Source: Rhizobiales bacterium Y(2018)
GTDB taxonomy: Bacteria; Pseudomonadota; Alphaproteobacteria; Rhizobiales; Aestuariivirgaceae
Length of the DNA stretch: 64,000 nucleotides
Assembly (NCBI GenBank): GCA_005502925.1
Contig: SCPD01000007.1
Location: 124,001-188,000, forward strand
Direction: 5' to 3'
Position 1 is the first letter of the stretch; each line of letters starts with the position of its first letter. The notes beneath the pieces were generated by a model. That model worked only from the letters and a program-made list of their open reading frames with translations. It did not search any database and was not told the origin of the DNA. Shown one piece after another: positions 1-64,000 of the stretch. Both the position numbers and the translations under genes were made by a program.

Positions 1-100
1 CCTCCTCGGCCGGCGGGCAGTCGCCCTTGCGAATCCGGCGGGTTCGACACCATTCTTGTGATCTCACGCCAGTTCGCTTCGCTCACATCACCCCGCCAAA
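1..100. other. Window edge, no supported gene
   Basis: I see no convincing reading frame, ribosome binding site or RNA structure here. It lies beyond the terminator of the first outer-membrane gene and may hold the end of a gene whose body is outside the window. Confidence 0.4.
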
Positions 101-127
101 GAAAAAGGGCCGCGCAAGCGCGGCCCC
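101..127 (-). terminator. Intrinsic terminator of first outer-membrane gene
   Basis: A perfect 8-bp GC-rich stem (107-114 with 119-126, loop CAAG) is followed on the minus strand by a run of five T (complement of 102-106). It lies about 25 nt beyond the stop codon of the gene at 152-874. Confidence 0.85.
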
Positions 128-151
128 TTCGAGTTTTACAGTGCTGCTGTA

Positions 152-874
152 TCAGATGCCGAAGTGCCAGCTGAGGCCGACGCGCACGGCGTGGAAGTCG
201 TTGTCGGCCTTGGCCTTGCCGAGGGCATTCTCGAGCTCGATGTCTTCGAGATCGGTATAGCGGTATTCGATCTTGGCGCTGACATCGTCGGTGAGCGCAT
301 ATTCGAGACCGCCGCCGATCGTCCAGCCCCAGGCCGTGTCCTTTTCCGATTCGTTGGCATTCGGCGCCTCCGATTCGAGCTTGACGCCGCCAACCGCGAG
401 ACCGCCCGTCGCGTAGACGAGACCGCGGTCGAAGGCCACGCCGGTGCGCAGGCGCAGCGAGCCGAGCCAGTCGATGTCCTTGGTCGCTTCGCCGATGACC
501 GGGCTATTCTCTTCCTGACGGATGTCGGCATCGCCGCTGATGTCGGAAAATTCGATGTCGCCCTCGACGCCGAGAACCAGCATGTCGGCCTGGTAGTTGT
601 AGCCGAGATGGACGCCGCCGATGAAGCCGTCGGTTTCGATATTGCCTTCACGGGCATCGACAATGATCTCGTTGTCGCCGCCGCCCGGGCCTTCCGGACC
701 GCTGCCGTCGGCTGCATCGATATTCACATCCGAATCGCCCCAGCCATAGCCGCCCTGAATACCGATATAGGCACCGGTCCAGTCATAGGCGGCAGGCGCG
801 TCGACGTCGGCGGCTTGCGCTGCGCAAATCATCAGCGTCGAAGCGGCGCCGGCGAGAAGTACTTTCTTGAACAT
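152..874 (-). CDS. Outer-membrane beta-barrel protein (Omp25/Omp31-like), paralogue 1
   Basis: A 240-residue predicted outer-membrane protein. It has a Sec signal peptide (residues 1 to about 21, ending AQA), the family's YDWTGAYIG segment just after it, alternating beta strands, and a C-terminus ending in aromatic WHFGI, typical of barrels inserted by BamA. The start is supported by a GGGGGA ribosome binding site. It is the first of three tandem paralogues that share the GxGLEYA and IEYRYTDL strands near the C-terminus. Members of this family in Brucella and Rhizobium are abundant surface proteins; no specific solute can be read from the sequence. The acidic Gly/Asp-rich loop around residues 60-75 is the most variable part. 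Confidence 0.88.
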   Translation of the reverse strand: MFKKVLLAGAASTLMICAAQAADVDAPAAYDWTGAYIGIQGGYGWGDSDVNIDAADGSGPEGPGGGDNEIIVDAREGNIETDGFIGGVHLGYNYQADMLVLGVEGDIEFSDISGDADIRQEENSPVIGEATKDIDWLGSLRLRTGVAFDRGLVYATGGLAVGGVKLESEAPNANESEKDTAWGWTIGGGLEYALTDDVSAKIEYRYTDLEDIELENALGKAKADNDFHAVRVGLSWHFGI

Positions 875-1130
875 ATGTCCCCCAAAGAATTGGCTGCGTT
901 GTCCTTCTGAAACCCCGCGCCGTCCGGGTCAAGATACTTGCCGGAACTCACGCCAGATTATTATTGGGGTGTTGCGTTATCGCCACATCCGGCACGGCTT
1001 TTTCATCCTGTGATTGTCGTTCGGTCCAATCTCAGGGTATCGAACCGGTCACGGTGACGGACTGTGACTTTGCGTCATTAACTTCCCGGAAATCCTATAC
1101 GAAAAGCCACACCGGCGAATCTGCCCGCAT
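875..1130. other. Intergenic region upstream of first outer-membrane gene
   Basis: About 300 bp without a supported gene separate two outer-membrane genes. It should hold the promoter of the gene at 152-874. A weak candidate is a minus-strand TTGACC at 927-932 with a poor -10 (CAGAAG) 17 bp downstream. The region ends at the next gene's terminator. Confidence 0.3.
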
Positions 1131-1160
1131 AAAAAGCGAAGGGCCGTCTCACGACGGCCC
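1131..1160 (-). terminator. Intrinsic terminator of second outer-membrane gene
   Basis: A perfect 8-bp stem (1141-1148 with 1153-1160, loop TCAC) is followed on the minus strand by a T-rich tract (complement of 1131-1140, which includes AAAAA). It lies about 26 nt beyond the stop at 1187. Confidence 0.8.
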
Positions 1161-1186
1161 CTGCGCCCGAAAATGCAACGTGCGGT

Positions 1187-1918
1187 TTACAGGCTGTCGA
1201 AATGCCAACTCAGGCCGGCGCGCACAGCGTGGAAAGTGTGCTCGAACTCGACATCGCCGGCAAAACCGAGATTGTCGATCGCAACATCCGTGTTGCCGAG
1301 ATCGGTGTAGCGATACTCGATCCGGGCGCTCAGATCGTCGGTAAAGGCATATTCGAGGCCGCCCCCGACCGTCCAGCCCCAGGCTGTTTCGCTCTCGCTT
1401 TCGTGGCCGGTTTCGTCGATCGAGACCTTCACATCCACACCGCCGACGGCCAGACCGCCCGTCGCATAGATGAGGGCGCGATCCATCGCGTAGCCGAGCC
1501 GCAGCCGCAGCGACCCCAGCCAGTCGATGTTCTGTTCCGCCTTACCGATCGGCTCGTCGTCATCGGAGAAAAAGAAGACGTCGGTGTCGCCCGAGAGATC
1601 GGCATATTCGATGTCGCCCTCGAGGCCGAAGACGAGGCTGTCGGCTTGAAAATTGTAGCCCAGATGAGCGCCGCCGACGAACCCATCGATGTCGATGTCG
1701 CCGTCTTCCGGCGGGCTGAGAACGATCGCGTCGGCTATTGCTGGCGAGATCTCCTCTACATCGGGACTTACGTCATTGTTGCCCCAGGCGTAACCGGCCT
1801 GGAGACCGATATAGGCGCCGGTCCAGTCATAGGCTGTAGGTTCGATGATATCCGCGGCCTGGGCAGTTCCGATCATCAGCACTGAGGCAGTGCCGGCGAA
1901 GAGCAGGTTCTTAAGCAT
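1187..1918 (-). CDS. Outer-membrane beta-barrel protein (Omp25/Omp31-like), paralogue 2
   Basis: A 243-residue paralogue of the flanking barrels, with signal peptide MLKNLLFAGTASVLMIGTAQA, the YDWTGAYIGLQAGYAWG opening strand and a terminal GLSWHF block. The ATG at 1918 is preferred over an in-frame ATG 63 nt upstream because a strong GGAGGGG lies 6-12 nt before it and the signal peptide then begins correctly. The 5' leader carries two small inverted repeats (AGACG/CGTCT at 1944-1959 and an imperfect one at 1991-2015), possibly post-transcriptional control elements. It has its own terminator, so it is probably transcribed alone. Confidence 0.88.
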   Translation of the reverse strand: MLKNLLFAGTASVLMIGTAQAADIIEPTAYDWTGAYIGLQAGYAWGNNDVSPDVEEISPAIADAIVLSPPEDGDIDIDGFVGGAHLGYNFQADSLVFGLEGDIEYADLSGDTDVFFFSDDDEPIGKAEQNIDWLGSLRLRLGYAMDRALIYATGGLAVGGVDVKVSIDETGHESESETAWGWTVGGGLEYAFTDDLSARIEYRYTDLGNTDVAIDNLGFAGDVEFEHTFHAVRAGLSWHFDSL

Positions 1919-2140
1919 GCAAGTCCCCTCCAGTGCCGTCCGGAGACGATTAAACGTCTGCCTGCAATTGAGATCAATCACTTACCCAAAGGCAGGACAC
2001 ATCTTTGTCCGTGCCTGTAGCGCGAAAGCCACACACTTTGCTCTCAAATTGCCCGTAATTCCGCGGGATATGTCTCGATATAGGATTTTACGCAAGGGAA
2101 TATATAACCTCGATTGCCCCTGCCCCCGAATCGACTGCGC

Positions 2141-2170
2141 AAAGAAAAAGGGCCGCTTTGCAGCGGCCCT
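2141..2170 (-). terminator. Intrinsic terminator of third outer-membrane gene
   Basis: A 9-bp stem (2149-2157 with 2162-2170, loop TTGC) is followed on the minus strand by a TTTTTCTTT tract. It lies about 22 nt past the stop at 2192. Confidence 0.85.
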
Positions 2171-2191
2171 GTCTCTTAATCTGTAACAGGC

Positions 2192-2929
2192 TTACTGGTT
2201 GAAATGCCAGCTCAGGCCAACGCGCACAGCGTGGAAGTCGTTATCGGTCTTGCCGTCGACGCCCTCGCCTTCGTCGTTCTCGACACGCACATCGGTGTCG
2301 CCGAGATCGGTGTAGCGATATTCGACGCGAGCGCTCAGCGCGTCGGTGACGGCATATTCAACGCCGGCTCCGAGGGTCCAACCCCACGCGGTCTTGTCAT
2401 CGTCGTCGTTGCTCAGGCCGATGCCTTCCGCGACGGGGCTCAGGTCCGTCTCGAGGCTCACCCCGCCGACGGCCAGACCGCCCGTTGCGTAGAACAGAGC
2501 GCGATCTGCCGCGATACCGGCGCGCAGACGCAGCGAGCCCAGCCAGTCGATGTTCTTCTCGGCCGAACCGCCGTCACCAATGGCAACACCGTCGTCGAAG
2601 GCGATGTCGACATCGTCATTCAGGTCGGCATATTCGATGTCGCCTTCGATACCGTAGACGAAGCTGTCGGACTGCAACAAATAGCCGATATGGGCGCCAC
2701 CGATAAAGCCGTTGGCCTTGAAATCATCGACGCTGAGCGAATCGATTGCAGTGAATTCCGGATCGATGTCGGTTTCGGCTTCGGACTTGCCCCAGGCGTA
2801 GCCGCCCTGGATACCGATATAACCGCCCGTCCAATCATATACAGCCGGCGGCGCTTCGATGTCGGCGGCCTGAGCCGCGCCCATCAAGAGAACTGAAGCA
2901 GCGCTGGCAAGGAGTAGTTTCTTAAGCAT
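2192..2929 (-). CDS. Outer-membrane beta-barrel protein (Omp25/Omp31-like), paralogue 3
   Basis: A 245-residue third copy of the tandem barrel family. The signal peptide (residues 1 to about 21, ending AQA) is followed by a YDWTGGYIGIQGGYAWG strand; the C-terminus ends HAVRVGLSWHFNQ. A GAGGGG ribosome binding site precedes the ATG. The three copies share termini and barrel strands but differ in the surface-loop regions (about residues 45-60, 95-115 and 205-225), as expected for diversified surface proteins. Confidence 0.88.
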   Translation of the reverse strand: MLKKLLLASAASVLLMGAAQAADIEAPPAVYDWTGGYIGIQGGYAWGKSEAETDIDPEFTAIDSLSVDDFKANGFIGGAHIGYLLQSDSFVYGIEGDIEYADLNDDVDIAFDDGVAIGDGGSAEKNIDWLGSLRLRAGIAADRALFYATGGLAVGGVSLETDLSPVAEGIGLSNDDDDKTAWGWTLGAGVEYAVTDALSARVEYRYTDLGDTDVRVENDEGEGVDGKTDNDFHAVRVGLSWHFNQ

Positions 2930-3087
2930 GGAAGCCCCTCGTTTTTTCGATGAGCGTATTTAAGAGGCACTTATCTGGCGGAGCAATAGGCAGTTTGCTT
3001 GCCAACACATTTTCGTCTCTCCCTGTGACATAACTGCCACAAGAACGCGGTTAAATCTCAGTAAATTCAGAATTACGTAGAGTACGG

Positions 3088-3585
3088 CTAAACTTTGGCG
3101 CCGTCACGAATCGGCGGCGTGAAAGCAAGCCCCATATCCCAGGGCAGATAAATCCAGGTGTCCTGGCTCACTTCCGTGACGAAAGTATCGACCAGCGGCC
3201 GCCCTTCCGGCTTCGCATAGACGGTGGCGAAATGGGCATGCGGCAACATCGCCCGAACCGTCCGCGCCGTGGCGCCGGTATCGACCAGGTCGTCGACGAT
3301 GAGGACATGTTTGCCGCCGTCGGAACCGGCGACGGTCTCCCCCACCCCTTTGAGGACCTGGAGCTCGCCCTGCTTCTCATAGTCATAGGACGCGACGCAG
3401 ACCGTCTCGATGACCCGGATGCCGAGCTCGCGCGCCACCACGGCCGCCGGCACCAGCCCGCCCCTTGTGATCGCCACCACGGCCGAAAACGGCCCTTCCC
3501 CATGCAACCGCCAGGCGAGTGCCCGGGCATCCCGATGGAACTGGTCCCAGGAGACCGGAAAACTCTTCTGCCACTTCTCGTCCAT
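3088..3585 (-). CDS. gpt: Xanthine phosphoribosyltransferase
   Basis: Purine salvage enzyme transferring phosphoribose from PRPP to xanthine and guanine. The 165-residue length is close to enterobacterial Gpt. The type I phosphoribosyltransferase signature [13 protein letters not shown] lies at residues 94-106, an RGG segment at 41-43 sits in the pyrophosphate-binding loop region, and the WIYLPWDMG block near residue 143 matches the Gpt C-terminal hood. A GGGGAG ribosome binding site supports the ATG. It is divergent from the phosphoesterase gene at 3708. Confidence 0.92.
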
Positions 3586-3707
3586 GACGAACTCCCCATT
3601 TTTCTTGTCTTATGCCGTGCCGCCCGGGCCGGCGCAATCGGGGATGGCTGTCATGATACCTTCACGGGAGTCAGGCCTAAGGGCGCCATAACCGGGCAGC
3701 CTGGCCA

Positions 3708-4532
3708 ATGAACGCACTGACGAAACCCACGACCCGCTACCGCGCCATTTTCATCTCCGATGTCCATATGGGGACAAAACGGGCGCAGACCCGCTATCTG
3801 CTCGACTTCCTTAGGGTCACCGAGTCGGACTGGCTTTATATTGTCGGCGACCTGGTCGATAACTGGGCCCTGGAAAAGGCCTGGTTCTGGGACCAGCTCC
3901 ATAACGACCTGATCCAGAAGATCCTGCGCAAGGCGCGTAAGGGCACCAAGGTCATCTATATCCCCGGCAATCACGACGACAAGTTCCGCGACTTCAAGAA
4001 TCTGCGCATGGGCCGGGTGGCGGTGCTCGAGGACGCCATTCACCATGCCGCCAATGGCAAGCGCTATCTGGTGCTGCATGGCGACAAATATGACGGCGTG
4101 GTGCGCTATGCCCCCTGGCTCGCCCGCCTCGGCGACCGCGCCTATGAGCTGTCGATGATGATCAACGGCGTGGTCAATCGCGGCCGCCGCCTGTTCCGCC
4201 TGCCCTATTGGTCGCTTTCGGCCTATCTCAAGAACAAGGTCAAGAAAGCCGTCGAGTTCATCTCGCATTTCGAGGACGCCGTGGTGCGCGAGGCCCGCCA
4301 GCGGGGCGCCCAAGGCGTCATCTGCGGCCATATTCACACGCCCGACAACCGCATGATCGACGACATCCACTATCTCAATGACGGCGACTGGGTCGAAAGC
4401 TGCACCGCCCTCATCGAGCATTATGACGGCCGGTTCGAGATCATCGAATGGGCGAAGCTGCGTGACACCCTGCTTTTGGAGAGCGCCCATGCGGATAGTC
4501 ATCGTAACGGACGCCTGGTCCCCGCAAGTTAA
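3708..4532 (+). CDS. Metallophosphoesterase, UDP-2,3-diacylglucosamine diphosphatase-like
   Basis: A 274-residue calcineurin-like phosphoesterase resembling the LpxH group of lipid A synthesis. The metal-binding motifs are complete and in order: DVH (18-20), GDLVDNW (47-53), GNHD (87-90), HGDKYD (124-129) and GHIH (207-210). Many alphaproteobacteria use LpxI for the LpxH step, so the true substrate may be another envelope lipid pyrophosphate. The last 44 nt overlap the start of the following glycosyltransferase, so the two are very likely co-translated and may act on the same lipid. No clear Shine-Dalgarno is visible before the ATG. Confidence 0.8.
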   Translation: MNALTKPTTRYRAIFISDVHMGTKRAQTRYLLDFLRVTESDWLYIVGDLVDNWALEKAWFWDQLHNDLIQKILRKARKGTKVIYIPGNHDDKFRDFKNLRMGRVAVLEDAIHHAANGKRYLVLHGDKYDGVVRYAPWLARLGDRAYELSMMINGVVNRGRRLFRLPYWSLSAYLKNKVKKAVEFISHFEDAVVREARQRGAQGVICGHIHTPDNRMIDDIHYLNDGDWVESCTALIEHYDGRFEIIEWAKLRDTLLLESAHADSHRNGRLVPAS

Positions 4533-5553
4533 CGGCGTCGTGCGCACGCTGCGCGCGGTCACCGCCGAGCTACAGAAACGCGGGCATCAGGTCCATGTCC
4601 TGTCGCCGGAAGGCCGGCGCACCGTGCCGATGCCTTATTATCCGGAAATCCGGCTGGCGCTCACACCGTCCCGCGTGCTCGGCCGCGAGATCAGATCACT
4701 TGCCCCGGATGCGATCTATATCGCCACCGAAGGCCCGCTCGGCTGGGCGGCGCGGCGGTTCTGCCGGCGCGAGAACATCCCCTTCACGTCCGGCTTCCAT
4801 ACCCGCTTCGCCGACTATCTCGCTTTGCGCGTGCCGATACCTGGTCTCGTCTCCGCTTCGTGGTCGATGCTGCGCGATTTCCATAAGCCCAGCCAATGCG
4901 TGCTGGTGCCGACGCGCAGCGTGGCCGAGGATCTCGAGCGCCGCGCCTTCACCAATCTCAAGGTCTGGACGCGCGGCGTCGACCACACCCTGTTCACTCC
5001 GGGCAAGCGCGCGGCACTCGACTATCCGCGCCCGATCATGCTCCATGCCGGCCGGATTGCACCGGAGAAGAACATCGAGGCGTTCCTCAGCCTCGATCTG
5101 CCCGGCACCAAACTTTTGGTCGGCGACGGGCCGCAGCGCGCCGATCTCGAGAAGCGTTTCCCTGACGCCGTCTTTCTCGGCTTCCGCTTCGATCAGGACC
5201 TCGCCCGCCTCATGGCGTCGGCCGATGTCTTCGTCTTTCCGAGCCTCACCGACACTTTCGGCCTCGTCATGCTCGAGGCCATGGCATCGGGCACGCCGGT
5301 CGCCGCCTTCGACGTGCCGAGCCCGATCGACGTGGTCGCCGACGGCGCCACGGGCGTGGTGGACAAACATCTGAAGCTCGCGATCCTGCGCGCCCTCGCC
5401 CTCGACCGCGGCAAGGTCCATGACGGCGCCCAGGCCTTCACCTGGGAGCGCACCGCTCAGATCTTCGAGGAGAGCCTGAAGCCGATCCCCGGATCATCCG
5501 GGCGCGCGGCCAATGGCATCACGACCAGCCTCGCACCTTCCCGTTCCGGGTGA
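4489..5553 (+). CDS. GT4-type (GT-B) glycosyltransferase
   Basis: A 354-residue retaining glycosyltransferase with an N-terminal acceptor domain (opening MRIVIVTDAWSPQVNGVVRT) and a C-terminal donor domain holding the LVGDGPQRADLEKRF strand and the EAMASGTPVAAFDVPSPID sugar-nucleotide loop. It resembles enzymes that glycosylate membrane diacylglycerols or lipopolysaccharide precursors. The ATG at 4489 is chosen because of GGAGAG just upstream and because the protein then begins at the first Rossmann strand. It overlaps the upstream phosphoesterase by 44 nt and the convergent gene at its 3' end by 35 nt. Confidence 0.82.
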   Translation: MRIVIVTDAWSPQVNGVVRTLRAVTAELQKRGHQVHVLSPEGRRTVPMPYYPEIRLALTPSRVLGREIRSLAPDAIYIATEGPLGWAARRFCRRENIPFTSGFHTRFADYLALRVPIPGLVSASWSMLRDFHKPSQCVLVPTRSVAEDLERRAFTNLKVWTRGVDHTLFTPGKRAALDYPRPIMLHAGRIAPEKNIEAFLSLDLPGTKLLVGDGPQRADLEKRFPDAVFLGFRFDQDLARLMASADVFVFPSLTDTFGLVMLEAMASGTPVAAFDVPSPIDVVADGATGVVDKHLKLAILRALALDRGKVHDGAQAFTWERTAQIFEESLKPIPGSSGRAANGITTSLAPSRSG

Positions 5554-6280
5554 GCTCGACCGCCATCTGGCGCACTTCGTTCATGGCGGTGGCGAGAGCC
5601 GACTGATCGCGCGAGCGCAAAACGAGATTGGTCGCAAAACCTTGCTGGCTTTCGAAGGGGTATGAGCCGATGATGACCTCGGGCGAGCGCTCCTGGATGT
5701 CCTTGAGCGGCTTTGCCACATCGCCTTCGCCGCCCTGGATGGTGATGGTCTGCGAGAGGACCGGCGCGCCACGCTCGAGCCTTGGCGCCACTTCCTCCAT
5801 CATCGCATTCATCACTTTGGGAATGCCGGCCATCACGAAGACATTGCCGATCTGGAAGCCCGGCGCTTTCGATACTGGGTTGGCGATGAGGCTGGCGCCC
5901 TTAGGCGTGCGCGCCATGCGCATCCTCGCCTCGTTCGGCTCGCGCCCGATCTGCTTGAGGTGCGCGAGCAGGATCTCGACCGCTTCCGGATGATGGTCGA
6001 TCGGTACGCCGAAGGCCTTCGCCACCGCATCTGCAGTGATGTCGTCATGGGTCGGTCCGATGCCGCCGGTGGTAAACACATAGGTATAGCGCGCCCGGAG
6101 CGCATTCAGCGCCGCGACGATCTCATCCTCGATATCGGCGACGACACGCGCCTCCTTGAGATCGATGCCGAGCACCGTCAGGTAATCGGCGATGAAGCCG
6201 AGATTCTTGTCCTTGGTGCGGCCGGAGAGGATTTCATCCCCGATCAGGAGGACGGCGGCGGTGGGAGCATTCTGAGCCAT
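5519..6280 (-). CDS. Molybdopterin-binding (MoaB/Mog) domain protein of the CinA N-terminal type
   Basis: A 253-residue protein with the CinA N-terminal (MoCF-biosynthesis) fold. GDEILSGRTKD lies at residues 14-24 and FTTGGIGPTHDD near residue 75. Full-length CinA carries an additional PncC-type nicotinamide-nucleotide amidase domain, which is absent; the stand-alone form is common in alphaproteobacteria. In related proteins the fold hydrolyses ADP-ribose or similar pyrophosphates, so the 'competence' name should not be taken literally. It lies 34 nt downstream of the FAD oxidase gene on the same strand and may be read from that operon. Confidence 0.85.
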   Translation of the reverse strand: MAQNAPTAAVLLIGDEILSGRTKDKNLGFIADYLTVLGIDLKEARVVADIEDEIVAALNALRARYTYVFTTGGIGPTHDDITADAVAKAFGVPIDHHPEAVEILLAHLKQIGREPNEARMRMARTPKGASLIANPVSKAPGFQIGNVFVMAGIPKVMNAMMEEVAPRLERGAPVLSQTITIQGGEGDVAKPLKDIQERSPEVIIGSYPFESQQGFATNLVLRSRDQSALATAMNEVRQMAVELTRNGKVRGWS

Positions 6281-6314
6281 GATGGCGTAGCTGTGCCATC
6301 GCCGGATGTCTCTG

Positions 6315-7631
6315 TCAAAGGGCCTCGAAGCGGATATGCGGGTTGAGGATTCCGGCAGGATCGAGAGCCCGGCGCAACCGGTTCATCACATCAATCTCGG
6401 CCTTATCGCGCGACCGCCAGAGGTGATGCACCTTTTCGCGCCCGATCCCGTGCTCGGCCGAAATCGAGGACGGTTGGACATCGGCAAGCGGACCATAGAC
6501 GCAATGCTCGATCGCTTCATCGCCCTGCTTGTCCGACGGCTCGTAGCCGATCATGAAATGGACGTTTCCATCACACAGATGGCCGAAGCTGTAGAGCGTG
6601 GAGGGATTCGGAAGCCGCGCCAGCGCCGCCTCGACCTTGGCGAGATAATGCGCGAAGTCGCTCGGCCGCAAGCTGACATCGAAGGACAATACGCGCGGAT
6701 GAGAGTGCTCAATGATCTCGGAGGCATCGCGGATGGCCCAGAGCGCCGCTTCCTGGGCGACCGTTTGGGCGACCGCGCCATCCGCCACCCCGTCGAGGCC
6801 GTCGAGTGCCTCCAGAAGCAACTCGCCTGTTTCCTCGCCTGCCTCGATCTGCACCAGAAGATAGATCGGATGCTCGTCGGACACCGGCAAGGGCGCGTCC
6901 TTCAGGATCGCGCGCGCCGTGCGGGCATAGTAACTCCGCCACATGATCTCGACGGCGGATAGCACCTGGGCATGGCGCGACCTCAAGGCTTCGGCAGCCT
7001 TCATCGCAGCATCGAAACTCTCGAACGCCAGGAGCGCGCTGGCGCTGGCACCCGGCAAAGGTGCCAGCTGCAGGAGCGCCTGCGTCACCACGCCAAGCGT
7101 GCCTTCCGATCCGACAAACATCTGCTTGAGGTCATAGCCGGCATTGTTCTTCGCGAGACCGCGCAGATCACTAAGGACCGTGCCGTCGGCCAGAACAACT
7201 TCGAGGCCGGCGATATTCTGCCGCATCATGCCGTAGCGCAGCACCCGGCTGCCGCCGGCATTGGTCGCCACATTGCCGCCGATGGTGCAGGAACCGCGGG
7301 CGCCGAGATCGACGCCGAAACGCAAACCCTTCCGGCCGGCCCAGTCCTGCACGGCCTCGAGCTTGGCGCCGGCCCCGGCCAACACTTGCCGACGCTCGAC
7401 ATCGACAGGATGAAGCCCGGTGAGGCGCTCGGTCGACAAAGAGATCTGGCCGGCCTCGGCGCGCGTCGCATCGACAAGCCCGGTCCGCCCGCCGACCGTC
7501 ACCGCCGGGATATTCTCACGGCTCAACAGCGCCAGGCAGCGAGAGACTTCCTCCGTCGACCCTGGACGTACCGTGAGGTCGAGAACATGTGCCGCCCCGA
7601 CAATGTCCGCCAGGGCCGATATGATCTTCAC
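6315..7631 (-). CDS. FAD-linked 2-hydroxyacid oxidase/dehydrogenase (GlcD/D-2-hydroxyglutarate dehydrogenase type)
   Basis: A 438-residue flavoprotein with an FAD_binding_4 (PCMH) domain containing IGGNVATNAGG, and a C-terminal FAD-oxidase domain with HLCDGNVHFMIG and SAEHGIGREK metal/substrate motifs. Such enzymes oxidise D-lactate, glycolate or D-2-hydroxyglutarate and pass electrons to the membrane chain. The start is GTG, its bases overlapping the TGA of the decarboxylase gene upstream (GTGA), which indicates translational coupling. It is the last dedicated gene of the operon that begins at 16572. Confidence 0.85.
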   Translation of the reverse strand: MKIISALADIVGAAHVLDLTVRPGSTEEVSRCLALLSRENIPAVTVGGRTGLVDATRAEAGQISLSTERLTGLHPVDVERRQVLAGAGAKLEAVQDWAGRKGLRFGVDLGARGSCTIGGNVATNAGGSRVLRYGMMRQNIAGLEVVLADGTVLSDLRGLAKNNAGYDLKQMFVGSEGTLGVVTQALLQLAPLPGASASALLAFESFDAAMKAAEALRSRHAQVLSAVEIMWRSYYARTARAILKDAPLPVSDEHPIYLLVQIEAGEETGELLLEALDGLDGVADGAVAQTVAQEAALWAIRDASEIIEHSHPRVLSFDVSLRPSDFAHYLAKVEAALARLPNPSTLYSFGHLCDGNVHFMIGYEPSDKQGDEAIEHCVYGPLADVQPSSISAEHGIGREKVHHLWRSRDKAEIDVMNRLRRALDPAGILNPHIRFEAL

Positions 7632-9259
7632 GGCCGCGGCCCGGCAAACAGAGGCCCGTCGGTGTCGATCTGGATCAGAGTGGGCTGCGCGCGCGCGAAA
7701 GACTGGCGTACTTCCTCAGCCACTTCCTCGAGCGACTGAGCCTTGAGCGCCCGGCAGCCAAAACCTTGCGCGATCGTGGTGAAGTCCGGCGTGTACAGAT
7801 CGACGCCCACCGTCGGGATGCTGGCGGCGACCATCGCGTCGCGAATTTCGCCATAAGCGCGGTTGTTCCACAGGATGATCGGCAGGCCCAGACGGTTCTC
7901 GACGGCGGTCGTCAGCTCCTCGATCGAATAGAGGAAGCTGCCATCGCCGACGATCGCCACGACCTGCCTGTCGGGACATCCGATCTTGGCGCCGATCGCC
8001 GCCGGCATGGCGGAGCCGAGCGTGCCATAGCCATTGGGAAACAGCCATCCGCCCGGCCGGCGGGACGGAAAGAAGTGATTGCCGGTATAAGCGAGCTGGG
8101 TCGAGTCGGCACAGATCAGCGCGTCGGCGTCGAGCGTCTGCGCCAGCATGGTGAGCACTTGCTTGTGATGCGTGGACTCCGCCGACCAGCCTTCCGTCAG
8201 CTGAGCCTTCAATCCTCTGACGAAGGCGTGACGTTCGTTCTTAAGTGAGGCAGCGGCGGGCACGATCTCCTCGGCCAGCAAGGCGCGCAGCGCCGCACCC
8301 GCGTCGGAAAGAAGCGCCAGCGCCGGCAGGAAATTCATCGTAAGCTGGCGCGCATCGATATCGATGCGGATCAGTCTCCCACCGATCCGATAAGCCTTGC
8401 CGGTATAAAGCAGATCGGTCTCGCCGAGCTCGGTGCCGACCGCCAGGACGACATCGGCTTTGGCGATGGCCGCCTGCACGGGTGTGAAAGGCAGGCTCGA
8501 GCCCAAGGACAAGGGATGGCTTTCGGCAAGGATGCCTTTGCCGGTATTGGTCGTAACGACCGGAATGGCCAGGCGTTCGGCCAGCGCCAGCACCTCTGAC
8601 GCGGCGCCGCGCGCGCCGCCGCCGGCGATGATCAAGGGCGACTTCGCTTCGGCAAGAAGCGCCACGGCCTTGCGGATGCCATCGGGATCGGGTGCCGGAC
8701 GATGGATTTCGGGCACGTCGGGGCTCGGCCTGTCGGTCGTGGCCGAGAGGAGATCGCGCGGGACTTCGAGGATCGCCGGTCGCGGCCGTCCCACATGCAT
8801 CATCGACATGGCGCGGTGAAACACCTCGGTCACATTCCCGGTATCGAGCAGCGTGTGGGTGAAGGTGGCGATCTGCTCCTGGACCGCCGCTTGCGACTTC
8901 GTCTCGTGCAGCGCGCCCCGGCCGACGCCGAGCTCGGCTCTGAGATTATTGGCGGCGATGACGAACATCGGCATGGAATCGGAATAGGCCTCGGCGATTC
9001 CGGTCGCCGCATTGAGAAGGCCAGGCCCGGTGATCAGCATGCAGCAGGCTGGGCGTCCAGTCGCGAAGGCATAGCCATAGGCCATGAAGGCGGCGCCCTG
9101 CTCATGGCGCGGCGTGACATGGCGGATCCGGCGCTCGGGCAGCGAGCGATAGAAGTCCACCGTGTGGACGCCGGGGATCGAGAAGATGGTGTCGATCCCA
9201 TAGCTTTCCATGAGCCGCAATATGGCGTCGGCGGTGGTGGTGGGCTGAGTGGCGGTCAT
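7628..9259 (-). CDS. Thiamine-pyrophosphate-dependent decarboxylase/acetolactate-synthase family, possible 5-guanidino-2-oxopentanoate decarboxylase
   Basis: A 543-residue three-domain ThDP enzyme. The catalytic glutamate lies in RHEQGAAFMA (about residue 52). A central Rossmann domain follows, then the ThDP/Mg motif from GDGSFLYS to WNN near residues 420-447. Acetolactate synthase usually occurs with a small subunit and is somewhat longer; neither applies here. With an arginase-family ureohydrolase and an aminotransferase in the same operon, a 2-oxo acid decarboxylase of the AruI type (arginine transaminase route) is a reasonable guess, but the substrate is not proved by sequence. It overlaps the M20 gene by ATGA. 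Confidence 0.72.
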   Translation of the reverse strand: MTATQPTTTADAILRLMESYGIDTIFSIPGVHTVDFYRSLPERRIRHVTPRHEQGAAFMAYGYAFATGRPACCMLITGPGLLNAATGIAEAYSDSMPMFVIAANNLRAELGVGRGALHETKSQAAVQEQIATFTHTLLDTGNVTEVFHRAMSMMHVGRPRPAILEVPRDLLSATTDRPSPDVPEIHRPAPDPDGIRKAVALLAEAKSPLIIAGGGARGAASEVLALAERLAIPVVTTNTGKGILAESHPLSLGSSLPFTPVQAAIAKADVVLAVGTELGETDLLYTGKAYRIGGRLIRIDIDARQLTMNFLPALALLSDAGAALRALLAEEIVPAAASLKNERHAFVRGLKAQLTEGWSAESTHHKQVLTMLAQTLDADALICADSTQLAYTGNHFFPSRRPGGWLFPNGYGTLGSAMPAAIGAKIGCPDRQVVAIVGDGSFLYSIEELTTAVENRLGLPIILWNNRAYGEIRDAMVAASIPTVGVDLYTPDFTTIAQGFGCRALKAQSLEEVAEEVRQSFARAQPTLIQIDTDGPLFAGPRP

Positions 9260-10455
9260 GCTGTCACCTTCGCTTGCGTTATCGTGGCCACGGCCCGCGC
9301 GATGGCGCGTGTCGCCGCGATGATGTCGCCTGTGCCGATATGCTCCTCGGGCGTATGCGCCCAGATCTCGTTGCCGGGCCCCAGGCCGATGGTCGGAATG
9401 CCGGCTTCGGTCATGAAGGTGCCATTGACGCCGAAGCGCCAGGCGGCAATGCGTGGCGCGCGGCCAGTCACTTCCTGGACCGCCTGCACCGCTGCCTCGG
9501 CGATCGGGCTCGATTCAGGCGTGAACATGAGCGGGTAGTGGTTGCTGAGCTCGATCGTCCAGCTTTTGCCCTCGCTCTCGCCATAACATTTGACGAGGAG
9601 GCCGCGGATCTCGGCGAGGCAGACATCCGGCCCCTCGCCCCGCACATAACGCCGGTCGACGCGCATGCGCACCAGATCGGGGATGACCGCCGTGCCGTTA
9701 TCGGGCGAGGAATGCAGCCCGGTTATCGCCACGGTGGCGGCGCCGAGCAGCGGATCGTTGCCCAGTGATTGTTCATAGGTCCTGATCGCCGCGATGAACG
9801 GCATTGCTTCATAGATGGCGCTGATGCCGTTGGAAGGTTCGGACGCATGCGCCGTGCGGCCGAAGATCCTGATATCGAACTCGACCTTGCCGCGATGCCC
9901 CAGATAGACATCGCCGCATGTCGCCTCGACCGATATGCCGTAATCTGCGCGCAAGCCCCGTTGCACGACCGATTTGACGCCCTTGGGTGAATCCGTTTCC
10001 TCCTCGACATCGGCGACGAGGATGACGTCCCCGCCCGGCGCGAGACCCGCCTGTTTGAGCGCCGCGACGGCGAAGACCCCGGCGACGACATTGCATTTCA
10101 TGTCGCAGGAGCCACGGCCATAGATCGCCTGCCCCTCTTCTCCCCAGCGTCCGGCATCAACCAGCGCCGCCGAATGAGGATCGACCATGGCGCCCACCGG
10201 CACGTGATCGAGATGGCCGTTCAGCATGACGGATGGGGCATCGCCCGTGCCTGTCAAAATGCCGATGACATTGTCATTGGCGTCGATCTCGACCTTGTCG
10301 AATTCCAGCGCCGTCATGAGATCGGCCACATAACGCGCGACTTCCGCCTCGCCGCCCGTCAGGCTTTCGATGCGCACCACATCCCGGCATGCGGCGATAA
10401 GGCGGTCCTGATCGATCACCGCATCGATGATCTGGCCCTTGGCAACTGCGCCCAC
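9256..10455 (-). CDS. M20 family metallohydrolase (ArgE/DapE type)
   Basis: A 399-residue dizinc hydrolase. The first zinc ligand lies in NGHLDHVP, the bridging aspartate in GRGSCDMK, the catalytic glutamate pair in VEEETDS, and the last histidine in AHTPEEHIG near the C-terminus. A lid/dimerisation domain occupies the middle (HRGKVEFDI, AHASEP). This family deacylates N-acyl amino acids or hydrolyses small peptides. It is translationally coupled to the following decarboxylase (4-nt overlap) and follows a GntR gene by 51 nt. In this operon it may release an amino acid from an N-acylated or carbamoylated intermediate. Confidence 0.82.
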   Translation of the reverse strand: MGAVAKGQIIDAVIDQDRLIAACRDVVRIESLTGGEAEVARYVADLMTALEFDKVEIDANDNVIGILTGTGDAPSVMLNGHLDHVPVGAMVDPHSAALVDAGRWGEEGQAIYGRGSCDMKCNVVAGVFAVAALKQAGLAPGGDVILVADVEEETDSPKGVKSVVQRGLRADYGISVEATCGDVYLGHRGKVEFDIRIFGRTAHASEPSNGISAIYEAMPFIAAIRTYEQSLGNDPLLGAATVAITGLHSSPDNGTAVIPDLVRMRVDRRYVRGEGPDVCLAEIRGLLVKCYGESEGKSWTIELSNHYPLMFTPESSPIAEAAVQAVQEVTGRAPRIAAWRFGVNGTFMTEAGIPTIGLGPGNEIWAHTPEEHIGTGDIIAATRAIARAVATITQAKVTA

Positions 10456-10506
10456 GTGCTTACTCCTCTGAAAATGTCTTGTGATCCGCGCTGGATGCGG
10501 AAAGGC

Positions 10507-11175
10507 TCAAGCGCTCGGTACGAAGGTCTCGAGCGAGGTCATGATATGCGTCGACAAAGCTTGCGCCGCCTTGTCGGGATCACCGCTGACGATCGCCGCG
10601 AGCAGCGGCTCATGTTCCCGGGCCACATCCATGAGATCGGAATAGCCGGCATTGTCGACCGTCAGGGCCAATCGCATGTGATCGAAGAGCAGCCCGGCGA
10701 CGCGGTCGACATAGGGATTTGCCGCCATCTTCCACAGCGCCTCGTGGAAGGCGAGCTCGGCTTCGACGAGCCCCGGCACGTCCTTGGCCTTGGCCCGCGC
10801 CATCATCTCCTTGATCAGCCCTTTCAGGAGATCGATATCCTCGGGCCGGTGCCGGCGGACGACCTCGCGGATGGCCAAAGTCTCCACCGCGACGCGGACC
10901 GCATAAAGCTGGCGCACCTTCTCGGGCGTCATCTGCAGGACGGTGGTGCTGAAATGCGTCCGGCTTTCGAGCAGGCCCGCTTCGGTCAGCCGGTTGACCG
11001 CCTCGCGCACTGGCGCGCGGCTGATGCCGAGCGACTTCGCCAGCGCCGCTTCGACGATGCGCTCCCCTTGCTGGATCTCACCGGAAAGGATGCGGGCGCG
11101 CAGATCGGCATAGACCTGATCGGCCACCGTATTGCGCTGGATGGTGGAGGTATCTTTCTTGGCGGCGCCGGTCAT
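10507..11175 (-). CDS. GntR/FadR-family (FCD domain) transcriptional regulator
   Basis: A 222-residue regulator with an N-terminal winged helix (QVYADLRARILSGEIQQGE, then SLGISRAPVREAVNRLTEAGLL) and an all-alpha FCD ligand-binding domain whose conserved arginine and histidines (RVAVETLA, FHEALWKMAANP) are present. The ATG at 11175 gives a start just before the helix-turn-helix; an earlier in-frame ATG exists at 11250 but would overlap the aminotransferase gene. Lying inside the catabolic operon, it probably responds to an operon substrate. The inverted repeat at 16599-16625 is a candidate target. Confidence 0.85.
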   Translation of the reverse strand: MTGAAKKDTSTIQRNTVADQVYADLRARILSGEIQQGERIVEAALAKSLGISRAPVREAVNRLTEAGLLESRTHFSTTVLQMTPEKVRQLYAVRVAVETLAIREVVRRHRPEDIDLLKGLIKEMMARAKAKDVPGLVEAELAFHEALWKMAANPYVDRVAGLLFDHMRLALTVDNAGYSDLMDVAREHEPLLAAIVSGDPDKAAQALSTHIMTSLETFVPSA

Positions 11176-11215
11176 GGATGGTGATTCCCTGGCCTCACTA
11201 TATACGGTTGCGTCC

Positions 11216-12499
11216 TCAGCTTTGACCGTTTCTGACCGCGGCGGCGGCACGGTCCAGTGCCCCGGCTATCTCGCCGATCTGGGCTTCCGTCAGGATCAGC
11301 GGCGGAAACAGCTTGAGGCTCGGCGGATCGATCTCGGCGACGCTGTGGCAGAACACACCTTCGGCGAAGATCTGGCGATAGAGAGCACGCGCATGCTGGC
11401 TGTTCTGAAGCTCGACGGCGATCGCCATCCCGAAGCCTGAGACGCCCTTCAGCACATCGGCGTTCCGGGTGCAGACCTCCGTGAGGCGCCGGCGCAGATT
11501 TTCGCTGGCCGTTTTCACGCCTGAGAGGAAATCAGGCTGGCTGGCAACGTCGAGCACCTTGGCGGCCACCACGCAGCTGATCTCGTTGCCGCCCAGGCTC
11601 GATATGTAGGAGAAACGGTGCCCGTTCATGCAGGTCTCGTAGATCTCGGACCGCATCAGAAGTGCGCTGGCCGGATAGAGCCCGCCCGACAGACCTTTGC
11701 CGGTCACCATCATGTCGGGCTCGATGTCATATTGCTCGCTGGCCCACAAGGTGCCGGTCCGTCCGAGCCCTGCCCTTGTCTCGTCCATGATGAAGAGGAT
11801 GCCGCGCTCGCGGCAGAGCCGCGTGGCCGCACCGAGAAACTCCTGTGACGCCGGCGCGAAGGTTTCATAGTCCATGGGTTCGACGATGAAGGCCGCGATA
11901 TCGCGGGTGAGCAGCCGGTCGAGCTCGGTCACGTCGCCGTACTTTTCCAGGAAGCCGCAATGCTCGTCAGGCAGGTTGTAGTGATCGATGATGCCTTCCT
12001 CGGGCGAGCCCGTCACGATCGCGGCGAAGCCGGTATGCCCGTGATAGCCGTGGCGATAGGCCAGCATCTTGCGCCGCCCGGTGACGCGGAAGGCGAACAT
12101 GGTCGCCAGATCGACCGACAGCGTCGAGCACAAAGTGATGACGCTGCGCGCCAGATGCGCCTTGGGCGCGAGCTTGGCCAGCCGGTCCTGCAGGGTCAGA
12201 TATTCCGCATTGGGAACCGACCAGAGGCCGGTATCGCGGCCGTCTTCCAAGGCCTTGGTCAGCGCGGCGAGCACTTCTGGATGGCGATGGCCCAGCGAAT
12301 GAACACCACCGCCCGTCCCGCAATCGATGACCCGGCGGCTGCCTTCGATATCCCAGAGATAGGCGCCGTCGCGCTTGCCGATGACGAACTCCGCCCCTTT
12401 CGCCTTCTGCCGCTCGGCATTGGAGCGCCAGGACCGCTGGATGAAGTCGTTGAAGACCGAGGCACTGGTCATCGGCGGGTTTTGGAGATGCATAGTCAT
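11216..12499 (-). CDS. Class III (omega-amino) PLP-dependent aminotransferase
   Basis: A 427-residue fold-type I aminotransferase of the GABA/beta-alanine/acetylornithine group. Asp239 in the IMDETRAGLGRTG block contacts the pyridine nitrogen and Lys268 in VTGKGLSGG should form the Schiff base. The usual N-S-G-T/A-E-A phosphate-loop segment is replaced by CSTLSVDLA around residues 124-132, so substrate specificity may be unusual. The start at 12499 follows GGGAAT; longer frames run into the upstream NTF2-like gene and are not credible. A ureohydrolase in the same operon would yield an omega-amino acid, a logical substrate. Confidence 0.83.
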   Translation of the reverse strand: MTMHLQNPPMTSASVFNDFIQRSWRSNAERQKAKGAEFVIGKRDGAYLWDIEGSRRVIDCGTGGGVHSLGHRHPEVLAALTKALEDGRDTGLWSVPNAEYLTLQDRLAKLAPKAHLARSVITLCSTLSVDLATMFAFRVTGRRKMLAYRHGYHGHTGFAAIVTGSPEEGIIDHYNLPDEHCGFLEKYGDVTELDRLLTRDIAAFIVEPMDYETFAPASQEFLGAATRLCRERGILFIMDETRAGLGRTGTLWASEQYDIEPDMMVTGKGLSGGLYPASALLMRSEIYETCMNGHRFSYISSLGGNEISCVVAAKVLDVASQPDFLSGVKTASENLRRRLTEVCTRNADVLKGVSGFGMAIAVELQNSQHARALYRQIFAEGVFCHSVAEIDPPSLKLFPPLILTEAQIGEIAGALDRAAAAVRNGQS

Positions 12500-12536
12500 T
12501 CGTGGATTCCCAAGTTTCTTATGGTCGTCGCGCGCT

Positions 12537-12908
12537 TCAGGCGACAAGTGTGAAGTGCCAGACCTTGGCGACGATGCGCCATTTGCCTTCGCTGAAGACC
12601 AGCGTGAGCTCATCGGTGAAATGTTTCGGCAGGAAAAGCTCGCGGACACGCACATGCGCGGTGGTCGCGGTCGGCACCTCGATGGCGACGATCTCGTCTT
12701 CACGGCGGTCCCCGCGCGATTTCGGCGATACGCGCTTGCGCACGATGTCGAGATAGGCGGGAACATCCAGAATGATCGGCGTCGCTTCCGTCATCGAGTA
12801 GAGCCGCGCCTCGGGATGGAAGATCTCGGCGAACAGATCGGCGTCGCCTTCATAAAGTGCGTCGAAATATTTCTGGATGAGCTTTCGGATTTCGTCGACC
12901 GGCGCCAT
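12537..12908 (-). CDS. NTF2-like/SnoaL-fold protein
   Basis: A 123-residue single-domain protein with the cone-shaped NTF2-like fold pattern: an opening helix pair (IRKLIQKYFDALYEGDADLFAE), an FHPEARLYS strand, then four beta strands ending in GKWRIVAKVWHF. Such proteins are small isomerases, dehydratases or ligand binders, often without known function. It lies 14 nt after the ureohydrolase and 37 nt before the aminotransferase, so a role in the same pathway is likely, but the reaction cannot be read from the sequence. Confidence 0.72.
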   Translation of the reverse strand: MAPVDEIRKLIQKYFDALYEGDADLFAEIFHPEARLYSMTEATPIILDVPAYLDIVRKRVSPKSRGDRREDEIVAIEVPTATTAHVRVRELFLPKHFTDELTLVFSEGKWRIVAKVWHFTLVA

Positions 12909-12922
12909 GCGCGTCTCCTTGA

Positions 12923-13888
12923 TTAGGCTTGTGATTTTCTGCGCCCGCGCACGACGGCGGCAAGGCAGGTCAATTCGAACATCAGATTGGCGGCATTGAT
13001 GCAGGTGATGCCGGAAGGATCGAGCGACGGCACCACCTCGCAGATGTCCCCGCCGATCACCTCGCGGCCGGTGAGCGCGCGCAGGATCATCTGCGCGTCG
13101 CGCATCATGATCCCGCCCGGCTCCGGCACGCCGGTGCCTGGCGCGTCCTTGGGATCGAGGCCGTCGATGTCGATCGAGATATAGACCGGCTGATCGCCGA
13201 CCACCTTGCCGATCTCCTCGATCACCTTGGCGCGGCCCAGGGTCTCGAACTCGTCCATGGTGATCATGCGGATGCCGGCCTTGTCGCCATAGACGATGTC
13301 GTCATCGCCATAACGGGTACCGCGCAAACCGATCTGGATGATGCGCTTGGGATCGAGAAGCCCCTCCTCGACCGCCCGGCGGACGAAGGTCGCATGGTTG
13401 TATTTCGTGCCCATGAACTCGTCGAACGTATCGGAATGGGAATCGATCTGAATCAGCCCGACCGGCCGTTCGGCAGCAATGGCCCGCAGCACCGGCAGCG
13501 GCACCGTATGATCGCCGCCGATCGATATCGGCGCAGCACCGACGGCATGGATGCGCCGGTAGAAGGCCTCGACGAGCTCGACGCTCCTTTCGACGCTCAA
13601 CGGATGGGTCGGCGCGTCACCGACATCGGCGATATTGCACAGGCGGTAAGGAGCCACACCGGTGGTGGGATTGATCTGCCGGATCAGCCGCGACGCCTCG
13701 CGCACGCCTGACGGCCCCTGTCTCGCGCCGGAGCGATAGGTGGCGCCGAGATCGAGCGGAACGCCGACCAGCGCGATATCGAGCGGTGCGGCGATCTCGC
13801 CGCGCGCGGCGCGCATGAAGGTGGCGATCTCGGCATAACGCGGCGTGACCGCGGAATCGGTTGGATTGAAGTTCCCAGGTGTCGGCAC
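12923..13888 (-). CDS. Ureohydrolase (agmatinase/guanidinobutyrase family)
   Basis: A 321-residue arginase-superfamily enzyme that hydrolyses a guanidino compound to an amine plus urea. All dimanganese (or nickel) ligand motifs are intact: GGDHT (124-128, His127), DSHSD (149-153) and SIDIDGLDP (238-246, Asp240 and Asp242). His165 in the NHATFVRRA segment corresponds to the family's general acid/base histidine. The sequence cannot separate agmatinase, guanidinobutyrase, guanidinopropionase and guanidine hydrolase. The adjacent class III aminotransferase favours a product with a terminal amine (GABA or beta-alanine). It lies 44 nt downstream of the ABC ATPase gene. Confidence 0.86.
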   Translation of the reverse strand: MPTPGNFNPTDSAVTPRYAEIATFMRAARGEIAAPLDIALVGVPLDLGATYRSGARQGPSGVREASRLIRQINPTTGVAPYRLCNIADVGDAPTHPLSVERSVELVEAFYRRIHAVGAAPISIGGDHTVPLPVLRAIAAERPVGLIQIDSHSDTFDEFMGTKYNHATFVRRAVEEGLLDPKRIIQIGLRGTRYGDDDIVYGDKAGIRMITMDEFETLGRAKVIEEIGKVVGDQPVYISIDIDGLDPKDAPGTGVPEPGGIMMRDAQMILRALTGREVIGGDICEVVPSLDPSGITCINAANLMFELTCLAAVVRGRRKSQA

Positions 13889-13932
13889 GATCTCAATTCC
13901 TCGTCATGATGGTCGGTGCATTCGGGCGAGCC

Positions 13933-14688
<756 letters not shown>

Positions 14689-14696
14689 GTGTGCGC

Positions 14697-15581
14697 TCAA
14701 TACATATAGGGGAACAGCTTGCGATGGGCGAAGCGGAAGGCGAAATCCGTCAGCACGCCCAGAATACCCACGCAGACGATGCCGGCGATCACCTGGTCGG
14801 TGAGCAGGAAACGCTGCGCCTGCAGGATGGCGATGCCCATGCCGCGATCGGCGCCGACGAGCTCGGCCACGATCACATAGGTCCAGGCGATGCCGATGGT
14901 GACGCGCAAGGCATCGACGATGGCGGGAATGCAGGCGGGAATGAGGACGCGGAAGAACAGCTGCCGCGAGTTGGCGCCCAGCGTATAGGCGCTGTTGAGC
15001 ATGTCCTTCGACACCGAGGCCGAAATATCGGCGATCAGCAAGGCGAGCGGAAAGAACGTGCCGATGAAGATGACGGAGATCTTCTGTTCTTCATTGATGC
15101 CGAGCCAGATGATCATCAGCGGCACGAAGGCGCTGGCCGGCAGATAACGCGCTGTGCTGAGCAAGGGCTCGATCAAGGCGCGGAACGCCGCGAAATTACC
15201 GACGAGCACGCCGACCGGTATCGCCAGCGCGGCGGCGAGAAAGAACCCGCTCATGACGCGGAAGGTGCTCGCCCAGATATCGATGAGGAAACCTTCTTGC
15301 GTGATCATCGCCACCAGCCGGGAGAGGACGGCGATCGGGCTGGGCAGGAAGAAGGGCTGGATCAGCCCTCCCTCCGTCGCGATCAGCCAGGCGCCGAAGA
15401 ACAGGCCGACGCCTAAGAGCGACAGCGTCCACCGCGAGGCGGTCGTGAGTTCGGCGCGGGGCCTGAAGCAGTCGCCGAGCCTCCGGGCCCAGGATGGCGA
15501 CTGCTTGTCCGCCCCGTCCAGGGCGCCACGTGCCGGCGCCTTGGCGGGAGATTGCGATAGATGAGGAACGAGCCCGGACAT
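14697..15581 (-). CDS. ABC transporter permease, NitT/TauT (SsuC-like) type
   Basis: A 294-residue inner-membrane protein with about six transmembrane segments. The first is around WTLSLLGVGLFFGAWLIA, and the EAA-type coupling loop appears as AYTLGANSRQLFFRVLIPA. Two ATGs (15587 and 15581) follow an AGGA; the second has the better 8-nt spacing. A soluble N-terminal stretch of about 50 residues is longer than usual. It lies 10 nt downstream of the binding-protein gene. Confidence 0.87.
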   Translation of the reverse strand: MSGLVPHLSQSPAKAPARGALDGADKQSPSWARRLGDCFRPRAELTTASRWTLSLLGVGLFFGAWLIATEGGLIQPFFLPSPIAVLSRLVAMITQEGFLIDIWASTFRVMSGFFLAAALAIPVGVLVGNFAAFRALIEPLLSTARYLPASAFVPLMIIWLGINEEQKISVIFIGTFFPLALLIADISASVSKDMLNSAYTLGANSRQLFFRVLIPACIPAIVDALRVTIGIAWTYVIVAELVGADRGMGIAILQAQRFLLTDQVIAGIVCVGILGVLTDFAFRFAHRKLFPYMY

Positions 15582-15591
15582 CGACATGATC

Positions 15592-16572
15592 CTATTCGCC
15601 CGCGAGCTCGGTGCCGGCGCTGACGACCGTGTCGGCGTCGGGCGCTTTCTTGAGGACGCCGATGCGCGCATAGAATTCGCCGGCATTCTTCACCAGTTGC
15701 TTGGCCGGGCTGTCGCCGCCGGTACCGAAGAAGGCGGCATTGTCGGCGCGGTCGAAGAAGCGGACGTCCTTCCAGGTCGCCTCCAGCGCATCGGGCGTCA
15801 TCTTCAGATTGCGCGCGATGATTTCCTTGCCCGCAGCGGGATCGGCCTTGAGAAAGTCGATGCCCTTGTAATAGGCTTTGACGAAGGCCTGGACCTCTTT
15901 CTTGTGGTCCTTGAGATAGTCCGGATGGACGGCGATGGCGTCGACGACCACACCCGGCATGGCGCTCGTATCGATGAGGATGCGCCCGAAATCGGTGGCG
16001 GCGGCCTTGGAAAGCCAGGGCTGCCAGGTCACCGCGGCATCAACACGTCCAGCCACGAAAGCGGCACCCGCATCGCCCGATTTCATGTCGATGGCGTTGA
16101 CATCGGCGAGCTGAAGCCCGGCCTTGTCGAGCGCCTGGGACAGAATGAACTGTGACACCGAACCCTTCTGCACCGCGACGGTACGGCCCTTGAGATCGGC
16201 GAGCTCGGCGATCTCCTTCTTGGCGACGATGCCGTCGCCGCCATGTGACTCATCGAGAGACATGATCACGCTGAGCTTCGCGCCATTGCCGGAAAACAAC
16301 GCGAAATTATCGACCGAGGAAGCGGAAGCCTCGATCTGTCCGCCTTGCATGGCGGCGATCGCATCCGATGACGCCTCGATGATCTTGAGCTCGACGTCGA
16401 CCCCGGCCTCGTCGAAATAGCCCTTCTCCTTGGCGATATAGAGCGCCCCGTAACCGATCCAGGTGGAATGGGCCACGGTGAGCTTGTCCGCCGCCCCACC
16501 GGGGGCGCTCAGCCCCATGAAACTCGCTGAAACCAGGCCGGCCACGGCCAGCGCGCGCAGAAACCCTTGCAT
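15592..16572 (-). CDS. NitT/TauT-family periplasmic substrate-binding protein
   Basis: A 326-residue NMT1/THI5-like binding protein with a Sec signal peptide (about residues 1-28). The mature part begins KLTVAHSTWIGYGALYIAKEKGYF, the standard opening of nitrate, taurine and sulfonate binding proteins. The class covers nitrate, alkanesulfonates, pyrimidine precursors, and in several bacteria guanidine or other cationic amines, so the ligand is open. It is the first gene of the operon running to 6315; GGGAG upstream of the ATG and a probable promoter-operator lie at 16599-16653. Confidence 0.87.
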   Translation of the reverse strand: MQGFLRALAVAGLVSASFMGLSAPGGAADKLTVAHSTWIGYGALYIAKEKGYFDEAGVDVELKIIEASSDAIAAMQGGQIEASASSVDNFALFSGNGAKLSVIMSLDESHGGDGIVAKKEIAELADLKGRTVAVQKGSVSQFILSQALDKAGLQLADVNAIDMKSGDAGAAFVAGRVDAAVTWQPWLSKAAATDFGRILIDTSAMPGVVVDAIAVHPDYLKDHKKEVQAFVKAYYKGIDFLKADPAAGKEIIARNLKMTPDALEATWKDVRFFDRADNAAFFGTGGDSPAKQLVKNAGEFYARIGVLKKAPDADTVVSAGTELAGE

Positions 16573-16598
16573 ATCTTCGCTTCTCCCTGTTCTTTTTT

Positions 16599-16653
16599 GA
16601 CGACTGTCGCCTGTCGACAGTCGTCATAAATCACGGAATCGGCCGATCGTCAA
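16599..16653 (-). promoter_or_regulatory. Candidate promoter with overlapping operator for the NitT/ureohydrolase operon
   Basis: An 11-bp perfect inverted repeat (16599-16609 with 16615-16625) overlaps a second palindrome, CTGTCGACAG (16611-16620). The TGTCGACA core resembles operators of FadR-type GntR regulators. On the minus strand a TTGACG (16648-16653) and TTTATG (16625-16630) are 17 bp apart, which would place the palindromes at the start of transcription. The hairpin has no T tract after it, so it is not a terminator. Either GntR protein of this region could bind it. Confidence 0.5.
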
Positions 16654-16800
16654 CGCCCCGAAACGCGGCGCTGTTGAAAACCCCTCTGATTTGAAGGCTA
16701 AGGATGGCCGCGCGATTAGAGAGGACAGGCGCGATCAAGCGCCTCCCCTGCCCGGACCTCGGACTTTCACATTCCTGATTACGTCACGCCCTGAAGCGGG

Positions 16801-17544
16801 TCACACGTCGAATGACGTCGCCGCCCTGCGCACCCCGGTGAGATGCGTGCTGAGCAAGGACTGGGCGAGATCTGCGTCGCGGTCATGCAACGCGATGGCG
16901 ATCTGTCGATGCTCGCCCCAGTAGATCGCCCATTTCTCGGGCGTGAAGGATTTCTGCTTGAGCTTGGTCCATGCCCGCTCAGCCCGCACCAACGAAACGC
17001 GTTGGCCGAGATCGATGAAGAACCGGTTGCAGGTGGCGGTGTAGAGGCATTCATGAAAGGCCCGGTCCGCCGCTTCCGCGTCCTGCGGCGTGGATATGTC
17101 GCGGCTGCCCGCTACGATATCGCCGAGGCGCGCCAATTGCTGCTCGCTGGCATTCACGACGATCAGCGGTGCGAGACTGGGCTCGACCGCGGCGCGGAAT
17201 TCCATCAGCTCTCCGGGCGACAGCGGCACGTCGCGCGAAGCGGACGGCTCGGTCGGCATCATCGCCGTATCGACGACGAAGGTGCCCTTGCCGACATGTC
17301 GCGCCAGGCGGCCCTCACGGTCGAGGTCGCGCAGGACCTCGCGCACCGTCGATCGCGACAGGCCGCTGACGATGGCGATCTGACGCTCGTTCGGCAATCG
17401 GTGGCCGGCGCGCAGGACGCCGTCGGTGAGCGCCGACTTCATCAGACGCAGGAGATCGGTACGGCCCTTCGCTCCCGCAAGGAAGCTGACATCGGGCTCG
17501 GCCGCGTCGCTGGCATTGTCGGGAATTTGAGCTGAATCTTCCAT
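16801..17544 (-). CDS. GntR/FadR-family (FCD domain) transcriptional regulator
   Basis: A 247-residue regulator with a winged-helix domain (GVLRAGHRLPNERQIA, then GLSRSTVREVLRDL) and a C-terminal FCD domain (MEFRAAVEPSLA, FHECLYTATCNRFF). A TTG three codons upstream is possible, but the ATG at 17544 is preferred. It is divergent from the Pot-type transporter operon across 149 bp, the usual arrangement for a local regulator, and stands 228 bp before the NitT operon on the same strand. Either or both could be its target. Confidence 0.85.
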   Translation of the reverse strand: MEDSAQIPDNASDAAEPDVSFLAGAKGRTDLLRLMKSALTDGVLRAGHRLPNERQIAIVSGLSRSTVREVLRDLDREGRLARHVGKGTFVVDTAMMPTEPSASRDVPLSPGELMEFRAAVEPSLAPLIVVNASEQQLARLGDIVAGSRDISTPQDAEAADRAFHECLYTATCNRFFIDLGQRVSLVRAERAWTKLKQKSFTPEKWAIYWGEHRQIAIALHDRDADLAQSLLSTHLTGVRRAATSFDV

Positions 17545-17693
17545 ACCAATCAATCCATTAATTGCTTACATCTCTAGCATCATTACGAAACCCCCGTAAA
17601 TAGGGCTTTACAGCTTCATCAAAAACTATACCATTCAGACCAGACTTGCTACCACTTCGTGCAGAGAACACAAAGAGCCACAGGGAGAATATG

Positions 17694-18761
17694 ATGAGAC
17701 AAGCAGCACGCAACGGTCGACTGGCTCTGAATCGCAGAAGAATTCTTCTCGGCGGCGCAGCCCTTGGCGGCGCACTCGCCATGCCCTCGATTGTCAGGGC
17801 GGCCAATGAAGAAATCGTCTTCGCGACCTGGGGCGGCTCCTGGGAGGAAGCCATGCGCACGGCATGGTTCGACCCCTTCACCGCCAAGACCGGCATCAAG
17901 GTGAAGACCATCAGCGGCAATACCTACGGCAAGATCGAAGCCATGGTGAAAGCCGGCCGCACCGAATGGGACGTCGTCGAAACCCTGCCCGACTTCCAAT
18001 GGGTCGGCGCCGAAAAAGGCCTGCTGGAGCCGATCGATTTCTCGGTGGTCGACAAGAGCTTGGTCATGCCCGGCGAGGACATGGTGACCACCTATTCGAT
18101 CCCTCAGGTGCTGTTCGCCGAGGTGCTGACCTACAACACCAAGCTCGACCCGCCGCCGCAGGGCTGGACCGATCTCTATGACATCAAGGCCTTCCCCGGC
18201 AATCGCGTATTCGACGGCGACGACGTGCAGGCCACGCTGGAATCGGCCGCCCTCGCCGATGGCGTGGCGCCGGCTTCGCTCTACCCCCTCGATGTCGACC
18301 GCGCCCTCAAGAAGCTCGAGACGATCCGCGACCAGGCGATGTTCTTCGAGACCAACGCGCAAGGCGAGCAGTTCATGTCGGACGGGCAAGCCATCATGGG
18401 GATGCTGCCCGACGGTCGCGCCATCAATATCCGCAACAATGGCGCGCCGGTGCAGATTCAGTACAACGCCACCATCATGACCTGGTCGACGATGGTGATC
18501 ATCAAGGGCGCCCCCAACCTCACCGCGGCCCAGAAGTTCCTGGCCTATACGCTCACCCCCGAGGCGCAGGCGGCGATCGCCATGGCCTATACCTATGGCC
18601 CGGTCGTTCCCAAGGCGCTCGACCTCATCCCGCCGGAGCGCGCCAAGATCCTCACTGGCGGCCCCGAGATGAAAGGCAAGGCCATCCTGCGCGGCGAGAA
18701 ATGGTGGAGCCAGAATCTCGCGGCGGCGACGGAGAAATTCAACGCCTGGAAGCTCGGATGA
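17694..18761 (+). CDS. Extracellular solute-binding protein, spermidine/putrescine (PotD) type
   Basis: A 355-residue binding protein with a Tat-like signal (RRRILLGGAALGG, cleavage after the IVRA segment near residue 35), then VFATWGGSWEEAMRTAWFDPF, typical of the polyamine/opine/ferric-type binding cluster. Two adjacent ATGs (17691, 17694) follow GGGAG; the second has better spacing. It heads an operon of two permeases, a creatinase-fold protein, an ATPase and an FAD oxidase. The ligand is probably a cationic amine or amino-acid derivative. Confidence 0.85.
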   Translation: MRQAARNGRLALNRRRILLGGAALGGALAMPSIVRAANEEIVFATWGGSWEEAMRTAWFDPFTAKTGIKVKTISGNTYGKIEAMVKAGRTEWDVVETLPDFQWVGAEKGLLEPIDFSVVDKSLVMPGEDMVTTYSIPQVLFAEVLTYNTKLDPPPQGWTDLYDIKAFPGNRVFDGDDVQATLESAALADGVAPASLYPLDVDRALKKLETIRDQAMFFETNAQGEQFMSDGQAIMGMLPDGRAINIRNNGAPVQIQYNATIMTWSTMVIIKGAPNLTAAQKFLAYTLTPEAQAAIAMAYTYGPVVPKALDLIPPERAKILTGGPEMKGKAILRGEKWWSQNLAAATEKFNAWKLG

Positions 18762-19615
18762 TGTCTGCGCCTGCAGGATCGCGGCGCGCGACGCACTCGA
18801 CCGCCACGGTCCTTCTCCTGCTTCCTGGTCTTTTTGTGCTGGCCGGCATGTTCATCGTGCCGGTCGCACAACTGATCATCGACAGCTTCTCTGATTCCGC
18901 CGGTGCCTGGATACACTACCGTCGCATCGCCGTCGTTCCCGTCTACCTGCTGGTCCTGGCGCGCACGCTCCTGGTCAGCGCCGTGACGGCGGCACTCTGC
19001 CTTCTTCTCGGTTTCCCGGTCGCCTACCGGCTCGCCCATGCCAGTCCGACGGGCAAAAGCATCATCCTGCTCTGCATCTTCCTGTCCTTCTGGACCAATC
19101 TCCTTGTCCGCGCTTTCAGCTGGATGGTCCTGCTCAATCCCAACGGCATCTTCAACCAGGCGCTCGGGCTCATCGGGCTCGGAGACTCGGTCAAGCTCGT
19201 TTACAACACGACGGGCGTGCTCATCGGCCAGACGCAGATCCTGCTGCCTTATATGATCCTGCCGCTCGCCGCCGTGATGAGCCGCGTCGATCCGACCCTG
19301 ATGAATGCGGCGCGCAGCCTCGGCGCCTCGCCGACCAGAGCCTTCCTCGCGGTCTATATTCCCCTCGTTAAATCGGGCGCCATGGCCGGATTGGTGCTGG
19401 TATTTACTCTCAGCCTCGGCTCCTTCGTCATCCCGGCGCTGCTCGGCGGTCCGCGCGACATGTTCCTGGCGCAGCTGATCGAGTTCAACATCAACAACAC
19501 ACTCAATCTGAGCTTCGCCTCGGCGCTGTCGACGGTGCTGCTGGCCGCGACATTGATCCTCTACTGGATCGGCAACCGCTGGTTCCAGCTGGGCCAGGTA
19601 TGGGGTGGGCGATGA
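18758..19615 (+). CDS. ABC transporter permease, PotB type
   Basis: A 285-residue inner-membrane permease with about six transmembrane helices. The first is around TVLLLLPGLFVLAGMFIVPV, and the coupling motif is NAARSLGASPTRAFLAVYIPL. Its ATG overlaps the binding-protein stop (ATGA), so translation is coupled. It should form a heterodimer with the next permease. Confidence 0.87.
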   Translation: MMSAPAGSRRATHSTATVLLLLPGLFVLAGMFIVPVAQLIIDSFSDSAGAWIHYRRIAVVPVYLLVLARTLLVSAVTAALCLLLGFPVAYRLAHASPTGKSIILLCIFLSFWTNLLVRAFSWMVLLNPNGIFNQALGLIGLGDSVKLVYNTTGVLIGQTQILLPYMILPLAAVMSRVDPTLMNAARSLGASPTRAFLAVYIPLVKSGAMAGLVLVFTLSLGSFVIPALLGGPRDMFLAQLIEFNINNTLNLSFASALSTVLLAATLILYWIGNRWFQLGQVWGGR

Positions 19616-20391
19616 CCAGCGAGCGCCTTGCCTCTCATGCGACTTCGGTGGCGACGGCTTTCGTCTGCGTCCTGCTGCTCCTGCCGACCGTCGCGGTCAT
19701 GCCCTTGTCGATCACCGAGACCAATTTCGTGACCTTCCCGCCGCGCGGTTTCTCGCTGCGCTGGTACGAGACTTTGTTCACGTCAGACGCCTGGAGCGGC
19801 GCCATGGTGACGAGCTTCATCACCGCGGCTCTGACCACCGTGGTGGCGACGCCGATCGGCACGATGATGGCGCTTGGCCTCGCCCGGCTGAAGGGACGCT
19901 GGGTCGGCATCGGAAACGTGTTCATCCTGCTACCGATTATCGTGCCGACCATCGTCACCGGCGTTGCGCTTTATGGCCTGCTGGCGCGGCTCGGCCTGAT
20001 CGGCACCATTCCCGGCCTCGTGCTCGGACACACCGTGCTCGCTTTGCCTTTCGTCGTCATCAATGTCGCCGCCGTGCTGCAGAAATTCGACCGGCGGATC
20101 GAGCAGGCGGCCCGCAGCCTCGGCGCCTCGCCCTTGGCCGCCTTCCGGCTGGTGACCTTGCCCAATCTGATGCCAGGCGTCGCCGCGGGCGCGCTGTTCG
20201 CCTTCCTGACCAGCTTCGATGATTTCGTCATCGCCCTCTTCCTTGCCGGCATCGGCGCCGTGACGCTCCCGGTGCAGATGTGGAGCGGTATTCGTTTCGA
20301 GATCAGCCCCGCCGTTGCCGCCGCATCGACGGTGCTGTTGTTCATGTCCTGCCTTCTGCTGCTGCTGCAATGGTGGGTGAAAAGGAGATAG
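19612..20391 (+). CDS. ABC transporter permease, PotC type
   Basis: A 259-residue permease with six predicted helices and the coupling loop EQAARSLGASPLAAFRLVTL, followed by an FDDFVIALFLAG segment seen in PotC proteins. Its ATG overlaps the stop of the preceding permease by 4 nt. The partner ATPase is not the next gene: an M24-family gene intervenes. Confidence 0.87.
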   Translation: MTSERLASHATSVATAFVCVLLLLPTVAVMPLSITETNFVTFPPRGFSLRWYETLFTSDAWSGAMVTSFITAALTTVVATPIGTMMALGLARLKGRWVGIGNVFILLPIIVPTIVTGVALYGLLARLGLIGTIPGLVLGHTVLALPFVVINVAAVLQKFDRRIEQAARSLGASPLAAFRLVTLPNLMPGVAAGALFAFLTSFDDFVIALFLAGIGAVTLPVQMWSGIRFEISPAVAAASTVLLFMSCLLLLLQWWVKRR

Positions 20392-20395
20392 AGTC

Positions 20396-21580
20396 ATGTC
20401 GATCACCCCACCCGCCATTCCCGCCCAGGAATTCGCCGACCGCCGCGCCCGCGCCGCCAAGGCGGCACAGGCCGCCGGCCTCGATGCCCTGCTCGTCTGC
20501 TCGCGCGGCGGCGGCACCGTCGACCGTTTCGCCGACGTCATGTATCTGACGAATTTCTATACGTCCTTCCCCTACACGCCCGACCATAAGGGTGCCTGGT
20601 CTGGACGCGCCCATTCCTTCTTCATCCTGCCGGTCAACGGCTCTCCCCGCCTCATCATCGACATCCCCAAGCGCCCCGACGTGCATCTGGCCGACAAGGA
20701 CGTCGTCTATACCGACTTCGTCATCGAGGCGACGATCGAGGCGCTCCGCGAAGCGGGCCTCGGCAACGCCAAGGTCGGCCTCGTCGGCGAGGATGTCATG
20801 CCGGTGAGCTTCCACCGCGCGATCACCACAGCCTTGCCGGGCATCGTCTTCACGCCCGCCGATGCGATCCTGACGGCGATGCGCCGCGTCAAGTCGCCGG
20901 CGGAGATCGCTCTGCTGCGTCACGCCTCGGTGGTCGGCTCGCGCATGATGGACAAGATGATGGCGGCTGTGGTCCCCGGCGCCTCGCATGGTGATGTCGT
21001 GGCCGCCGGCATGCAGAGCCTGCTGCCCGCGGGCGGAATGCTCTATAATTCCTTCATGGCGTCGGGCCGTGGCGGCGACAACCCCAAGATCGTGCGCCAG
21101 GCCTTCCCGACCTGGGGATCACCTGAGCGTCTCGAGGCCGGCGACTGGTTCCGCGCCGGCATCTCCGGCGTCGTCGGCGGTTACATATTCGACCTCTCGC
21201 GTTCCAAGGCGGTCGGTGGCTCGGCCACCAACCGCCAGATCAGCCTGTTCGAGGCGGCGATCTCCTGTGTCGAGGCCGGCATCGAGGCCATCCGTCCCGG
21301 CGCCACCGCCGGCGACCTCGCCACTGCGGGTCTCGGCCGGCAGCGCGAACTCGGCTTCGAGATCAAGGGCGTATTCTCCGGTCTCGGCCACGGCATCGGT
21401 CTCGGCTGGGACGCCCCCTGGCTCACCCCCGGCGAGCCGACACCGATCACCCCTGGCATGGTCCTGTGCTTCGAGCGGACGGTGGAGCAGGATGGCTATG
21501 TCGGCGATTTCGAGGAGACGGTGCTGGTAACCGAGACCGGCATCGAAATGCTGACCGATGCGACCAAAAGGAACTACTGA
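20396..21580 (+). CDS. M24 (creatinase/aminopeptidase P fold) family hydrolase
   Basis: A 394-residue pita-bread-fold protein: an N-terminal creatinase domain (about 1-160) and a C-terminal catalytic domain. Of the five usual metal ligands, Asp266, His332, Glu360 and Glu374 align, but the first aspartate is Gly255 (segment DWFRAGISG). A dinuclear peptidase centre is therefore doubtful and a creatinase-like hydrolysis of a C-N bond in a small amidino or amide substrate is plausible. It sits between transporter genes, 4 nt after the permease, and an FAD oxidase follows in the operon. Creatinase plus sarcosine-oxidase logic would fit, but this is inference. Confidence 0.8.
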   Translation: MSITPPAIPAQEFADRRARAAKAAQAAGLDALLVCSRGGGTVDRFADVMYLTNFYTSFPYTPDHKGAWSGRAHSFFILPVNGSPRLIIDIPKRPDVHLADKDVVYTDFVIEATIEALREAGLGNAKVGLVGEDVMPVSFHRAITTALPGIVFTPADAILTAMRRVKSPAEIALLRHASVVGSRMMDKMMAAVVPGASHGDVVAAGMQSLLPAGGMLYNSFMASGRGGDNPKIVRQAFPTWGSPERLEAGDWFRAGISGVVGGYIFDLSRSKAVGGSATNRQISLFEAAISCVEAGIEAIRPGATAGDLATAGLGRQRELGFEIKGVFSGLGHGIGLGWDAPWLTPGEPTPITPGMVLCFERTVEQDGYVGDFEETVLVTETGIEMLTDATKRNY

Positions 21581-21581
21581 G

Positions 21582-22670
21582 ATGCCACGCGGCGCCGCGA
21601 TCGAAATTCAGGGGCTCACCAAACGTTATGGCGACGTGATGGCCATCGACGCCGTATCCCTGACGGTTGCCGAGGGAGAATTCGTGACGCTGCTCGGGCT
21701 CAGCGGCTCGGGCAAGTCCACGACCCTGATGGCGGTCGCCGGCTTCGTCGATCCCGACGGCGGCTCGATCGCGATCTCGGGCAGCGACGTGACCGCGTTG
21801 CCGCCGGAGAAACGCAATCTGGGCGTGGTGTTCCAGAACTACGCCTTGTTTCCGCATCTGAACGTCTTCGACAATATCGCCTTCCCGTTGCGCATGCGTC
21901 GCCACGCCGAAAGCGAGATCGAGACCCAGGTTCGCCGTGTCCTCGACCTCGTCTCTTTGCGCGATCTTAGCGCGCGGCGCATCACCGAGCTTTCCGGTGG
22001 GCAGCAGCAACGCGTGGCGCTGGCGCGGGCCCTCGTCTTCTCCCCGCCGGTCCTCCTGATGGACGAGCCGCTCGGCGCCCTCGACCGCCAATTGCGCGAG
22101 CAGCTGCAGATCGAGATCCGCCGCATCCACCGCCAGCTCGGCGTGACCGTCCTTTATGTGACGCACGACCAGGAAGAAGCGCTGTCGATGTCCGACCGTA
22201 TCGCCATCATGGCCGACGGACGGATCCAGCAGCTCGGCACGCCGCATGAAGTCTATATGCAGCCGTCCAACCGCTTCGTGGCCGGCTTCTTCGGAGAATC
22301 GAACTTCCTCGACGTGGCGGTCGAACGCGCCGGCGACAATCCCGTATTGCGGCCCAAGGGCTTGCGCGACATCACGCTTCACGCCGCCTTGCGCCGGCCT
22401 CTTTCGGGCGACCGTTTCCTCGCCATGGTGCGGCCGGAAGCCATCGAAATCGGCGACAGCCGCGATCCCGCTTTCGAGAATAATCTGCCAGGCACCGTCG
22501 AGCAGCAGGATTTTCTCGGCGCGACGCAGCGCCTGACGGTCAAGACGGGCGCCGGCCCGGTTGCCGTCCGCATGAGCCGGCTCGCCAATGCCGCGGCGCT
22601 GCCAGCCGGGGCGCCGGTCTGGCTCAAATGGCGCGCCGGCGAAACGGCGGTCTTCGATGCACAGGACTGA
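21582..22670 (+). CDS. ABC transporter ATP-binding protein, PotA type
   Basis: A 362-residue ATPase. Walker A LSGSGKST, Q-loop VVFQNYALFPHLNV, signature LSGGQQQRVALARAL, Walker B VLLMDEPLGALD and switch histidine YVTHDQEEA are all present, followed by a C-terminal TOBE/OB regulatory domain (about residues 275-362) typical of PotA/UgpC. AGGA lies before the ATG. It energises the permease pair upstream. Confidence 0.9.
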   Translation: MPRGAAIEIQGLTKRYGDVMAIDAVSLTVAEGEFVTLLGLSGSGKSTTLMAVAGFVDPDGGSIAISGSDVTALPPEKRNLGVVFQNYALFPHLNVFDNIAFPLRMRRHAESEIETQVRRVLDLVSLRDLSARRITELSGGQQQRVALARALVFSPPVLLMDEPLGALDRQLREQLQIEIRRIHRQLGVTVLYVTHDQEEALSMSDRIAIMADGRIQQLGTPHEVYMQPSNRFVAGFFGESNFLDVAVERAGDNPVLRPKGLRDITLHAALRRPLSGDRFLAMVRPEAIEIGDSRDPAFENNLPGTVEQQDFLGATQRLTVKTGAGPVAVRMSRLANAAALPAGAPVWLKWRAGETAVFDAQD

Positions 22671-23952
22671 GGCCGACGTAGACTCCTTCTGGGCGGCGAG
22701 CGCACGAACCCCGGCCTTTGCAGGTGACGCATTGCAGGGCGAGCGCGTCGTCGACGTCGCCATTGTCGGCGGCGGCTTTACCGGGCTTTCCACCGCGCTG
22801 CATCTCGCCGAGGCGGGGCGCAGCGTGGCGGTGCTCGAGGCCAGAGACATCGGTTACGGCGCCAGCGGCCGCAATGGCGGCCAGGTCAATCCCGGCCTTA
22901 AATATGAAGAAGCGGCGCTGGTAAAGAAGTTCGGTCCGCAAGGCAGCGCCTTTTATCGCCTCGGCCAGGAGGCGCCCGATTTTCTCGTTGACCTCGTAAA
23001 GCGTCTCGGCCTCAACTGCGATCTGCGCCGGCCTGGCCTGATCCGCCTGGCGCATAATGAGCGGGCTCTCCAAACACTGCGCGCCGCCCAGGCCGACTTC
23101 ATCGGCCGCGGCCTCCCGATAACCCCGCTCGAGCCCAAGGATATAGAGGCGCTCGTCGGCACCGACCGCTATCCCGGCGGCTGGGTGGATGCGCGCGGCG
23201 CCAATATCCACCCGCTCGATCTCGTCCGCGAATTGGCGCGCGCCACGGCGGCAGCCGGCGCGGTGATCTTCCCGCACAGCCCTGCCATCCGCCTTGCCCG
23301 CCGGAATGGCGGCTGGAGCGTCGCGACACAATCAGGCGCCCTCCAGGCGCGCAGCGTGATGGTCGCCACCAATGGTTATTCGGACGGGCTCGTGCCGGGT
23401 CTCGCGGCCTCGTTGCTTCCGGTCAACAGCTTCCAGATCGCCACGGCGCCCCTCGACGAGGCGCGGGCGCGCCGGATTCTCCCGCACGGCCATACGGTCT
23501 ATGACAGCCGCCGGCTGATCCTCTATTTCCGCCGCAGCGCCGACGGGCGCGTGATCCTGGGCGGTCGCTCCTCCTTCAGTTCCAGCCGCGGGCTTGGCAC
23601 AAGGCGCGCCGACTATTCCGTGCTGGAGCGTGTCCTGACCGGAATCTTTCCCGATCTTGCCGGCGTCCCCATCACCCATCGCTGGACCGGCCTCGTCTGC
23701 ATCACCATGGATTTCCTGCCGCATTATCATGAGCCCGAGGACGGGCTGCATGTCGTGCTGGGTTTCAACGGCCGCGGCGTCGCCCTGTCGCATCGCGCTG
23801 GCGCCTGGATGGCGAACCACCTGTTAGGCCGCCCGGACACTGGCGCCATTCCGCGCACCGCCATAAGGCCCGTGCCCTTCCATGCCTGGCGCGAACCCAT
23901 GCTCAATATGGCCATGCAGTGGAACCGTCTGCTCGACAGATTTGGACGGTAG
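22657..23952 (+). CDS. FAD-dependent amine/amino-acid oxidoreductase (DAO family)
   Basis: A 431-residue flavoprotein. The FAD-binding fold begins VDVAIVGGGFTGLSTALHLAEAG (about residues 28-50) and is followed by GASGRNGGQVNPGLKYE, where related gamma-glutamylputrescine and sarcosine oxidases bind the flavin. Such enzymes oxidise secondary or primary amines with release of an aldehyde. It overlaps the ATPase gene by 14 nt and is last in the Pot-type operon, so it should act on the imported substrate or on the product of the M24 hydrolase. Confidence 0.83.
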   Translation: MHRTEADVDSFWAASARTPAFAGDALQGERVVDVAIVGGGFTGLSTALHLAEAGRSVAVLEARDIGYGASGRNGGQVNPGLKYEEAALVKKFGPQGSAFYRLGQEAPDFLVDLVKRLGLNCDLRRPGLIRLAHNERALQTLRAAQADFIGRGLPITPLEPKDIEALVGTDRYPGGWVDARGANIHPLDLVRELARATAAAGAVIFPHSPAIRLARRNGGWSVATQSGALQARSVMVATNGYSDGLVPGLAASLLPVNSFQIATAPLDEARARRILPHGHTVYDSRRLILYFRRSADGRVILGGRSSFSSSRGLGTRRADYSVLERVLTGIFPDLAGVPITHRWTGLVCITMDFLPHYHEPEDGLHVVLGFNGRGVALSHRAGAWMANHLLGRPDTGAIPRTAIRPVPFHAWREPMLNMAMQWNRLLDRFGR

Positions 23953-23998
23953 CGGGGCAAACTTGCCCGGTCCGGCGATCCTTACTATATGACTGGCC

Positions 23999-24826
23999 AT
24001 GACCTATGTGACCGCCCATGAAGGCACCGAAGGCCGCACCGGCCAGATCAAGCTGCACGGCCCGGAAGGCTTTGCGGCCATGCGCAAGGCCGGCCGGCTG
24101 ACCGCCGAGGCTCTCGATCTCCTGGTTCCGCTCGTCAAGCCGGGCGTCGCCACCGAGACGCTCGACGTGGCGATCGCCGAATTCGCCCGTGACAACAAAG
24201 CAGTTCCCGCCTCGCTCAATTATCGTGGCTTTCCGAAGTCGATCTGCACCTCGATCAATCATGTCGTCTGTCACGGCATTCCCAATGACAAGCCGTTGCG
24301 CGAGGGCGATGTCGTCAATATCGACGTCACCTTGATCGTCGATGGCTGGCACGGCGATGCGAGCCGCATGTACAAGGTCGGCGAAGTCAACCGCAAGGCC
24401 GAGCGGCTGATGGAAGTCACCTATGAAAGCCTGATGCGCGGCATCGGCGCGGTGAAGCCCGGCAACAAGACCGGCGATATCGGCCATGCCATCCAGACCT
24501 ATGCCGAAGCCGAACGCTGCTCGGTGGTGCGCGATTTCTGTGGCCACGGGCTCGGCCGCCAGTTCCACGACCATCCCAATATCCTGCATTACGGCCGCGC
24601 CGGCGAAGGTGTCGCCCTCAAGGCCGGCATGTTCTTCACCATCGAGCCGATGATCAATCTCGGCCGGCCGCATGTGAAGATCCTGAGCGACGGCTGGACG
24701 GCGGTGACGCGCGACCGTTCGCTCTCGGCGCAGTTCGAGCACACGATCGGCGTCACCGAAACGGGCTGCGAGATATTCACTCAGTCGCCCAAGGGACTCG
24801 ATTACCCGCCTCCTGCGCAAAACTGA
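23999..24826 (+). CDS. map: Methionine aminopeptidase, type I
   Basis: Removes initiator methionine from nascent proteins. The 275-residue sequence has the type Ia features: an SINHVVCHGIP substrate loop, metal-ligand segments NIDVTLIVDGWHGDASRMY, the histidine in DFCGHGLGRQFHD and glutamates in FTIEPMI and QFEHTIGVTE. It is an essential housekeeping gene, followed by radC. Confidence 0.95.
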   Translation: MTYVTAHEGTEGRTGQIKLHGPEGFAAMRKAGRLTAEALDLLVPLVKPGVATETLDVAIAEFARDNKAVPASLNYRGFPKSICTSINHVVCHGIPNDKPLREGDVVNIDVTLIVDGWHGDASRMYKVGEVNRKAERLMEVTYESLMRGIGAVKPGNKTGDIGHAIQTYAEAERCSVVRDFCGHGLGRQFHDHPNILHYGRAGEGVALKAGMFFTIEPMINLGRPHVKILSDGWTAVTRDRSLSAQFEHTIGVTETGCEIFTQSPKGLDYPPPAQN

Positions 24827-24877
24827 CGCTCTGGCGACCTTGCCGAACGCGCATGTTCATGATACGTTCCAACGATC

Positions 24878-25702
24878 ATGAGCGCAAAAGCCATCGATAG
24901 CCCTGGCTCTCTCGACGAAGTCGGGTTCAGCTTAGGGTGCGACGGAACCGTCGCGGAAATATTCGAACTGCCTCGGGATTCGCGCTTGTCCCGGTCGCAG
25001 AATATCGTCGGCACCGCCAGGCAGATCGAGAAGCCCCACCATCTGGGTCACCGCGAGCGCCTGCGCCAGCGTTTCCGGCAGGGCGGCGCCGACGCCCTGC
25101 CCGATTACGAGCTGCTCGAGCTCCTGCTCTTCCGCGCTCTGCCGCGCCAGGATGTGAAGCCCCTCGCCAAGGCGCTCATCGCCCGCTTCGGCAGCTTCGC
25201 CCAGGTCGTCGCCGCCAATCCCGAACGGCTGAAAGAAGTGCCGGGCGTCGGCGAGACGGTGGTGACCGAGCTGATGATCACCCATGCAGCGGCGCAACGC
25301 GTCACCAAGGGCGAGATCAGCCGGCGCACTTTGCTCGCCTCGTGGAATGCCGTCATCGATTATTGCCGCGCCGCTATGGCCTTCGCCGAACGCGAGCAGT
25401 TCCGCATCCTGTTTCTCGACAAGAAGAACGGCCTCATCGCCGATGAGGTCCAGGGCGAAGGCACCGTCGATCACACACCCGTCTATCCGCGCGAGGTGAT
25501 GAAACGCGCGCTGGAATTGTCGGCGAGCGCCCTCATCCTGGTCCACAATCACCCCTCCGGCGACACCACGCCCTCGATCGCCGATATCGACATGACGCGG
25601 AAGCTGATCGACGCCGGTGACAGGCTCGCCATCAAGGTGCATGACCACATCATCGTCGGCCGCGACGGCCATGCGAGCTTCCGCAGCCTGAAGCTGATCT
25701 GA
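24878..25702 (+). CDS. radC: RadC family protein (JAMM/MPN+ domain)
   Basis: A 274-residue protein with an N-terminal helix-hairpin-helix region (about residues 48-125, with [12 protein letters not shown] and VPGVGETVV) and a C-terminal MPN+ domain with the JAMM zinc motif [11 protein letters not shown] followed by the aspartate of ADID. Long annotated as a DNA repair protein, its biochemical role remains uncertain. The first 45 residues are poorly conserved and no clear Shine-Dalgarno precedes the ATG, so a later start is possible. Confidence 0.9.
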
Positions 25703-25800
25703 GCGTTGACGGCCCGACATGCCGCATGCTACGCGCCCGACGTGCAATCCACCCAAATCAGGGAATTGTTGATGCCGGAGCTTGTGACCACCCGCTGATC

Positions 25801-25818
25801 GTCTCGACTGATCGAGAC
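25801..25818. promoter_or_regulatory. Perfect 7-bp inverted repeat upstream of yjhX-like gene
   Basis: GTCTCGA (25801-25807) and TCGAGAC (25812-25818) flank a 4-nt loop, 82 nt before the toxin ATG. There is no T tract, so a terminator is unlikely. It could be an operator for the toxin-antitoxin operon. Confidence 0.3.
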
Positions 25819-25899
25819 ATCTAACCGCACCATTTCGCCGGGCGTATTCCGCCGGAATTGAAATGCTGCGCGGGTGTTTTCCATTCACAGGCTATTTTC

Positions 25900-26157
25900 A
25901 TGAACATCTCACGCGGCGAGCAGCGTGTTCTGCACGTCCTCGCGCAAGGCGGATATATCCGTCATCAACGGGCCGATACCGGCCGCATCCTCGAAGTCCT
26001 CTGCTTCACCCGCGACGGTTTCGTTCTGACCGATTGCACGCTCGAGGTCTTCACCAAGCTCCGGCGCAAGCGCCTGATCGAATCCCGGGAGTCGAACCCC
26101 TATCAGATCTCCGAAAAGGGCCGTCGCTCGGTGCGCGGTCAACTCGATAATCGTTAA
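25900..26157 (+). CDS. yjhX: YjhX (TopAI)-family toxin
   Basis: An 85-residue protein opening MNISRGEQRVLHVLAQGG, the hallmark of the YjhX/UPF0386 family, with a winged-helix-like pattern (TDCTLEVFTKLRRKRLIES, YQISEKGRRSV). In E. coli YjhX is a toxin that inhibits topoisomerase I and is neutralised by the GNAT-like YjhQ. Here a GNAT gene follows by 12 nt, reproducing that pair. The ATG at 25900 matches the family start; an upstream ATG at 25858 is not conserved in character. Confidence 0.85.
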   Translation: MNISRGEQRVLHVLAQGGYIRHQRADTGRILEVLCFTRDGFVLTDCTLEVFTKLRRKRLIESRESNPYQISEKGRRSVRGQLDNR

Positions 26158-26169
26158 AGGAAGAGAACC

Positions 26170-26673
26170 ATGAACTTCACAATCCGTCCCGAGCGTCCCG
26201 CAGATATACTGATCATACGGCAGCTCACCGACGCGGCATTCAAAGGCGCCGACTACAGCAGCGGCGCGGAAGGCGCCATCATCGACGCCCTGCGCGCGGC
26301 CGATGCGCTGTCGGTGTCTCTCATCGCAACCATCGAGGAAGCGGTGGTGGGCCATGTCGCCTTCTCGGCCGTCACCATCGACGGCGCAGATATCGGCTGG
26401 TTCGGCCTAGGACCGGTCTCTGTCCGGCCCGACCTTCAAGCGAAAGGCATCGGAGGCGCCTTGATCCGTGCGGGACTGGAACGCCTCAGAAGCACTGGCG
26501 CCAAAGGATGTATTGTCTTGGGTGATCCGACCTATTACCGGCGCTTCGGTTTCGAGCATGATCCGGGCCTCAGTTATGACGGGGCTTCCCCTGAATATTT
26601 CATGCGGCTGTCGCTTGATGGCTCGAAGGCTTCGGGAAGCGCTGCCTATCACCCAGCCTTCTCGGCCGCCTGA
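26170..26673 (+). CDS. GNAT-family acetyltransferase, probable YjhQ-like antitoxin
   Basis: A 167-residue protein of the GNAT fold. GLGPVSVRPDLQAKGIGGALI (about residues 79-99) is the acetyl-CoA pyrophosphate loop, and IVLGDPTYYRRFGFEHDP is the C-terminal half typical of the YhbS/YjhQ subgroup. A strong AAGGAAGAG lies before the ATG, immediately after the toxin stop, so the two are co-expressed. By position and family it is the best candidate antitoxin. An independent N-acetyltransferase role cannot be excluded. Confidence 0.8.
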   Translation: MNFTIRPERPADILIIRQLTDAAFKGADYSSGAEGAIIDALRAADALSVSLIATIEEAVVGHVAFSAVTIDGADIGWFGLGPVSVRPDLQAKGIGGALIRAGLERLRSTGAKGCIVLGDPTYYRRFGFEHDPGLSYDGASPEYFMRLSLDGSKASGSAAYHPAFSAA

Positions 26674-26679
26674 CGATGA

Positions 26680-26714
26680 GAGGGTGATCCCGTGCAAGCG
26701 CGGATCACCTCTTT
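26680..26714 (+). terminator. Probable terminator after the YjhX/GNAT pair
   Basis: GAGG(G)TGATCC (26680-26690, one bulged G) pairs with GGATCACCTC (26702-26711) around an 11-nt loop, followed by only three T. It sits 7 nt after the GNAT stop. Confidence 0.5.
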
Positions 26715-26834
26715 CACGGAAGGCCTCACGAGATTGTCCGGCAGACCGGACAATGAGTTCCGGTGGCCAGGCTACCGGCTTCGGCCGTATCAGGCTATCC
26801 AGAGTGCGGACATCCACGACACCTCGGCAGGCAC

Positions 26835-27839
26835 ATGACGACGAATCCAAGCTGGCTCCTCAAACGCTTTCCCACCGGAATGCCGAGCCCTGACGACTTC
26901 ACATTGGAAGACCGGCCCGTCCCGGTGGCCCAGCCCGGCGAGCTGCTGGTCAGGACGCTTTGGCTGTCGGTCGATCCCTATATGCGTGGCAGGATCAGTC
27001 CCGCGAAGAACTACGCGGCCGGGGTGCAGATCGGCAATCTCATGCGTGGTGGCGGTGTCGGCGAGGTCGTCGCCTCCGAGTCACCGCTTTTCAAGACCGG
27101 AGACATCGTCCAGGCCGATGATTTCGGTTGGCAGCCTCACACGACCATATCCGCGGCGGGCGCCATCCGCCTCGACCCGGCACTGGCGCCGGTTCAGGCG
27201 TCCCTCGGCTGCCTGGGCATGCCGGGACTGACCGCCTATTTTTCGCTGTTGAAGGTCGGCCGGCCCAAGGAAGGTGAAACCGTTCTGATCTCGGCGGCGT
27301 CAGGTGCCGTCGGCCAGATCGCCGGCCAGATCGCGCGCCTCCAAGGATTTGACCCGGTCGCGGTCGCCGGCAGCGATGCAAAGCTCGAATGGTGCAAGAG
27401 CATCGGCTATCGGACCGGCATCAATCACCGAACGGCGGCGGATATGGTCGAGGCGGTAGCCCTCGCCTGTCCGCGCGGCGTCGATGTGTTCATCGACAAC
27501 ACCGCCGGACCCATCCACGATGCTGCGATGCAGAACATCAACCTGTTTGGCCGGGTCGTCATCGTCGGGACCGTCTCCCTCGCCGACCGCTTCGGCCAGC
27601 CGGACATTGGACTCAGGCATCTGCGCCGCATCCTCGTCTCGCGTGTCCGCATCGAAGGTTTTCTGCTCGACGATTTCGCCGCTGACTATGCCGCGGCCCG
27701 GGCTGAGCTTCTGGACTGGCACAGACGCGGCCTCTTGGAGACCCGTGAGGATGTCTCGAACGGTATCGAGACGGTTCCCCAGGCCTTCGTGCGCATGTTA
27801 AAGGGCGAGAACTTCGGCAAGCAGCTGGTCAAGATCTAG
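26835..27839 (+). CDS. NADP-dependent oxidoreductase, zinc-independent MDR (2-alkenal reductase/CurA-like)
   Basis: A 334-residue medium-chain dehydrogenase/reductase without the structural or catalytic zinc ligands. Landmarks are LSVDPYMRGRIS near residue 40, the nucleotide loop AASGAVGQIAGQIAR (about 155-169) and VDVFIDNTAGPIHDA. The family reduces alpha,beta-unsaturated aldehydes and ketones, a detoxification role. The start at 26835 matches the family N-terminus (SWLLKRFPTGMPS). A LysR gene follows 11 nt downstream on the same strand. Confidence 0.87.
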   Translation: MTTNPSWLLKRFPTGMPSPDDFTLEDRPVPVAQPGELLVRTLWLSVDPYMRGRISPAKNYAAGVQIGNLMRGGGVGEVVASESPLFKTGDIVQADDFGWQPHTTISAAGAIRLDPALAPVQASLGCLGMPGLTAYFSLLKVGRPKEGETVLISAASGAVGQIAGQIARLQGFDPVAVAGSDAKLEWCKSIGYRTGINHRTAADMVEAVALACPRGVDVFIDNTAGPIHDAAMQNINLFGRVVIVGTVSLADRFGQPDIGLRHLRRILVSRVRIEGFLLDDFAADYAAARAELLDWHRRGLLETREDVSNGIETVPQAFVRMLKGENFGKQLVKI

Positions 27840-27850
27840 CGGCGGATAGT

Positions 27851-28756
27851 TTGGAAAACATCGATGATATGATCCTCTTTGCCGAGGTGGCCGACTGCGG
27901 CAGCTTCACCAGAGCGGGCGCGCGTCTCGGCATTCCCAAATCCACGATCAGCCAGCGTATTTCGCAGCTCGAGGCTCGGCTCGGACTGCGTTTGCTCAAC
28001 CGCTCGACCCGCAATGTCACCCTGACGGGGAGCGGCCAGGTCTATGTCGAGCATTGTCGCCGCATCCGGACCGAAGCGGCGCTTGCCACGATGGCCATGT
28101 CCAATCTGAAGGACCAGCCGGTCGGAGCGCTGCGGATCACTTGCCCGGAAGTGACCGCCAGTTACTTCATGCCCGGCTTTCTGCGAGGCTTCTCGGCACA
28201 GTTTCCCAAGATCGAGATCGAAGTGCTGGCCACCAACGAGAACCTCGACATCATCCAGGAGCGTATTGATTTCGCCTTCCGTGTCGGCCCGGTGTCGAGC
28301 CAGGACTTCATTGTCCGCACCATTTCCTCGATCAGACGTATTGCGATCGCATCGCCGGAATATCTGGGCACCGCCGCACCGATCACCCATCCGGATGACA
28401 TGCTTCATCACCGCTGCCTGGTCCACGCCGCGCATCCCGAGTGGAGCTTCACCAAGGATGGCGCGCGATCGGCGTTTCATCCGCCGCCCGCCATGAAAAG
28501 CGACTCGATGGGTTTCCTGCTGCAAGCGAGCGTTGCCGGCTCAGGCATAGCCCTGTTGCCGGCGTATATCAACGCGTCCTTCAGAGCCACCGGCGCGTTG
28601 ATCGAGCTGCTGCCGGACTGGCAGGTGTCACCACACCAGATGAGCCTGATCTTTCCCAATCGGGACAATCACTCGAAAGCCCAGTCGGCATTTCGCGCCT
28701 ATGTCGAGGCCTATGATTTTTCGCGCCTGTCGTCGGGCCTGTTATCAACTTTCTGA
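27851..28756 (+). CDS. LysR-family transcriptional regulator
   Basis: A 301-residue regulator with the N-terminal winged helix (MILFAEVADCGSFTRAGARL, then IPKSTISQRISQLEARLG) and a C-terminal periplasmic-binding-like effector domain (about residues 90-295). The start is TTG at 27851, which reproduces the usual family N-terminus; the next ATG (27869) would cut into helix 1. Unusually for LysR it follows its probable target in the same direction. Its 3' end overlaps the convergent MFS gene by 46 nt. Confidence 0.88.
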   Translation: MENIDDMILFAEVADCGSFTRAGARLGIPKSTISQRISQLEARLGLRLLNRSTRNVTLTGSGQVYVEHCRRIRTEAALATMAMSNLKDQPVGALRITCPEVTASYFMPGFLRGFSAQFPKIEIEVLATNENLDIIQERIDFAFRVGPVSSQDFIVRTISSIRRIAIASPEYLGTAAPITHPDDMLHHRCLVHAAHPEWSFTKDGARSAFHPPPAMKSDSMGFLLQASVAGSGIALLPAYINASFRATGALIELLPDWQVSPHQMSLIFPNRDNHSKAQSAFRAYVEAYDFSRLSSGLLSTF

Positions 28757-30147
28757 AGGCTGCGCGCCGCCGTGACGATGCCGATCAGCGGCGCCAACGC
28801 GAAGACGGCAAAAAGCCAGAAGGCGGCACTCTGCGTGCCGGGGACGCCGCCCGGCTCGGTGAGGCCGGCGAGATTGACCACCATGCCGGCGAGCGCGGCG
28901 CCCAGAGCGGTGGCAAAGAGCTGGACGGTGGTGATCGCCGCCGAAGCGAGGTCCTGCTCGTCCCGGGGAGCGGCGTGCAGGATGCGGGTCAGGAGATGTG
29001 GCCAGCTGATGCCGACACCACCGCCCACCAGCAGGAAGGCAACGGAGAGTGGCGCCAGCACCTGCCATTCGCCCTGGCTCGCCGGCGGCATCAAGACCGC
29101 CAGCAGGACCATGCCGGCGAGCGTCAGCATCGGCGCCAGGCGCACTGCTTTTTCGGCGCGCCGGCCCTGATTGCCCGAGCTCAGGATCGATCCCAAGGTC
29201 CACCCGATCGATGTGATGACGGAGAGATACCCGGCGAGCAGCGGCGTCTGCGCATGCAGCACCTGCAGGAACAGCGGGATGAACATCTCGCTCGTCGTCA
29301 CCGTGATGGCGAGGAGCGACATGGTGAGGAACAGCATGCAGATGGGTGCCGCGAGGCTGAAGGCGCCGCGCGGCAGGAGACGTATTTTCGCCCTGCTCTC
29401 GACGAGGATCAAAACCGCCACCAGGACAAGCGCCGCGGCGATGCCGGCGATGTTCCAGACGAGCAGCGGCGAGACGCTGCCGACCGACACGACAAAGACG
29501 GCAAGAACGAGAAGCCCGAGCTGCGGCAGGGCCAATGCGGATTGTTCATCCGTATCCGGACTTTTTCGGGGGAGAATGGCAAATGCCAGGCCGGCGAACA
29601 GCACCGTCGCCGGCAGCATTGTCCAGAACGCGGCCCGCCAGCTGCCGAGCTCGGCGAAGGTGCCGCCGATGGCGGGACCCGCGAGCGTCGCCACGCCCCA
29701 CATGGCGGAAACGATCGCCATGGCGCGCGGCCACAGGGCCTCGGCGAAAACCAGCTGGATCATGGCATACGCGAGCGCGAAGAGAAATCCACCACCCAGC
29801 CCTTGGACAAAGCGTCCGGCCAGCAGCGCCGGCATGTCCGGCGCCACGGCGCAGATCAGCGTCCCGAGGCCGAAGAGGCCGGCCGCAACCGCATAGGCGA
29901 CACGTGGACCGACCAGGCCCAGGAGCTTCGCCGAGAGCACCGAGCCGATGATCGAGGCGACGATGAACAGCGTCGTGTTCCAGGCATAATAATCGAGACC
30001 GCCGATATCGGCGACGACCGACGGCAGTATCGTGGTCGCGACGAAGACATTGATGGCGTGCAACGCCACGCCGCCGGCCAAGGCCAGCGAGCGCACACCA
30101 TTGCCGCCGGAGAGCAAGGCGCTCCAGCCGATTCGTCGATTTGTCAT
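28711..30147 (-). CDS. MFS transporter (multidrug efflux type)
   Basis: A 478-residue integral membrane protein with about 14 predicted helices. Features include the cytoplasmic motif A-like GLVGPRVAYAVA, LAGRFVQGLGGGFLFA (motif C-like region) and many Gly/Ala-rich segments. It most resembles drug-proton antiporters of the DHA2 kind. The ATG at 30147 follows GGGGC; longer frames lack hydrophobic character. It lies 85 nt downstream of a TetR gene on the same strand, so the TetR protein probably controls its expression. Confidence 0.85.
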   Translation of the reverse strand: MTNRRIGWSALLSGGNGVRSLALAGGVALHAINVFVATTILPSVVADIGGLDYYAWNTTLFIVASIIGSVLSAKLLGLVGPRVAYAVAAGLFGLGTLICAVAPDMPALLAGRFVQGLGGGFLFALAYAMIQLVFAEALWPRAMAIVSAMWGVATLAGPAIGGTFAELGSWRAAFWTMLPATVLFAGLAFAILPRKSPDTDEQSALALPQLGLLVLAVFVVSVGSVSPLLVWNIAGIAAALVLVAVLILVESRAKIRLLPRGAFSLAAPICMLFLTMSLLAITVTTSEMFIPLFLQVLHAQTPLLAGYLSVITSIGWTLGSILSSGNQGRRAEKAVRLAPMLTLAGMVLLAVLMPPASQGEWQVLAPLSVAFLLVGGGVGISWPHLLTRILHAAPRDEQDLASAAITTVQLFATALGAALAGMVVNLAGLTEPGGVPGTQSAAFWLFAVFALAPLIGIVTAARSLQKVDNRPDDRREKS

Positions 30148-30232
30148 GCGCGAGCCCCGATTCAGTTGGCGCGTCTTTAACCCGAAAGAGCTTGCTTCCG
30201 CCAATGCGTTGTCATTCGGCCGGGCCTGCGTC

Positions 30233-30784
30233 TCATGGCGCGATCTGCTGCTGCAGCCGGCGCAGGGTTCGGCCGAAGACGGCCTTGTCATCGAGCGCCC
30301 GCGCCAGTGTGAGCGCCCCCTGGATGCCGATCACCGCCTCTTCGGCCGCGGACTTCGCCAGACGCGCGTCCATGCCGGAACGGATAAGCGCCCCTTCCAG
30401 CGCCATTACCCAGCGTTTGAAATAACCCCGGATGGCGCCGGCGAAACGATCACGCGTCTCGTCAAGTGCGAACGCGCCGATGAGGCAGACGCGGCGCCCG
30501 GACTGGAAATAACCGTCGACCGACTTCCACATGCGGGCGATCGCCTCGCGGGGTTCGCCTCGCTCCAAGGGCTCGAAGACTTGCGCGCCGAACCAGCCAT
30601 CGACATGGGCGAGGATCTCGGCCGCCATCTCCTCCTTGCCGCCTGGAAAGAAGTGATAGAGGCTGCCTTTCGAAAGCCCGGTGCGCGCCGTGATGGCGCT
30701 GAGCGAAGCGCCCTCATAGCCCAGCTCGCGAAACACTTCGGCGACGAGCGGGATCACATCGGCCTTTTCGAATACCTCCCGCAT
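30233..30784 (-). CDS. TetR/AcrR-family transcriptional regulator
   Basis: A 183-residue repressor. The helix-turn-helix lies at about residues 25-45 (ASLSAITARTGLSKGSLYHFF) and the C-terminal domain is all alpha, with YFQSGRRVCLIGAFAL resembling TetR_C_16/YcdC-like members that sense reactive or aromatic compounds. Its ATG directly follows the stop of the DUF1348 gene. The palindrome at 31282-31297, in the promoter of this operon, is its likely binding site, giving autoregulation. Confidence 0.88.
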   Translation of the reverse strand: MREVFEKADVIPLVAEVFRELGYEGASLSAITARTGLSKGSLYHFFPGGKEEMAAEILAHVDGWFGAQVFEPLERGEPREAIARMWKSVDGYFQSGRRVCLIGAFALDETRDRFAGAIRGYFKRWVMALEGALIRSGMDARLAKSAAEEAVIGIQGALTLARALDDKAVFGRTLRRLQQQIAP

Positions 30785-31249
30785 CTAAAGCCCCAGGTCG
30801 GACAGGCCCGGATGATCATCGGGCCGGCGGCCGAGCGGCCAGTGGAATTTGCGCTCGTTTTCCTTGATCGGCATGTCGTTGATCGAGGCGAAGCGGCGCT
30901 GCATCAGGCCCGAGGCGGCGAATTCCCAATTCTCATTGCCGTAGGAGCGGAACCAGTGGCCACTGTCGTCGTGCCATTCATAGGCGAAGCGCACCGCGAT
31001 GCGGTTGCCGGCGAAGGTCCACAGCTCCTTGATCAGCCGGTAATCGAACTCGCGCGCCCATTTGCGGGTGAGGAATTCGACGATCTGCGGACGCCCGACC
31101 GGGAATTCGGCACGGTTCCGCCACTGGCTGTCTTCGGTATAGACGAGCGACACCCGGGCCGGATCGCGGCTGTTCCAGCCATCCTCCGCCATGCGGACCT
31201 TGGCGGTGGCGGTTTCGAGCGTGAAGGGAGGCACCAGAGCTGCGGCCAT
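30785..31249 (-). CDS. DUF1348 family protein (NTF2-like fold)
   Basis: A 154-residue protein with the DUF1348 pattern: [19 protein letters not shown] near the N-terminus, [21 protein letters not shown] in the middle and [15 protein letters not shown] at the end. The fold is NTF2-like; members often sit with TetR regulators and are thought to process small toxic organics, without a proved reaction. AGGAGA precedes the ATG. It is the first gene of the DUF1348-TetR-MFS unit. Confidence 0.9.
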
Positions 31250-31277
31250 ATCGATCTCCTGTTAAACCTATTAACCC

Positions 31278-31306
31278 ACTCTAAACCGATCGGTTTACAG
31301 ATGCAA
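31278..31306 (-). promoter_or_regulatory. TetR-controlled promoter with perfect 16-bp palindrome
   Basis: On the minus strand a -35 box TTGCAT (31301-31306) and a -10 box TAGAGT (31278-31283) are 17 bp apart. Between them lies the perfect palindrome TAAACCGATCGGTTTA (31282-31297), a typical TetR-family operator positioned to block RNA polymerase. It lies about 30 nt before the DUF1348 gene. Confidence 0.75.
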
Positions 31307-31315
31307 GCAGGGCCG

Positions 31316-31347
31316 TTGAACCTTCCTCTCTTTATGTGTAGACAATA
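31316..31347 (+). promoter_or_regulatory. Autoregulated promoter of the GntR/UTRA gene
   Basis: TTGAAC (31316-31321) and TAGACA (31339-31344) are spaced by 17 bp. The -10 box lies inside the 15-bp sequence TATGTGTAGACAATA (31333-31347), whose complement TATTGTCTACACATA matches the two operators found at the ABC operon at 40106 and 40138. Repressor binding would cover the -10 element. Confidence 0.65.
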
Positions 31348-31379
31348 ACCGATATCACTTTTCATCCGGATTCTCACGA

Positions 31380-32141
31380 ATGCCCGCCAAGCCTGCCCGC
31401 AAGAAGGCCGAACCAACCCTCGCCCTCGACGGCAATGGCCCGATCTACAAGCAGATCGAGCGCGCCGTGCGCGGCGAGATCCTGAGCGGCCGCTGGCCGC
31501 CCGGCCACCGCATCCCTCCCGAGCACACGCTGCTGCAATGGTTCTCGACCACGCGCGCGACGGTCAGCAAGGCGCTCACCAAAATGACCGAAGCGGGCTT
31601 GCTGGAGCGCCGCCGCAAGCAAGGCACGATCGTCGCGCAGTCGACGGAATCGCATGCCGTCATCGGCTTCCTCGACATCCGCAAGGAGATCGAGGCGAAA
31701 GGGCGCGAATACAGCTACCGGGTGCTGCGCTCGGCGAAGATCGTCGCCGGCCCCAAGACCGCCGCTTGGCCGGAAGTACCGGCCGGCACGCCGATCCTGC
31801 ATCTGCAGGCCGTCCATAGCGGCTTCGGCAAGCCGGAAGTCCTCGAGGAGCGCTTCATCAATCTCGAGGCGGCACCCGATGCCGTCCATGCCGATTTCGA
31901 GGCCGAGACACCGAATATCTGGCTGCTGGCGCGCCTGCCCTGCACGCGCCTGCGCCATTCGATCAAGGCCGAGATCGCCACCGCCGAACAAGCCCAGCAA
32001 CTGCAGATTCCCGCCAATGGGCCTTTGCTGGTGTCCCGCCGCCGTACCTGGGCGGACGCCCTGCCCGTCACCTGCGTCAAGCTTGTCTATCCGGGCGAGC
32101 GCAATGAATTCGTCGGCGAGTTCAATCCGCTGGAGTCATAA
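31380..32141 (+). CDS. GntR-family regulator with UTRA domain (HutC subfamily)
   Basis: A 253-residue regulator with an N-terminal winged helix (IYKQIERAVRGEILSGRWPP, then FSTTRATVSKALTKMTEAGLL) and a C-terminal UTRA ligand-binding domain (about residues 95-245; ILHLQAVHSGFGKPEVLEERFIN). HutC-type regulators repress catabolic operons and are released by the pathway substrate or an intermediate. The same operator motif is seen at its own promoter and twice at the Opp/Dpp-type operon ending at 33416, so it very likely controls both. Its stop lies 4 nt before the M24 peptidase gene. Confidence 0.9.
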   Translation: MPAKPARKKAEPTLALDGNGPIYKQIERAVRGEILSGRWPPGHRIPPEHTLLQWFSTTRATVSKALTKMTEAGLLERRRKQGTIVAQSTESHAVIGFLDIRKEIEAKGREYSYRVLRSAKIVAGPKTAAWPEVPAGTPILHLQAVHSGFGKPEVLEERFINLEAAPDAVHADFEAETPNIWLLARLPCTRLRHSIKAEIATAEQAQQLQIPANGPLLVSRRRTWADALPVTCVKLVYPGERNEFVGEFNPLES

Positions 32142-32145
32142 GACG

Positions 32146-33273
32146 ATGAGTGAGCTGGCGCGCCGCAACCGCAAAAAGCTGATTGATCTCATCGGCGCCG
32201 GCGACAGGCTGATCGTCGCCACGACACCCGAGCACATCTTTTATTGCAGCGGCTACCGCAGCATGGGCTACGACACCGATCCGGCGCTGCGCATGGCGGT
32301 CGTAATCGACGCAGACCACGGCATTCTCATCGGCCATAAGGCGGATCACTGGGCCGCCGTCGAAGCGATGGGCGATGCGTTGGATTATTTCGCTTATGGC
32401 GCGTTCTTCTTCGACGAGCGCGACGTGGCGCCATCGGCCGGCTTCAAGAGCTTCGACGAAGCGCTCCTCGCTGCTATCCAGCAACTCTCCGGCGATAAAC
32501 GTGGCATCTTCTATGATCGCGCATCGGACGATCTGCCGAAAGTTCTCACCGTCACCGATGGCTCGGCCGTCTTCCGGCGCGCCCGGGCAGTCAAGAACAC
32601 GCTCGAGATCGACCTCATGCGCGAGGCCTCCGCTTTGACGGAGCGGGCTTTGGCACGGGCGCTCAAGGAAGCCCGCGCCGGCATGAGCGAAGCCGACCTG
32701 ACCGCCGTCATCGCGTCCGAAATGATCATAGATGGCGCCCAACCCGGCTTTATCGTTGTCACGTCGGGTGAACGCAGCGCGCTGGCCGATGCCTATTCGA
32801 CGACAAGACGGTTGCGCGGCCATGACATCGTGCGCATCGATGTCGGCTGCCGGTACAACGGCTACTGGTCCGACACCGCACGCAGCGCCTTTGTCGGCGA
32901 GCCGCGCAAGGACGCGCTCTTGGCCTTCACGGCGACCGCGGCCGGGCAGGATGTCGGCAGGAAGCTGGTCAAGCCTGGCATATCCACGGATATCGTGTTC
33001 CGCGAGACCGTCGCCACGGTGCGCGCGTCCGGCCTCCCCGATTACCAGCGCCATCATGTGGGTCACGGCCTCGGCCTCGAATCGCATGAATATCCGACGA
33101 TCTCGGCTGCCAACAATGTCACCCTCGAGCCCGGCATGGTGCTCTGCATCGAGGCGCCCTATTACCGGCCCGGTTGGGGCGGCGTGATGACCGAGGACAC
33201 GATTCTCGTGACCAAGGACGGCGCTGAGTTCTTCACCCACCTCTCCCGCGAGCCGATCATCATCGCGGCCTGA
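32146..33273 (+). CDS. M24 family metallopeptidase (Xaa-Pro dipeptidase type)
   Basis: A 375-residue pita-bread-fold hydrolase with all five metal ligands in place: Asp232 and Asp243 (IVRIDVG, YWSDTARS), His307 (VGHGLGLESHE), Glu336 (MVLCIEAP) and Glu350. It is therefore expected to be a real dimetal aminopeptidase P/prolidase-like enzyme. It is co-transcribed with the GntR/UTRA regulator, and with the oligopeptide-type ABC operon in the same predicted regulon it may cleave an imported peptide or N-acyl compound. The start at 32146 is 4 nt after the regulator stop, with GGAG upstream. Confidence 0.86.
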   Translation: MSELARRNRKKLIDLIGAGDRLIVATTPEHIFYCSGYRSMGYDTDPALRMAVVIDADHGILIGHKADHWAAVEAMGDALDYFAYGAFFFDERDVAPSAGFKSFDEALLAAIQQLSGDKRGIFYDRASDDLPKVLTVTDGSAVFRRARAVKNTLEIDLMREASALTERALARALKEARAGMSEADLTAVIASEMIIDGAQPGFIVVTSGERSALADAYSTTRRLRGHDIVRIDVGCRYNGYWSDTARSAFVGEPRKDALLAFTATAAGQDVGRKLVKPGISTDIVFRETVATVRASGLPDYQRHHVGHGLGLESHEYPTISAANNVTLEPGMVLCIEAPYYRPGWGGVMTEDTILVTKDGAEFFTHLSREPIIIAA

Positions 33274-33296
33274 GGCAGTTCGCCCGCTTCTTCCGC

Positions 33297-33408
33297 CCTC
33301 ACCCTGAGGTGCGAGCGCAGCGAGCCTCGAAGGCTGTGCTTCAGCAGAGACGCTCTATCCTGATGGGCGCTTCGAGGCCCGCCTTCGGCGGGCACCTCAG
33401 CGTGAGGG
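33297..33408. repeat. Large imperfect inverted repeat between convergent genes
   Basis: CCTCACCCTGAGGTGC (33297-33312) is mirrored by GCACCTCAGCGTGAGG (33392-33407), with a second arm pair CCTCGAAG and CTTCGAGG inside and a short hairpin CCCGCcttcgGCGGG near the right arm. The layout matches dispersed intergenic repeats of Rhizobiales. It separates two convergent genes and may end transcription from both sides. Confidence 0.75.
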
Positions 33409-33415
33409 ATGTTGA

Positions 33416-34642
33416 CTATCCTCGGTCGAGAATGGTGAAGGCCGCCTCGACGAAGCGATCGACCTCCTCGATGCTGTTGGACAGGCTCGGCGATACGTGA
33501 ATGCCTTTCAGCGACGGGTCTTCATCGACCACGAAGGCCAGCACGTGGATCTTGAATTCATCGAACAGCGCCTTGGTAAAGGCGGCATTCTCCATGCGCT
33601 CGACGGTGAAGGCGCCGAAGCCGGTGCCGGGCTTCGCTTCGATATCGGTCAGGATGCGGACCCGTTCATGGGCGCTGAGCGGAACGGCCCAGCGCTCACG
33701 CATATAACGCAGCCGCGCCGACTTCTCCTCCTGGCCGATATCGAGATTGAAGTCGATCGCATCCGGTATCGCGGCAGGCAGTGCCTTGAAGACCGATCCC
33801 ACTTCCTCGAACTTCTCGATCGACGATGCCGGCCTGTTCGACCAGCTCGCCCACAGCGGCCAGATATCCGCGATACGCTCGCGCCGGACATAGAGGAAGC
33901 CGGTGCCGCGCGGCCCGAACATCCATTTATGCAGGCAGGCCGCGAAGGCGTCGCAGCCGAGCTCATCCAGGCTGAAGCAGATATGACCGGCCGAATGGGC
34001 GCCGTCGACAAAGGTGAAGATGTCCTTGGCGCGCGCCAGCGCCGCGATCTTCGCTGCCGGCAGCACCTGGCCGCTCCGCGCCACGACATGTGGGAAGGTG
34101 ATGAGGCGCGTGCGATCGCTGATCAGCCTGGAAAATGCCGCCACGACCTCTTCGTCGCTTGCGCGCCCGAAAGGAATGTCGGCGAGCTTGACCACAATTC
34201 CCTCGCGTTCGGCGCGCTGGCGCAGGATGGCGAGATTGGAGTCGTAGCAGTATTTGGTGGCGATGACCTCGTCGCCCGCTTTCAGCGTCAGTCCGTTGAG
34301 GACGGTGGCGATGCCTTCCATGGCATTGCGATTGAGCGCGATCTCATCGTCGCCGGCGCCGAAATAATCGGCCAGGAGCTTGCGGATCCGCGGCGACGAC
34401 CCGCTCTCCTTCAGCTCGCGGAATGGCTCATGCACATCGAGCTCATAAGACAGCGACAGATCGACCAATGAGCGGACCCGGTCGCGCACCTGGACGGGCG
34501 CCGCCCCGCGCCGCGTATTGACGAGCTGCGTATGCGTATACATGGGCTTCATCAATGCCCGCACCGAGCTCCAATAGGCCTCGTCATCCGGCGCCTTCTT
34601 CAAGGCGGGGACAGCGGTAGCGGCATCATTCTTCAGCAACAT
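33416..34642 (-). CDS. Class V aminotransferase (isopenicillin-N epimerase/cysteine desulfurase-like)
   Basis: A 408-residue PLP enzyme of fold type I. FVDGAHSAGHICFSL supplies the aspartate and histidine that hold the cofactor, and the Schiff-base lysine lies in CLHKWMFGPRGTGFLY. The NRNAMEGIATVLNGL segment early in the protein is typical of the epimerase-like branch rather than of NifS. Members act as racemases/epimerases, lyases or transaminases on amino acids. It is the last gene of the Opp/Dpp-type ABC operon, so its substrate probably comes from the transported compound. Confidence 0.83.
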   Translation of the reverse strand: MLLKNDAATAVPALKKAPDDEAYWSSVRALMKPMYTHTQLVNTRRGAAPVQVRDRVRSLVDLSLSYELDVHEPFRELKESGSSPRIRKLLADYFGAGDDEIALNRNAMEGIATVLNGLTLKAGDEVIATKYCYDSNLAILRQRAEREGIVVKLADIPFGRASDEEVVAAFSRLISDRTRLITFPHVVARSGQVLPAAKIAALARAKDIFTFVDGAHSAGHICFSLDELGCDAFAACLHKWMFGPRGTGFLYVRRERIADIWPLWASWSNRPASSIEKFEEVGSVFKALPAAIPDAIDFNLDIGQEEKSARLRYMRERWAVPLSAHERVRILTDIEAKPGTGFGAFTVERMENAAFTKALFDEFKIHVLAFVVDEDPSLKGIHVSPSLSNSIEEVDRFVEAAFTILDRG

Positions 34643-34672
34643 GTGAAGGCTCCCGGAATAAACGAAAGAGAT

Positions 34673-35677
34673 TCAATGGACCTTGGGGGCGATGACCTCG
34701 CCGCGATGGACCTGCTCGGCGATGACGCAGGCGGCGCTGTGGTCTGAGGAAAGCGCCACTGTCGCGGGCTCGTTCACGGCGCAGATTTCCATGGCCTGCG
34801 GGCAGCGGGTGCGGAACCTGCAGCCCGAGGGCGGATTGGTCGGGCTCGGAACATCACCCTTGAGCACCGGCGCCTCGCGCAAAGCCTCGATCCTGGGATC
34901 GGCGCTCGGCACCGAGGCAAGCAGCGCCGACGTATAGGGATGACCTGGACGTGCATAGACATCGAGCGAGCCCCCACCCTCGATGACCTTGCCGAGATAC
35001 ATGACATAGACGCGCGAGGCGGCCTGGCGCACCAAAGCGAGGTCATGCGCGATGAACAGGCAGGCGACGCCCAGCTCCTTCTGCAAGGTCAGGAACAGGT
35101 TCATGACCTGCGCCCGGATCGAGAGATCGAGCGCGCTCACCGGCTCGTCGCAGATGAGGACGCGCGGCTCGACCGCCAGCGAACGCGCAATGGCGACACG
35201 CTGGCGCTGGCCGCCCGACAGCTCGCGCGGATAACGTTCGGCGAGCACCGCCGGCAGGCCGACCTGATCGAGAAGCTCGAGGATGCGCCGCCGCTGTTCC
35301 GTGTGGTCGGAAACGCCGTGAATGATCAAGGCCTCGGTGATGGCCTCTCCGATCGTCTGCCGGTCGTTGAGCGAGGCATAAGGATCCTGGAAGACATATT
35401 GGATGGCGCGCCGCGTCTCGCGCAATTTGCGGCCGCTGAGCGTGCCGAGATCGACGCCGTCAAGCAGCACACGCCCGCTTTGCGGCTTTTCGAGCCCGAC
35501 GATTGAGCGGCCTAGCGTCGACTTTCCGCAGCCCGATTCACCGACGAGCCCGACGATCTCGCCGGGATTCAGATGGATGCTGACGCCGTCCACCGCCTTG
35601 ACCCACTTGCCGCGTTCGACGCTTTTGAAACGGGTGACGAGATTTTCGACTTTGAGCAGAGCGGTATCAGCCGGCAT
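34673..35677 (-). CDS. Oligopeptide-type ABC transporter ATP-binding protein (OppF/DppF)
   Basis: A 334-residue ATPase. Walker A GESGCGKST, Q-loop YVFQDPYASLN, signature LSGGQRQRVAIARSL, Walker B VLICDEPVSALD and FIAHDLALV are present; a C-terminal oligo_HPY cysteine segment (CRFRTRCPQAMEIC) can carry a regulatory Fe-S site in Dpp proteins. It overlaps the preceding ATPase gene by 11 nt. It forms the ATPase heterodimer with that gene product. Confidence 0.9.
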   Translation of the reverse strand: MPADTALLKVENLVTRFKSVERGKWVKAVDGVSIHLNPGEIVGLVGESGCGKSTLGRSIVGLEKPQSGRVLLDGVDLGTLSGRKLRETRRAIQYVFQDPYASLNDRQTIGEAITEALIIHGVSDHTEQRRRILELLDQVGLPAVLAERYPRELSGGQRQRVAIARSLAVEPRVLICDEPVSALDLSIRAQVMNLFLTLQKELGVACLFIAHDLALVRQAASRVYVMYLGKVIEGGGSLDVYARPGHPYTSALLASVPSADPRIEALREAPVLKGDVPSPTNPPSGCRFRTRCPQAMEICAVNEPATVALSSDHSAACVIAEQVHRGEVIAPKVH

Positions 35678-36674
35678 GGAGAGCCTCGCTGGAGCGGTTC
35701 ACGATGGGACAGGCGGCGAGCACATGGCGATCGGCGGTCGGCGCCAGCAGCGGCCGCGTGGTTTCACAGGTCGCAACCGCATGGCGGCAACGCTCGACGA
35801 AGGCGCAACCCGGAATGGGCGGACCCAGCACCGGTGGCATGCCCGGCAGACCGCGAAAGGCGGAGCCCGGCAAGTCCTCGGCGCGCGGGATCGCGTCGAT
35901 CAAGCCCATCGTGTAGGGGTGCCGCGGCGCCGTCAGCACCGTCTGCACCGGGCCATATTCCATCACCCGTCCGGCATACATGACGGCAAGGCGCGACGCG
36001 ATGCCGGCGACGACGCCCATGTCGTGGGTGATGAGCACCATCGCCATGTTGAGACGCTTCTGCAGATCCTTGAGCAAGGAAATGATCTGCGCCTGCACCG
36101 TCACGTCGAGGGCCGTCGTCGGCTCATCGGCGATGAGGAGCTTGGGCTCGGCCGCGATGGCGATCGCGATCATCACGCGCTGGCGCAGGCCCCCCGACAG
36201 CTCATGCGGATATTGCCGGAGCCGCGCCTCGGGATCGGACATGCGCACCATCTTGAGAAGATCGAGCGCCCGCGCCTCGGCCTGCGTCGAGGTGAGGCTC
36301 AGATGCAATTCGGCCACCTCGGCGATCTGCCGGCGGATGGTCCGCGCCGGGTTGAGCGCGCTCATCGGGTCCTGGAAGATGACGCCGATCGACCCGCCGC
36401 GCAGCTTGCGCAGAGCCTCGTCATTCATCCCCACCAGCTCCTTGTCGTCGAAGCGGATCGAGCCCGAGACATGGATGCTGACACCCAGCGGCATGAGGCC
36501 GAGCGGTGCGAAATTGAGCACTGTCTTGCCGCTGCCGCTTTCACCGACAATGGCGAGCGTCTCGCCGGCCGCGACCGAATAGGAGACCTGATCGACCGGA
36601 CGCAAAGCCGAGCGGGCGGTGAACAGATCGATGCAGAGGTCGCGGACGGTCAGGATCGGGGATGACGTGCTCAT
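35667..36674 (-). CDS. Oligopeptide-type ABC transporter ATP-binding protein (OppD/DppD)
   Basis: A 335-residue ATPase with Walker A GESGSGKT, Q-loop GVIFQDPMSALNP, signature LSGGLRQRVMIAIAIA, Walker B LLIADEPTTALD and switch histidine LITHDMGVV, plus an oligo_HPY C-terminus (GCAFVERCRHAVATC). The start at 36674 overlaps the permease stop as ATGA; a longer frame upstream lies over the permease gene and is not coding. Confidence 0.9.
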   Translation of the reverse strand: MSTSSPILTVRDLCIDLFTARSALRPVDQVSYSVAAGETLAIVGESGSGKTVLNFAPLGLMPLGVSIHVSGSIRFDDKELVGMNDEALRKLRGGSIGVIFQDPMSALNPARTIRRQIAEVAELHLSLTSTQAEARALDLLKMVRMSDPEARLRQYPHELSGGLRQRVMIAIAIAAEPKLLIADEPTTALDVTVQAQIISLLKDLQKRLNMAMVLITHDMGVVAGIASRLAVMYAGRVMEYGPVQTVLTAPRHPYTMGLIDAIPRAEDLPGSAFRGLPGMPPVLGPPIPGCAFVERCRHAVATCETTRPLLAPTADRHVLAACPIVNRSSEALHAG

Positions 36675-37561
36675 GCTGCTTCCCTCGTCCACAAGGCCGC
36701 GGTCAGTTGCCGCTTGCGCAGGATCTTCGCCGACAGCGGGGTCGGCACGCGGTTGAGCGCCACGGCTTCGCCGAGCAGATTGAAGCCGATCACCACCGCC
36801 GTCAGCGCGAGGCCGGGCAGGATCACCTGGCGGGGCGACGCCTCGAGATAGGGCAGCGCGTCGACGAGCATCTGGCCCCATTCGGGTGTCGGCGGCTGGA
36901 TGCCGAGTCCTAAGAAGCTCAAGGTGGCGATGGCCAGCGCGACCGCGCCCGCATCCGCCGTGGCATAGACAAGCACGGCGCCCAGCGTCGTCGGCAGCAG
37001 ATGCTTGAAATAGATGCGCAACGGGCTGGCGCCGAGGACGCGCAGGGATTCGATATGCGGGCGGTTCATCACATTGACCGCGACGGCACGGCTGATCCGG
37101 GCGCTGCCCGGCCACCAGGCGAGCGCCAGCGCCAGGATCATGTTCCAATAACCGGTGCCGAAGATGCCGATGACGGCGAGCGCCACGATGAGGCTCGGCA
37201 TGGCGAGACCGACATCGACGATGCGCATCAACCCCTCCTCCACCCAGCCGCGCCGATAGCCGGCGATGGTGCCGATGGTGACGCCGACCGACAGCGCCAG
37301 GATGAGCACCAGGCTCATGCCGACGACGGAAGTGCGCGCCGCGGCGATCAGCCGGCTCAGCGTGTCGCGGCCGAGATGATCGGTCCCCAGCCAATGGCTG
37401 ATGGACATGTCCTGGTTCGCCTGCAGCAGGTCCTGGGCATTGGGATCATGCGGCGTCAGCCACGGCGCGAAGATGCCGAGAAACAGGAAGATGGCGACCG
37501 CGCCGACCGCGACTTTCGGCATGCCGGCAAGGGTGGAGAGAAAAGCGCGCAGGAATTTCAT
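36671..37561 (-). CDS. Oligopeptide-type ABC transporter permease (OppC/DppC)
   Basis: A 296-residue membrane permease. It has an N-terminal helix (VAVGAVAIFLFLGIFAPWL), the GTDHLGRDTLSRLIAAARTS segment that is diagnostic for DppC-like subunits, and an EAA-type loop ESLRVLGASPLRIYFKHLLP. AGGGAGCTGACG precedes the ATG. It pairs with the permease encoded 2 nt upstream. Confidence 0.9.
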   Translation of the reverse strand: MKFLRAFLSTLAGMPKVAVGAVAIFLFLGIFAPWLTPHDPNAQDLLQANQDMSISHWLGTDHLGRDTLSRLIAAARTSVVGMSLVLILALSVGVTIGTIAGYRRGWVEEGLMRIVDVGLAMPSLIVALAVIGIFGTGYWNMILALALAWWPGSARISRAVAVNVMNRPHIESLRVLGASPLRIYFKHLLPTTLGAVLVYATADAGAVALAIATLSFLGLGIQPPTPEWGQMLVDALPYLEASPRQVILPGLALTAVVIGFNLLGEAVALNRVPTPLSAKILRKRQLTAALWTREAA

Positions 37562-37563
37562 CG

Positions 37564-38499
37564 TCAGCTCCCTTGGCGCCTGAGTTTGGGGTCGGTGAAG
37601 ATCATGCCGATATCGACCAGAAGATTGAGAAGGATGAAAAAGGAGATGAAGATCAGGAGGCAGGCCTGGACCACCATGAAGTCGCGAAAGCGGATGCCGG
37701 TGAGGAAGAGATCGCCGACGCCATGCCAGGCGAAGAGCGGCTCGACCACCACGGCACCGACCACCATCACGCCGGTCTGGGCGCCCAACGCGTTGATGTA
37801 GGTGGGCGCGATATTGGGCAGCGCGTCACGGAAGAGAATGGCGCGCCGGTTCAGCCCCTTGGCGACGGCGGTGAGCGCGAAGGGACGCGCCATCGCCTCT
37901 TCGAGCCCTACCCTCACTACCCGGCTCAACACCGCGGCCGGCAGGAGCCCGATGGTGATCCAAGGCAGAATCCAGCTCGACGGGCCTGCGAGGCCGAAGG
38001 TCGGCACGAGGCGAAGCTCGACCGCGAAGGCATAGATCAGCAGCGCGCCGACGAAGAAGGACGGCATCGACGCACCCAGCAAGGCGACCCCGCGGCCCGC
38101 CACATCCGGCCAGTGCCTGGGCCACATGGCCCCGGCGAAGCCGAAGACGAGGCTGAGAAGCAAGGCGACCGTGCCGCCGCCCGCCACCAGCATCGCCGTG
38201 ACCGGAATACGGCTCGCCAGCGCCGGACCTACTTCCTCGCCCGTCTTGTACGAAATGCCGAGATTGCCGGTGAGCGCCCCCGTTAGCCATCCGGCATACC
38301 GCACCGGGATGGGATCGTTGAGCCCGAGCTCCTCCTCGATCTTCTGGATGTCGGCGAAGCTCGCATTGGGCGATCTCAATTCGGCGATCAGCACCGCGAT
38401 ATTGCCGGGCGCCGACACGACGAGCGTGAAGCAGAGCAGCGTGGCGAGGACCAGCAGCACCAGCGAGTTACGGACCCGGCGCGAGACCAGAGAGAGCAT
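37564..38499 (-). CDS. Oligopeptide-type ABC transporter permease (OppB/DppB)
   Basis: A 311-residue membrane permease with an N-terminal helix around residues 10-30, a periplasmic region containing EELGLNDPIPVRYAGWL, the family's PSFFVGALLIY segment and the coupling loop TAVAKGLNRRAILFRDALPN. It follows the binding-protein gene by 3 nt. Confidence 0.9.
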   Translation of the reverse strand: MLSLVSRRVRNSLVLLVLATLLCFTLVVSAPGNIAVLIAELRSPNASFADIQKIEEELGLNDPIPVRYAGWLTGALTGNLGISYKTGEEVGPALASRIPVTAMLVAGGGTVALLLSLVFGFAGAMWPRHWPDVAGRGVALLGASMPSFFVGALLIYAFAVELRLVPTFGLAGPSSWILPWITIGLLPAAVLSRVVRVGLEEAMARPFALTAVAKGLNRRAILFRDALPNIAPTYINALGAQTGVMVVGAVVVEPLFAWHGVGDLFLTGIRFRDFMVVQACLLIFISFFILLNLLVDIGMIFTDPKLRRQGS

Positions 38500-38502
38500 G
38501 GC

Positions 38503-40083
38503 CTAGCCCTGCTCGCTCAAGGTGATGCCTTCATAGGGAAGGTCATATTCGGTCGTCGGCGGCGTGAAGCCTTTCACGCGCGGAGAGTGCGCCCACATCG
38601 ACGGCACATAGAGCAAGGGGGCCACTGCCACCTCGGCCTGGAGCCAGTCATAGATATTCTGCAGCGCGGTTTCGATATTCGCTTCCGACGCCTGCATCAC
38701 CGCGGTGACCAGCGGGTCGAGATTCTGCGCGTCGAGGAAAAGCTTGCCGTCGACGCCATTGTCATAGGTCGACAGGAACAGGCCGACGATGCTGCCGAAG
38801 GGTTCGTAGGGCGCGCCGAAAGTGAGGAAGAAGGCCATGTCATATTTACGCGCCGGGATATCGCTGTGGCGCGACGCATGGTCGATCGAGCGGATCGTCA
38901 GGTCGATGCCGATTTCGCGCAGCTGCGCCTGCATGACCTCGGCGACGGCACGCGATCCGGCGATCTGCTCCTCGCTCGCGACGAGCTCGACGGCGAGCGG
39001 CTTGCCATCCTTCTCGCGGATCTCATCACCCGTCCATCCCGCCTCTTCGAGCAAGGCCTTGGCGGCGGCTACATCGCGCTTCGGGACGTCGAGGCGTTTG
39101 CCGGCCATCGGCACGGTGGGTGCGAAGAAATTGCCGGCGGGCTGCGCCAGTCCCTGATAGAGCACCTGGGCGATCGCCGCGCGATCGAACCCGATATTGA
39201 TCGCCTTGCGGACGCGCGCGTCTTTCAGCGCCGCATTGCGGTCGGGGTTGAAGCCCAGCACGATCGTGGTCGTGCCAGTCTCGACCGACACCTCGATGCC
39301 GGCCTTCTTGAGCGTCGTCGCCTCATTGGCGGTGAGCGGCGCCAGGAAATCGCCGCCCGTCAGATCGATCTCGCCGGCCCGGAGCGCCGCCATGCGGCTG
39401 CGTGAATCCGGCAGTACTTTGAGCTCGAGGCGCTCGAAGGACGGCTTGTCGCCCCAATAGCCGTCGAAGCGGCGGAACGAGCTGCCTTCATTGGTAGCGC
39501 TATCCTGAATCCACGGGCCGGTGCCGACCGGAGCCTGATAAGCGCCATCCTTATCGACGGATTTCGGGCTGAGAAAGCGGCTCGGGCGGATGAAGGAGAG
39601 CTCATAAAGAAGGCCGAGCACCGGCTCCTTGAACCTGATCTCGACCGTATTCTCGTCGATGATCTTCTTGCTCTCATAGGCGCGCGACAGGTTCATCCAG
39701 TTCTGCGCGTCCTTTCCGATCCAGCGGTCGAGATTCCACATGCAGCTCTCGGCGTTCCACGCCGCGCCGTCCTGGAAGGTCACGCCCTGGCGCAGCTTAA
39801 GGCGCAGGAGCTTGCCGCCCTCCTCGAGCGCCCATTCAGTGGCGAGGCAAGGCAGCGCCTCGCCGTTCCGGCCGTAACGGATCAAGGGCTCGAAGATGAG
39901 GTCCTGCACGCCCCAGAGGCCTGCATATTTATGCGGATTGAGATCGCCGGCCGGCTTCATGATCGCGACCGTCAGCGCCCCGCCTCCGGCGGTCTGCGCG
40001 ATGGCGGAGAAGATCGGGAATGTACCAAAGGCGGCAGGCGTGGCGAGCATGCCCTTGAGAAAGATGCGTCTGGACGTCGTCAT
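38503..40083 (-). CDS. Periplasmic solute-binding protein, family 5 (peptide/nickel/opine type)
   Basis: A 526-residue cluster C binding protein with a Tat-like signal (RRIFLKGMLATPAAFGTF; mature start near residue 30). LTVAIMKPAGDLNPHKYAG opens the mature fold, with LRLRQGVTFQDGAAWNAE and VRKAINIGFDRAAIAQVLYQG in the usual places. Ligands of this family include peptides, opines, nickel chelates and glutathione. It is the first gene of the operon, with a GAGGGAA ribosome binding site and two GntR/UTRA operators in the promoter. Confidence 0.88.
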   Translation of the reverse strand: MTTSRRIFLKGMLATPAAFGTFPIFSAIAQTAGGGALTVAIMKPAGDLNPHKYAGLWGVQDLIFEPLIRYGRNGEALPCLATEWALEEGGKLLRLKLRQGVTFQDGAAWNAESCMWNLDRWIGKDAQNWMNLSRAYESKKIIDENTVEIRFKEPVLGLLYELSFIRPSRFLSPKSVDKDGAYQAPVGTGPWIQDSATNEGSSFRRFDGYWGDKPSFERLELKVLPDSRSRMAALRAGEIDLTGGDFLAPLTANEATTLKKAGIEVSVETGTTTIVLGFNPDRNAALKDARVRKAINIGFDRAAIAQVLYQGLAQPAGNFFAPTVPMAGKRLDVPKRDVAAAKALLEEAGWTGDEIREKDGKPLAVELVASEEQIAGSRAVAEVMQAQLREIGIDLTIRSIDHASRHSDIPARKYDMAFFLTFGAPYEPFGSIVGLFLSTYDNGVDGKLFLDAQNLDPLVTAVMQASEANIETALQNIYDWLQAEVAVAPLLYVPSMWAHSPRVKGFTPPTTEYDLPYEGITLSEQG

Positions 40084-40105
40084 CGGCGTTTCCCTCGTTT
40101 TTGTT

Positions 40106-40121
40106 TATTGTCTATACAATA
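40106..40121 (-). promoter_or_regulatory. GntR/UTRA operator 1 of the ABC operon
   Basis: TATTGTCTATACAATA is an inverted repeat (TATTGT/ACAATA arms) just downstream of the -10 box, about 23 nt before the binding-protein ATG. It shares the GTCTA core with the site at the regulator promoter. Confidence 0.72.
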
Positions 40122-40122
40122 A

Positions 40123-40153
40123 GAAATATGAGATTTTTATTGTCTAGGCAATA
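40123..40153 (-). promoter_or_regulatory. ABC operon promoter with GntR/UTRA operator 2
   Basis: On the minus strand TTGCCT (40146-40151) and TATTTC (40123-40128) are 17 bp apart. The -35 box lies inside a second operator, TATTGTCTAGGCAATA (40138-40153). The centres of the two operators are 32 bp apart, close to three helical turns, which suits cooperative binding on one DNA face. Confidence 0.7.
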
Positions 40154-40226
40154 GAAAATTTTCGCTCCGGCGAAATTTCGCCGGGGCCCGAAAACTTGCG
40201 TCCGATGTAAGTGGAGCGGTGCGGCC

Positions 40227-40877
40227 CTATGGCTTGGCGGCGCGTTGGCTCAGGATCGCCGCCAGCGGATTGGCGGTCGGGGCGGCGGCACGCTTCAGCG
40301 TGTTCGTGTCGTGATGGTTGAACGGCTTGCCATGCACGAAGAGCTCGGTCTGGACGAGATAGGTCCAGCTGTCGTTGTCGTTGAAGGTGATATCGATGCG
40401 GTAGCTGTCGGTGCGAAAGGCTTCATCGAGAAACTCGGTCGAGCAGATGCCGTATTTCGTGTCGCCGCGTTTGGCCGCGACCGAGATTTTCCGGTCATCC
40501 GGTTTCGCATGCCCTGCCGCCAGCAGGACCTGGCCGCGCGGAATGGCGACGGTCTGCATGATGAGGCCGGTCGCCGGCTCCCACAGCCAATAGCCGACCT
40601 GATCGTGGAAGGTGACGTCTTCCTCGGGCGTGTTGATGTGGATGTGATAGCGCAGGCCATAGAAGAGCTGCGGGCCATTGGCCTGCGCATCGATCGGATC
40701 CATGCGCACATGCTCGATGAACACACGCCGTTCCGGCCCATCCGCCTTGGGATTTATGTCGACGCCCTTGTCCGCCTGCCACAGTCCGGCGAGACCGCGC
40801 AACGGACCCAGATTGGCGAGCGTGTCGGGGGACACATTCGTGGGCTCGGTGAAGATGTCGGCGGGAATGGGAAGCAT
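40227..40877 (-). CDS. Heme-binding beta-barrel (nitrobindin/FABP-like) domain protein
   Basis: A 216-residue protein with the features of the nitrobindin/THAP4-like ten-strand barrel: LGPLRGLAGLWQADKG at the start, a central run of strands (FYGLRYHIHI, FHDQVGYWLWEPATGLIMQ) and a C-terminal histidine-rich HHDTNTLKRA stretch. Related proteins bind heme and react with nitric oxide or peroxynitrite; heme ligation cannot be confirmed here. It lies 16 nt downstream of an M20 amidohydrolase gene and may be co-transcribed with it. Confidence 0.65.
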   Translation of the reverse strand: MLPIPADIFTEPTNVSPDTLANLGPLRGLAGLWQADKGVDINPKADGPERRVFIEHVRMDPIDAQANGPQLFYGLRYHIHINTPEEDVTFHDQVGYWLWEPATGLIMQTVAIPRGQVLLAAGHAKPDDRKISVAAKRGDTKYGICSTEFLDEAFRTDSYRIDITFNDNDSWTYLVQTELFVHGKPFNHHDTNTLKRAAAPTANPLAAILSQRAAKP

Positions 40878-40893
40878 CGGTGAACCCCCTTGT

Positions 40894-42084
40894 CTATGTG
40901 GTATCAGTCGCGAGAAACCGTGTTGCGGCGGCGGCGAGCGTCACCGCGCCGACCGGCAGCGCCGCCTCATCGACCCGAAATTTCGGATGATGCAACGGAT
41001 AGACCGCGTCCATCGTTTCGTTGCGGATACCGAGGCGGAAATAGACCGACGGGCGTTTCTCGCTGTAGAAGCCGAAGTCATCCGCCGCAGTCCAGCCAGG
41101 CGCATTCAGCACATTCTCTGGCCCGAATTTCTCCACGGCGCTGTCGGCGACGATGCGGGTGAGCTCCTTGTCATTCACCACCGGCGGCTCGCCGCGTTTG
41201 ATGTCGAGCTCGACCTTGGCCTGGTGGCTCTGCGCCACGCCATTGAGGATTTCGCGCAAGCGCTTCCAGGCCTTGGCCCGCGTCGCCTCATTGCCGCTGC
41301 GGATCGTGCCCTTCAGTCTCACTTTGTCGGCGATGACATTATAAGCTCCACCGCCTTCGAATCCGGTCACCGAGATGACCAGCGGGTCGTAAGGATCGAT
41401 CTCACGGGCCACGATCTTCTGGATCTCCGACACCATCGCCGCGGCGGTGGCGATCGCATCGACACCCTCGGACGGCTTCGCCGCATGGGCGGACGAGCCC
41501 GTCACGGTCGCATCGAAGATATCGCAAGCGAGCGTATAGGGACCGCTGCCCACCGCGATCTTGCCTGCGTCCGTATAAGGATCGACATGGATGCCGATGG
41601 CCCCATCGACATCATCGAGCAGCCCCGCCTCGACCACCCGCCGGCCGCCCAGCGGTTCCGCCTCCTCGGCCGGCTGGAAGATGATGCGCACCGTACCGCC
41701 GAATGTGTCACGTGAGCGATGCAGATGCGCCGCGGTGGCAAAGACCATGGCCGCATGCGCGTCATGGCCGCAGGCATGCATGACGCCCGGATTGAGGGAG
41801 GAGAACTCGACACCCGACTCCTCCAGGATCGGCAGCGCATCGATATCGGCGCGGATCGCCACCTTGCGGTTGGAGGCTTGCGCTTCGCCGACAATGTCGA
41901 CGGCGAGGCCGTAGCCCGCCACTTCGCGCACACCGGCAAGGCCTTCCTTCTCGAGCGCCTGCTTGAGGTAGGCTTGCGTCTTCACCTCCTCATTCGAAAG
42001 CTCCGGATGGCGGTGCAGATGGCGGCGGATCTCGATCATCCGATCGAGAATATCCTCAGCTATCCCCTGCTCACGCTTTGACAT
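40894..42084 (-). CDS. M20D family amidohydrolase (aminoacylase/hippurate hydrolase type)
   Basis: A 396-residue dizinc enzyme with RRHLHRHPELSNEE near the N-terminus, the metal-binding cysteine-histidine block HACGHDAHAAM, FQPAEEAEPLGGRR with the catalytic glutamates, and a dimerisation domain (GSSAHAAKPSEGVDA). Members cleave N-acyl amino acids, including auxin conjugates and hippurate. It overlaps the M24 gene upstream by 14 nt, indicating a functional pair: one opens or cleaves the substrate and the other deacylates the product. Confidence 0.87.
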   Translation of the reverse strand: MSKREQGIAEDILDRMIEIRRHLHRHPELSNEEVKTQAYLKQALEKEGLAGVREVAGYGLAVDIVGEAQASNRKVAIRADIDALPILEESGVEFSSLNPGVMHACGHDAHAAMVFATAAHLHRSRDTFGGTVRIIFQPAEEAEPLGGRRVVEAGLLDDVDGAIGIHVDPYTDAGKIAVGSGPYTLACDIFDATVTGSSAHAAKPSEGVDAIATAAAMVSEIQKIVAREIDPYDPLVISVTGFEGGGAYNVIADKVRLKGTIRSGNEATRAKAWKRLREILNGVAQSHQAKVELDIKRGEPPVVNDKELTRIVADSAVEKFGPENVLNAPGWTAADDFGFYSEKRPSVYFRLGIRNETMDAVYPLHHPKFRVDEAALPVGAVTLAAAATRFLATDTT

Positions 42085-43249
42085 GGATCTCCCTCGGAAA
42101 CTTGGTCAGCGTCTCGTTGCCGCGCTCGGTGACGAGAATGGTCTCGCTCACTTCGATGCCCCAGCCCTCCATCCACATGCCGAGGATGCTATGCACCACA
42201 TTACCGGGCTCCAGCACCGTCTTGTCGCCGGGGCGCAGGCTGATCGTATGCTCGCCCCAATCGGGTGGATAGGCAACCCCGATCGAATAGCCGATGCGCG
42301 ATTTCTTCTTGAGGCCATGACGTTCGATCACCTTGCGCCAGGCTGCCTCGACATCTTCCGCCAGAATACCCGGCTTCGTCGTGGCGAGCACCGCATCCAT
42401 GCCTTCGATGACCGCCTTGGCCGTGTCGGCGACGCGCTGCGGCGTCTTGCCCAGCTGCATGGTGCGGGCGAGCCCCGCCGCATAACGCCGGCAGACGCCG
42501 GCAAGCTCGAGCGCGATCGTCTCATTGGCGCCGAAGCGGCGGTCGCTCCACATGATATGCGGCGCCGAGGCGTTCTCGCCGCCGAGAATGGTCGGCGGTA
42601 GCGCCGTGATGTCGCCGGCGAAATCAGGACTGCCCGCGACTTGCACGCCCTGGATCTGGGCGATGGCGTCACATTCGCGTACGCCCGGCGCGATCACCTC
42701 ATAGGCCTTGCTGACGGCCGCCTGCGCCAGCAGCGAGGCCTTGCGCAGATACTCGATCTCCGGCTTCGTCTTCACCGCGCGAATCCAGTTCACCAGGAGA
42801 TCGGCGTCATGGAATTTCGCATTGGGAAGGCCGGCGGTGAGCCGCGCATGCGCCTTGGGCGAGTAATAATAGGCTTCGAGCTCGATGCCGATACGGCGGC
42901 TGCCCCAGCCCTTTCTGCTGATCCACTGCGCGATCCAATCCATCGGATGGCGGTCGACGCGCTGCACATGGTCCTCCGGAAAGCCGACGACATTTTCAGG
43001 CTTCATCCAGGCGGTGAGCAGACCGCCCGCCGCATCCATGGCGCGTCCGATCCACACCGGCTCTTCATTCTCGATCGGCACCAGCACGACCTGCGGCGTA
43101 TAGAAAGACCAGCCGTCATAGCCGGTGATGTAATGCTGATTGGCGACGTCATTGACGATCAGGAGATCGAGGCCGCGTTTCTCCATCTCGGTCCTGATCT
43201 TCTTCAGTCGGAGATCGTACTCCGCACGCGCGAAAGGCAATTCGATCAT
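42071..43249 (-). CDS. M24-fold hydrolase resembling ectoine hydrolase (DoeA/EutD)
   Basis: A 392-residue creatinase-fold protein. ITGYDGWSFYTPQ (41-53), the VQRVDRHPM stretch, APHIMWSDRRF (229-239) and GVAYPPDWGEHTISLRPGD (324-342) resemble my recollection of DoeA ectoine hydrolases. The canonical M24 metal ligands are lost (first Asp is Glu248, second is Gly259, the His position is Tyr321), as expected for hydrolases of this branch that cut ring or amidino bonds rather than peptides. The partner gene is an M20D deacylase, whereas classical ectoine operons pair DoeA with an AstE/AspA-type DoeB, so the substrate may be an ectoine-like or other cyclic amidine. Confidence 0.68.
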   Translation of the reverse strand: MIELPFARAEYDLRLKKIRTEMEKRGLDLLIVNDVANQHYITGYDGWSFYTPQVVLVPIENEEPVWIGRAMDAAGGLLTAWMKPENVVGFPEDHVQRVDRHPMDWIAQWISRKGWGSRRIGIELEAYYYSPKAHARLTAGLPNAKFHDADLLVNWIRAVKTKPEIEYLRKASLLAQAAVSKAYEVIAPGVRECDAIAQIQGVQVAGSPDFAGDITALPPTILGGENASAPHIMWSDRRFGANETIALELAGVCRRYAAGLARTMQLGKTPQRVADTAKAVIEGMDAVLATTKPGILAEDVEAAWRKVIERHGLKKKSRIGYSIGVAYPPDWGEHTISLRPGDKTVLEPGNVVHSILGMWMEGWGIEVSETILVTERGNETLTKFPREIHVKA

Positions 43250-43260
43250 ATCCAGACTTT

Positions 43261-44877
43261 CTATTGTGAAGCGGTGGTGAGCCGGGCCAAGGCTTCCGGC
43301 GTATCGAAATCGGCGAGCACCACATCGGTCCGTATCTGAACCTCGGTGATCTGATCCTCATGCCTGTCCATGAGGCTCTTGGCGCCGCGGTCGCCGTCCA
43401 AAGTGAGCATCTCGGCGAAATGCTGGCGTCCCCACAGCACCGGATTGCCGCGCTCGCCGGCATGGACGGGCACGATGATGGTGCGTTTCTCGACCGGGCT
43501 GAAGGCGGCGATGAGCCGGTTGATATGGCGGCCACCGACGAGCGGCATGTCGCCCAGCGCCACCACCACGGCATCGGCGTCACCGGGAAGGCCGGCGAGC
43601 CCGGCTTTGAGCGAGCTTGCGATCCCCGACGCATAAGCGGGATTATGAACGAAGCGCACATCGAGGCCGGTCAGCGCCGCCTCGACCTTTTCGCGCTCAT
43701 GGCCGGTGACGACCAGCACGGGCCTGGCCGCGGAGGCCAGCATCGCTTCCGCCGTCATGCGGATCATCGCCCGGTCATGGATGACGCTGAGCAATTTGTT
43801 GGCGCCCATGCGGGTGGAACGCCCGGCCGCCAGGATCATGCCGGCAATCTGCGGCGCCTTCGGCGGTTTGGCGTCGTCGCCCTCGCGTGGCGTCGGCCGC
43901 GTGGGAATTTCCTTGAGGAGCCCGCCTGCTCCCATATCCATGATGTCCTGCCCCGAGACATGCAGGCCCGCCATGATCCGCGCCAGCACCCAGTCGAAGC
44001 CATTCAGCTTGGGCGAGCGCGCGCAAGTCGGCACGCCGATCACCGATGCCCCTTCGAGCCTGCCGAACATCATCAGATTGCCGGGATCGACCGGCATGCC
44101 GAGATGCACCACCTCGCCTTCCGCCTGTTCGAGGGCGGCGGGAATGATGTCGCCGCGGTCGACGATCGCCGAAGCGCCGAAGATCAGGATCGGATTGAGG
44201 CTTTTGCCGTGGAGAGCCGCCACCGCGTCGCTCACCGGTGCCACGGCATGATCGACGACCATCACCTCGGCGAGCTCGCCGTCGAGGGCGGCGATGCGCT
44301 CGCGGATCGCCTCTTCCGATTTGTTGATGAGCGACGGCTTGGTCTGAGGCAGCTTCGTGATGATGAGCCCGGCCTTGCGGTGCTTGAAGTTCTCGACCCG
44401 GATGAGCGGATCGGAGCCGATGACGGCGAGCCCGTCCTCCAGCATGTCGCGCGGCACCGCGAAGGGAATGACTTTCACCGTCGCCACCAATTGCCGCTCC
44501 TCGACGATCTCGAAAGGCGAAGCGGTCGCGAGTGTCAGGCTCTCATGCACCCGATTGAAGGCTTTCACGCGTTCGGAGTCGATCACCACCAGACCACGGC
44601 GATGCGCATGCAGATTGGCGCGGCCCGTGAACGGCGCCTGGACAGTCGTCCCCTCACCGGCAATGGCCTTTGCCACCGTCTCCGCGGCCTTGTCCTCCGG
44701 TACGTCGTCCTCCGACAAACGCGCTGCGAAGACATGGGCGACGCCATTGTCTGCGAGCAGATCGATATCGGCGGCGGTCAGCACCCGGCCCTTCTTGAAC
44801 ATGCCGGTCTTGTGCTTCACTGAATGCGCCAGGATCGCGCCTTCCGCTTCAGCGATCGGTATCTCGCCGAACCTCAT
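43261..44877 (-). CDS. Molybdopterin-binding domain fused to MobA/MocA-like nucleotidyltransferase
   Basis: A 538-residue two-domain protein for molybdenum cofactor maturation. Residues 1 to about 335 form a MoeA/MoaB-like molybdopterin-binding part (NPILIFGASAIVDRGDIIPAA, GVPTCARSPKLNGFDW). From about residue 345 a MobA-type nucleotidyltransferase begins with MILAAGRSTRMGANKLL, with a later VALGDMPLV metal site. Xanthine-dehydrogenase/CODH-type enzymes use the cytosine dinucleotide cofactor, so a MocA activity serving the CoxL-like enzyme upstream is likely. The ATG at 44877 begins the conserved sequence; a longer frame would run into the repeat just upstream. Confidence 0.87.
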   Translation of the reverse strand: MRFGEIPIAEAEGAILAHSVKHKTGMFKKGRVLTAADIDLLADNGVAHVFAARLSEDDVPEDKAAETVAKAIAGEGTTVQAPFTGRANLHAHRRGLVVIDSERVKAFNRVHESLTLATASPFEIVEERQLVATVKVIPFAVPRDMLEDGLAVIGSDPLIRVENFKHRKAGLIITKLPQTKPSLINKSEEAIRERIAALDGELAEVMVVDHAVAPVSDAVAALHGKSLNPILIFGASAIVDRGDIIPAALEQAEGEVVHLGMPVDPGNLMMFGRLEGASVIGVPTCARSPKLNGFDWVLARIMAGLHVSGQDIMDMGAGGLLKEIPTRPTPREGDDAKPPKAPQIAGMILAAGRSTRMGANKLLSVIHDRAMIRMTAEAMLASAARPVLVVTGHEREKVEAALTGLDVRFVHNPAYASGIASSLKAGLAGLPGDADAVVVALGDMPLVGGRHINRLIAAFSPVEKRTIIVPVHAGERGNPVLWGRQHFAEMLTLDGDRGAKSLMDRHEDQITEVQIRTDVVLADFDTPEALARLTTASQ

Positions 44878-44884
44878 GACAATC

Positions 44885-44988
44885 CCGTCACCCCGGCAAA
44901 AGCCGGGGCCCACTGAATAAACGCAATCTGGGCGGCACTTATCGCGCTGAAGGAATTTACTGGATCCCGGCTTTCGCCGGGATGACGG
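44885..44988. repeat. Dispersed double-hairpin repeat
   Basis: Outer arms CCGTCA (44885-44890) and TGACGG (44983-44988) enclose two strong hairpins: CCCCGGC aaaa GCCGGGG (44891-44908) and CCCGGC tttc GCCGGG (44966-44981). This is a common intergenic element type in alphaproteobacteria. Here it separates the XdhC gene from the cofactor gene and may modulate expression between them. Confidence 0.8.
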
Positions 44989-44998
44989 TAATACCTCA

Positions 44999-45675
44999 TC
45001 AGCTCCCCAGCCTCAGTACGCGCGTCACTTCCGCCATGATCGATATCGCGATCTCCGGCGCGCCCTGGGCGCCGATATTGAGGCCGATCGGTCCATGGAT
45101 GCGCCCGATATCGGCTTCCGAGAAGCCGGCGCCCATGAGGCGCTGTCCGCGCGCCGCCTGGTTCTTCTTCGAGCCGAGCGCGCCGATGTAGAAGACCCTG
45201 GACTTGAGCGCCAGATGCAGCGACGGATCGTCGATCTTGGGATCATGGGTCAGCGCCAGGATGCCGGTGCGCTGATCGAGGCCGAGCGTCGGCAGGATCT
45301 CGTCCGGCCATTCGGCATGGAGCGTGATCTCGGGAAACCGGGCGCCGGTGGCGAAGGCGCCGCGCGGGTCGACCACCACCACATCATAACCCGCCGCCTT
45401 GGCGATCGGGATCACCGCCTGCGCGATATGAACGGCGCCGATGATGACGAGGCGCAGGGCCGGATTATAGATATGGACGAAGAACTCACCTTCCGGGACC
45501 TTGTGCACGCCGCTGCGGTCGAAGCGGAAGGCTTCGTCCAGCACATGGGCGAGAATGTCATCGGCGGCATGGTCGCGCGCCACCACCCGCTGCTCCCCGT
45601 TGGCGAGTTGGGTGACCAGCGCCACGGCCTTGCGTTGCGTCCGGGCCTCGAGAACCTGCTCGAAGATGTCGAATT

Positions 45676-45679
<4 letters not shown>
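44999..45679 (-). CDS. XdhC/CoxF family protein, Rossmann (C-terminal) part as separate gene
   Basis: A 226-residue protein containing the XdhC Rossmann domain: FVHIYNPALRLVIIGAVHIAQAVIPIAKAAGYDVVVVDPR and later SRVFYIGALGSKKNQAARGQRL, HGPIGLNIGAQGAPEIAISI. XdhC-type chaperones hold sulfurated molybdenum cofactor and insert it into xanthine dehydrogenase or CODH-like enzymes. The N-terminal XdhC/CoxI domain is encoded by the preceding gene, whose stop overlaps this ATG (ATGA). Confidence 0.87.
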
Positions 45680-46002
<323 letters not shown>

Positions 46003-46012
46003 GGTATTTCTC

Positions 46013-47250
46013 CTAACCTGCCTTGAGCCATGTCCTGGGATCATGCTCCGCCCGCTTGGGCGCCGCAAGCGCGGCCGCCAGATCGGCGAGGCTGTCGAGC
46101 GAATGGACCGGCCTGAACTCATCGATATAGGGCATCATGGCGCGAATGCCAGCGGCGCGCGCCTCGAACCCCTGGTAGCGCAACAGCGGGTTGAGCCAGA
46201 TGATGCGCCGGGCCGAGCGGCTGAGCCGCGCCATCTCGGCTTCAAGCACACTGACATCCTCGCGGTCGAGCCCATCGGTCATCAAAAGCACATGAGCGCC
46301 CTGGGTCAGCACCCGCCGCGCCCATTTATAGTTGAACTCCTTGAGCGCGCTGCCGATGCGGGTGCCCCCCGACCAGTCCCTGACCGCAGAGGACACTTTC
46401 ATCATCGCCTCATCGACATCGCGCCGCTTGAGCTCGCGCGTGATGTTGGTGAGCCTGGTGCCGAACAGGAAGACCGAGACGCGTTCGCGGTCGTTCATCA
46501 GCCCATGCAGGAAATGCAGGAACATGCGGCTGTAATTCGAGCACGAGCCCGATATGTCGCACAGCACCACCAGAGGCGGCTCGCGCCATTGCCGCTCGCG
46601 CCGCGCCAGATCGATGAGATGGCCGCCGGCCCTGAGCGAGCCCTTCAGCGTGCGCCTGAGATCGATCCGCGCGCCACTGTGGAACGGCCGGTAGCGCCGC
46701 GTCGGTATTTCGAGCCGGTGGATGCGCAGGCGCGCGATGGCCTGCCGCGCCTGCGCCTGCTCGGTGACCGTCATCTGCTCGAAGTCCTTGGCGCGCAGCA
46801 CTTCCAGGGCCGAATGCGAGAAGGTCGCATCGAATTCGAGCGAGCCCGGCTTCTCCTCGCGCCGGCTTTGCGCCTCGACCTTGTCGAACATCGCTTCCGC
46901 CAGGCGCCGGAAGCCGGCCTTCTTCGCCTTCTCGTCCGCCGGCCGCGTGATCTGCTGGAACATCAGCTGCATCAGTTGCTCCAGCATCTTGGGCTTCTTC
47001 CAGAAGACGTGGAACGCCTGGTCGAAGATCTCCTTCTGCTCGCGCCGTTTCACGAAAACGGCGTGCAGCGTCCAGTAGAAATCCTCGCGCGATCTGAGCG
47101 TGCCCATCATCGCCGCATCGAGCGCGTCGATCACATGACCCGGACCGACAGGAAGCCCCGCCTCGCGCAGCACCCGGGCGAAATGCATGATGTTGAAGGC
47201 GAGCCGGCCCGACGGCGCGCCGCCCGTGAGCATGGCAGGCGGCCGCTCCA

Positions 47251-47251
<1 letters not shown>
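46013..47251 (-). CDS. CoxE-like protein with VWA domain
   Basis: A 412-residue protein. The C-terminal half is a von Willebrand A domain with a MIDAS motif (LVVLCDISGSCSNYSRM, then SGGTRIGSALKEF and LMTDGLDRED). CoxE acts with the MoxR-type AAA+ ATPase CoxD to insert or activate the metal centre of CODH. It overlaps that ATPase gene by one base (TGATG) and lies 10 nt before the XdhC genes. Confidence 0.88.
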
Positions 47252-48174
<923 letters not shown>

Positions 48175-48186
48175 GACGATCCTTCA

Positions 48187-48220
48187 AAACAAAAGGCCCG
48201 CATGTCTATACATACGGGCC
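48187..48220 (-). terminator. Intrinsic terminator between the structural and maturation genes of the cox-like cluster
   Basis: GGCCCG-C-ATGT (48195-48205) pairs with ACAT-A-CGGGCC (48210-48220) around loop CTAT, one mismatch, followed on the minus strand by TTTTGTTTT. It is 28 nt after the CoxM-like stop. Its apex, ATGTCTATACAT (48202-48213), also resembles the GntR/UTRA operator core seen at 40106. Confidence 0.7.
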
Positions 48221-48247
48221 CCGTTATTCGCAAAACCTCAAAGAGCG

Positions 48248-49042
48248 CTACTTCGCCGCCGCCACGGCGCGGCGCGCCAGCACGGTGACGAGATGGGCGC
48301 GGTATTCGGGTGAGGCATGCATGTCGCTATTGAGGCCGCTGGCCTTGACCTTGATACCGCCAATGGCGTCAGCCGAGAAGTTGGCCTCGAGCGCCTTCTC
48401 CATTTCCGGCACGCGGAACACTTTCGGCCCCGCCCCCGTCACCGCCACGCGCACGGAGCCGTCTTTCAGCTCGGCCACCATGACGCCGACCATCGCATAA
48501 CGCGACGCCGGATTGGGGAACTTCACATAGGCCGCCCGCTTCGGCACCGGGAATTCGACCGCGGTGACGATCTCATCGTCCTTGAGCGCCGTGGTGAAGA
48601 TATCGGTGAAAAACTTGTCACCGGGGACGCTGCGCGCCGAGGTGACGACGGTCGCATTGAGGCCGACCACGGCAGCGGGATAATCCGCCGCCGGATCATT
48701 ATTGGCGATCGAGCCGCCGATCGTGCCGCGGTTGCGGACATGCGGATCACCGATGCCGCCGGCAAGTGCTGCGAGCGCCGGAATGGCTTTCTTGACACCC
48801 TTGTCGATGGCGACATTGGCGTGAACCGTGCCCGCCTTGACCGTGACCTTGTCGGCACCGACCTCGACGCCCGAATTCCCGAGGCCGCCAAGATCGATGA
48901 TGTCGGAAGGTGACGCGAGGCCCTGTTTCATGGTGGGCAGCAAAGTCATGCCGCCCGACAGGAATTTGCCGTCCGCCGCATCCTTCATCGCCTTGACGGC
49001 GTCGGCGGGTTTCGTGGGCCGGTGATAGATAAAGTTTTCCAT
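48248..49042 (-). CDS. Molybdenum hydroxylase FAD-binding subunit (CoxM-like)
   Basis: A 264-residue flavoprotein subunit. The FAD loops are KFLSGGMTLLPTMKQGLA (about residues 28-45) and IGDPHVRNRGTIGGSIANNDPAADYPA (about 100-126, with the TIGGS motif). It takes electrons from the iron-sulfur subunit. The start at 49042 follows GGGAGGG; an upstream extension overlaps the large-subunit gene and is not coding. Confidence 0.9.
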   Translation of the reverse strand: MENFIYHRPTKPADAVKAMKDAADGKFLSGGMTLLPTMKQGLASPSDIIDLGGLGNSGVEVGADKVTVKAGTVHANVAIDKGVKKAIPALAALAGGIGDPHVRNRGTIGGSIANNDPAADYPAAVVGLNATVVTSARSVPGDKFFTDIFTTALKDDEIVTAVEFPVPKRAAYVKFPNPASRYAMVGVMVAELKDGSVRVAVTGAGPKVFRVPEMEKALEANFSADAIGGIKVKASGLNSDMHASPEYRAHLVTVLARRAVAAAK

Positions 49043-49053
49043 GGATCCCTCCC

Positions 49054-51414
49054 TTATTCCGCCGCCATCTTCGTGGCCTGCAATGTTTTCCACACCGTAT
49101 GCGGGCTTGCCGGCATCGCCAGGTCCTTGACGCCCAGCGCATCCGTCATCGCATTCATGACGGCGGCCGGCGCCGCGATCGCACCCGCTTCGCCGCAGCC
49201 CTTCATGCCCAGCGGATTCGATGGGCATTTGGTTTCGGTGAAGCCGAGCTTGAAGGACGGCACGTCGGTGGCACGCGGCATGCAGTAGTCCATATAGGAG
49301 CCGGTGAGCAGCTGGCCTGACTCGCTGTCATAGACACAGCCCTCGGTCAGCGCCTGGCCAATGCCCTGCGTGATGCCGCCATGCACCTGGCCTTCGACGA
49401 TCATCGGATTGATGACGGTGCCGAAATCATCGACGGCCGTCCAGCTGACGATCTCGGTGACGCCGGTCTCGCTGTCGATCTCGACCTCGCAGATATGACA
49501 ACCCGCCGGGAAGGTGAAGTTGCTCGGGTCGTAGAACGCCGTTTCCTTCAATCCCGGCTCGATTTCCGAGGTCGGAAACTTATGCGCCACATAAGCCGCC
49601 AGCGCCACTTCGCCGAACGCCATCTTCTTGTCGGTGCCTTTGACCGAGAAGCTGCCGTTCTTGAACTCGATGTCGCCTTCGGCCGCCTCCATCACATGGG
49701 CGGCGATCTTCCTCGCCTTGGCCTCCACCTTGTCGAGCGCCTTGGAGATCGCCGACATTCCGACGGCGCCCGAGCGCGAACCATAGGTGCCCATGCCGAA
49801 CTGCACCTTGTCGGTGTCGCCATGAACGATCGCCACCGAGTTGATGTCGACGCCGAGCCGGTCCGACACGAGCTGGGCGAAGGTCGTCTCATGGCCTTGG
49901 CCGTGGCTATGCGAGCCGGTAAGCACTTCGATCGTGCCGACCGGATTGACCCGGACTTCGGCCGACTCCCACAGGCCCACACCGGCGCCCAGCGAACCGA
50001 CCGCCGCCGACGGCGCGATGCCGCAGGCCTCGATGTAGTTGGCGAAGCCGATGCCGCGCAATTTGCCCTGCTTGGCGGCAGCCGCCTTGCGCGCCGGGAA
50101 GCCTTTGTAGTCGGAGATCTCCAGCGCCTTCTTCAGCGAGGCGTCATAGTCGCCCGCATCATAGGTCATGATGACCGGCGTCTGGTGCGGGAAAGTGGTG
50201 ACGAAATTGCGCCGGCGGAATTCCGCCGGATCGATCTTCATCTCACGCGCCGCCGTCTCGACAATGCGCTCCACCAGATAGGTCGCTTCCGGCCGGCCGG
50301 CGCCGCGATAGGCATCGACGGGCGCGGTATTGGTGTAGATCGCATCCACCTCGGCATAGATCGCCGGAATGGCATATTGGCCGGAGAGCAGCGTGGCATA
50401 GAGATAGGTCGGCACGCAGGAGGCGAAGGTCGACAGATAAGCGCCCATGCTGGCGAGGGTATGGCACTTGAGGCCAAGTATGTGGCCATCCTTGTCCATC
50501 GCCAGCTCGGCATGAGTTACGTGATCGCGGCCATGCGCGTCGGCGAGAAAGCTTTCGGTGCGTTCCGCGGTCCATTTGATCGGCCGGCCGCCGATGCGCT
50601 TCGATGCCCAGACGCAGACGACTTCCTCGGCATAGATGAAGATCTTCGAGCCGAAGCCGCCGCCGACATCGGGGGCGATGACGCGCAGCTTGTGTTCCGG
50701 TGCAAGCCCATGGAAGGCCGAGATGACGAGGCGCGCCACATGCGGGTTCTGGCTTGTCGTATAAAGCGTGTAGTGGTCGCTGCCTGAATCGTAAGAGCCG
50801 ATGGCCGCGCGTGGCTCCATCGCATTGGGGATGAGCCGGTTATTGACAAGGTCGAGCTTGGTCACGTGATGGGCGCGCTGGAAGGCCGCCTCGGTCGCCG
50901 CCTTGTCGCCGAGTGACCATTCGAAGACGGTGTTGTCGGGAGCCACATCGTGGATCTGCGCCTTCGACTTCGTCGCCTTGGCCACGTCGACCACATGCGG
51001 CAGCACGCCATAGGTGACGTCCACCCGGGCGGCGGCGGCTTTGGCCTGCTCTTTGGTTTCGGCGATGACGACGGCGACATGGTCACCGACATAACGCGCC
51101 TTGCCCTGCGCCAGGATCGGATGCGGGCCGGCCTTCATCGGCGAGCCGTCCTTGGAATGGATCATCCAGCCGCAGATGAGGCCGCCGATCTTGTCCTCGG
51201 CCACATGCTCGCCGGTGAACACGGCGACGACGCCGTCCTCCGGCGCCCATTCCGGCTCCTTGATCGACTTGATGGTCGCATGCGCATGCGGGCTGCGCAC
51301 GAAATAGGCGTAGGTCTGGTCTTTCAGATTGATATCATCCGTATACTGACCCTTGCCGGTGATGAAACGGTGATCTTCCTTGCGCTTGACCCGAGCGCCG
51401 ATACCAGTGTCCAT
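49054..51414 (-). CDS. Molybdenum hydroxylase large subunit, form-II CODH-like (CoxL family)
   Basis: A 786-residue molybdopterin-binding subunit. The active-site loop reads AYRGAGR (residues 368-374), the form-II signature, not the AYXCSFR of true (form-I) CO dehydrogenase with its copper-binding cysteine. The catalytic glutamate lies in KGCGEAG near residue 738. Form-II enzymes oxidise aldehydes, purine-like or other heterocycles, and CO oxidation by them is unproved. The start at 51414 has a perfect AGGAGG. Gene order is S-L-M, also typical of form II. Confidence 0.92.
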   Translation of the reverse strand: MDTGIGARVKRKEDHRFITGKGQYTDDINLKDQTYAYFVRSPHAHATIKSIKEPEWAPEDGVVAVFTGEHVAEDKIGGLICGWMIHSKDGSPMKAGPHPILAQGKARYVGDHVAVVIAETKEQAKAAAARVDVTYGVLPHVVDVAKATKSKAQIHDVAPDNTVFEWSLGDKAATEAAFQRAHHVTKLDLVNNRLIPNAMEPRAAIGSYDSGSDHYTLYTTSQNPHVARLVISAFHGLAPEHKLRVIAPDVGGGFGSKIFIYAEEVVCVWASKRIGGRPIKWTAERTESFLADAHGRDHVTHAELAMDKDGHILGLKCHTLASMGAYLSTFASCVPTYLYATLLSGQYAIPAIYAEVDAIYTNTAPVDAYRGAGRPEATYLVERIVETAAREMKIDPAEFRRRNFVTTFPHQTPVIMTYDAGDYDASLKKALEISDYKGFPARKAAAAKQGKLRGIGFANYIEACGIAPSAAVGSLGAGVGLWESAEVRVNPVGTIEVLTGSHSHGQGHETTFAQLVSDRLGVDINSVAIVHGDTDKVQFGMGTYGSRSGAVGMSAISKALDKVEAKARKIAAHVMEAAEGDIEFKNGSFSVKGTDKKMAFGEVALAAYVAHKFPTSEIEPGLKETAFYDPSNFTFPAGCHICEVEIDSETGVTEIVSWTAVDDFGTVINPMIVEGQVHGGITQGIGQALTEGCVYDSESGQLLTGSYMDYCMPRATDVPSFKLGFTETKCPSNPLGMKGCGEAGAIAAPAAVMNAMTDALGVKDLAMPASPHTVWKTLQATKMAAE

Positions 51415-51443
51415 GATCTGTCCTCCTGATTGCTCTGGCTGCG

Positions 51444-51908
<465 letters not shown>

Positions 51909-52136
51909 CGATATTCCTCCCAGGAGGGATCGCCCGGTCCCAATTTGGATGGGTTTTGGGGGGCCGATCCCATGTCTTCGCCGGCTGTGAGCTTGCGCCG
52001 GGAGGCCATTAGGGTCAAGCGACCACCAATTGAGACCAAAGTACTAACACTCGATATCAAGGGCCTTTCATGCCATCATGACAGGCCTGCAACCTTGGGC
52101 ACCGGCGCCGCGTAAACCCATGACGGAGATACGCTC

Positions 52137-52574
52137 ATGACCCGCAGACTGCTCATTGCCCTTGTCGGAGCCCTGGCCGTCCTGGCCACGTTGCTGCCGT
52201 TGCGCGCGCAAAGCGTGTCGGAAGCCGAGGCGGCGGAATTCCAACGCATCATCACGAGCCAGCTCAATGCCTTCTCTTCCGATGACGGCGCCGCCGCCTA
52301 TGGCTTCGCCGCCCCCAATATCCAGCGCCTCTTCCCGACCCCTGAGGTCTTCATGTCGATGGTCCAGAAGGGTTATCCGCCGGTCTATCGCCGGCAGTCT
52401 TATGCCTTCGGGCGGATCGGCAACGAAATGGGCGGCCAGCCGACCCAGCATGTCACCATCATCGATGCCAATGGCAAGGCCTGGACGGCGCTTTACGCCA
52501 TGCAGCGCCAGCCAGACGGCTCCTGGAAGATCTCCGGCTGCTCGCTGGTCGAAGCGCCTGCAGCGGACGCGTGA
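52137..52574 (+). CDS. DUF4864 domain protein, secreted
   Basis: A 145-residue protein with an N-terminal signal peptide (about residues 1-24, cleavage near LRAQS). The conserved body is AAEFQRIITSQLNAFSSDDGAAAYGFAAPNIQRLFP, then GKAWTALYAMQRQPDGSWKISGC. Function is unknown; the fold is probably NTF2-like. GGAG lies before the ATG. It is divergent from the CoxS-like gene. Confidence 0.85.
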   Translation: MTRRLLIALVGALAVLATLLPLRAQSVSEAEAAEFQRIITSQLNAFSSDDGAAAYGFAAPNIQRLFPTPEVFMSMVQKGYPPVYRRQSYAFGRIGNEMGGQPTQHVTIIDANGKAWTALYAMQRQPDGSWKISGCSLVEAPAADA

Positions 52575-52678
52575 ACCTCTCGTGAACAGGGCTTTCAATC
52601 CGGATTCAGGGTGAGTCGGACATGATCGGCATCGTTGAGGCAACACAACGAAACGATCAACCACGCGGAGCTCTCTTC

Positions 52679-52933
52679 ATGAAGACCCTCACCATCGTCA
52701 CCGCCCTCATCCTCATTTCGGCCGGCCAGGCCATGGCGGGATCGGGCGCCCAGTCGACGTCCAAAACGAGCCAAGGCGTCACGCCTCAAGCCGCCCAGAG
52801 CCATGTCGCCTCCTACAATGTCGTCGAGGCCAAGGTTGCCGAAAGCGTGAAATTCCAGAATCCGGGCAAGGCCAAGGGCGTCAGCCAGCAGCCCGGCAAG
52901 ATGATCTTCAAGGCCCTGCCGAGCCGCGGCTGA
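52679..52933 (+). CDS. Small secreted protein of unknown function
   Basis: An 84-residue protein with a clear signal peptide (MKTLTIVTALILISAGQAMA) and a short Ser/Thr/Gln/Lys-rich mature part of about 64 residues without cysteines. A GGAG 8 nt before the ATG at 52679 supports this start rather than one 57 nt upstream. I do not recognise the family. It lies 104 nt after the DUF4864 gene on the same strand. Confidence 0.6.
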   Translation: MKTLTIVTALILISAGQAMAGSGAQSTSKTSQGVTPQAAQSHVASYNVVEAKVAESVKFQNPGKAKGVSQQPGKMIFKALPSRG

Positions 52934-53006
52934 TCCCGCCGGCCGTGACTTTCGGGGCCCACTGGATTAGAGCCTCTGCCATATCGATGGCAGGGGCTCG
53001 AATCGC

Positions 53007-53603
53007 ATGACGGACACGACCTACGCCGCGACGGGACGCCGCCAGACTGTCTATTGGCTGGCTGCCGCGCTGCTCATCATCGCCTGCGCCATCATCCTTC
53101 TCGCCATGGGCCGCGAGCCCATCTGCAAATGCGGCTATGTCAAGCTCTGGCATGGCGTGGTGATGAGCTCGGAGAACTCCCAGCATCTCACTGACTGGTA
53201 CACGCCTTCTCATCTCATCCACGGCTTTATCTTTTATGGGCTCTTCTGGCTCATCGGCCGGCGCTGGCCCTTGGGCCTCAGGCTCTGTCTCGCCATTCTG
53301 GTCGAAGGCGCCTGGGAGATCGTCGAGAACAGCGACTTCATCATCAACCGCTATCGTGAGGCCACCGTCTCTCTCGATTATTTCGGCGACAGCGTCATCA
53401 ATTCGGTGAGCGACATCCTGGCGATGGTGGCGGGTTTCTTCCTTGCCTGGCGTGCCCCGGTCTGGGTGACGGTGGCGCTTGCCATCTTCTTCGAACTGTT
53501 CACCGGCTTCATGATCCGCGACAATCTCACCCTCAACATCATCATGCTGACCTGGCCGCTCGACTGGATCAAGCAATGGCAGGCGGCCCTACCGTCGCGC
53601 TAG
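53007..53603 (+). CDS. UPF0314/DUF2585 membrane protein
   Basis: A 198-residue inner-membrane protein with about five hydrophobic segments. The [20 protein letters not shown] block (about residues 41-60) and the [32 protein letters not shown] segments are the conserved signature of a family found mainly in Rhizobiales. The conserved His, Glu and Asn residues could form a membrane-embedded active site, but no activity is known. It overlaps the convergent proline dehydrogenase gene by 15 nt. Confidence 0.88.
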
Positions 53604-54548
53604 CAGAGAACGCGCGAGCAGCACGCCATTGGCGGGATTTTCGCCGATCCGCCTGATCGCATAAGGCCACCAGTCGCGCCCGAAGGGCACATAGAGGCGC
53701 ACGCGCTCACCCTGCCGCGCCAGCGCTTCGGCGACATCGCGGCGCACGCCCAAAAGCATCTCGAATTCATAAGCGCCCTGCGGCCAGCCATTCTCGCGGG
53801 CGAGCGCCAAGGCCTCGGCCTGGATGCGGTCGTCATGGGTGGCGATGATCGGATAGAAACCACTTTCGCGTGCCTCCTCGCTCAGCATCAGCGCCACGAG
53901 CTTGTGATAATTGGCCTTGATCTCGGCCTCCGTCGTGAAGGCCACATGCTTCGCACCAACAAAGGCGCCCTTGACCAGGCGCACTTTGGCGCCGGACGCG
54001 ATCAGCTTGGTCAGATCGCCTTCGGTGCGCCGCAAATAGGCCTGCAGTGTCACCGCGGCGGGCAGCTCCAGCCGCCGGAGATCGTCATGCAGCGCCAACG
54101 TGAAATCGACGACGCTCGCATCCTCCATGTCGAGCATGAGGCAATGCAGACCGGGCTTGCCGCCGGAAGCGAGCGCGATGGCGCGGCCGATGCTGCGGGC
54201 GCGCGGCCCCACCTGCTCCGCATCGGTCTGCAGCCCGATCTGTGTCGGATCGACCGAGATATGCACATCGAGATCGGCATCGGCGAGCCTGGCGGCGATG
54301 GCGAGCTTCTGGTCGACATTCTCCTGCACCAGCTCCAGCCGGTCGACATATTCGCCGAGATAATAGAACGAGGTGCGGATGCCCTTCTCGTCGAGAAGGC
54401 GCTCCGCCGTGGCGAAGGCGGACGCCGCATCGGGCCCCGCCACAAAGCGCCGGGCCAGCTTCTTCATGCCGCCCCGGCCTTGCATGAAATCCTTCACGCT
54501 CGAAGAACGCGCCAAGGCGATCATGCCTCTCTGCCAAAGTCGTTTCAT
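53589..54548 (-). CDS. Proline dehydrogenase (single-domain PRODH)
   Basis: A 319-residue flavoenzyme of the PRODH TIM-barrel family that oxidises proline to pyrroline-5-carboxylate. The landmarks are the [14 protein letters not shown] strand, [39 protein letters not shown] and the substrate-binding [10 protein letters not shown] near the C-terminus. It lacks the P5C dehydrogenase domain of PutA. The ATG at 54548 gives the normal family N-terminus. Confidence 0.85.
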
Positions 54549-54561
54549 GCGATGCTCATAT

Positions 54562-54673
54562 AGCGCGGGATGCGAAAAAGTGGACACCGGTTTTTCGCGA
54601 GAATCCCGCGCTAAAGATCAGAATCGATCACGTTCATGAGTTTGGATTGTTTCAATCCAAACTCATCGTGATC
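54562..54673. repeat. Two-hairpin dispersed repeat between proline dehydrogenase and AraC genes
   Basis: Hairpin A: AGCGCGGGAT (54562-54571) with ATCCCGCGCT (54603-54612), enclosing GCGAAAAA and TTTTTCGC arms. Hairpin B: GATCACG (54626-54632) and CGTGATC (54667-54673) enclose a perfect 13-bp stem, TGAGTTTGGATTG (54637-54649) with CAATCCAAACTCA (54653-54665). The stop codon of the AraC gene lies inside hairpin B. Hairpin A resembles the element at 60115. Confidence 0.8.
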
Positions 54674-55598
54674 TCGCATGGCTCGGCGGCCGGCCATATT
54701 TCTGTTTGAAGGCGCGGGAGAATTCGGCGAGCGTCGAGAAGCCGGTGGCGAGCGCCACGTCGCGCACGCTGAGCCTCGAATAGGTCAGAAGGCGCAGCGC
54801 CCGGTCGAGCCGCAACTGCCGGTAGAAGCCGACCGGCGTCGTCTGCAGATGCTGATGGAACAGCCGCTCGAGCTGGCGGTCGGAAAGCCCCGACGTCGTC
54901 GCCACGTCCTTCAAGGTGAGCTTGTCCTCGACATGCTCCTCCATCAGCCGGATCGCCTTGACGAGGCGCGGGTCGCCGACCCGATAGCGCGTGCCGACCG
55001 GCACCCGCGCCTCGCCCGGATGATTGAGATGGCGCGTGTGGACCAGCGTGTCGGCTACCTTCTGCGCCAGCGCCTCGCTTTCGATCGAGCCCAGCCAGTC
55101 AAGCATCATGTCGAGCGCCGCCGCACCGCCGGAGGCGGTCATGCGGCCGCGGTCAAGCACATAGGTCTCGTCCGCCACATCGATCTCAGGGTAGCTCTCG
55201 CGGAAAGCCGGCAGCGTCTCCCAGTGGCAGGTGGCGCGATAGCCGTCGAGCACACCCGCCCCCGCCAGCAGAAAGGCGCCGGTATCGACGGCACCCAGAA
55301 GCGCGCCATTGCGGGCGAGCCGGCGCAATTCATTGAGCACCGGCCGCACCATGCCGGCCTCGTGCTCATAGGACGCACAGGCGAAGACCACATCCGGCCG
55401 GCCAATCTCCTCGAGGCTCGCCGAGACCGAAACCGGGATGCCGTTGGAGGCGACCACCGCCTCGCCATCCATCGACACGAAGCGCCAGGAGAACACCTCG
55501 CCGGCAAAGCGGTTGGCGACGCGCAAGGGCTCGAGCGCTGAGAACAGCGCGATCATGGAAAAACGCGGAATGAGCAGGAAAGCGATATCGCGGGCCAT
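54663..55598 (-). CDS. GlxA/CdhR-type transcriptional regulator (DJ-1/PfpI + AraC)
   Basis: A 311-residue regulator with an N-terminal class I glutamine-amidotransferase-like domain (about residues 1-175; VFACASYEHEAG, GAVDTGAFLLAGAGVL) and a C-terminal AraC double helix-turn-helix (about 215-310; LKDVATTSGLSDRQLERLF, VRDVALATGFSTLAEFSRAFKQKYGRPP). Pseudomonas CdhR, which activates carnitine dehydrogenase genes, has this architecture. Here it is divergent from carnitine genes across a 95-bp gap, so the same role is likely. The ATG at 55598 gives the usual start; one lies 39 nt upstream. Confidence 0.87.
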   Translation of the reverse strand: MARDIAFLLIPRFSMIALFSALEPLRVANRFAGEVFSWRFVSMDGEAVVASNGIPVSVSASLEEIGRPDVVFACASYEHEAGMVRPVLNELRRLARNGALLGAVDTGAFLLAGAGVLDGYRATCHWETLPAFRESYPEIDVADETYVLDRGRMTASGGAAALDMMLDWLGSIESEALAQKVADTLVHTRHLNHPGEARVPVGTRYRVGDPRLVKAIRLMEEHVEDKLTLKDVATTSGLSDRQLERLFHQHLQTTPVGFYRQLRLDRALRLLTYSRLSVRDVALATGFSTLAEFSRAFKQKYGRPPSHARSR

Positions 55599-55693
55599 GG
55601 CGGCGGTAAATATCAAGCTGATGGCGAAAAAAGTCAAATCCCATCAAAAATCCGACCTTACTCTGCGCCGATCCAATTCCCAGGGAGGACAGA

Positions 55694-56584
55694 ATGAATC
55701 CGAAAGTCATCATCACCTGCGCCGTGACCGGTGCGGGCGACACGGTCGGCAAGCACCCGGCCATCCCGGTAACCCCTGAGCAGATCGCCAATTCGGCGCT
55801 CGAGGCCGCCGATGCCGGTGCCGCCATCGTCCATTGCCATGTGCGTAATCCGAAGACCGGCAAGGGCGCCCGCAATGTCGAGCTCTATGCCGAAGTCGTC
55901 GAGCGTATCCGCGCCAAGAACAAGACCGTGATCATCAACCTCACCGCCGGCATGGGTGGCGATGTCGAGATCGGCCCCGGCGAGACTCCGCGCCAGTTCA
56001 ACGAAGCCAATACCGATCTCGTGGGTCCGGCCGAGCGCCTCCTCCATGTGAAGGAGCTGCGTCCCGAAATCTGCACCCTCGATTGCGGCACGCTCAATTT
56101 CGGCGACGGCAACACCATCGTCGTCCAGACACCGACGCAGTTGCGCGAGCAGGCGAAGCTCATCCAGTCCTATGGCGTCAAGCCCGAGATGGAAATCTTC
56201 GACTCGGGGAACCTGTGGTTCGCCAAGCAGCTCGTCGCCGAAGGCCTCATCGATGAACCGCCGATGTTCCAGCTCTGCCTCGGCATTCCGTGGGGGGCGC
56301 CCGTCAACACCCAGACCATGGCCTATCAGGTCGGCGAATTGCCAAAGAACGCCGTCTGGGCCGCCTTCGGCATCGGCCGCAACCAGTTCCCGATGGTGGC
56401 GCAGGCTGTCCTCCTCGGCGGCCATGTGCGCGTCGGCCTCGAGGACAATCTCTATCTCGAAAAGGGTGTCTATGCCTCGAACGGCACGCTCACCGAACGC
56501 GCCGTGAAGATCATCGAGATCCTCGGCTCCAAGGTCGCCAGCCCCGATGAAGCACGCGACATCCTGAAACTGAAAAAGCGCTGA
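55694..56584 (+). CDS. BKACE (DUF849) beta-keto acid cleavage enzyme, probable 3-dehydrocarnitine cleavage
   Basis: A 296-residue TIM-barrel enzyme. His47 and His49 in IVHCHVRNP are zinc ligands, and [14 protein letters not shown] and [14 protein letters not shown] are conserved later blocks. BKACE enzymes transfer the acyl part of a beta-keto acid to acetyl-CoA. Next to carnitine dehydrogenase the expected reaction is 3-dehydrocarnitine + acetyl-CoA giving betainyl-CoA + acetoacetate. AGGGAGGA precedes the ATG; it is first in the carnitine operon. Confidence 0.86.
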
Positions 56585-56619
56585 AAAAGAAATCGCAAAA
56601 GATTCGAGAGGAAACTTCC

Positions 56620-58155
56620 ATGTCCATCAAGACCGTCGGCATTGCGGGAACGGGTCTCATCGGCGCCGGCTGGGCGGCGCGCCTGCTCATCCGGGGTTAC
56701 GACGTCATCGCCTATGACGTCGTCCCCGACGCCGAAGCCAAGCTCAGGGCCGCCATCGACGTCGCCTGGCCGTCGATGATCCGCCTCCTCAACACCCCCA
56801 AAGTGAAGAAAGGCAGGCTCAGTTTCACCACTGATCTCAAGGAGATGGCGTCCAAAGCTGACTTCATCCATGAAGCCGCCCCCGAACGCGAGGCCCTCAA
56901 GATCAAGCTGTTCAAGGATCTCGACGCGCTGAGCCGTCCGGATGTCATCATCGCCTCTTCTTCGTCGGGCTTCCTGCCCTCCAGGCTCCAGTCCGAATGC
57001 GCCCATCCGGAGCGCGTGATCATCGCGCATCCCTTCAACCCGGTCTATCTGCTGCCGCTCGTCGAGACGGTGCCGGGCGACAAGACCTCATCCGAGGCGA
57101 TGGACCGCGCCGGCAAATATTTCGAGAGCGTCGGCATGCATGTGCTGCGCCTCAAGAAGGAGATCGACGGTTATATCTGCGACCGTCTCCAGGAAGCTCT
57201 GTGGCGCGAGGCGCTGCATGTGCTCGATAAGGATATCGGCACCACCGCTGATATCGATGACTCGATCGTCTATTCGGCCGGCATGCGCTGGGCCTTCATG
57301 GGCTCCTTCCTCACCTATCATGCGGCCGGCGGCCCTGGCGGCATGCGCGCCTTCATCAATCAGTTCGACCCGACGCTCGATCTGCCCTGGACCGATCTCA
57401 AATATCCGAAATGGAATGATGCGCTGGAGAAGCGGCTCGTCGAAGGCTGCGAGGCCCAGGCCGACGGCCAGACCGTCGCCGAGATCGAAGCCAAGCGCAA
57501 CGACGTCCTCGTCGACATGATGCATCTCTTCAAGCAGCACAAGGTCGGCGCGGGCCTCGTGCTGGCGCGCGAGGAAGAGCGCCGCTTGAAGGCGCTGAAG
57601 CGCTGGAAGAAAGGCGCCAAGGTCGGCGGCCCCCTCGCCCTTCACCACGGCACCGTCATGACCTCCTGGGTGGATTACAACAACCACATGCAGGACGCCT
57701 ATTATCTGGTGGCTTTCGGCGACGGGCTCGACGCCTTCTTCCGCTATATCGGCGATGACGAGGCCTATCGTGCGTCAGGGCTGACTTTCTTCACCGCCGA
57801 GACGCATCTCAACTACTATCGCGAGATGAAAGCGGGCGAGCCCTTCACCATCGAAACCCAGCTCGTCGGGCTCGATGAGAAGCGCATGCATCTCTTCCAC
57901 CGCTTGCTGCATGGCAAGACCGGCGAGCTCGTCGCCACCAATGAGATCATGCAGCTGCATGTCGACCAGAAGGCCGGCAAGGTCTCGCCGATGCGCGCCG
58001 ACATCTTCGAGGCACTCTCCGCCGTCTGGGCCGAGCACAGGAAGCTCAAAGCCCCGGCCGAGCTCGGCCGCGTCATGAACGTACCTAAAAAGGCGAAGCC
58101 GGCAGTGAAGAAGAAACCGGCCGTCAAGAAGAAGGCCGCTAAGAAGAAACGCTGA
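56620..58155 (+). CDS. lcdH: L-carnitine dehydrogenase fused to a thioesterase
   Basis: A 511-residue bifunctional protein. Residues 1 to about 320 are a 3-hydroxyacyl-CoA-dehydrogenase-type domain with NAD motif GTGLIGAGW (10-18) and AHPFNPVYLLPLVE. Residues about 340-465 are a hotdog (4HBT) thioesterase with SWVDYNNHMQDAYY. It oxidises L-carnitine to 3-dehydrocarnitine; the thioesterase is expected to hydrolyse betainyl-CoA from the BKACE reaction to glycine betaine. The same fusion is known from Rhizobium. Residues 487-511 form a Lys/Ala/Pro-rich basic tail (PAVKKKPAVKKKAAKKKR) that looks like an add-on. GAGAGGAAAC precedes the ATG. Confidence 0.92.
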   Translation: MSIKTVGIAGTGLIGAGWAARLLIRGYDVIAYDVVPDAEAKLRAAIDVAWPSMIRLLNTPKVKKGRLSFTTDLKEMASKADFIHEAAPEREALKIKLFKDLDALSRPDVIIASSSSGFLPSRLQSECAHPERVIIAHPFNPVYLLPLVETVPGDKTSSEAMDRAGKYFESVGMHVLRLKKEIDGYICDRLQEALWREALHVLDKDIGTTADIDDSIVYSAGMRWAFMGSFLTYHAAGGPGGMRAFINQFDPTLDLPWTDLKYPKWNDALEKRLVEGCEAQADGQTVAEIEAKRNDVLVDMMHLFKQHKVGAGLVLAREEERRLKALKRWKKGAKVGGPLALHHGTVMTSWVDYNNHMQDAYYLVAFGDGLDAFFRYIGDDEAYRASGLTFFTAETHLNYYREMKAGEPFTIETQLVGLDEKRMHLFHRLLHGKTGELVATNEIMQLHVDQKAGKVSPMRADIFEALSAVWAEHRKLKAPAELGRVMNVPKKAKPAVKKKPAVKKKAAKKKR

Positions 58156-58173
58156 TTATCTCGGGAGGAAACC

Positions 58174-58944
58174 ATGCTTCAGCGTGTCATGATCACGGCG
58201 GGCGGCTCCGGCATTGGCTGGGCCATCGCCAGGGCTTTCGCCGACAATGGCGCCAAGGTCCATATTTGCGATGTCGACGAACGGGCGCTGGGTGAGGCGA
58301 CCGAGAAATACCCGCAGATCGCCGCCACCCATCTCGATATCACCGACGAGGAAGCGGTCGACCAGTGGTTCGACGACGCGCTCGACGACATGGATGGCCT
58401 CGACGTGCTCATCAACAATGCCGGCATCAAGGGGCCGACCGGTTATGTCGAGGAGCTGAAGCTCGACGACTGGCGCGAATGCCTGAGCGTCTGTCTCGAT
58501 GCGCAGTTCCTCTGTGCGAGGCGCGCCGCCCCGGTGATGAAGGAGCAGCGTTCCGGCTCGATCATCAACATCTCCTCGACCGCCGGCCTCTATGGTTATG
58601 GCCTCAGGACGCCTTATGCGGCGGCCAAGTGGGCGGTGATCGGCTTCTCGAAGTCGCTCGCCGTCGAGCTCGGCCCTTATGATGTGCGCGTCAACGCCAT
58701 TTGCCCGGGCTCGGTCGAAGGCCCGCGCATGGAGCGTGTCATCAAGGCTGAGGCCGACAGCCGCGGCGTCGCCTTCGACGTCGTCTACAAGGACTATGTC
58801 CAGGCCCAGTCGATCAAGCGTTTCGTCAAGCCGGAGGAGATCGCCGATATGTGCCTCTTCCTGGCCTCGCCCGCATCCAAGATGGTGACCGGCCAGGCGA
58901 TCTCTGTCGACGGCCATTCCGAAACCTTCCACATAGGGAGCTGA
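58174..58944 (+). CDS. SDR family NAD(P)-dependent oxidoreductase
   Basis: A 256-residue short-chain dehydrogenase. The nucleotide loop ITAGGSGIGWAIA lies at residues 7-19, NNAGIKGP near 85, and the catalytic residues are Ser in ISSTAGLYG and the Tyr/Lys of YAAAKWA (about residues 149-153). An Asp in ICDVDERAL after strand 2 favours NAD. It is inside the carnitine operon, 18 nt after carnitine dehydrogenase with its own GGGAGGA, but its substrate is unclear; reduction of acetoacetate or a carnitine-related hydroxy acid is possible. Confidence 0.86.
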   Translation: MLQRVMITAGGSGIGWAIARAFADNGAKVHICDVDERALGEATEKYPQIAATHLDITDEEAVDQWFDDALDDMDGLDVLINNAGIKGPTGYVEELKLDDWRECLSVCLDAQFLCARRAAPVMKEQRSGSIINISSTAGLYGYGLRTPYAAAKWAVIGFSKSLAVELGPYDVRVNAICPGSVEGPRMERVIKAEADSRGVAFDVVYKDYVQAQSIKRFVKPEEIADMCLFLASPASKMVTGQAISVDGHSETFHIGS

Positions 58945-58948
58945 CCCC

Positions 58949-60112
58949 ATGGATTTCGCCCTCACCGACGAACAGCGCATGATCGTCAAGACGACGCGCG
59001 ATTTCGTCGAGAACGAGCTATTCCCGCATGAGGCGGAAGTCGAGCGCACTGGCGAATTGCGCAAGGACCTCTATGAGGAGCTGAAGGCCAAGGCGATCGA
59101 AGCCGGACTCTATGCCGCCAACATGCCCGAGGAAGCGGGCGGCGCCGGTCTCGATACCCAGACCTGGGTCATGTATGAGCGCGAGCTCGGCCGCGCCAAT
59201 TACGCGCTGCATTGGAACTGCGTGGCGCGCCCGTCGAACATCCTGATGGCGTGCGAAGGCGAGCAACGCGAGAAATATCTCTTCCCCGCGGTGCGCGGCG
59301 AGAAGTCCGACTGCCTCGCCATGACCGAGCCGGGTGCGGGCTCGGATGTCCGCGGCATGAAATGCGCCGCTGTCCAGCAAGGCGATGATTTCGTCATCAA
59401 TGGCGTGAAGCATTTCATCAGCCATGCCGATGTCGCCGATTTCGTCATCCTCTTCGCCGCCTCGGGCGAGGAGAACACGCCGCGCGGCAAGAAGAAGCTC
59501 ATCACCGCCTTCCTGGTCGACAAGGGTCATCCGGGCTTCGTGGTGCGCGACGGCTACCGCAATGTCTCGCATCGCGGCTACAACAACTGCATCCTCGAAT
59601 TCACCGATTGCCGCCTGCCCAAATCGGCTGTGCTGGGCGAAGTGCATAAGGGTTTCGAGGTCGCCAATTCCTGGCTCGGCGCCACCCGCCTCCAGGTCGC
59701 CGCCACCTGTATCGGCCGCGCCGAGCGCGCGCTGGAGCACGCCAAGCAATGGGCGGTCGACCGCGTTCAATTCGGCCAGCAGATCGGCAAGTTCCAGGGC
59801 GTCTCCTTCAAGCTCGCCGACATGGCGCTCGAATTCAAGGCGGCCTGGCTCCTCACCCTTGAGGCGGCCTGGAAATACGACCAGGGCACGGTCGAGGACA
59901 TGGACATGGCAATGGCCAAGCTCAAGGCCACCGAGATGCTGGCCATGGTCGCCGACGAGGCCATCCAGATCCATGGCGGCATGGGCGTGATGGAGGAATT
60001 GCCGCTCGAGCGCATCTGGCGCGACGCCCGCATCGAGCGCATCTGGGAAGGCACCAGCGAGATCCAGCGCCACATCATTTCGCGGTCGCTGCTGCGGCCG
60101 CTCGGCGGCTAA
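58949..60112 (+). CDS. Acyl-CoA dehydrogenase, candidate gamma-butyrobetainyl-/crotonobetainyl-CoA oxidoreductase
   Basis: A 387-residue flavoprotein. CLAMTEPGAGSDVRGMK binds FAD and substrate, GRAERALEHAKQWAVDRVQFGQQIGKFQG is typical of the central region, and the usual C-terminal IQIHGGMGVMEELPLERIWRDARI and IWEGTSEIQRHII blocks are present. With a CaiD-type hydratase and a CoA ligase in the same operon it may be the CaiA-like enzyme converting gamma-butyrobetainyl-CoA to crotonobetainyl-CoA. A short-chain fatty acyl role cannot be excluded. It lies 4 nt after the SDR. Confidence 0.84.
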   Translation: MDFALTDEQRMIVKTTRDFVENELFPHEAEVERTGELRKDLYEELKAKAIEAGLYAANMPEEAGGAGLDTQTWVMYERELGRANYALHWNCVARPSNILMACEGEQREKYLFPAVRGEKSDCLAMTEPGAGSDVRGMKCAAVQQGDDFVINGVKHFISHADVADFVILFAASGEENTPRGKKKLITAFLVDKGHPGFVVRDGYRNVSHRGYNNCILEFTDCRLPKSAVLGEVHKGFEVANSWLGATRLQVAATCIGRAERALEHAKQWAVDRVQFGQQIGKFQGVSFKLADMALEFKAAWLLTLEAAWKYDQGTVEDMDMAMAKLKATEMLAMVADEAIQIHGGMGVMEELPLERIWRDARIERIWEGTSEIQRHIISRSLLRPLGG

Positions 60113-60114
60113 GG

Positions 60115-60157
60115 CATCGGGCCGAAAAGTGCGAAGCGGTTTTCGGATAACCCGATG
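60115..60157. repeat. Dispersed hairpin repeat inside the carnitine operon
   Basis: CATCGGG (60115-60121) pairs with CCCGATG (60151-60157) and CCGAAAA (60122-60128) with TTTTCGG (60140-60146), forming a 14-bp stem with an internal offset. The GAAAAGTGcgaaGCGGTTTTC core resembles the hairpin at 54562. It lies just after the acyl-CoA dehydrogenase stop and could stabilise or attenuate the operon mRNA. Confidence 0.75.
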
Positions 60158-60254
60158 ACCTAACAACGGAACGGAGGAGCTGTTCCCCCCGCCTCTGGCG
60201 GCTTGCCCGGATAAGGGGCGGGGGTCGAGCGGTTCGTCCAAGAAGCGAAGCATC

Positions 60255-62306
60255 ATGACAACATCTCTCACCCGCCTGCTCTCGCCCGCATCCATCGCCT
60301 TCATTGGCGGTCATGAATGCGACGTCGCCATCAAGCGCACGCTTGCCTTGGGCTTCACCGGTAAGATCTGGGCCGTCCACCCCAAACGTGAGCAACTGGG
60401 CGGCATTGCCTGCATCCGCTCGGTCGAGGAGATCGACGGCGTGCCGGATGCGGCCTTCGTCGCCGTCAAGCGCGAGCCCACCATCGAGATCGTCCGCCAT
60501 CTGAACAATATCGGCTGCGGCGGCGCCGTCATCTATGCCTCGGGCTTTTCCGAGACGGGCGAGACCGGCAAGGAATTGCAGCGCCAGCTCCTCGACGCGG
60601 CGGACGGCATGCCGCTGATGGGTCCCAATTGCTATGGCTTCGTCAATGCTTTGGCCCATGCCGCTCTGTGGCCGGACGAACACGGCCTGTCACACCTCGA
60701 GCGCGGCGTCGCCATCATCACCCAGTCCGGCAACATCGCCTGCAACTTCACCATGACGCGCCGCGCGCTTCCCGTGGCCGCCGTCTTCGCCATCGGCAAC
60801 CAGGCCGATGTCGACATCGCCCGTATGCTCGAGGCCTTGTCCGAGGATGAGCGCATCACCGCAATCGGCCTTCACATCGAAGGGCTCAAGGATATTCCAG
60901 CTTTCGCCAGGGCCGCCGAGGTCGCGCGAAAGAACCGCAAGCCCGTGGTAGCCTTGAAGACCGGCCGTTCCGAGCAAGGCGCCAAGGTGGCAATGAGCCA
61001 TACGTCCTCGCTCGCCGGCGCCGACACGCTGTATGACGCGCTCTTCGAACGGTGCGGCGTCGCCCGCATGACCTCGGTGACCGCTTTTGTCGAGACGCTC
61101 AAATTCCTCCACAATGGCGGCCCGCTCAAGGACAACCGTCTCGTTTCGATGAGCTGCTCGGGTGGCGAAGCCGCGCTTATCGCCGACATGGCGATGGGCA
61201 AGAAGGTGAGCTTCCCTGAATTCGATTCCCGCACCAAGCCGAAAGTGGCGGCGACGCTCAATGAATATGTGTCGATCGACAATCCGCTCGATTACCACAC
61301 CTTCATCTGGAACCAGGAAGACAAGCTCACCGCCACTTTCTCGGCGGTGCTCGCCGGCGGTTTCGATGTGTCGATGCTGATCCTCGACGTGCCCACCAAT
61401 CCGGCGATGAAACCCGATGGCTGGCTCACCACGGCGCGTGCGCTGCGCTCCGCCGCGCAGGCGACCAAGGCCCGCGCCGCGATGGTGGCGAGCCTGCCCG
61501 AGTGCCTGCCCTTGCCATTGGCCGAGGAAATGGCCGCCGCCGGCGTCGCCCCGATGATGGGGCTCGATGATGCGCTGACCGCTTTCGAGGCGGCGGCCTT
61601 CATCGGCCGCAACTGGGCGCGCCGCGACAAGGTCCCGGCCCTCGTTGCGACCACTGAACGCGGCGGTCAGCTGACGACGCTCACCGAATATGACGCCAAG
61701 CAGCTTCTGAAGAGCTTTGGCCTCAGCGTGCCGGAAGGCATCGTCTGCAAGACCGGCGATGCGGTGAACGCGGCGGAGAAACTCGACTTTCCCGTCACGC
61801 TCAAGGTCTCCTCCGCCGCGATCGCGCATAAGACGGAAGCTGGCGGCGTGGCGCTCAATCTCAAGAGCGCGCATGAGGTCGCGGTGGCGGTTGAGCGCAT
61901 GACCAGACTTGCGGATGAAGTCATCGTCGAGCGCATGGTGACGGGCGCTGTCGCCGAGCTGATCGTCGGTCTCAAATCCGATCCGCAATTCGGTCTGGCG
62001 CTGGTGCTCGGCGCCGGCGGCATTCTCACCGAGCTGCTCAAAGATTCGGCAACACTCATTCTGCCGGCGTCGCGGCCTGAGATCGAACGCGCGCTCAAGT
62101 CGTTGAAAGTATGGAAGCTCGTCGAAGGCTTCCGTAACAAGTCGGGGGATCAGGAGGGTGTGATCAGGGCGGTCGAGGCAATTGCAGGCTTTGCCGAGGC
62201 GCATCGGGGCCTTATAGAGGAGCTCGATGTCAATCCCCTGCTCGTCCTGCCTCCAGGTCAAGGTGCCGTGGCGGTCGATGCCCTCATCGCAATGCGCAAA
62301 GGTTAG
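60255..62306 (+). CDS. NDP-forming acyl-CoA synthetase (acetate-CoA ligase family)
   Basis: A 683-residue protein with the fused architecture of ADP-forming acyl-CoA synthetases: CoA-binding Rossmann domain (about residues 1-125; LSPASIAFIGGHECDVAIK), succinyl-CoA-ligase-like domains (about 150-460; GVAIITQSGNIACNFT, and a candidate phosphohistidine in MSHTSSLAG) and a C-terminal ATP-grasp domain (about 470-683; YDAKQLLKSFGLSVPEG, SSAAIAHKTEAGGVALNL). It would activate an acid with CoA using ATP (ADP + Pi). In this operon the acid is probably a betaine such as gamma-butyrobetaine, carnitine or crotonobetaine. It follows a 142-nt gap containing a hairpin repeat. Confidence 0.86.
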   Translation: MTTSLTRLLSPASIAFIGGHECDVAIKRTLALGFTGKIWAVHPKREQLGGIACIRSVEEIDGVPDAAFVAVKREPTIEIVRHLNNIGCGGAVIYASGFSETGETGKELQRQLLDAADGMPLMGPNCYGFVNALAHAALWPDEHGLSHLERGVAIITQSGNIACNFTMTRRALPVAAVFAIGNQADVDIARMLEALSEDERITAIGLHIEGLKDIPAFARAAEVARKNRKPVVALKTGRSEQGAKVAMSHTSSLAGADTLYDALFERCGVARMTSVTAFVETLKFLHNGGPLKDNRLVSMSCSGGEAALIADMAMGKKVSFPEFDSRTKPKVAATLNEYVSIDNPLDYHTFIWNQEDKLTATFSAVLAGGFDVSMLILDVPTNPAMKPDGWLTTARALRSAAQATKARAAMVASLPECLPLPLAEEMAAAGVAPMMGLDDALTAFEAAAFIGRNWARRDKVPALVATTERGGQLTTLTEYDAKQLLKSFGLSVPEGIVCKTGDAVNAAEKLDFPVTLKVSSAAIAHKTEAGGVALNLKSAHEVAVAVERMTRLADEVIVERMVTGAVAELIVGLKSDPQFGLALVLGAGGILTELLKDSATLILPASRPEIERALKSLKVWKLVEGFRNKSGDQEGVIRAVEAIAGFAEAHRGLIEELDVNPLLVLPPGQGAVAVDALIAMRKG

Positions 62307-62309
62307 CTC

Positions 62310-63092
62310 ATGTCGTCACCTCTCATTGTCGAACGCCGCGGCAAGGTCCTCGAAGTCACCATCAACCGGCCCAAGGCCAACGCCATCGACGCGCCGACGA
62401 GCCGCATCATGGGCGAGACCTTCGCCAAATTCCGCGACGACCCCGAATTGCGCGTGGCTATTCTCACCGGCTCGGGCGAGAAATTCTTCTGCCCCGGCTG
62501 GGATCTGAAAGCCGCGGCGGAAGGCGAAGCGCCCGATTCCGATTATGGCGTCGGTGGTTTCGGCGGCCTGCAGGAATTGCCCGGCCTCAACAAGCCGGTG
62601 ATCGCCGCGATCAACGGCATCGCCTTCGGCGGCGGCTTCGAGATCATGATCTCGGCCGACATCATCATCGCCGCCGACCACGCCACTTTCGCCCTACCGG
62701 AAATCAACTCCGGCACACTCGCCGACGCGGCCACCATAAAATTGCCACGCCGTATTCCCTACCATGTCGCCATGGAGCTTCTCTTCACCGGACGGCGCAT
62801 GGATGCCCACGAAGCCAAGCAATGGGGCATCGTGAACGAGATCGTGACGCAGCCCAATCTGATGATCCGCGCCCGCGAAGTCGCCGCCATGCTGGCCGAC
62901 GGCCCGCCGCTGGTCTTCGCCGCCATCAAGGAAACGGTGCGCGAGACCGAGCGCCTCACCGTCCAGGAAGCCTTCGACCTCGTCACCAAGCGCAAGCTCA
63001 AGACGGTCGACACGCTCTATGCGAGCGACGACCAGAAGGAAGGCGCCCGCGCCTTCGCCGAGAAGCGCAAGCCGGTGTGGAAAGGCCGCTAG
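62310..63092 (+). CDS. caiD: Crotonobetainyl-CoA hydratase/carnitinyl-CoA dehydratase (CaiD)
   Basis: A 260-residue crotonase-fold enzyme very similar in my reading to E. coli CaiD: RPKANAIDAPTSRIMGE, FFCPGWDLKAAAEGEAPDSD, AFGGGFEI (oxyanion hole), TGRRMDAHEAKQWGIVNEIV, and the identical ending AFAEKRKPVWKGR. It interconverts L-carnitinyl-CoA and crotonobetainyl-CoA. It lies 3 nt after the acyl-CoA synthetase gene and is the last enzyme gene of the carnitine operon. Confidence 0.92.
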   Translation: MSSPLIVERRGKVLEVTINRPKANAIDAPTSRIMGETFAKFRDDPELRVAILTGSGEKFFCPGWDLKAAAEGEAPDSDYGVGGFGGLQELPGLNKPVIAAINGIAFGGGFEIMISADIIIAADHATFALPEINSGTLADAATIKLPRRIPYHVAMELLFTGRRMDAHEAKQWGIVNEIVTQPNLMIRAREVAAMLADGPPLVFAAIKETVRETERLTVQEAFDLVTKRKLKTVDTLYASDDQKEGARAFAEKRKPVWKGR

Positions 63093-63101
63093 CACAAACA
63101 G

Positions 63102-63992
63102 ATGAACCGCCGGACGTTCTTCAAATGGCTGGGCGGTCTCGCTTTGTCGGGCGCGGCGATGACCAGCTACGCCTTCGGCATCGAGCCGGGCTTCATGCTG
63201 CGCGTGCAGCAATACAGACTGACGCCGCCCGGCTGGCCCGCCGACTTCAAGCTGCGCATCGCCGTGCTCACGGATATCCATGCCGGCGAGCCCTATATGA
63301 GCCTCGGGCGGATCGAGCGTATCGTCGAAACGACCAATGCGCTCAAGCCCGATCTTGCGCTCCTTCTGGGCGACTTTTCCACCGGCCATCGGCTGATAAC
63401 CAGGCAAGTTCCGATCAAGGACACCGCCGCGGCCTGTGCCGGACTTGTGGCACCACTCGGCCGGCACGCCATTCTCGGCAATCATGACTGGTGGGACGAC
63501 CGGGCGGCGCAGAAGCGGCAATCCGGTCCCAGCCTCTATGGCGATACGCTGAATGCCTCCGGCATTCCCGTCTATGAGAATGACGGTGTGCGCCTCGAGC
63601 ATAATGGCCGGCCCTTCTGGCTCCTGGGCCTCGGCGACCAGCTTGCCTTCGTCCGCGGCCGCGGTCGCTTCACAGGCGTTGACGATCTCGACGGCACGCT
63701 CGCCAAAGTGACCGACGACGCGCCGATCATTCTCATGATCCATGAGCCCGACGCCTTCATCAAAGTGCCTAAACGCGTTTCACTCACGCTCGCCGGCCAC
63801 ACCCATGGCGGCCAGGTGCGCCTCTTCGGCTATTCGCCCGTGGTCCCGTCCGGCTATGGCAACCGCTTCGCCTACGGCCATGTCGTCGAGGACGATCGCC
63901 ATCTGATCGTGTCGGGCGGCCTCGGCTGCAGCATCCTGCCGGTGCGTTTCGGCGTGCCGCCCGAAATCGTGCTGATCGAGCTCGGCGGCTAG
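63102..63992 (+). CDS. Metallophosphoesterase with Tat-like signal (YaeI/COG1408 type)
   Basis: A 296-residue calcineurin-like phosphoesterase. NRRTFFKWLGGLALSGA at the N-terminus is a Tat-type signal or signal anchor, so the enzyme probably faces the periplasm. The metal motifs are complete: LTDIHAG, LLLGDFSTG, ILGNHDWWDD, LMIHEPD and LAGHTHGGQV. Members remove phosphate from lipid or sugar substrates in the envelope. It begins 9 nt after caiD and may be read from the carnitine operon by proximity, with no evident metabolic link. Confidence 0.85.
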   Translation: MNRRTFFKWLGGLALSGAAMTSYAFGIEPGFMLRVQQYRLTPPGWPADFKLRIAVLTDIHAGEPYMSLGRIERIVETTNALKPDLALLLGDFSTGHRLITRQVPIKDTAAACAGLVAPLGRHAILGNHDWWDDRAAQKRQSGPSLYGDTLNASGIPVYENDGVRLEHNGRPFWLLGLGDQLAFVRGRGRFTGVDDLDGTLAKVTDDAPIILMIHEPDAFIKVPKRVSLTLAGHTHGGQVRLFGYSPVVPSGYGNRFAYGHVVEDDRHLIVSGGLGCSILPVRFGVPPEIVLIELGG

Positions 63993-64000
63993 CCGCTACT

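Follow-up and report, generated by a model that had tools for sequence, protein, structure and literature searches.

A gene cluster of rhizobial type for the probable conversion of gamma-butyrobetaine through carnitine to glycine betaine in a Rhizobiales bacterium, with an NDP-forming acyl-CoA ligase

Introduction

The locus described here raises the question of whether one gene cluster could take gamma-butyrobetaine all the way to glycine betaine, and whether such a cluster would be unusual. An earlier note on this DNA had proposed the full route from a carnitine dehydrogenase pair and a set of CoA-thioester genes lying behind one regulator, and had regarded the two as usually described from different organisms. 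The window, i.e. the whole 64,000-nucleotide stretch that was analysed, is part of contig SCPD01000007.1 of Rhizobiales bacterium Y(2018), whose genome amounts to 7.1 Mb. We find that the cluster is probably a rhizobial-type catabolic operon for carnitine and gamma-butyrobetaine, in which gamma-butyrobetaine would pass through CoA esters to carnitine and from there to glycine betaine. This remains the best reading of the genes, given a hydratase with 55.9 % identity to CaiD and orthologues in Sinorhizobium meliloti. The combination itself is not new.

Gene content and layout of the locus

Open reading frames and Pfam domains agreed with the gene coordinates given previously, and all genes listed at that time were present; an SDR dehydrogenase gene at 58174–58944 had been missed. 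The features of the locus are as follows.

54663..55637, minus strand, divergent: GlxA/CdhR-like AraC-family regulator, with DJ-1_PfpI and AraC/HTH_18 domains (Pfam)
55623..55638, plus strand: conserved intergenic box GGCGAAAAAAGTCAAA, candidate operator or regulator promoter
55694..56584, plus strand: BKACE (PF05853, 331.8 bits)
56620..58155, plus strand: L-carnitine 3-dehydrogenase (LcdH) fused to a 4HBT_2 thioesterase, with 3HCDH_N and 4HBT_2 domains (Pfam)
58174..58944, plus strand: SDR dehydrogenase, adh_short_C2 (Pfam)
58949..60112, plus strand: acyl-CoA dehydrogenase (ACAD), predicted gamma-butyrobetainyl-CoA dehydrogenase, with Acyl-CoA_dh domains
60122..60146, plus strand: REP-like palindrome CCGAAAAGTGCGAAGCGGTTTTCGG, in the gap between the ACAD and ligase genes
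60255..62306, plus strand: NDP-forming acyl-CoA synthetase, predicted gamma-butyrobetaine/carnitine-CoA ligase, with CoA_binding_2, Succ_CoA_lig and ATP-grasp_5 domains
62310..63092, plus strand: CaiD-like crotonobetainyl-CoA hydratase (ECH), from its enoyl-CoA hydratase domain and identity to CaiD

Successive plus-strand genes from BKACE to ECH are separated by 35, 18, 4, 142 and 3 bases, and this short spacing makes an operon likely, with co-transcription predicted. The 142-bp gap (60113–60254) splits ACAD from the ligase gene and contains the palindrome, of which 27 exact and 5 one-mismatch copies occur genome-wide; the reversed-pattern control gave none. In the consensus scan neither promoters (1 against an expected 2.4) nor terminators (9 against an expected 8.7) were in excess. 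No transporter adjoins the carnitine cluster in the window by open reading frames and Pfam, and no BCCT match was found in the window's genome. The rhizobial binding protein had 47 matches in that genome, among which a carnitine transporter cannot be singled out. Upstream, at 49054–51908, open reading frame translations, the sole source here, contain genes resembling molybdenum hydroxylase (CO/xanthine dehydrogenase-like) subunits.

Carnitine dehydrogenase and BKACE

The LcdH-thioesterase fusion scored 502.6 bits against the carnitine 3-dehydrogenase equivalog of NCBIfam (NF005716) and did not reach its cut-off of 592; the score against the L-carnitine dehydrogenase equivalog was 353.7 bits, below the cut-off of 414. 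It was the best match to NF005716 in the window's genome, where the next scored 194 bits, and the only match there covering both LcdH and thioesterase. Because the NCBIfam equivalog cut-offs were missed, the gene names rest on orthology and context, and direct sequence comparison is better evidence for them than the equivalog scores. The fusion was about 42 % identical to that of S. meliloti across both domains, and BKACE shared 56 % identity with its S. meliloti counterpart. Ser113, His137 and Glu149 of LcdH were kept in all 85 aligned sequences and the HxH and ED residues of BKACE in all 65, residues that we take to have functional roles. As judged by sequence comparison, LcdH-thioesterase and BKACE are orthologues of the S. 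meliloti pair. The available part of one study describes S. meliloti SM2011_c01638 as oxidizing carnitine and turning betainyl-CoA into glycine betaine (PMC12482172). This gene is taken to be the LcdH-thioesterase gene of S. meliloti Ak57 (L105), whose record has a single LcdH place.

Instead of carnitine, the cluster might act on an analogue close to it, another onium compound or a beta-hydroxy acid. Proteins of the BKACE and 3HCDH kinds take a wide range of beta-keto and beta-hydroxy acids, and the window's genome has a separate cluster (L115, C22:530000–543000) in which BKACE stands with a 3HCDH dehydrogenase, SMP-30 lactonase-type open reading frames, an ABC permease and an SDR that shares about 50 % identity with the one described here. 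This second cluster, together with the 8 BKACE matches in the genome as a whole, suggests that the family probably serves several substrates, and in comparison with the rhizobial, Kiloniella and other groups the window's LcdH reached just 40–49 % identity. BKACE, LcdH-thioesterase, ACAD, ligase and ECH nevertheless match the S. meliloti carnitine genes jointly and in the same order, and we consider an analogue as the true substrate unlikely. Carnitine is retained as the predicted substrate below.

Hydratase, acyl-CoA dehydrogenase and SDR

The ECH was 55.9 % identical to Escherichia coli CaiD over its whole length and 68 % identical to its S. meliloti counterpart. Glu111 and Glu131, presumably the catalytic glutamates of CaiD-type hydratases, were kept in all 51 aligned sequences, and with both residues and the full-length alignment the protein falls among hydratases of this type. 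Its score against the crotonobetainyl-CoA hydratase equivalog NF002936 (NCBIfam) was 341.5 bits, short of the cut-off of 500. The ACAD shared 66 % identity with its S. meliloti counterpart and 32 % with E. coli CaiA. At its base position, Glu367, the 64 aligned sequences had Glu (35) or Asp (29), whereas CaiA has Gly. The SDR residues S135, Y148 and K152 were found in 38 of 38 aligned sequences, and SDR matches of at least 150 bits in 35 of the best 80 of 168 loci, some of them non-adjacent. Its role can be predicted only loosely, a D-carnitine dehydrogenase being one guess.

With homologues of CaiD and of an acyl-CoA dehydrogenase present, the upper genes might be thought to work reductively, forming gamma-butyrobetaine from carnitine like the cai genes of E. 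coli. We consider this highly improbable. Neither CaiB CoA-transferase nor CaiC AMP-forming ligase domains were found in the window's cluster by Pfam, which places it outside the E. coli cai type; the acidic base position of the ACAD is kept; and the catabolic LcdH and BKACE lie in the same run of genes.

An NDP-forming ligase with a conserved tryptophan set

The CoA ligase named in the earlier note was recovered, as an NDP-forming enzyme with a DddX-like fold and not a CaiC-like one. Its domain set of CoA_binding_2, Succ_CoA_lig and ATP-grasp_5 with a phospho-His fits an NDP-forming acyl-CoA synthetase and the fold agrees; an AMP-binding, CaiC-like ligase was rejected on these domains. Compared as two pieces, it was 46–47 % identical to the S. 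meliloti counterpart. Among open-licence PMC titles and abstract starts, no paper was found that gives this NDP-forming ligase an assignment. The present analysis offers a concrete and testable assignment for this carnitine-operon ligase, which is named 'acetate--CoA ligase family protein' in one rhizobial record.

In an alignment of 58 ligases, His249 and Trp352 were found in all 58 and Trp139 and Trp390 in 57. Recruitment without LcdH gave 10 orthologues, all of them with W139 and W352 and 7 with W390. All three Trp together occurred in none of 13 ligase paralogues, a control made up of 12 from 53 listed weaker matches and one from another search. In the 58-ligase MAFFT alignment Trp139, Trp352 and Trp390 occupy the columns of DddX Y181, W391 and F435, an alignment-dependent placement: HMMER mapping agreed on Y181–W139 and W391–W352 and was off by one for F435–W390, and in the paralogue alignment the DddX row was shifted, with no match at the Trp columns. 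According to the available part of the structural source, the sulfonium ligand of DddX was placed by docking and not crystallised (PDB 7cm9; PMC8163506). The fold search gave DddX no preference over other NDP-forming synthetases.

The window's ligase and the DMSP lyase DddX share the fold, the phospho-His and aromatic residues at the onium site. They differ at the DddX lyase base Glu432, which is absent from the window's ligase and replaced by Pro387 in this alignment-dependent comparison. The same column in the 58 ligases held Pro (27), Ser (13), Ala (8), Asp (5), Trp (2) and Thr, Glu and Met (1 each). Replacement of the lyase base predicts ligation without elimination. As far as the alignments place these residues, the clade-specific Trp set at the DddX sulfonium-binding positions, together with the kept phospho-His and the missing lyase base, is a new observation.

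NDP-forming ligases are reversible, so the ligase could also free carnitine from carnitinyl-CoA with a gain of ATP. It is possible, although we regard it as rather doubtful, that this NDP-forming acyl-CoA synthetase is onium-specific and has a Trp cage, as a non-lyase sister of DddX that would spend ATP on gamma-butyrobetaine and regain it from carnitinyl-CoA. In relatives without a thioesterase domain, such a two-way ligase would perhaps unload betainyl-CoA as well. If this were true, the upper pathway would be almost ATP-neutral, and it would be explained how 24 related loci manage without an LcdH-fused thioesterase.

Release of the CoA thioesters

Two thioesters must be opened along the predicted route, those of carnitinyl-CoA and betainyl-CoA. 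The fused thioesterase had previously been named as one possible source of the carnitinyl-CoA step; betainyl-CoA is the likelier substrate, and by analogy with S. meliloti, as described in the available part of PMC12482172, the domain most likely acts there. Thioesterase number varied among the best 80 of 168 relatives. The window and the rhizobia have a single thioesterase, the one fused to LcdH. The fused domain with a second thioesterase directly downstream was found in 14 contigs labelled Actinomycetota (L064–L066, L069–L077, L079 and L082), some species labels of which are doubtful, e.g. Bifidobacterium breve and Ferrithrix. LcdH lacked the fused thioesterase in 24 loci (L021–L042, L047 and L056), where the next gene match begins 4–264 bases past the LcdH match. 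Of these 24, 23 fall into one group (100/96) of the LcdH tree, within the larger clade of the window, and a single well-supported group makes one thioesterase loss likely there, with L056 as a separate case. Loss was rejected for a further locus, L020 (G001), because another contig opens with a thioesterase piece (81 %), indicating a contig-end artefact.

The search for a replacement thioesterase covered 25 genomes, of which G001 was then set aside, leaving 24. Of these, 23 had an unlinked thioesterase homologue with 30–37 % identity, partial in G003, and none was found elsewhere in the genome of G011 (L030). The window's own genome has the same unlinked gene (66 %), which is therefore not a dedicated replacement, though still a possible one. 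As a homologue, it could be a plain alternative to a reversed ligase for the loci without the domain. In Aestuariivirga litoralis this gene adjoins an AsmA-like gene and a UvrD helicase; at L113 its tested neighbour was an FAD oxidase. Genes inserted in four of the domain-less loci were rejected as thioesterases, being a GNAT (L031), copper amine oxidases (L033 and L041) and a sulfatase (L022). The copper amine oxidase genes lie between ACAD and ligase (L033:12888–14828 and L041:13075–15015) and, as a guess, might supply trimethylaminobutyraldehyde-type substrates. Loci with two, one or no thioesterases form a natural series for studying CoA-ester release.

Conservation of the cluster in other genomes

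A search for the same gene order in relatives, as suggested in the earlier note, was carried out as a scan of named genomes in which the best 80 of 168 were kept as loci and order was determined by tblastn. Only the 46 fully flanked loci were counted, the other 34 being cut by contig ends. BKACE, ACAD, ligase and ECH were all present around LcdH in 36 of the 46; the other 10 comprised 2 short only of a BKACE match above threshold, 6 with BKACE and without the upper genes, 1 with ACAD alone and 1 with none of the four within the span. On this count the gene order is beyond chance. The closest LcdH sequences among the 80 included those of Aestuariivirga sp. YIM B02566 (98 % identical) and Taklimakanibacter lacteus (91 %), which suggests that the source organism belongs to the Aestuariivirgaceae or is closely related to them.

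The annotated locus of Rhizobium leguminosarum 248 (L106) reads regulator, BKACE, LcdH, ACAD, ligase and CaiD, followed by an ABC transporter, and S. meliloti Ak57 has the same order with the ABC transporter after it. The Ak57 gene table omits the ligase, which comparison finds in two pieces between ACAD and caiD; the gene is split over two reading frames (L105:15061–17150), through a sequencing error or as a pseudogene. The Ak57 record is labelled pSymB though it is 3.7 Mb long. Because this order is shared by S. meliloti and R. leguminosarum, the presumed separation of the two routes between organisms is not supported and the novelty of their combination fails; judging from these records, well-known rhizobia also have the cluster. 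Kiloniella, Metarhizobium and Acidimicrobiia-type contigs shared the order as well, and Paracoccus alcaliphilus and Novosphingobium capsulatum had the lower part only, within the stretches compared. The LcdH tree places two loci, labelled Candidatus Planktophila (L054) and Gammaproteobacteria (L019), within the clade of the window, which consists mostly of Hyphomicrobiales; both are probably mis-binned. The combined cluster is accordingly no one-off; it is a standing shared unit that spans Alphaproteobacteria and contigs labelled Gammaproteobacteria and Actinomycetota.

Co-occurrence was determined in 142 genomes spread evenly across the class, the window's own included, with cut-offs of at least 440 bits for the ligase and at least 360 bits for LcdH that were set after viewing the lists. 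The orthologous ligase was present in 10 genomes and LcdH in 16. LcdH occurred in 9 of the 10 genomes with the ligase and in 7 of the 132 without it (Fisher p = 2e-9), or in 8 of 9 against 7 of 132 when the window's genome was removed (p = 2e-8). Weaker ligase paralogues alone showed no such link in this sample (3/24 versus 12/117, p = 0.49). Ligase and LcdH were linked in 5 of the 9 genomes having both and apart in 4, on different contigs in G073, G121 and G047 and about 22 kb from each other on a single contig in G062.

These 4 separated pairs could indicate two neighbouring co-regulated modules with separate substrates, LcdH-thioesterase and BKACE for carnitine and the ligase, ACAD and ECH, together with the SDR, for another short acid or betaine. 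A regulator homologue lies by the upper module in two of those genomes (L128 and L129), which would fit such an arrangement, as would the missed NCBIfam cut-offs. Weighing on the other side are the CaiD-like identity of the ECH, the ligase Trp set at the DddX onium positions and the presence of LcdH in nearly every genome with the orthologous ligase. Two separate modules are thus quite unlikely in our view, and the genes are treated below as one pathway.

Regulator and control region

The regulator was confirmed as CdhR-like: it is divergent, and its DJ-1_PfpI and HTH_18 domains give the CdhR/GbdR layout of a GATase-1-like domain with an AraC HTH. Its listed start is TTG; judged by the sequence, the gene more probably starts with the ATG at 55598 (reverse strand). 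GbdR (NF052371) was its best NCBIfam model at 270.1 bits, below the cut-off of 480.

With up to 3 mismatches allowed, the box GGCGAAAAAAGTCAAA occurred in 24 of the 35 upstream regions, the window included, against a shuffled mean of 0.04, the pattern having been derived from the same loci as were scored. In carrying loci it lies 46–67 bases ahead of the BKACE start. It was present in 23 of 26 loci with an adjacent regulator and in 1 of 9 without (p = 6e-5), these being related and not independent loci. The box overlaps the regulator's own -35-like TTGACT. In Pseudomonas aeruginosa, the CdhR site consists of GGTCGC half-sites with a 15-bp spacer, according to the available part of PMC5806209; an exact GGTCGC was absent within 55501–55760.

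Predicted pathway

Homology of the genes, their conserved order and their conserved catalytic residues are direct observations, from which substrates and direction of flux are predicted. The NDP-forming ligase would make gamma-butyrobetainyl-CoA via a phospho-histidine, the ACAD would convert it to crotonobetainyl-CoA, and the CaiD-like hydratase would add water to give L-carnitinyl-CoA. Carnitine would be released by the ligase in reverse, by a thioesterase, or by both. The LcdH domain would then oxidize L-carnitine to 3-dehydrocarnitine, from which BKACE, with acetyl-CoA, is expected to form betainyl-CoA and acetoacetate, and the fused thioesterase would yield glycine betaine. Free carnitine and crotonobetaine could join part-way, and the divergent GlxA/CdhR-like regulator is predicted to control the operon. 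Several observations count against this operon reading, namely the missed equivalog cut-offs, the low identity of ACAD to CaiA, and the lack of an adjacent transporter and of BCCT; so do the 142-bp gap with its repeat, the missing CdhR half-site, the lack of a promoter excess and the separation of ligase and LcdH in some genomes.

Comparison with known systems

Among characterized systems, the E. coli caiTABCDE operon shares CaiD and a distant CaiA with the window, which differs in having an NDP-forming ligase, LcdH and BKACE; for the window, aerobic catabolism is inferred. The caiX-cdhCAB-hocS genes of P. aeruginosa with CdhR resemble the window in leading from carnitine to glycine betaine under a divergent GATase-1/AraC regulator (PMC5806209); unlike the window, no CoA-ester upper module is named in the available part of that source. 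In an Arctic SAR11 island, according to the available part of PMC12421898, carnitine dehydrogenase and BKACE are instead accompanied by genes for gamma-butyrobetaine dioxygenase.

For the industrial strain HK4 (Lonza), 'close to Rhizobium meliloti', the available part of PMC2131755 describes growth on L-carnitine as well as formation of L-carnitine from gamma-butyrobetaine, the latter along a route 'analogous but not identical to fatty acid degradation'; mutant HK13 lacks L-carnitine dehydrogenase. This physiology means that the combined pathway was already known and that the window is a further member. The closest likeness is to the rhizobial carnitine operon, as the window has BKACE and an adjoining LcdH-thioesterase fusion, both behind a divergent GlxA-type regulator, and the order ACAD, NDP-forming ligase and CaiD, with the SDR between LcdH-thioesterase and ACAD. 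In S. meliloti, gamma-butyrobetaine and trimethyllysine have reportedly been tied to carnitine metabolism. The carnitine locus of S. meliloti and R. leguminosarum matches the window in gene content, order and divergent regulator; the window differs in its added SDR and in having no ABC transporter after the cluster, whereas the rhizobial copies are followed by one.
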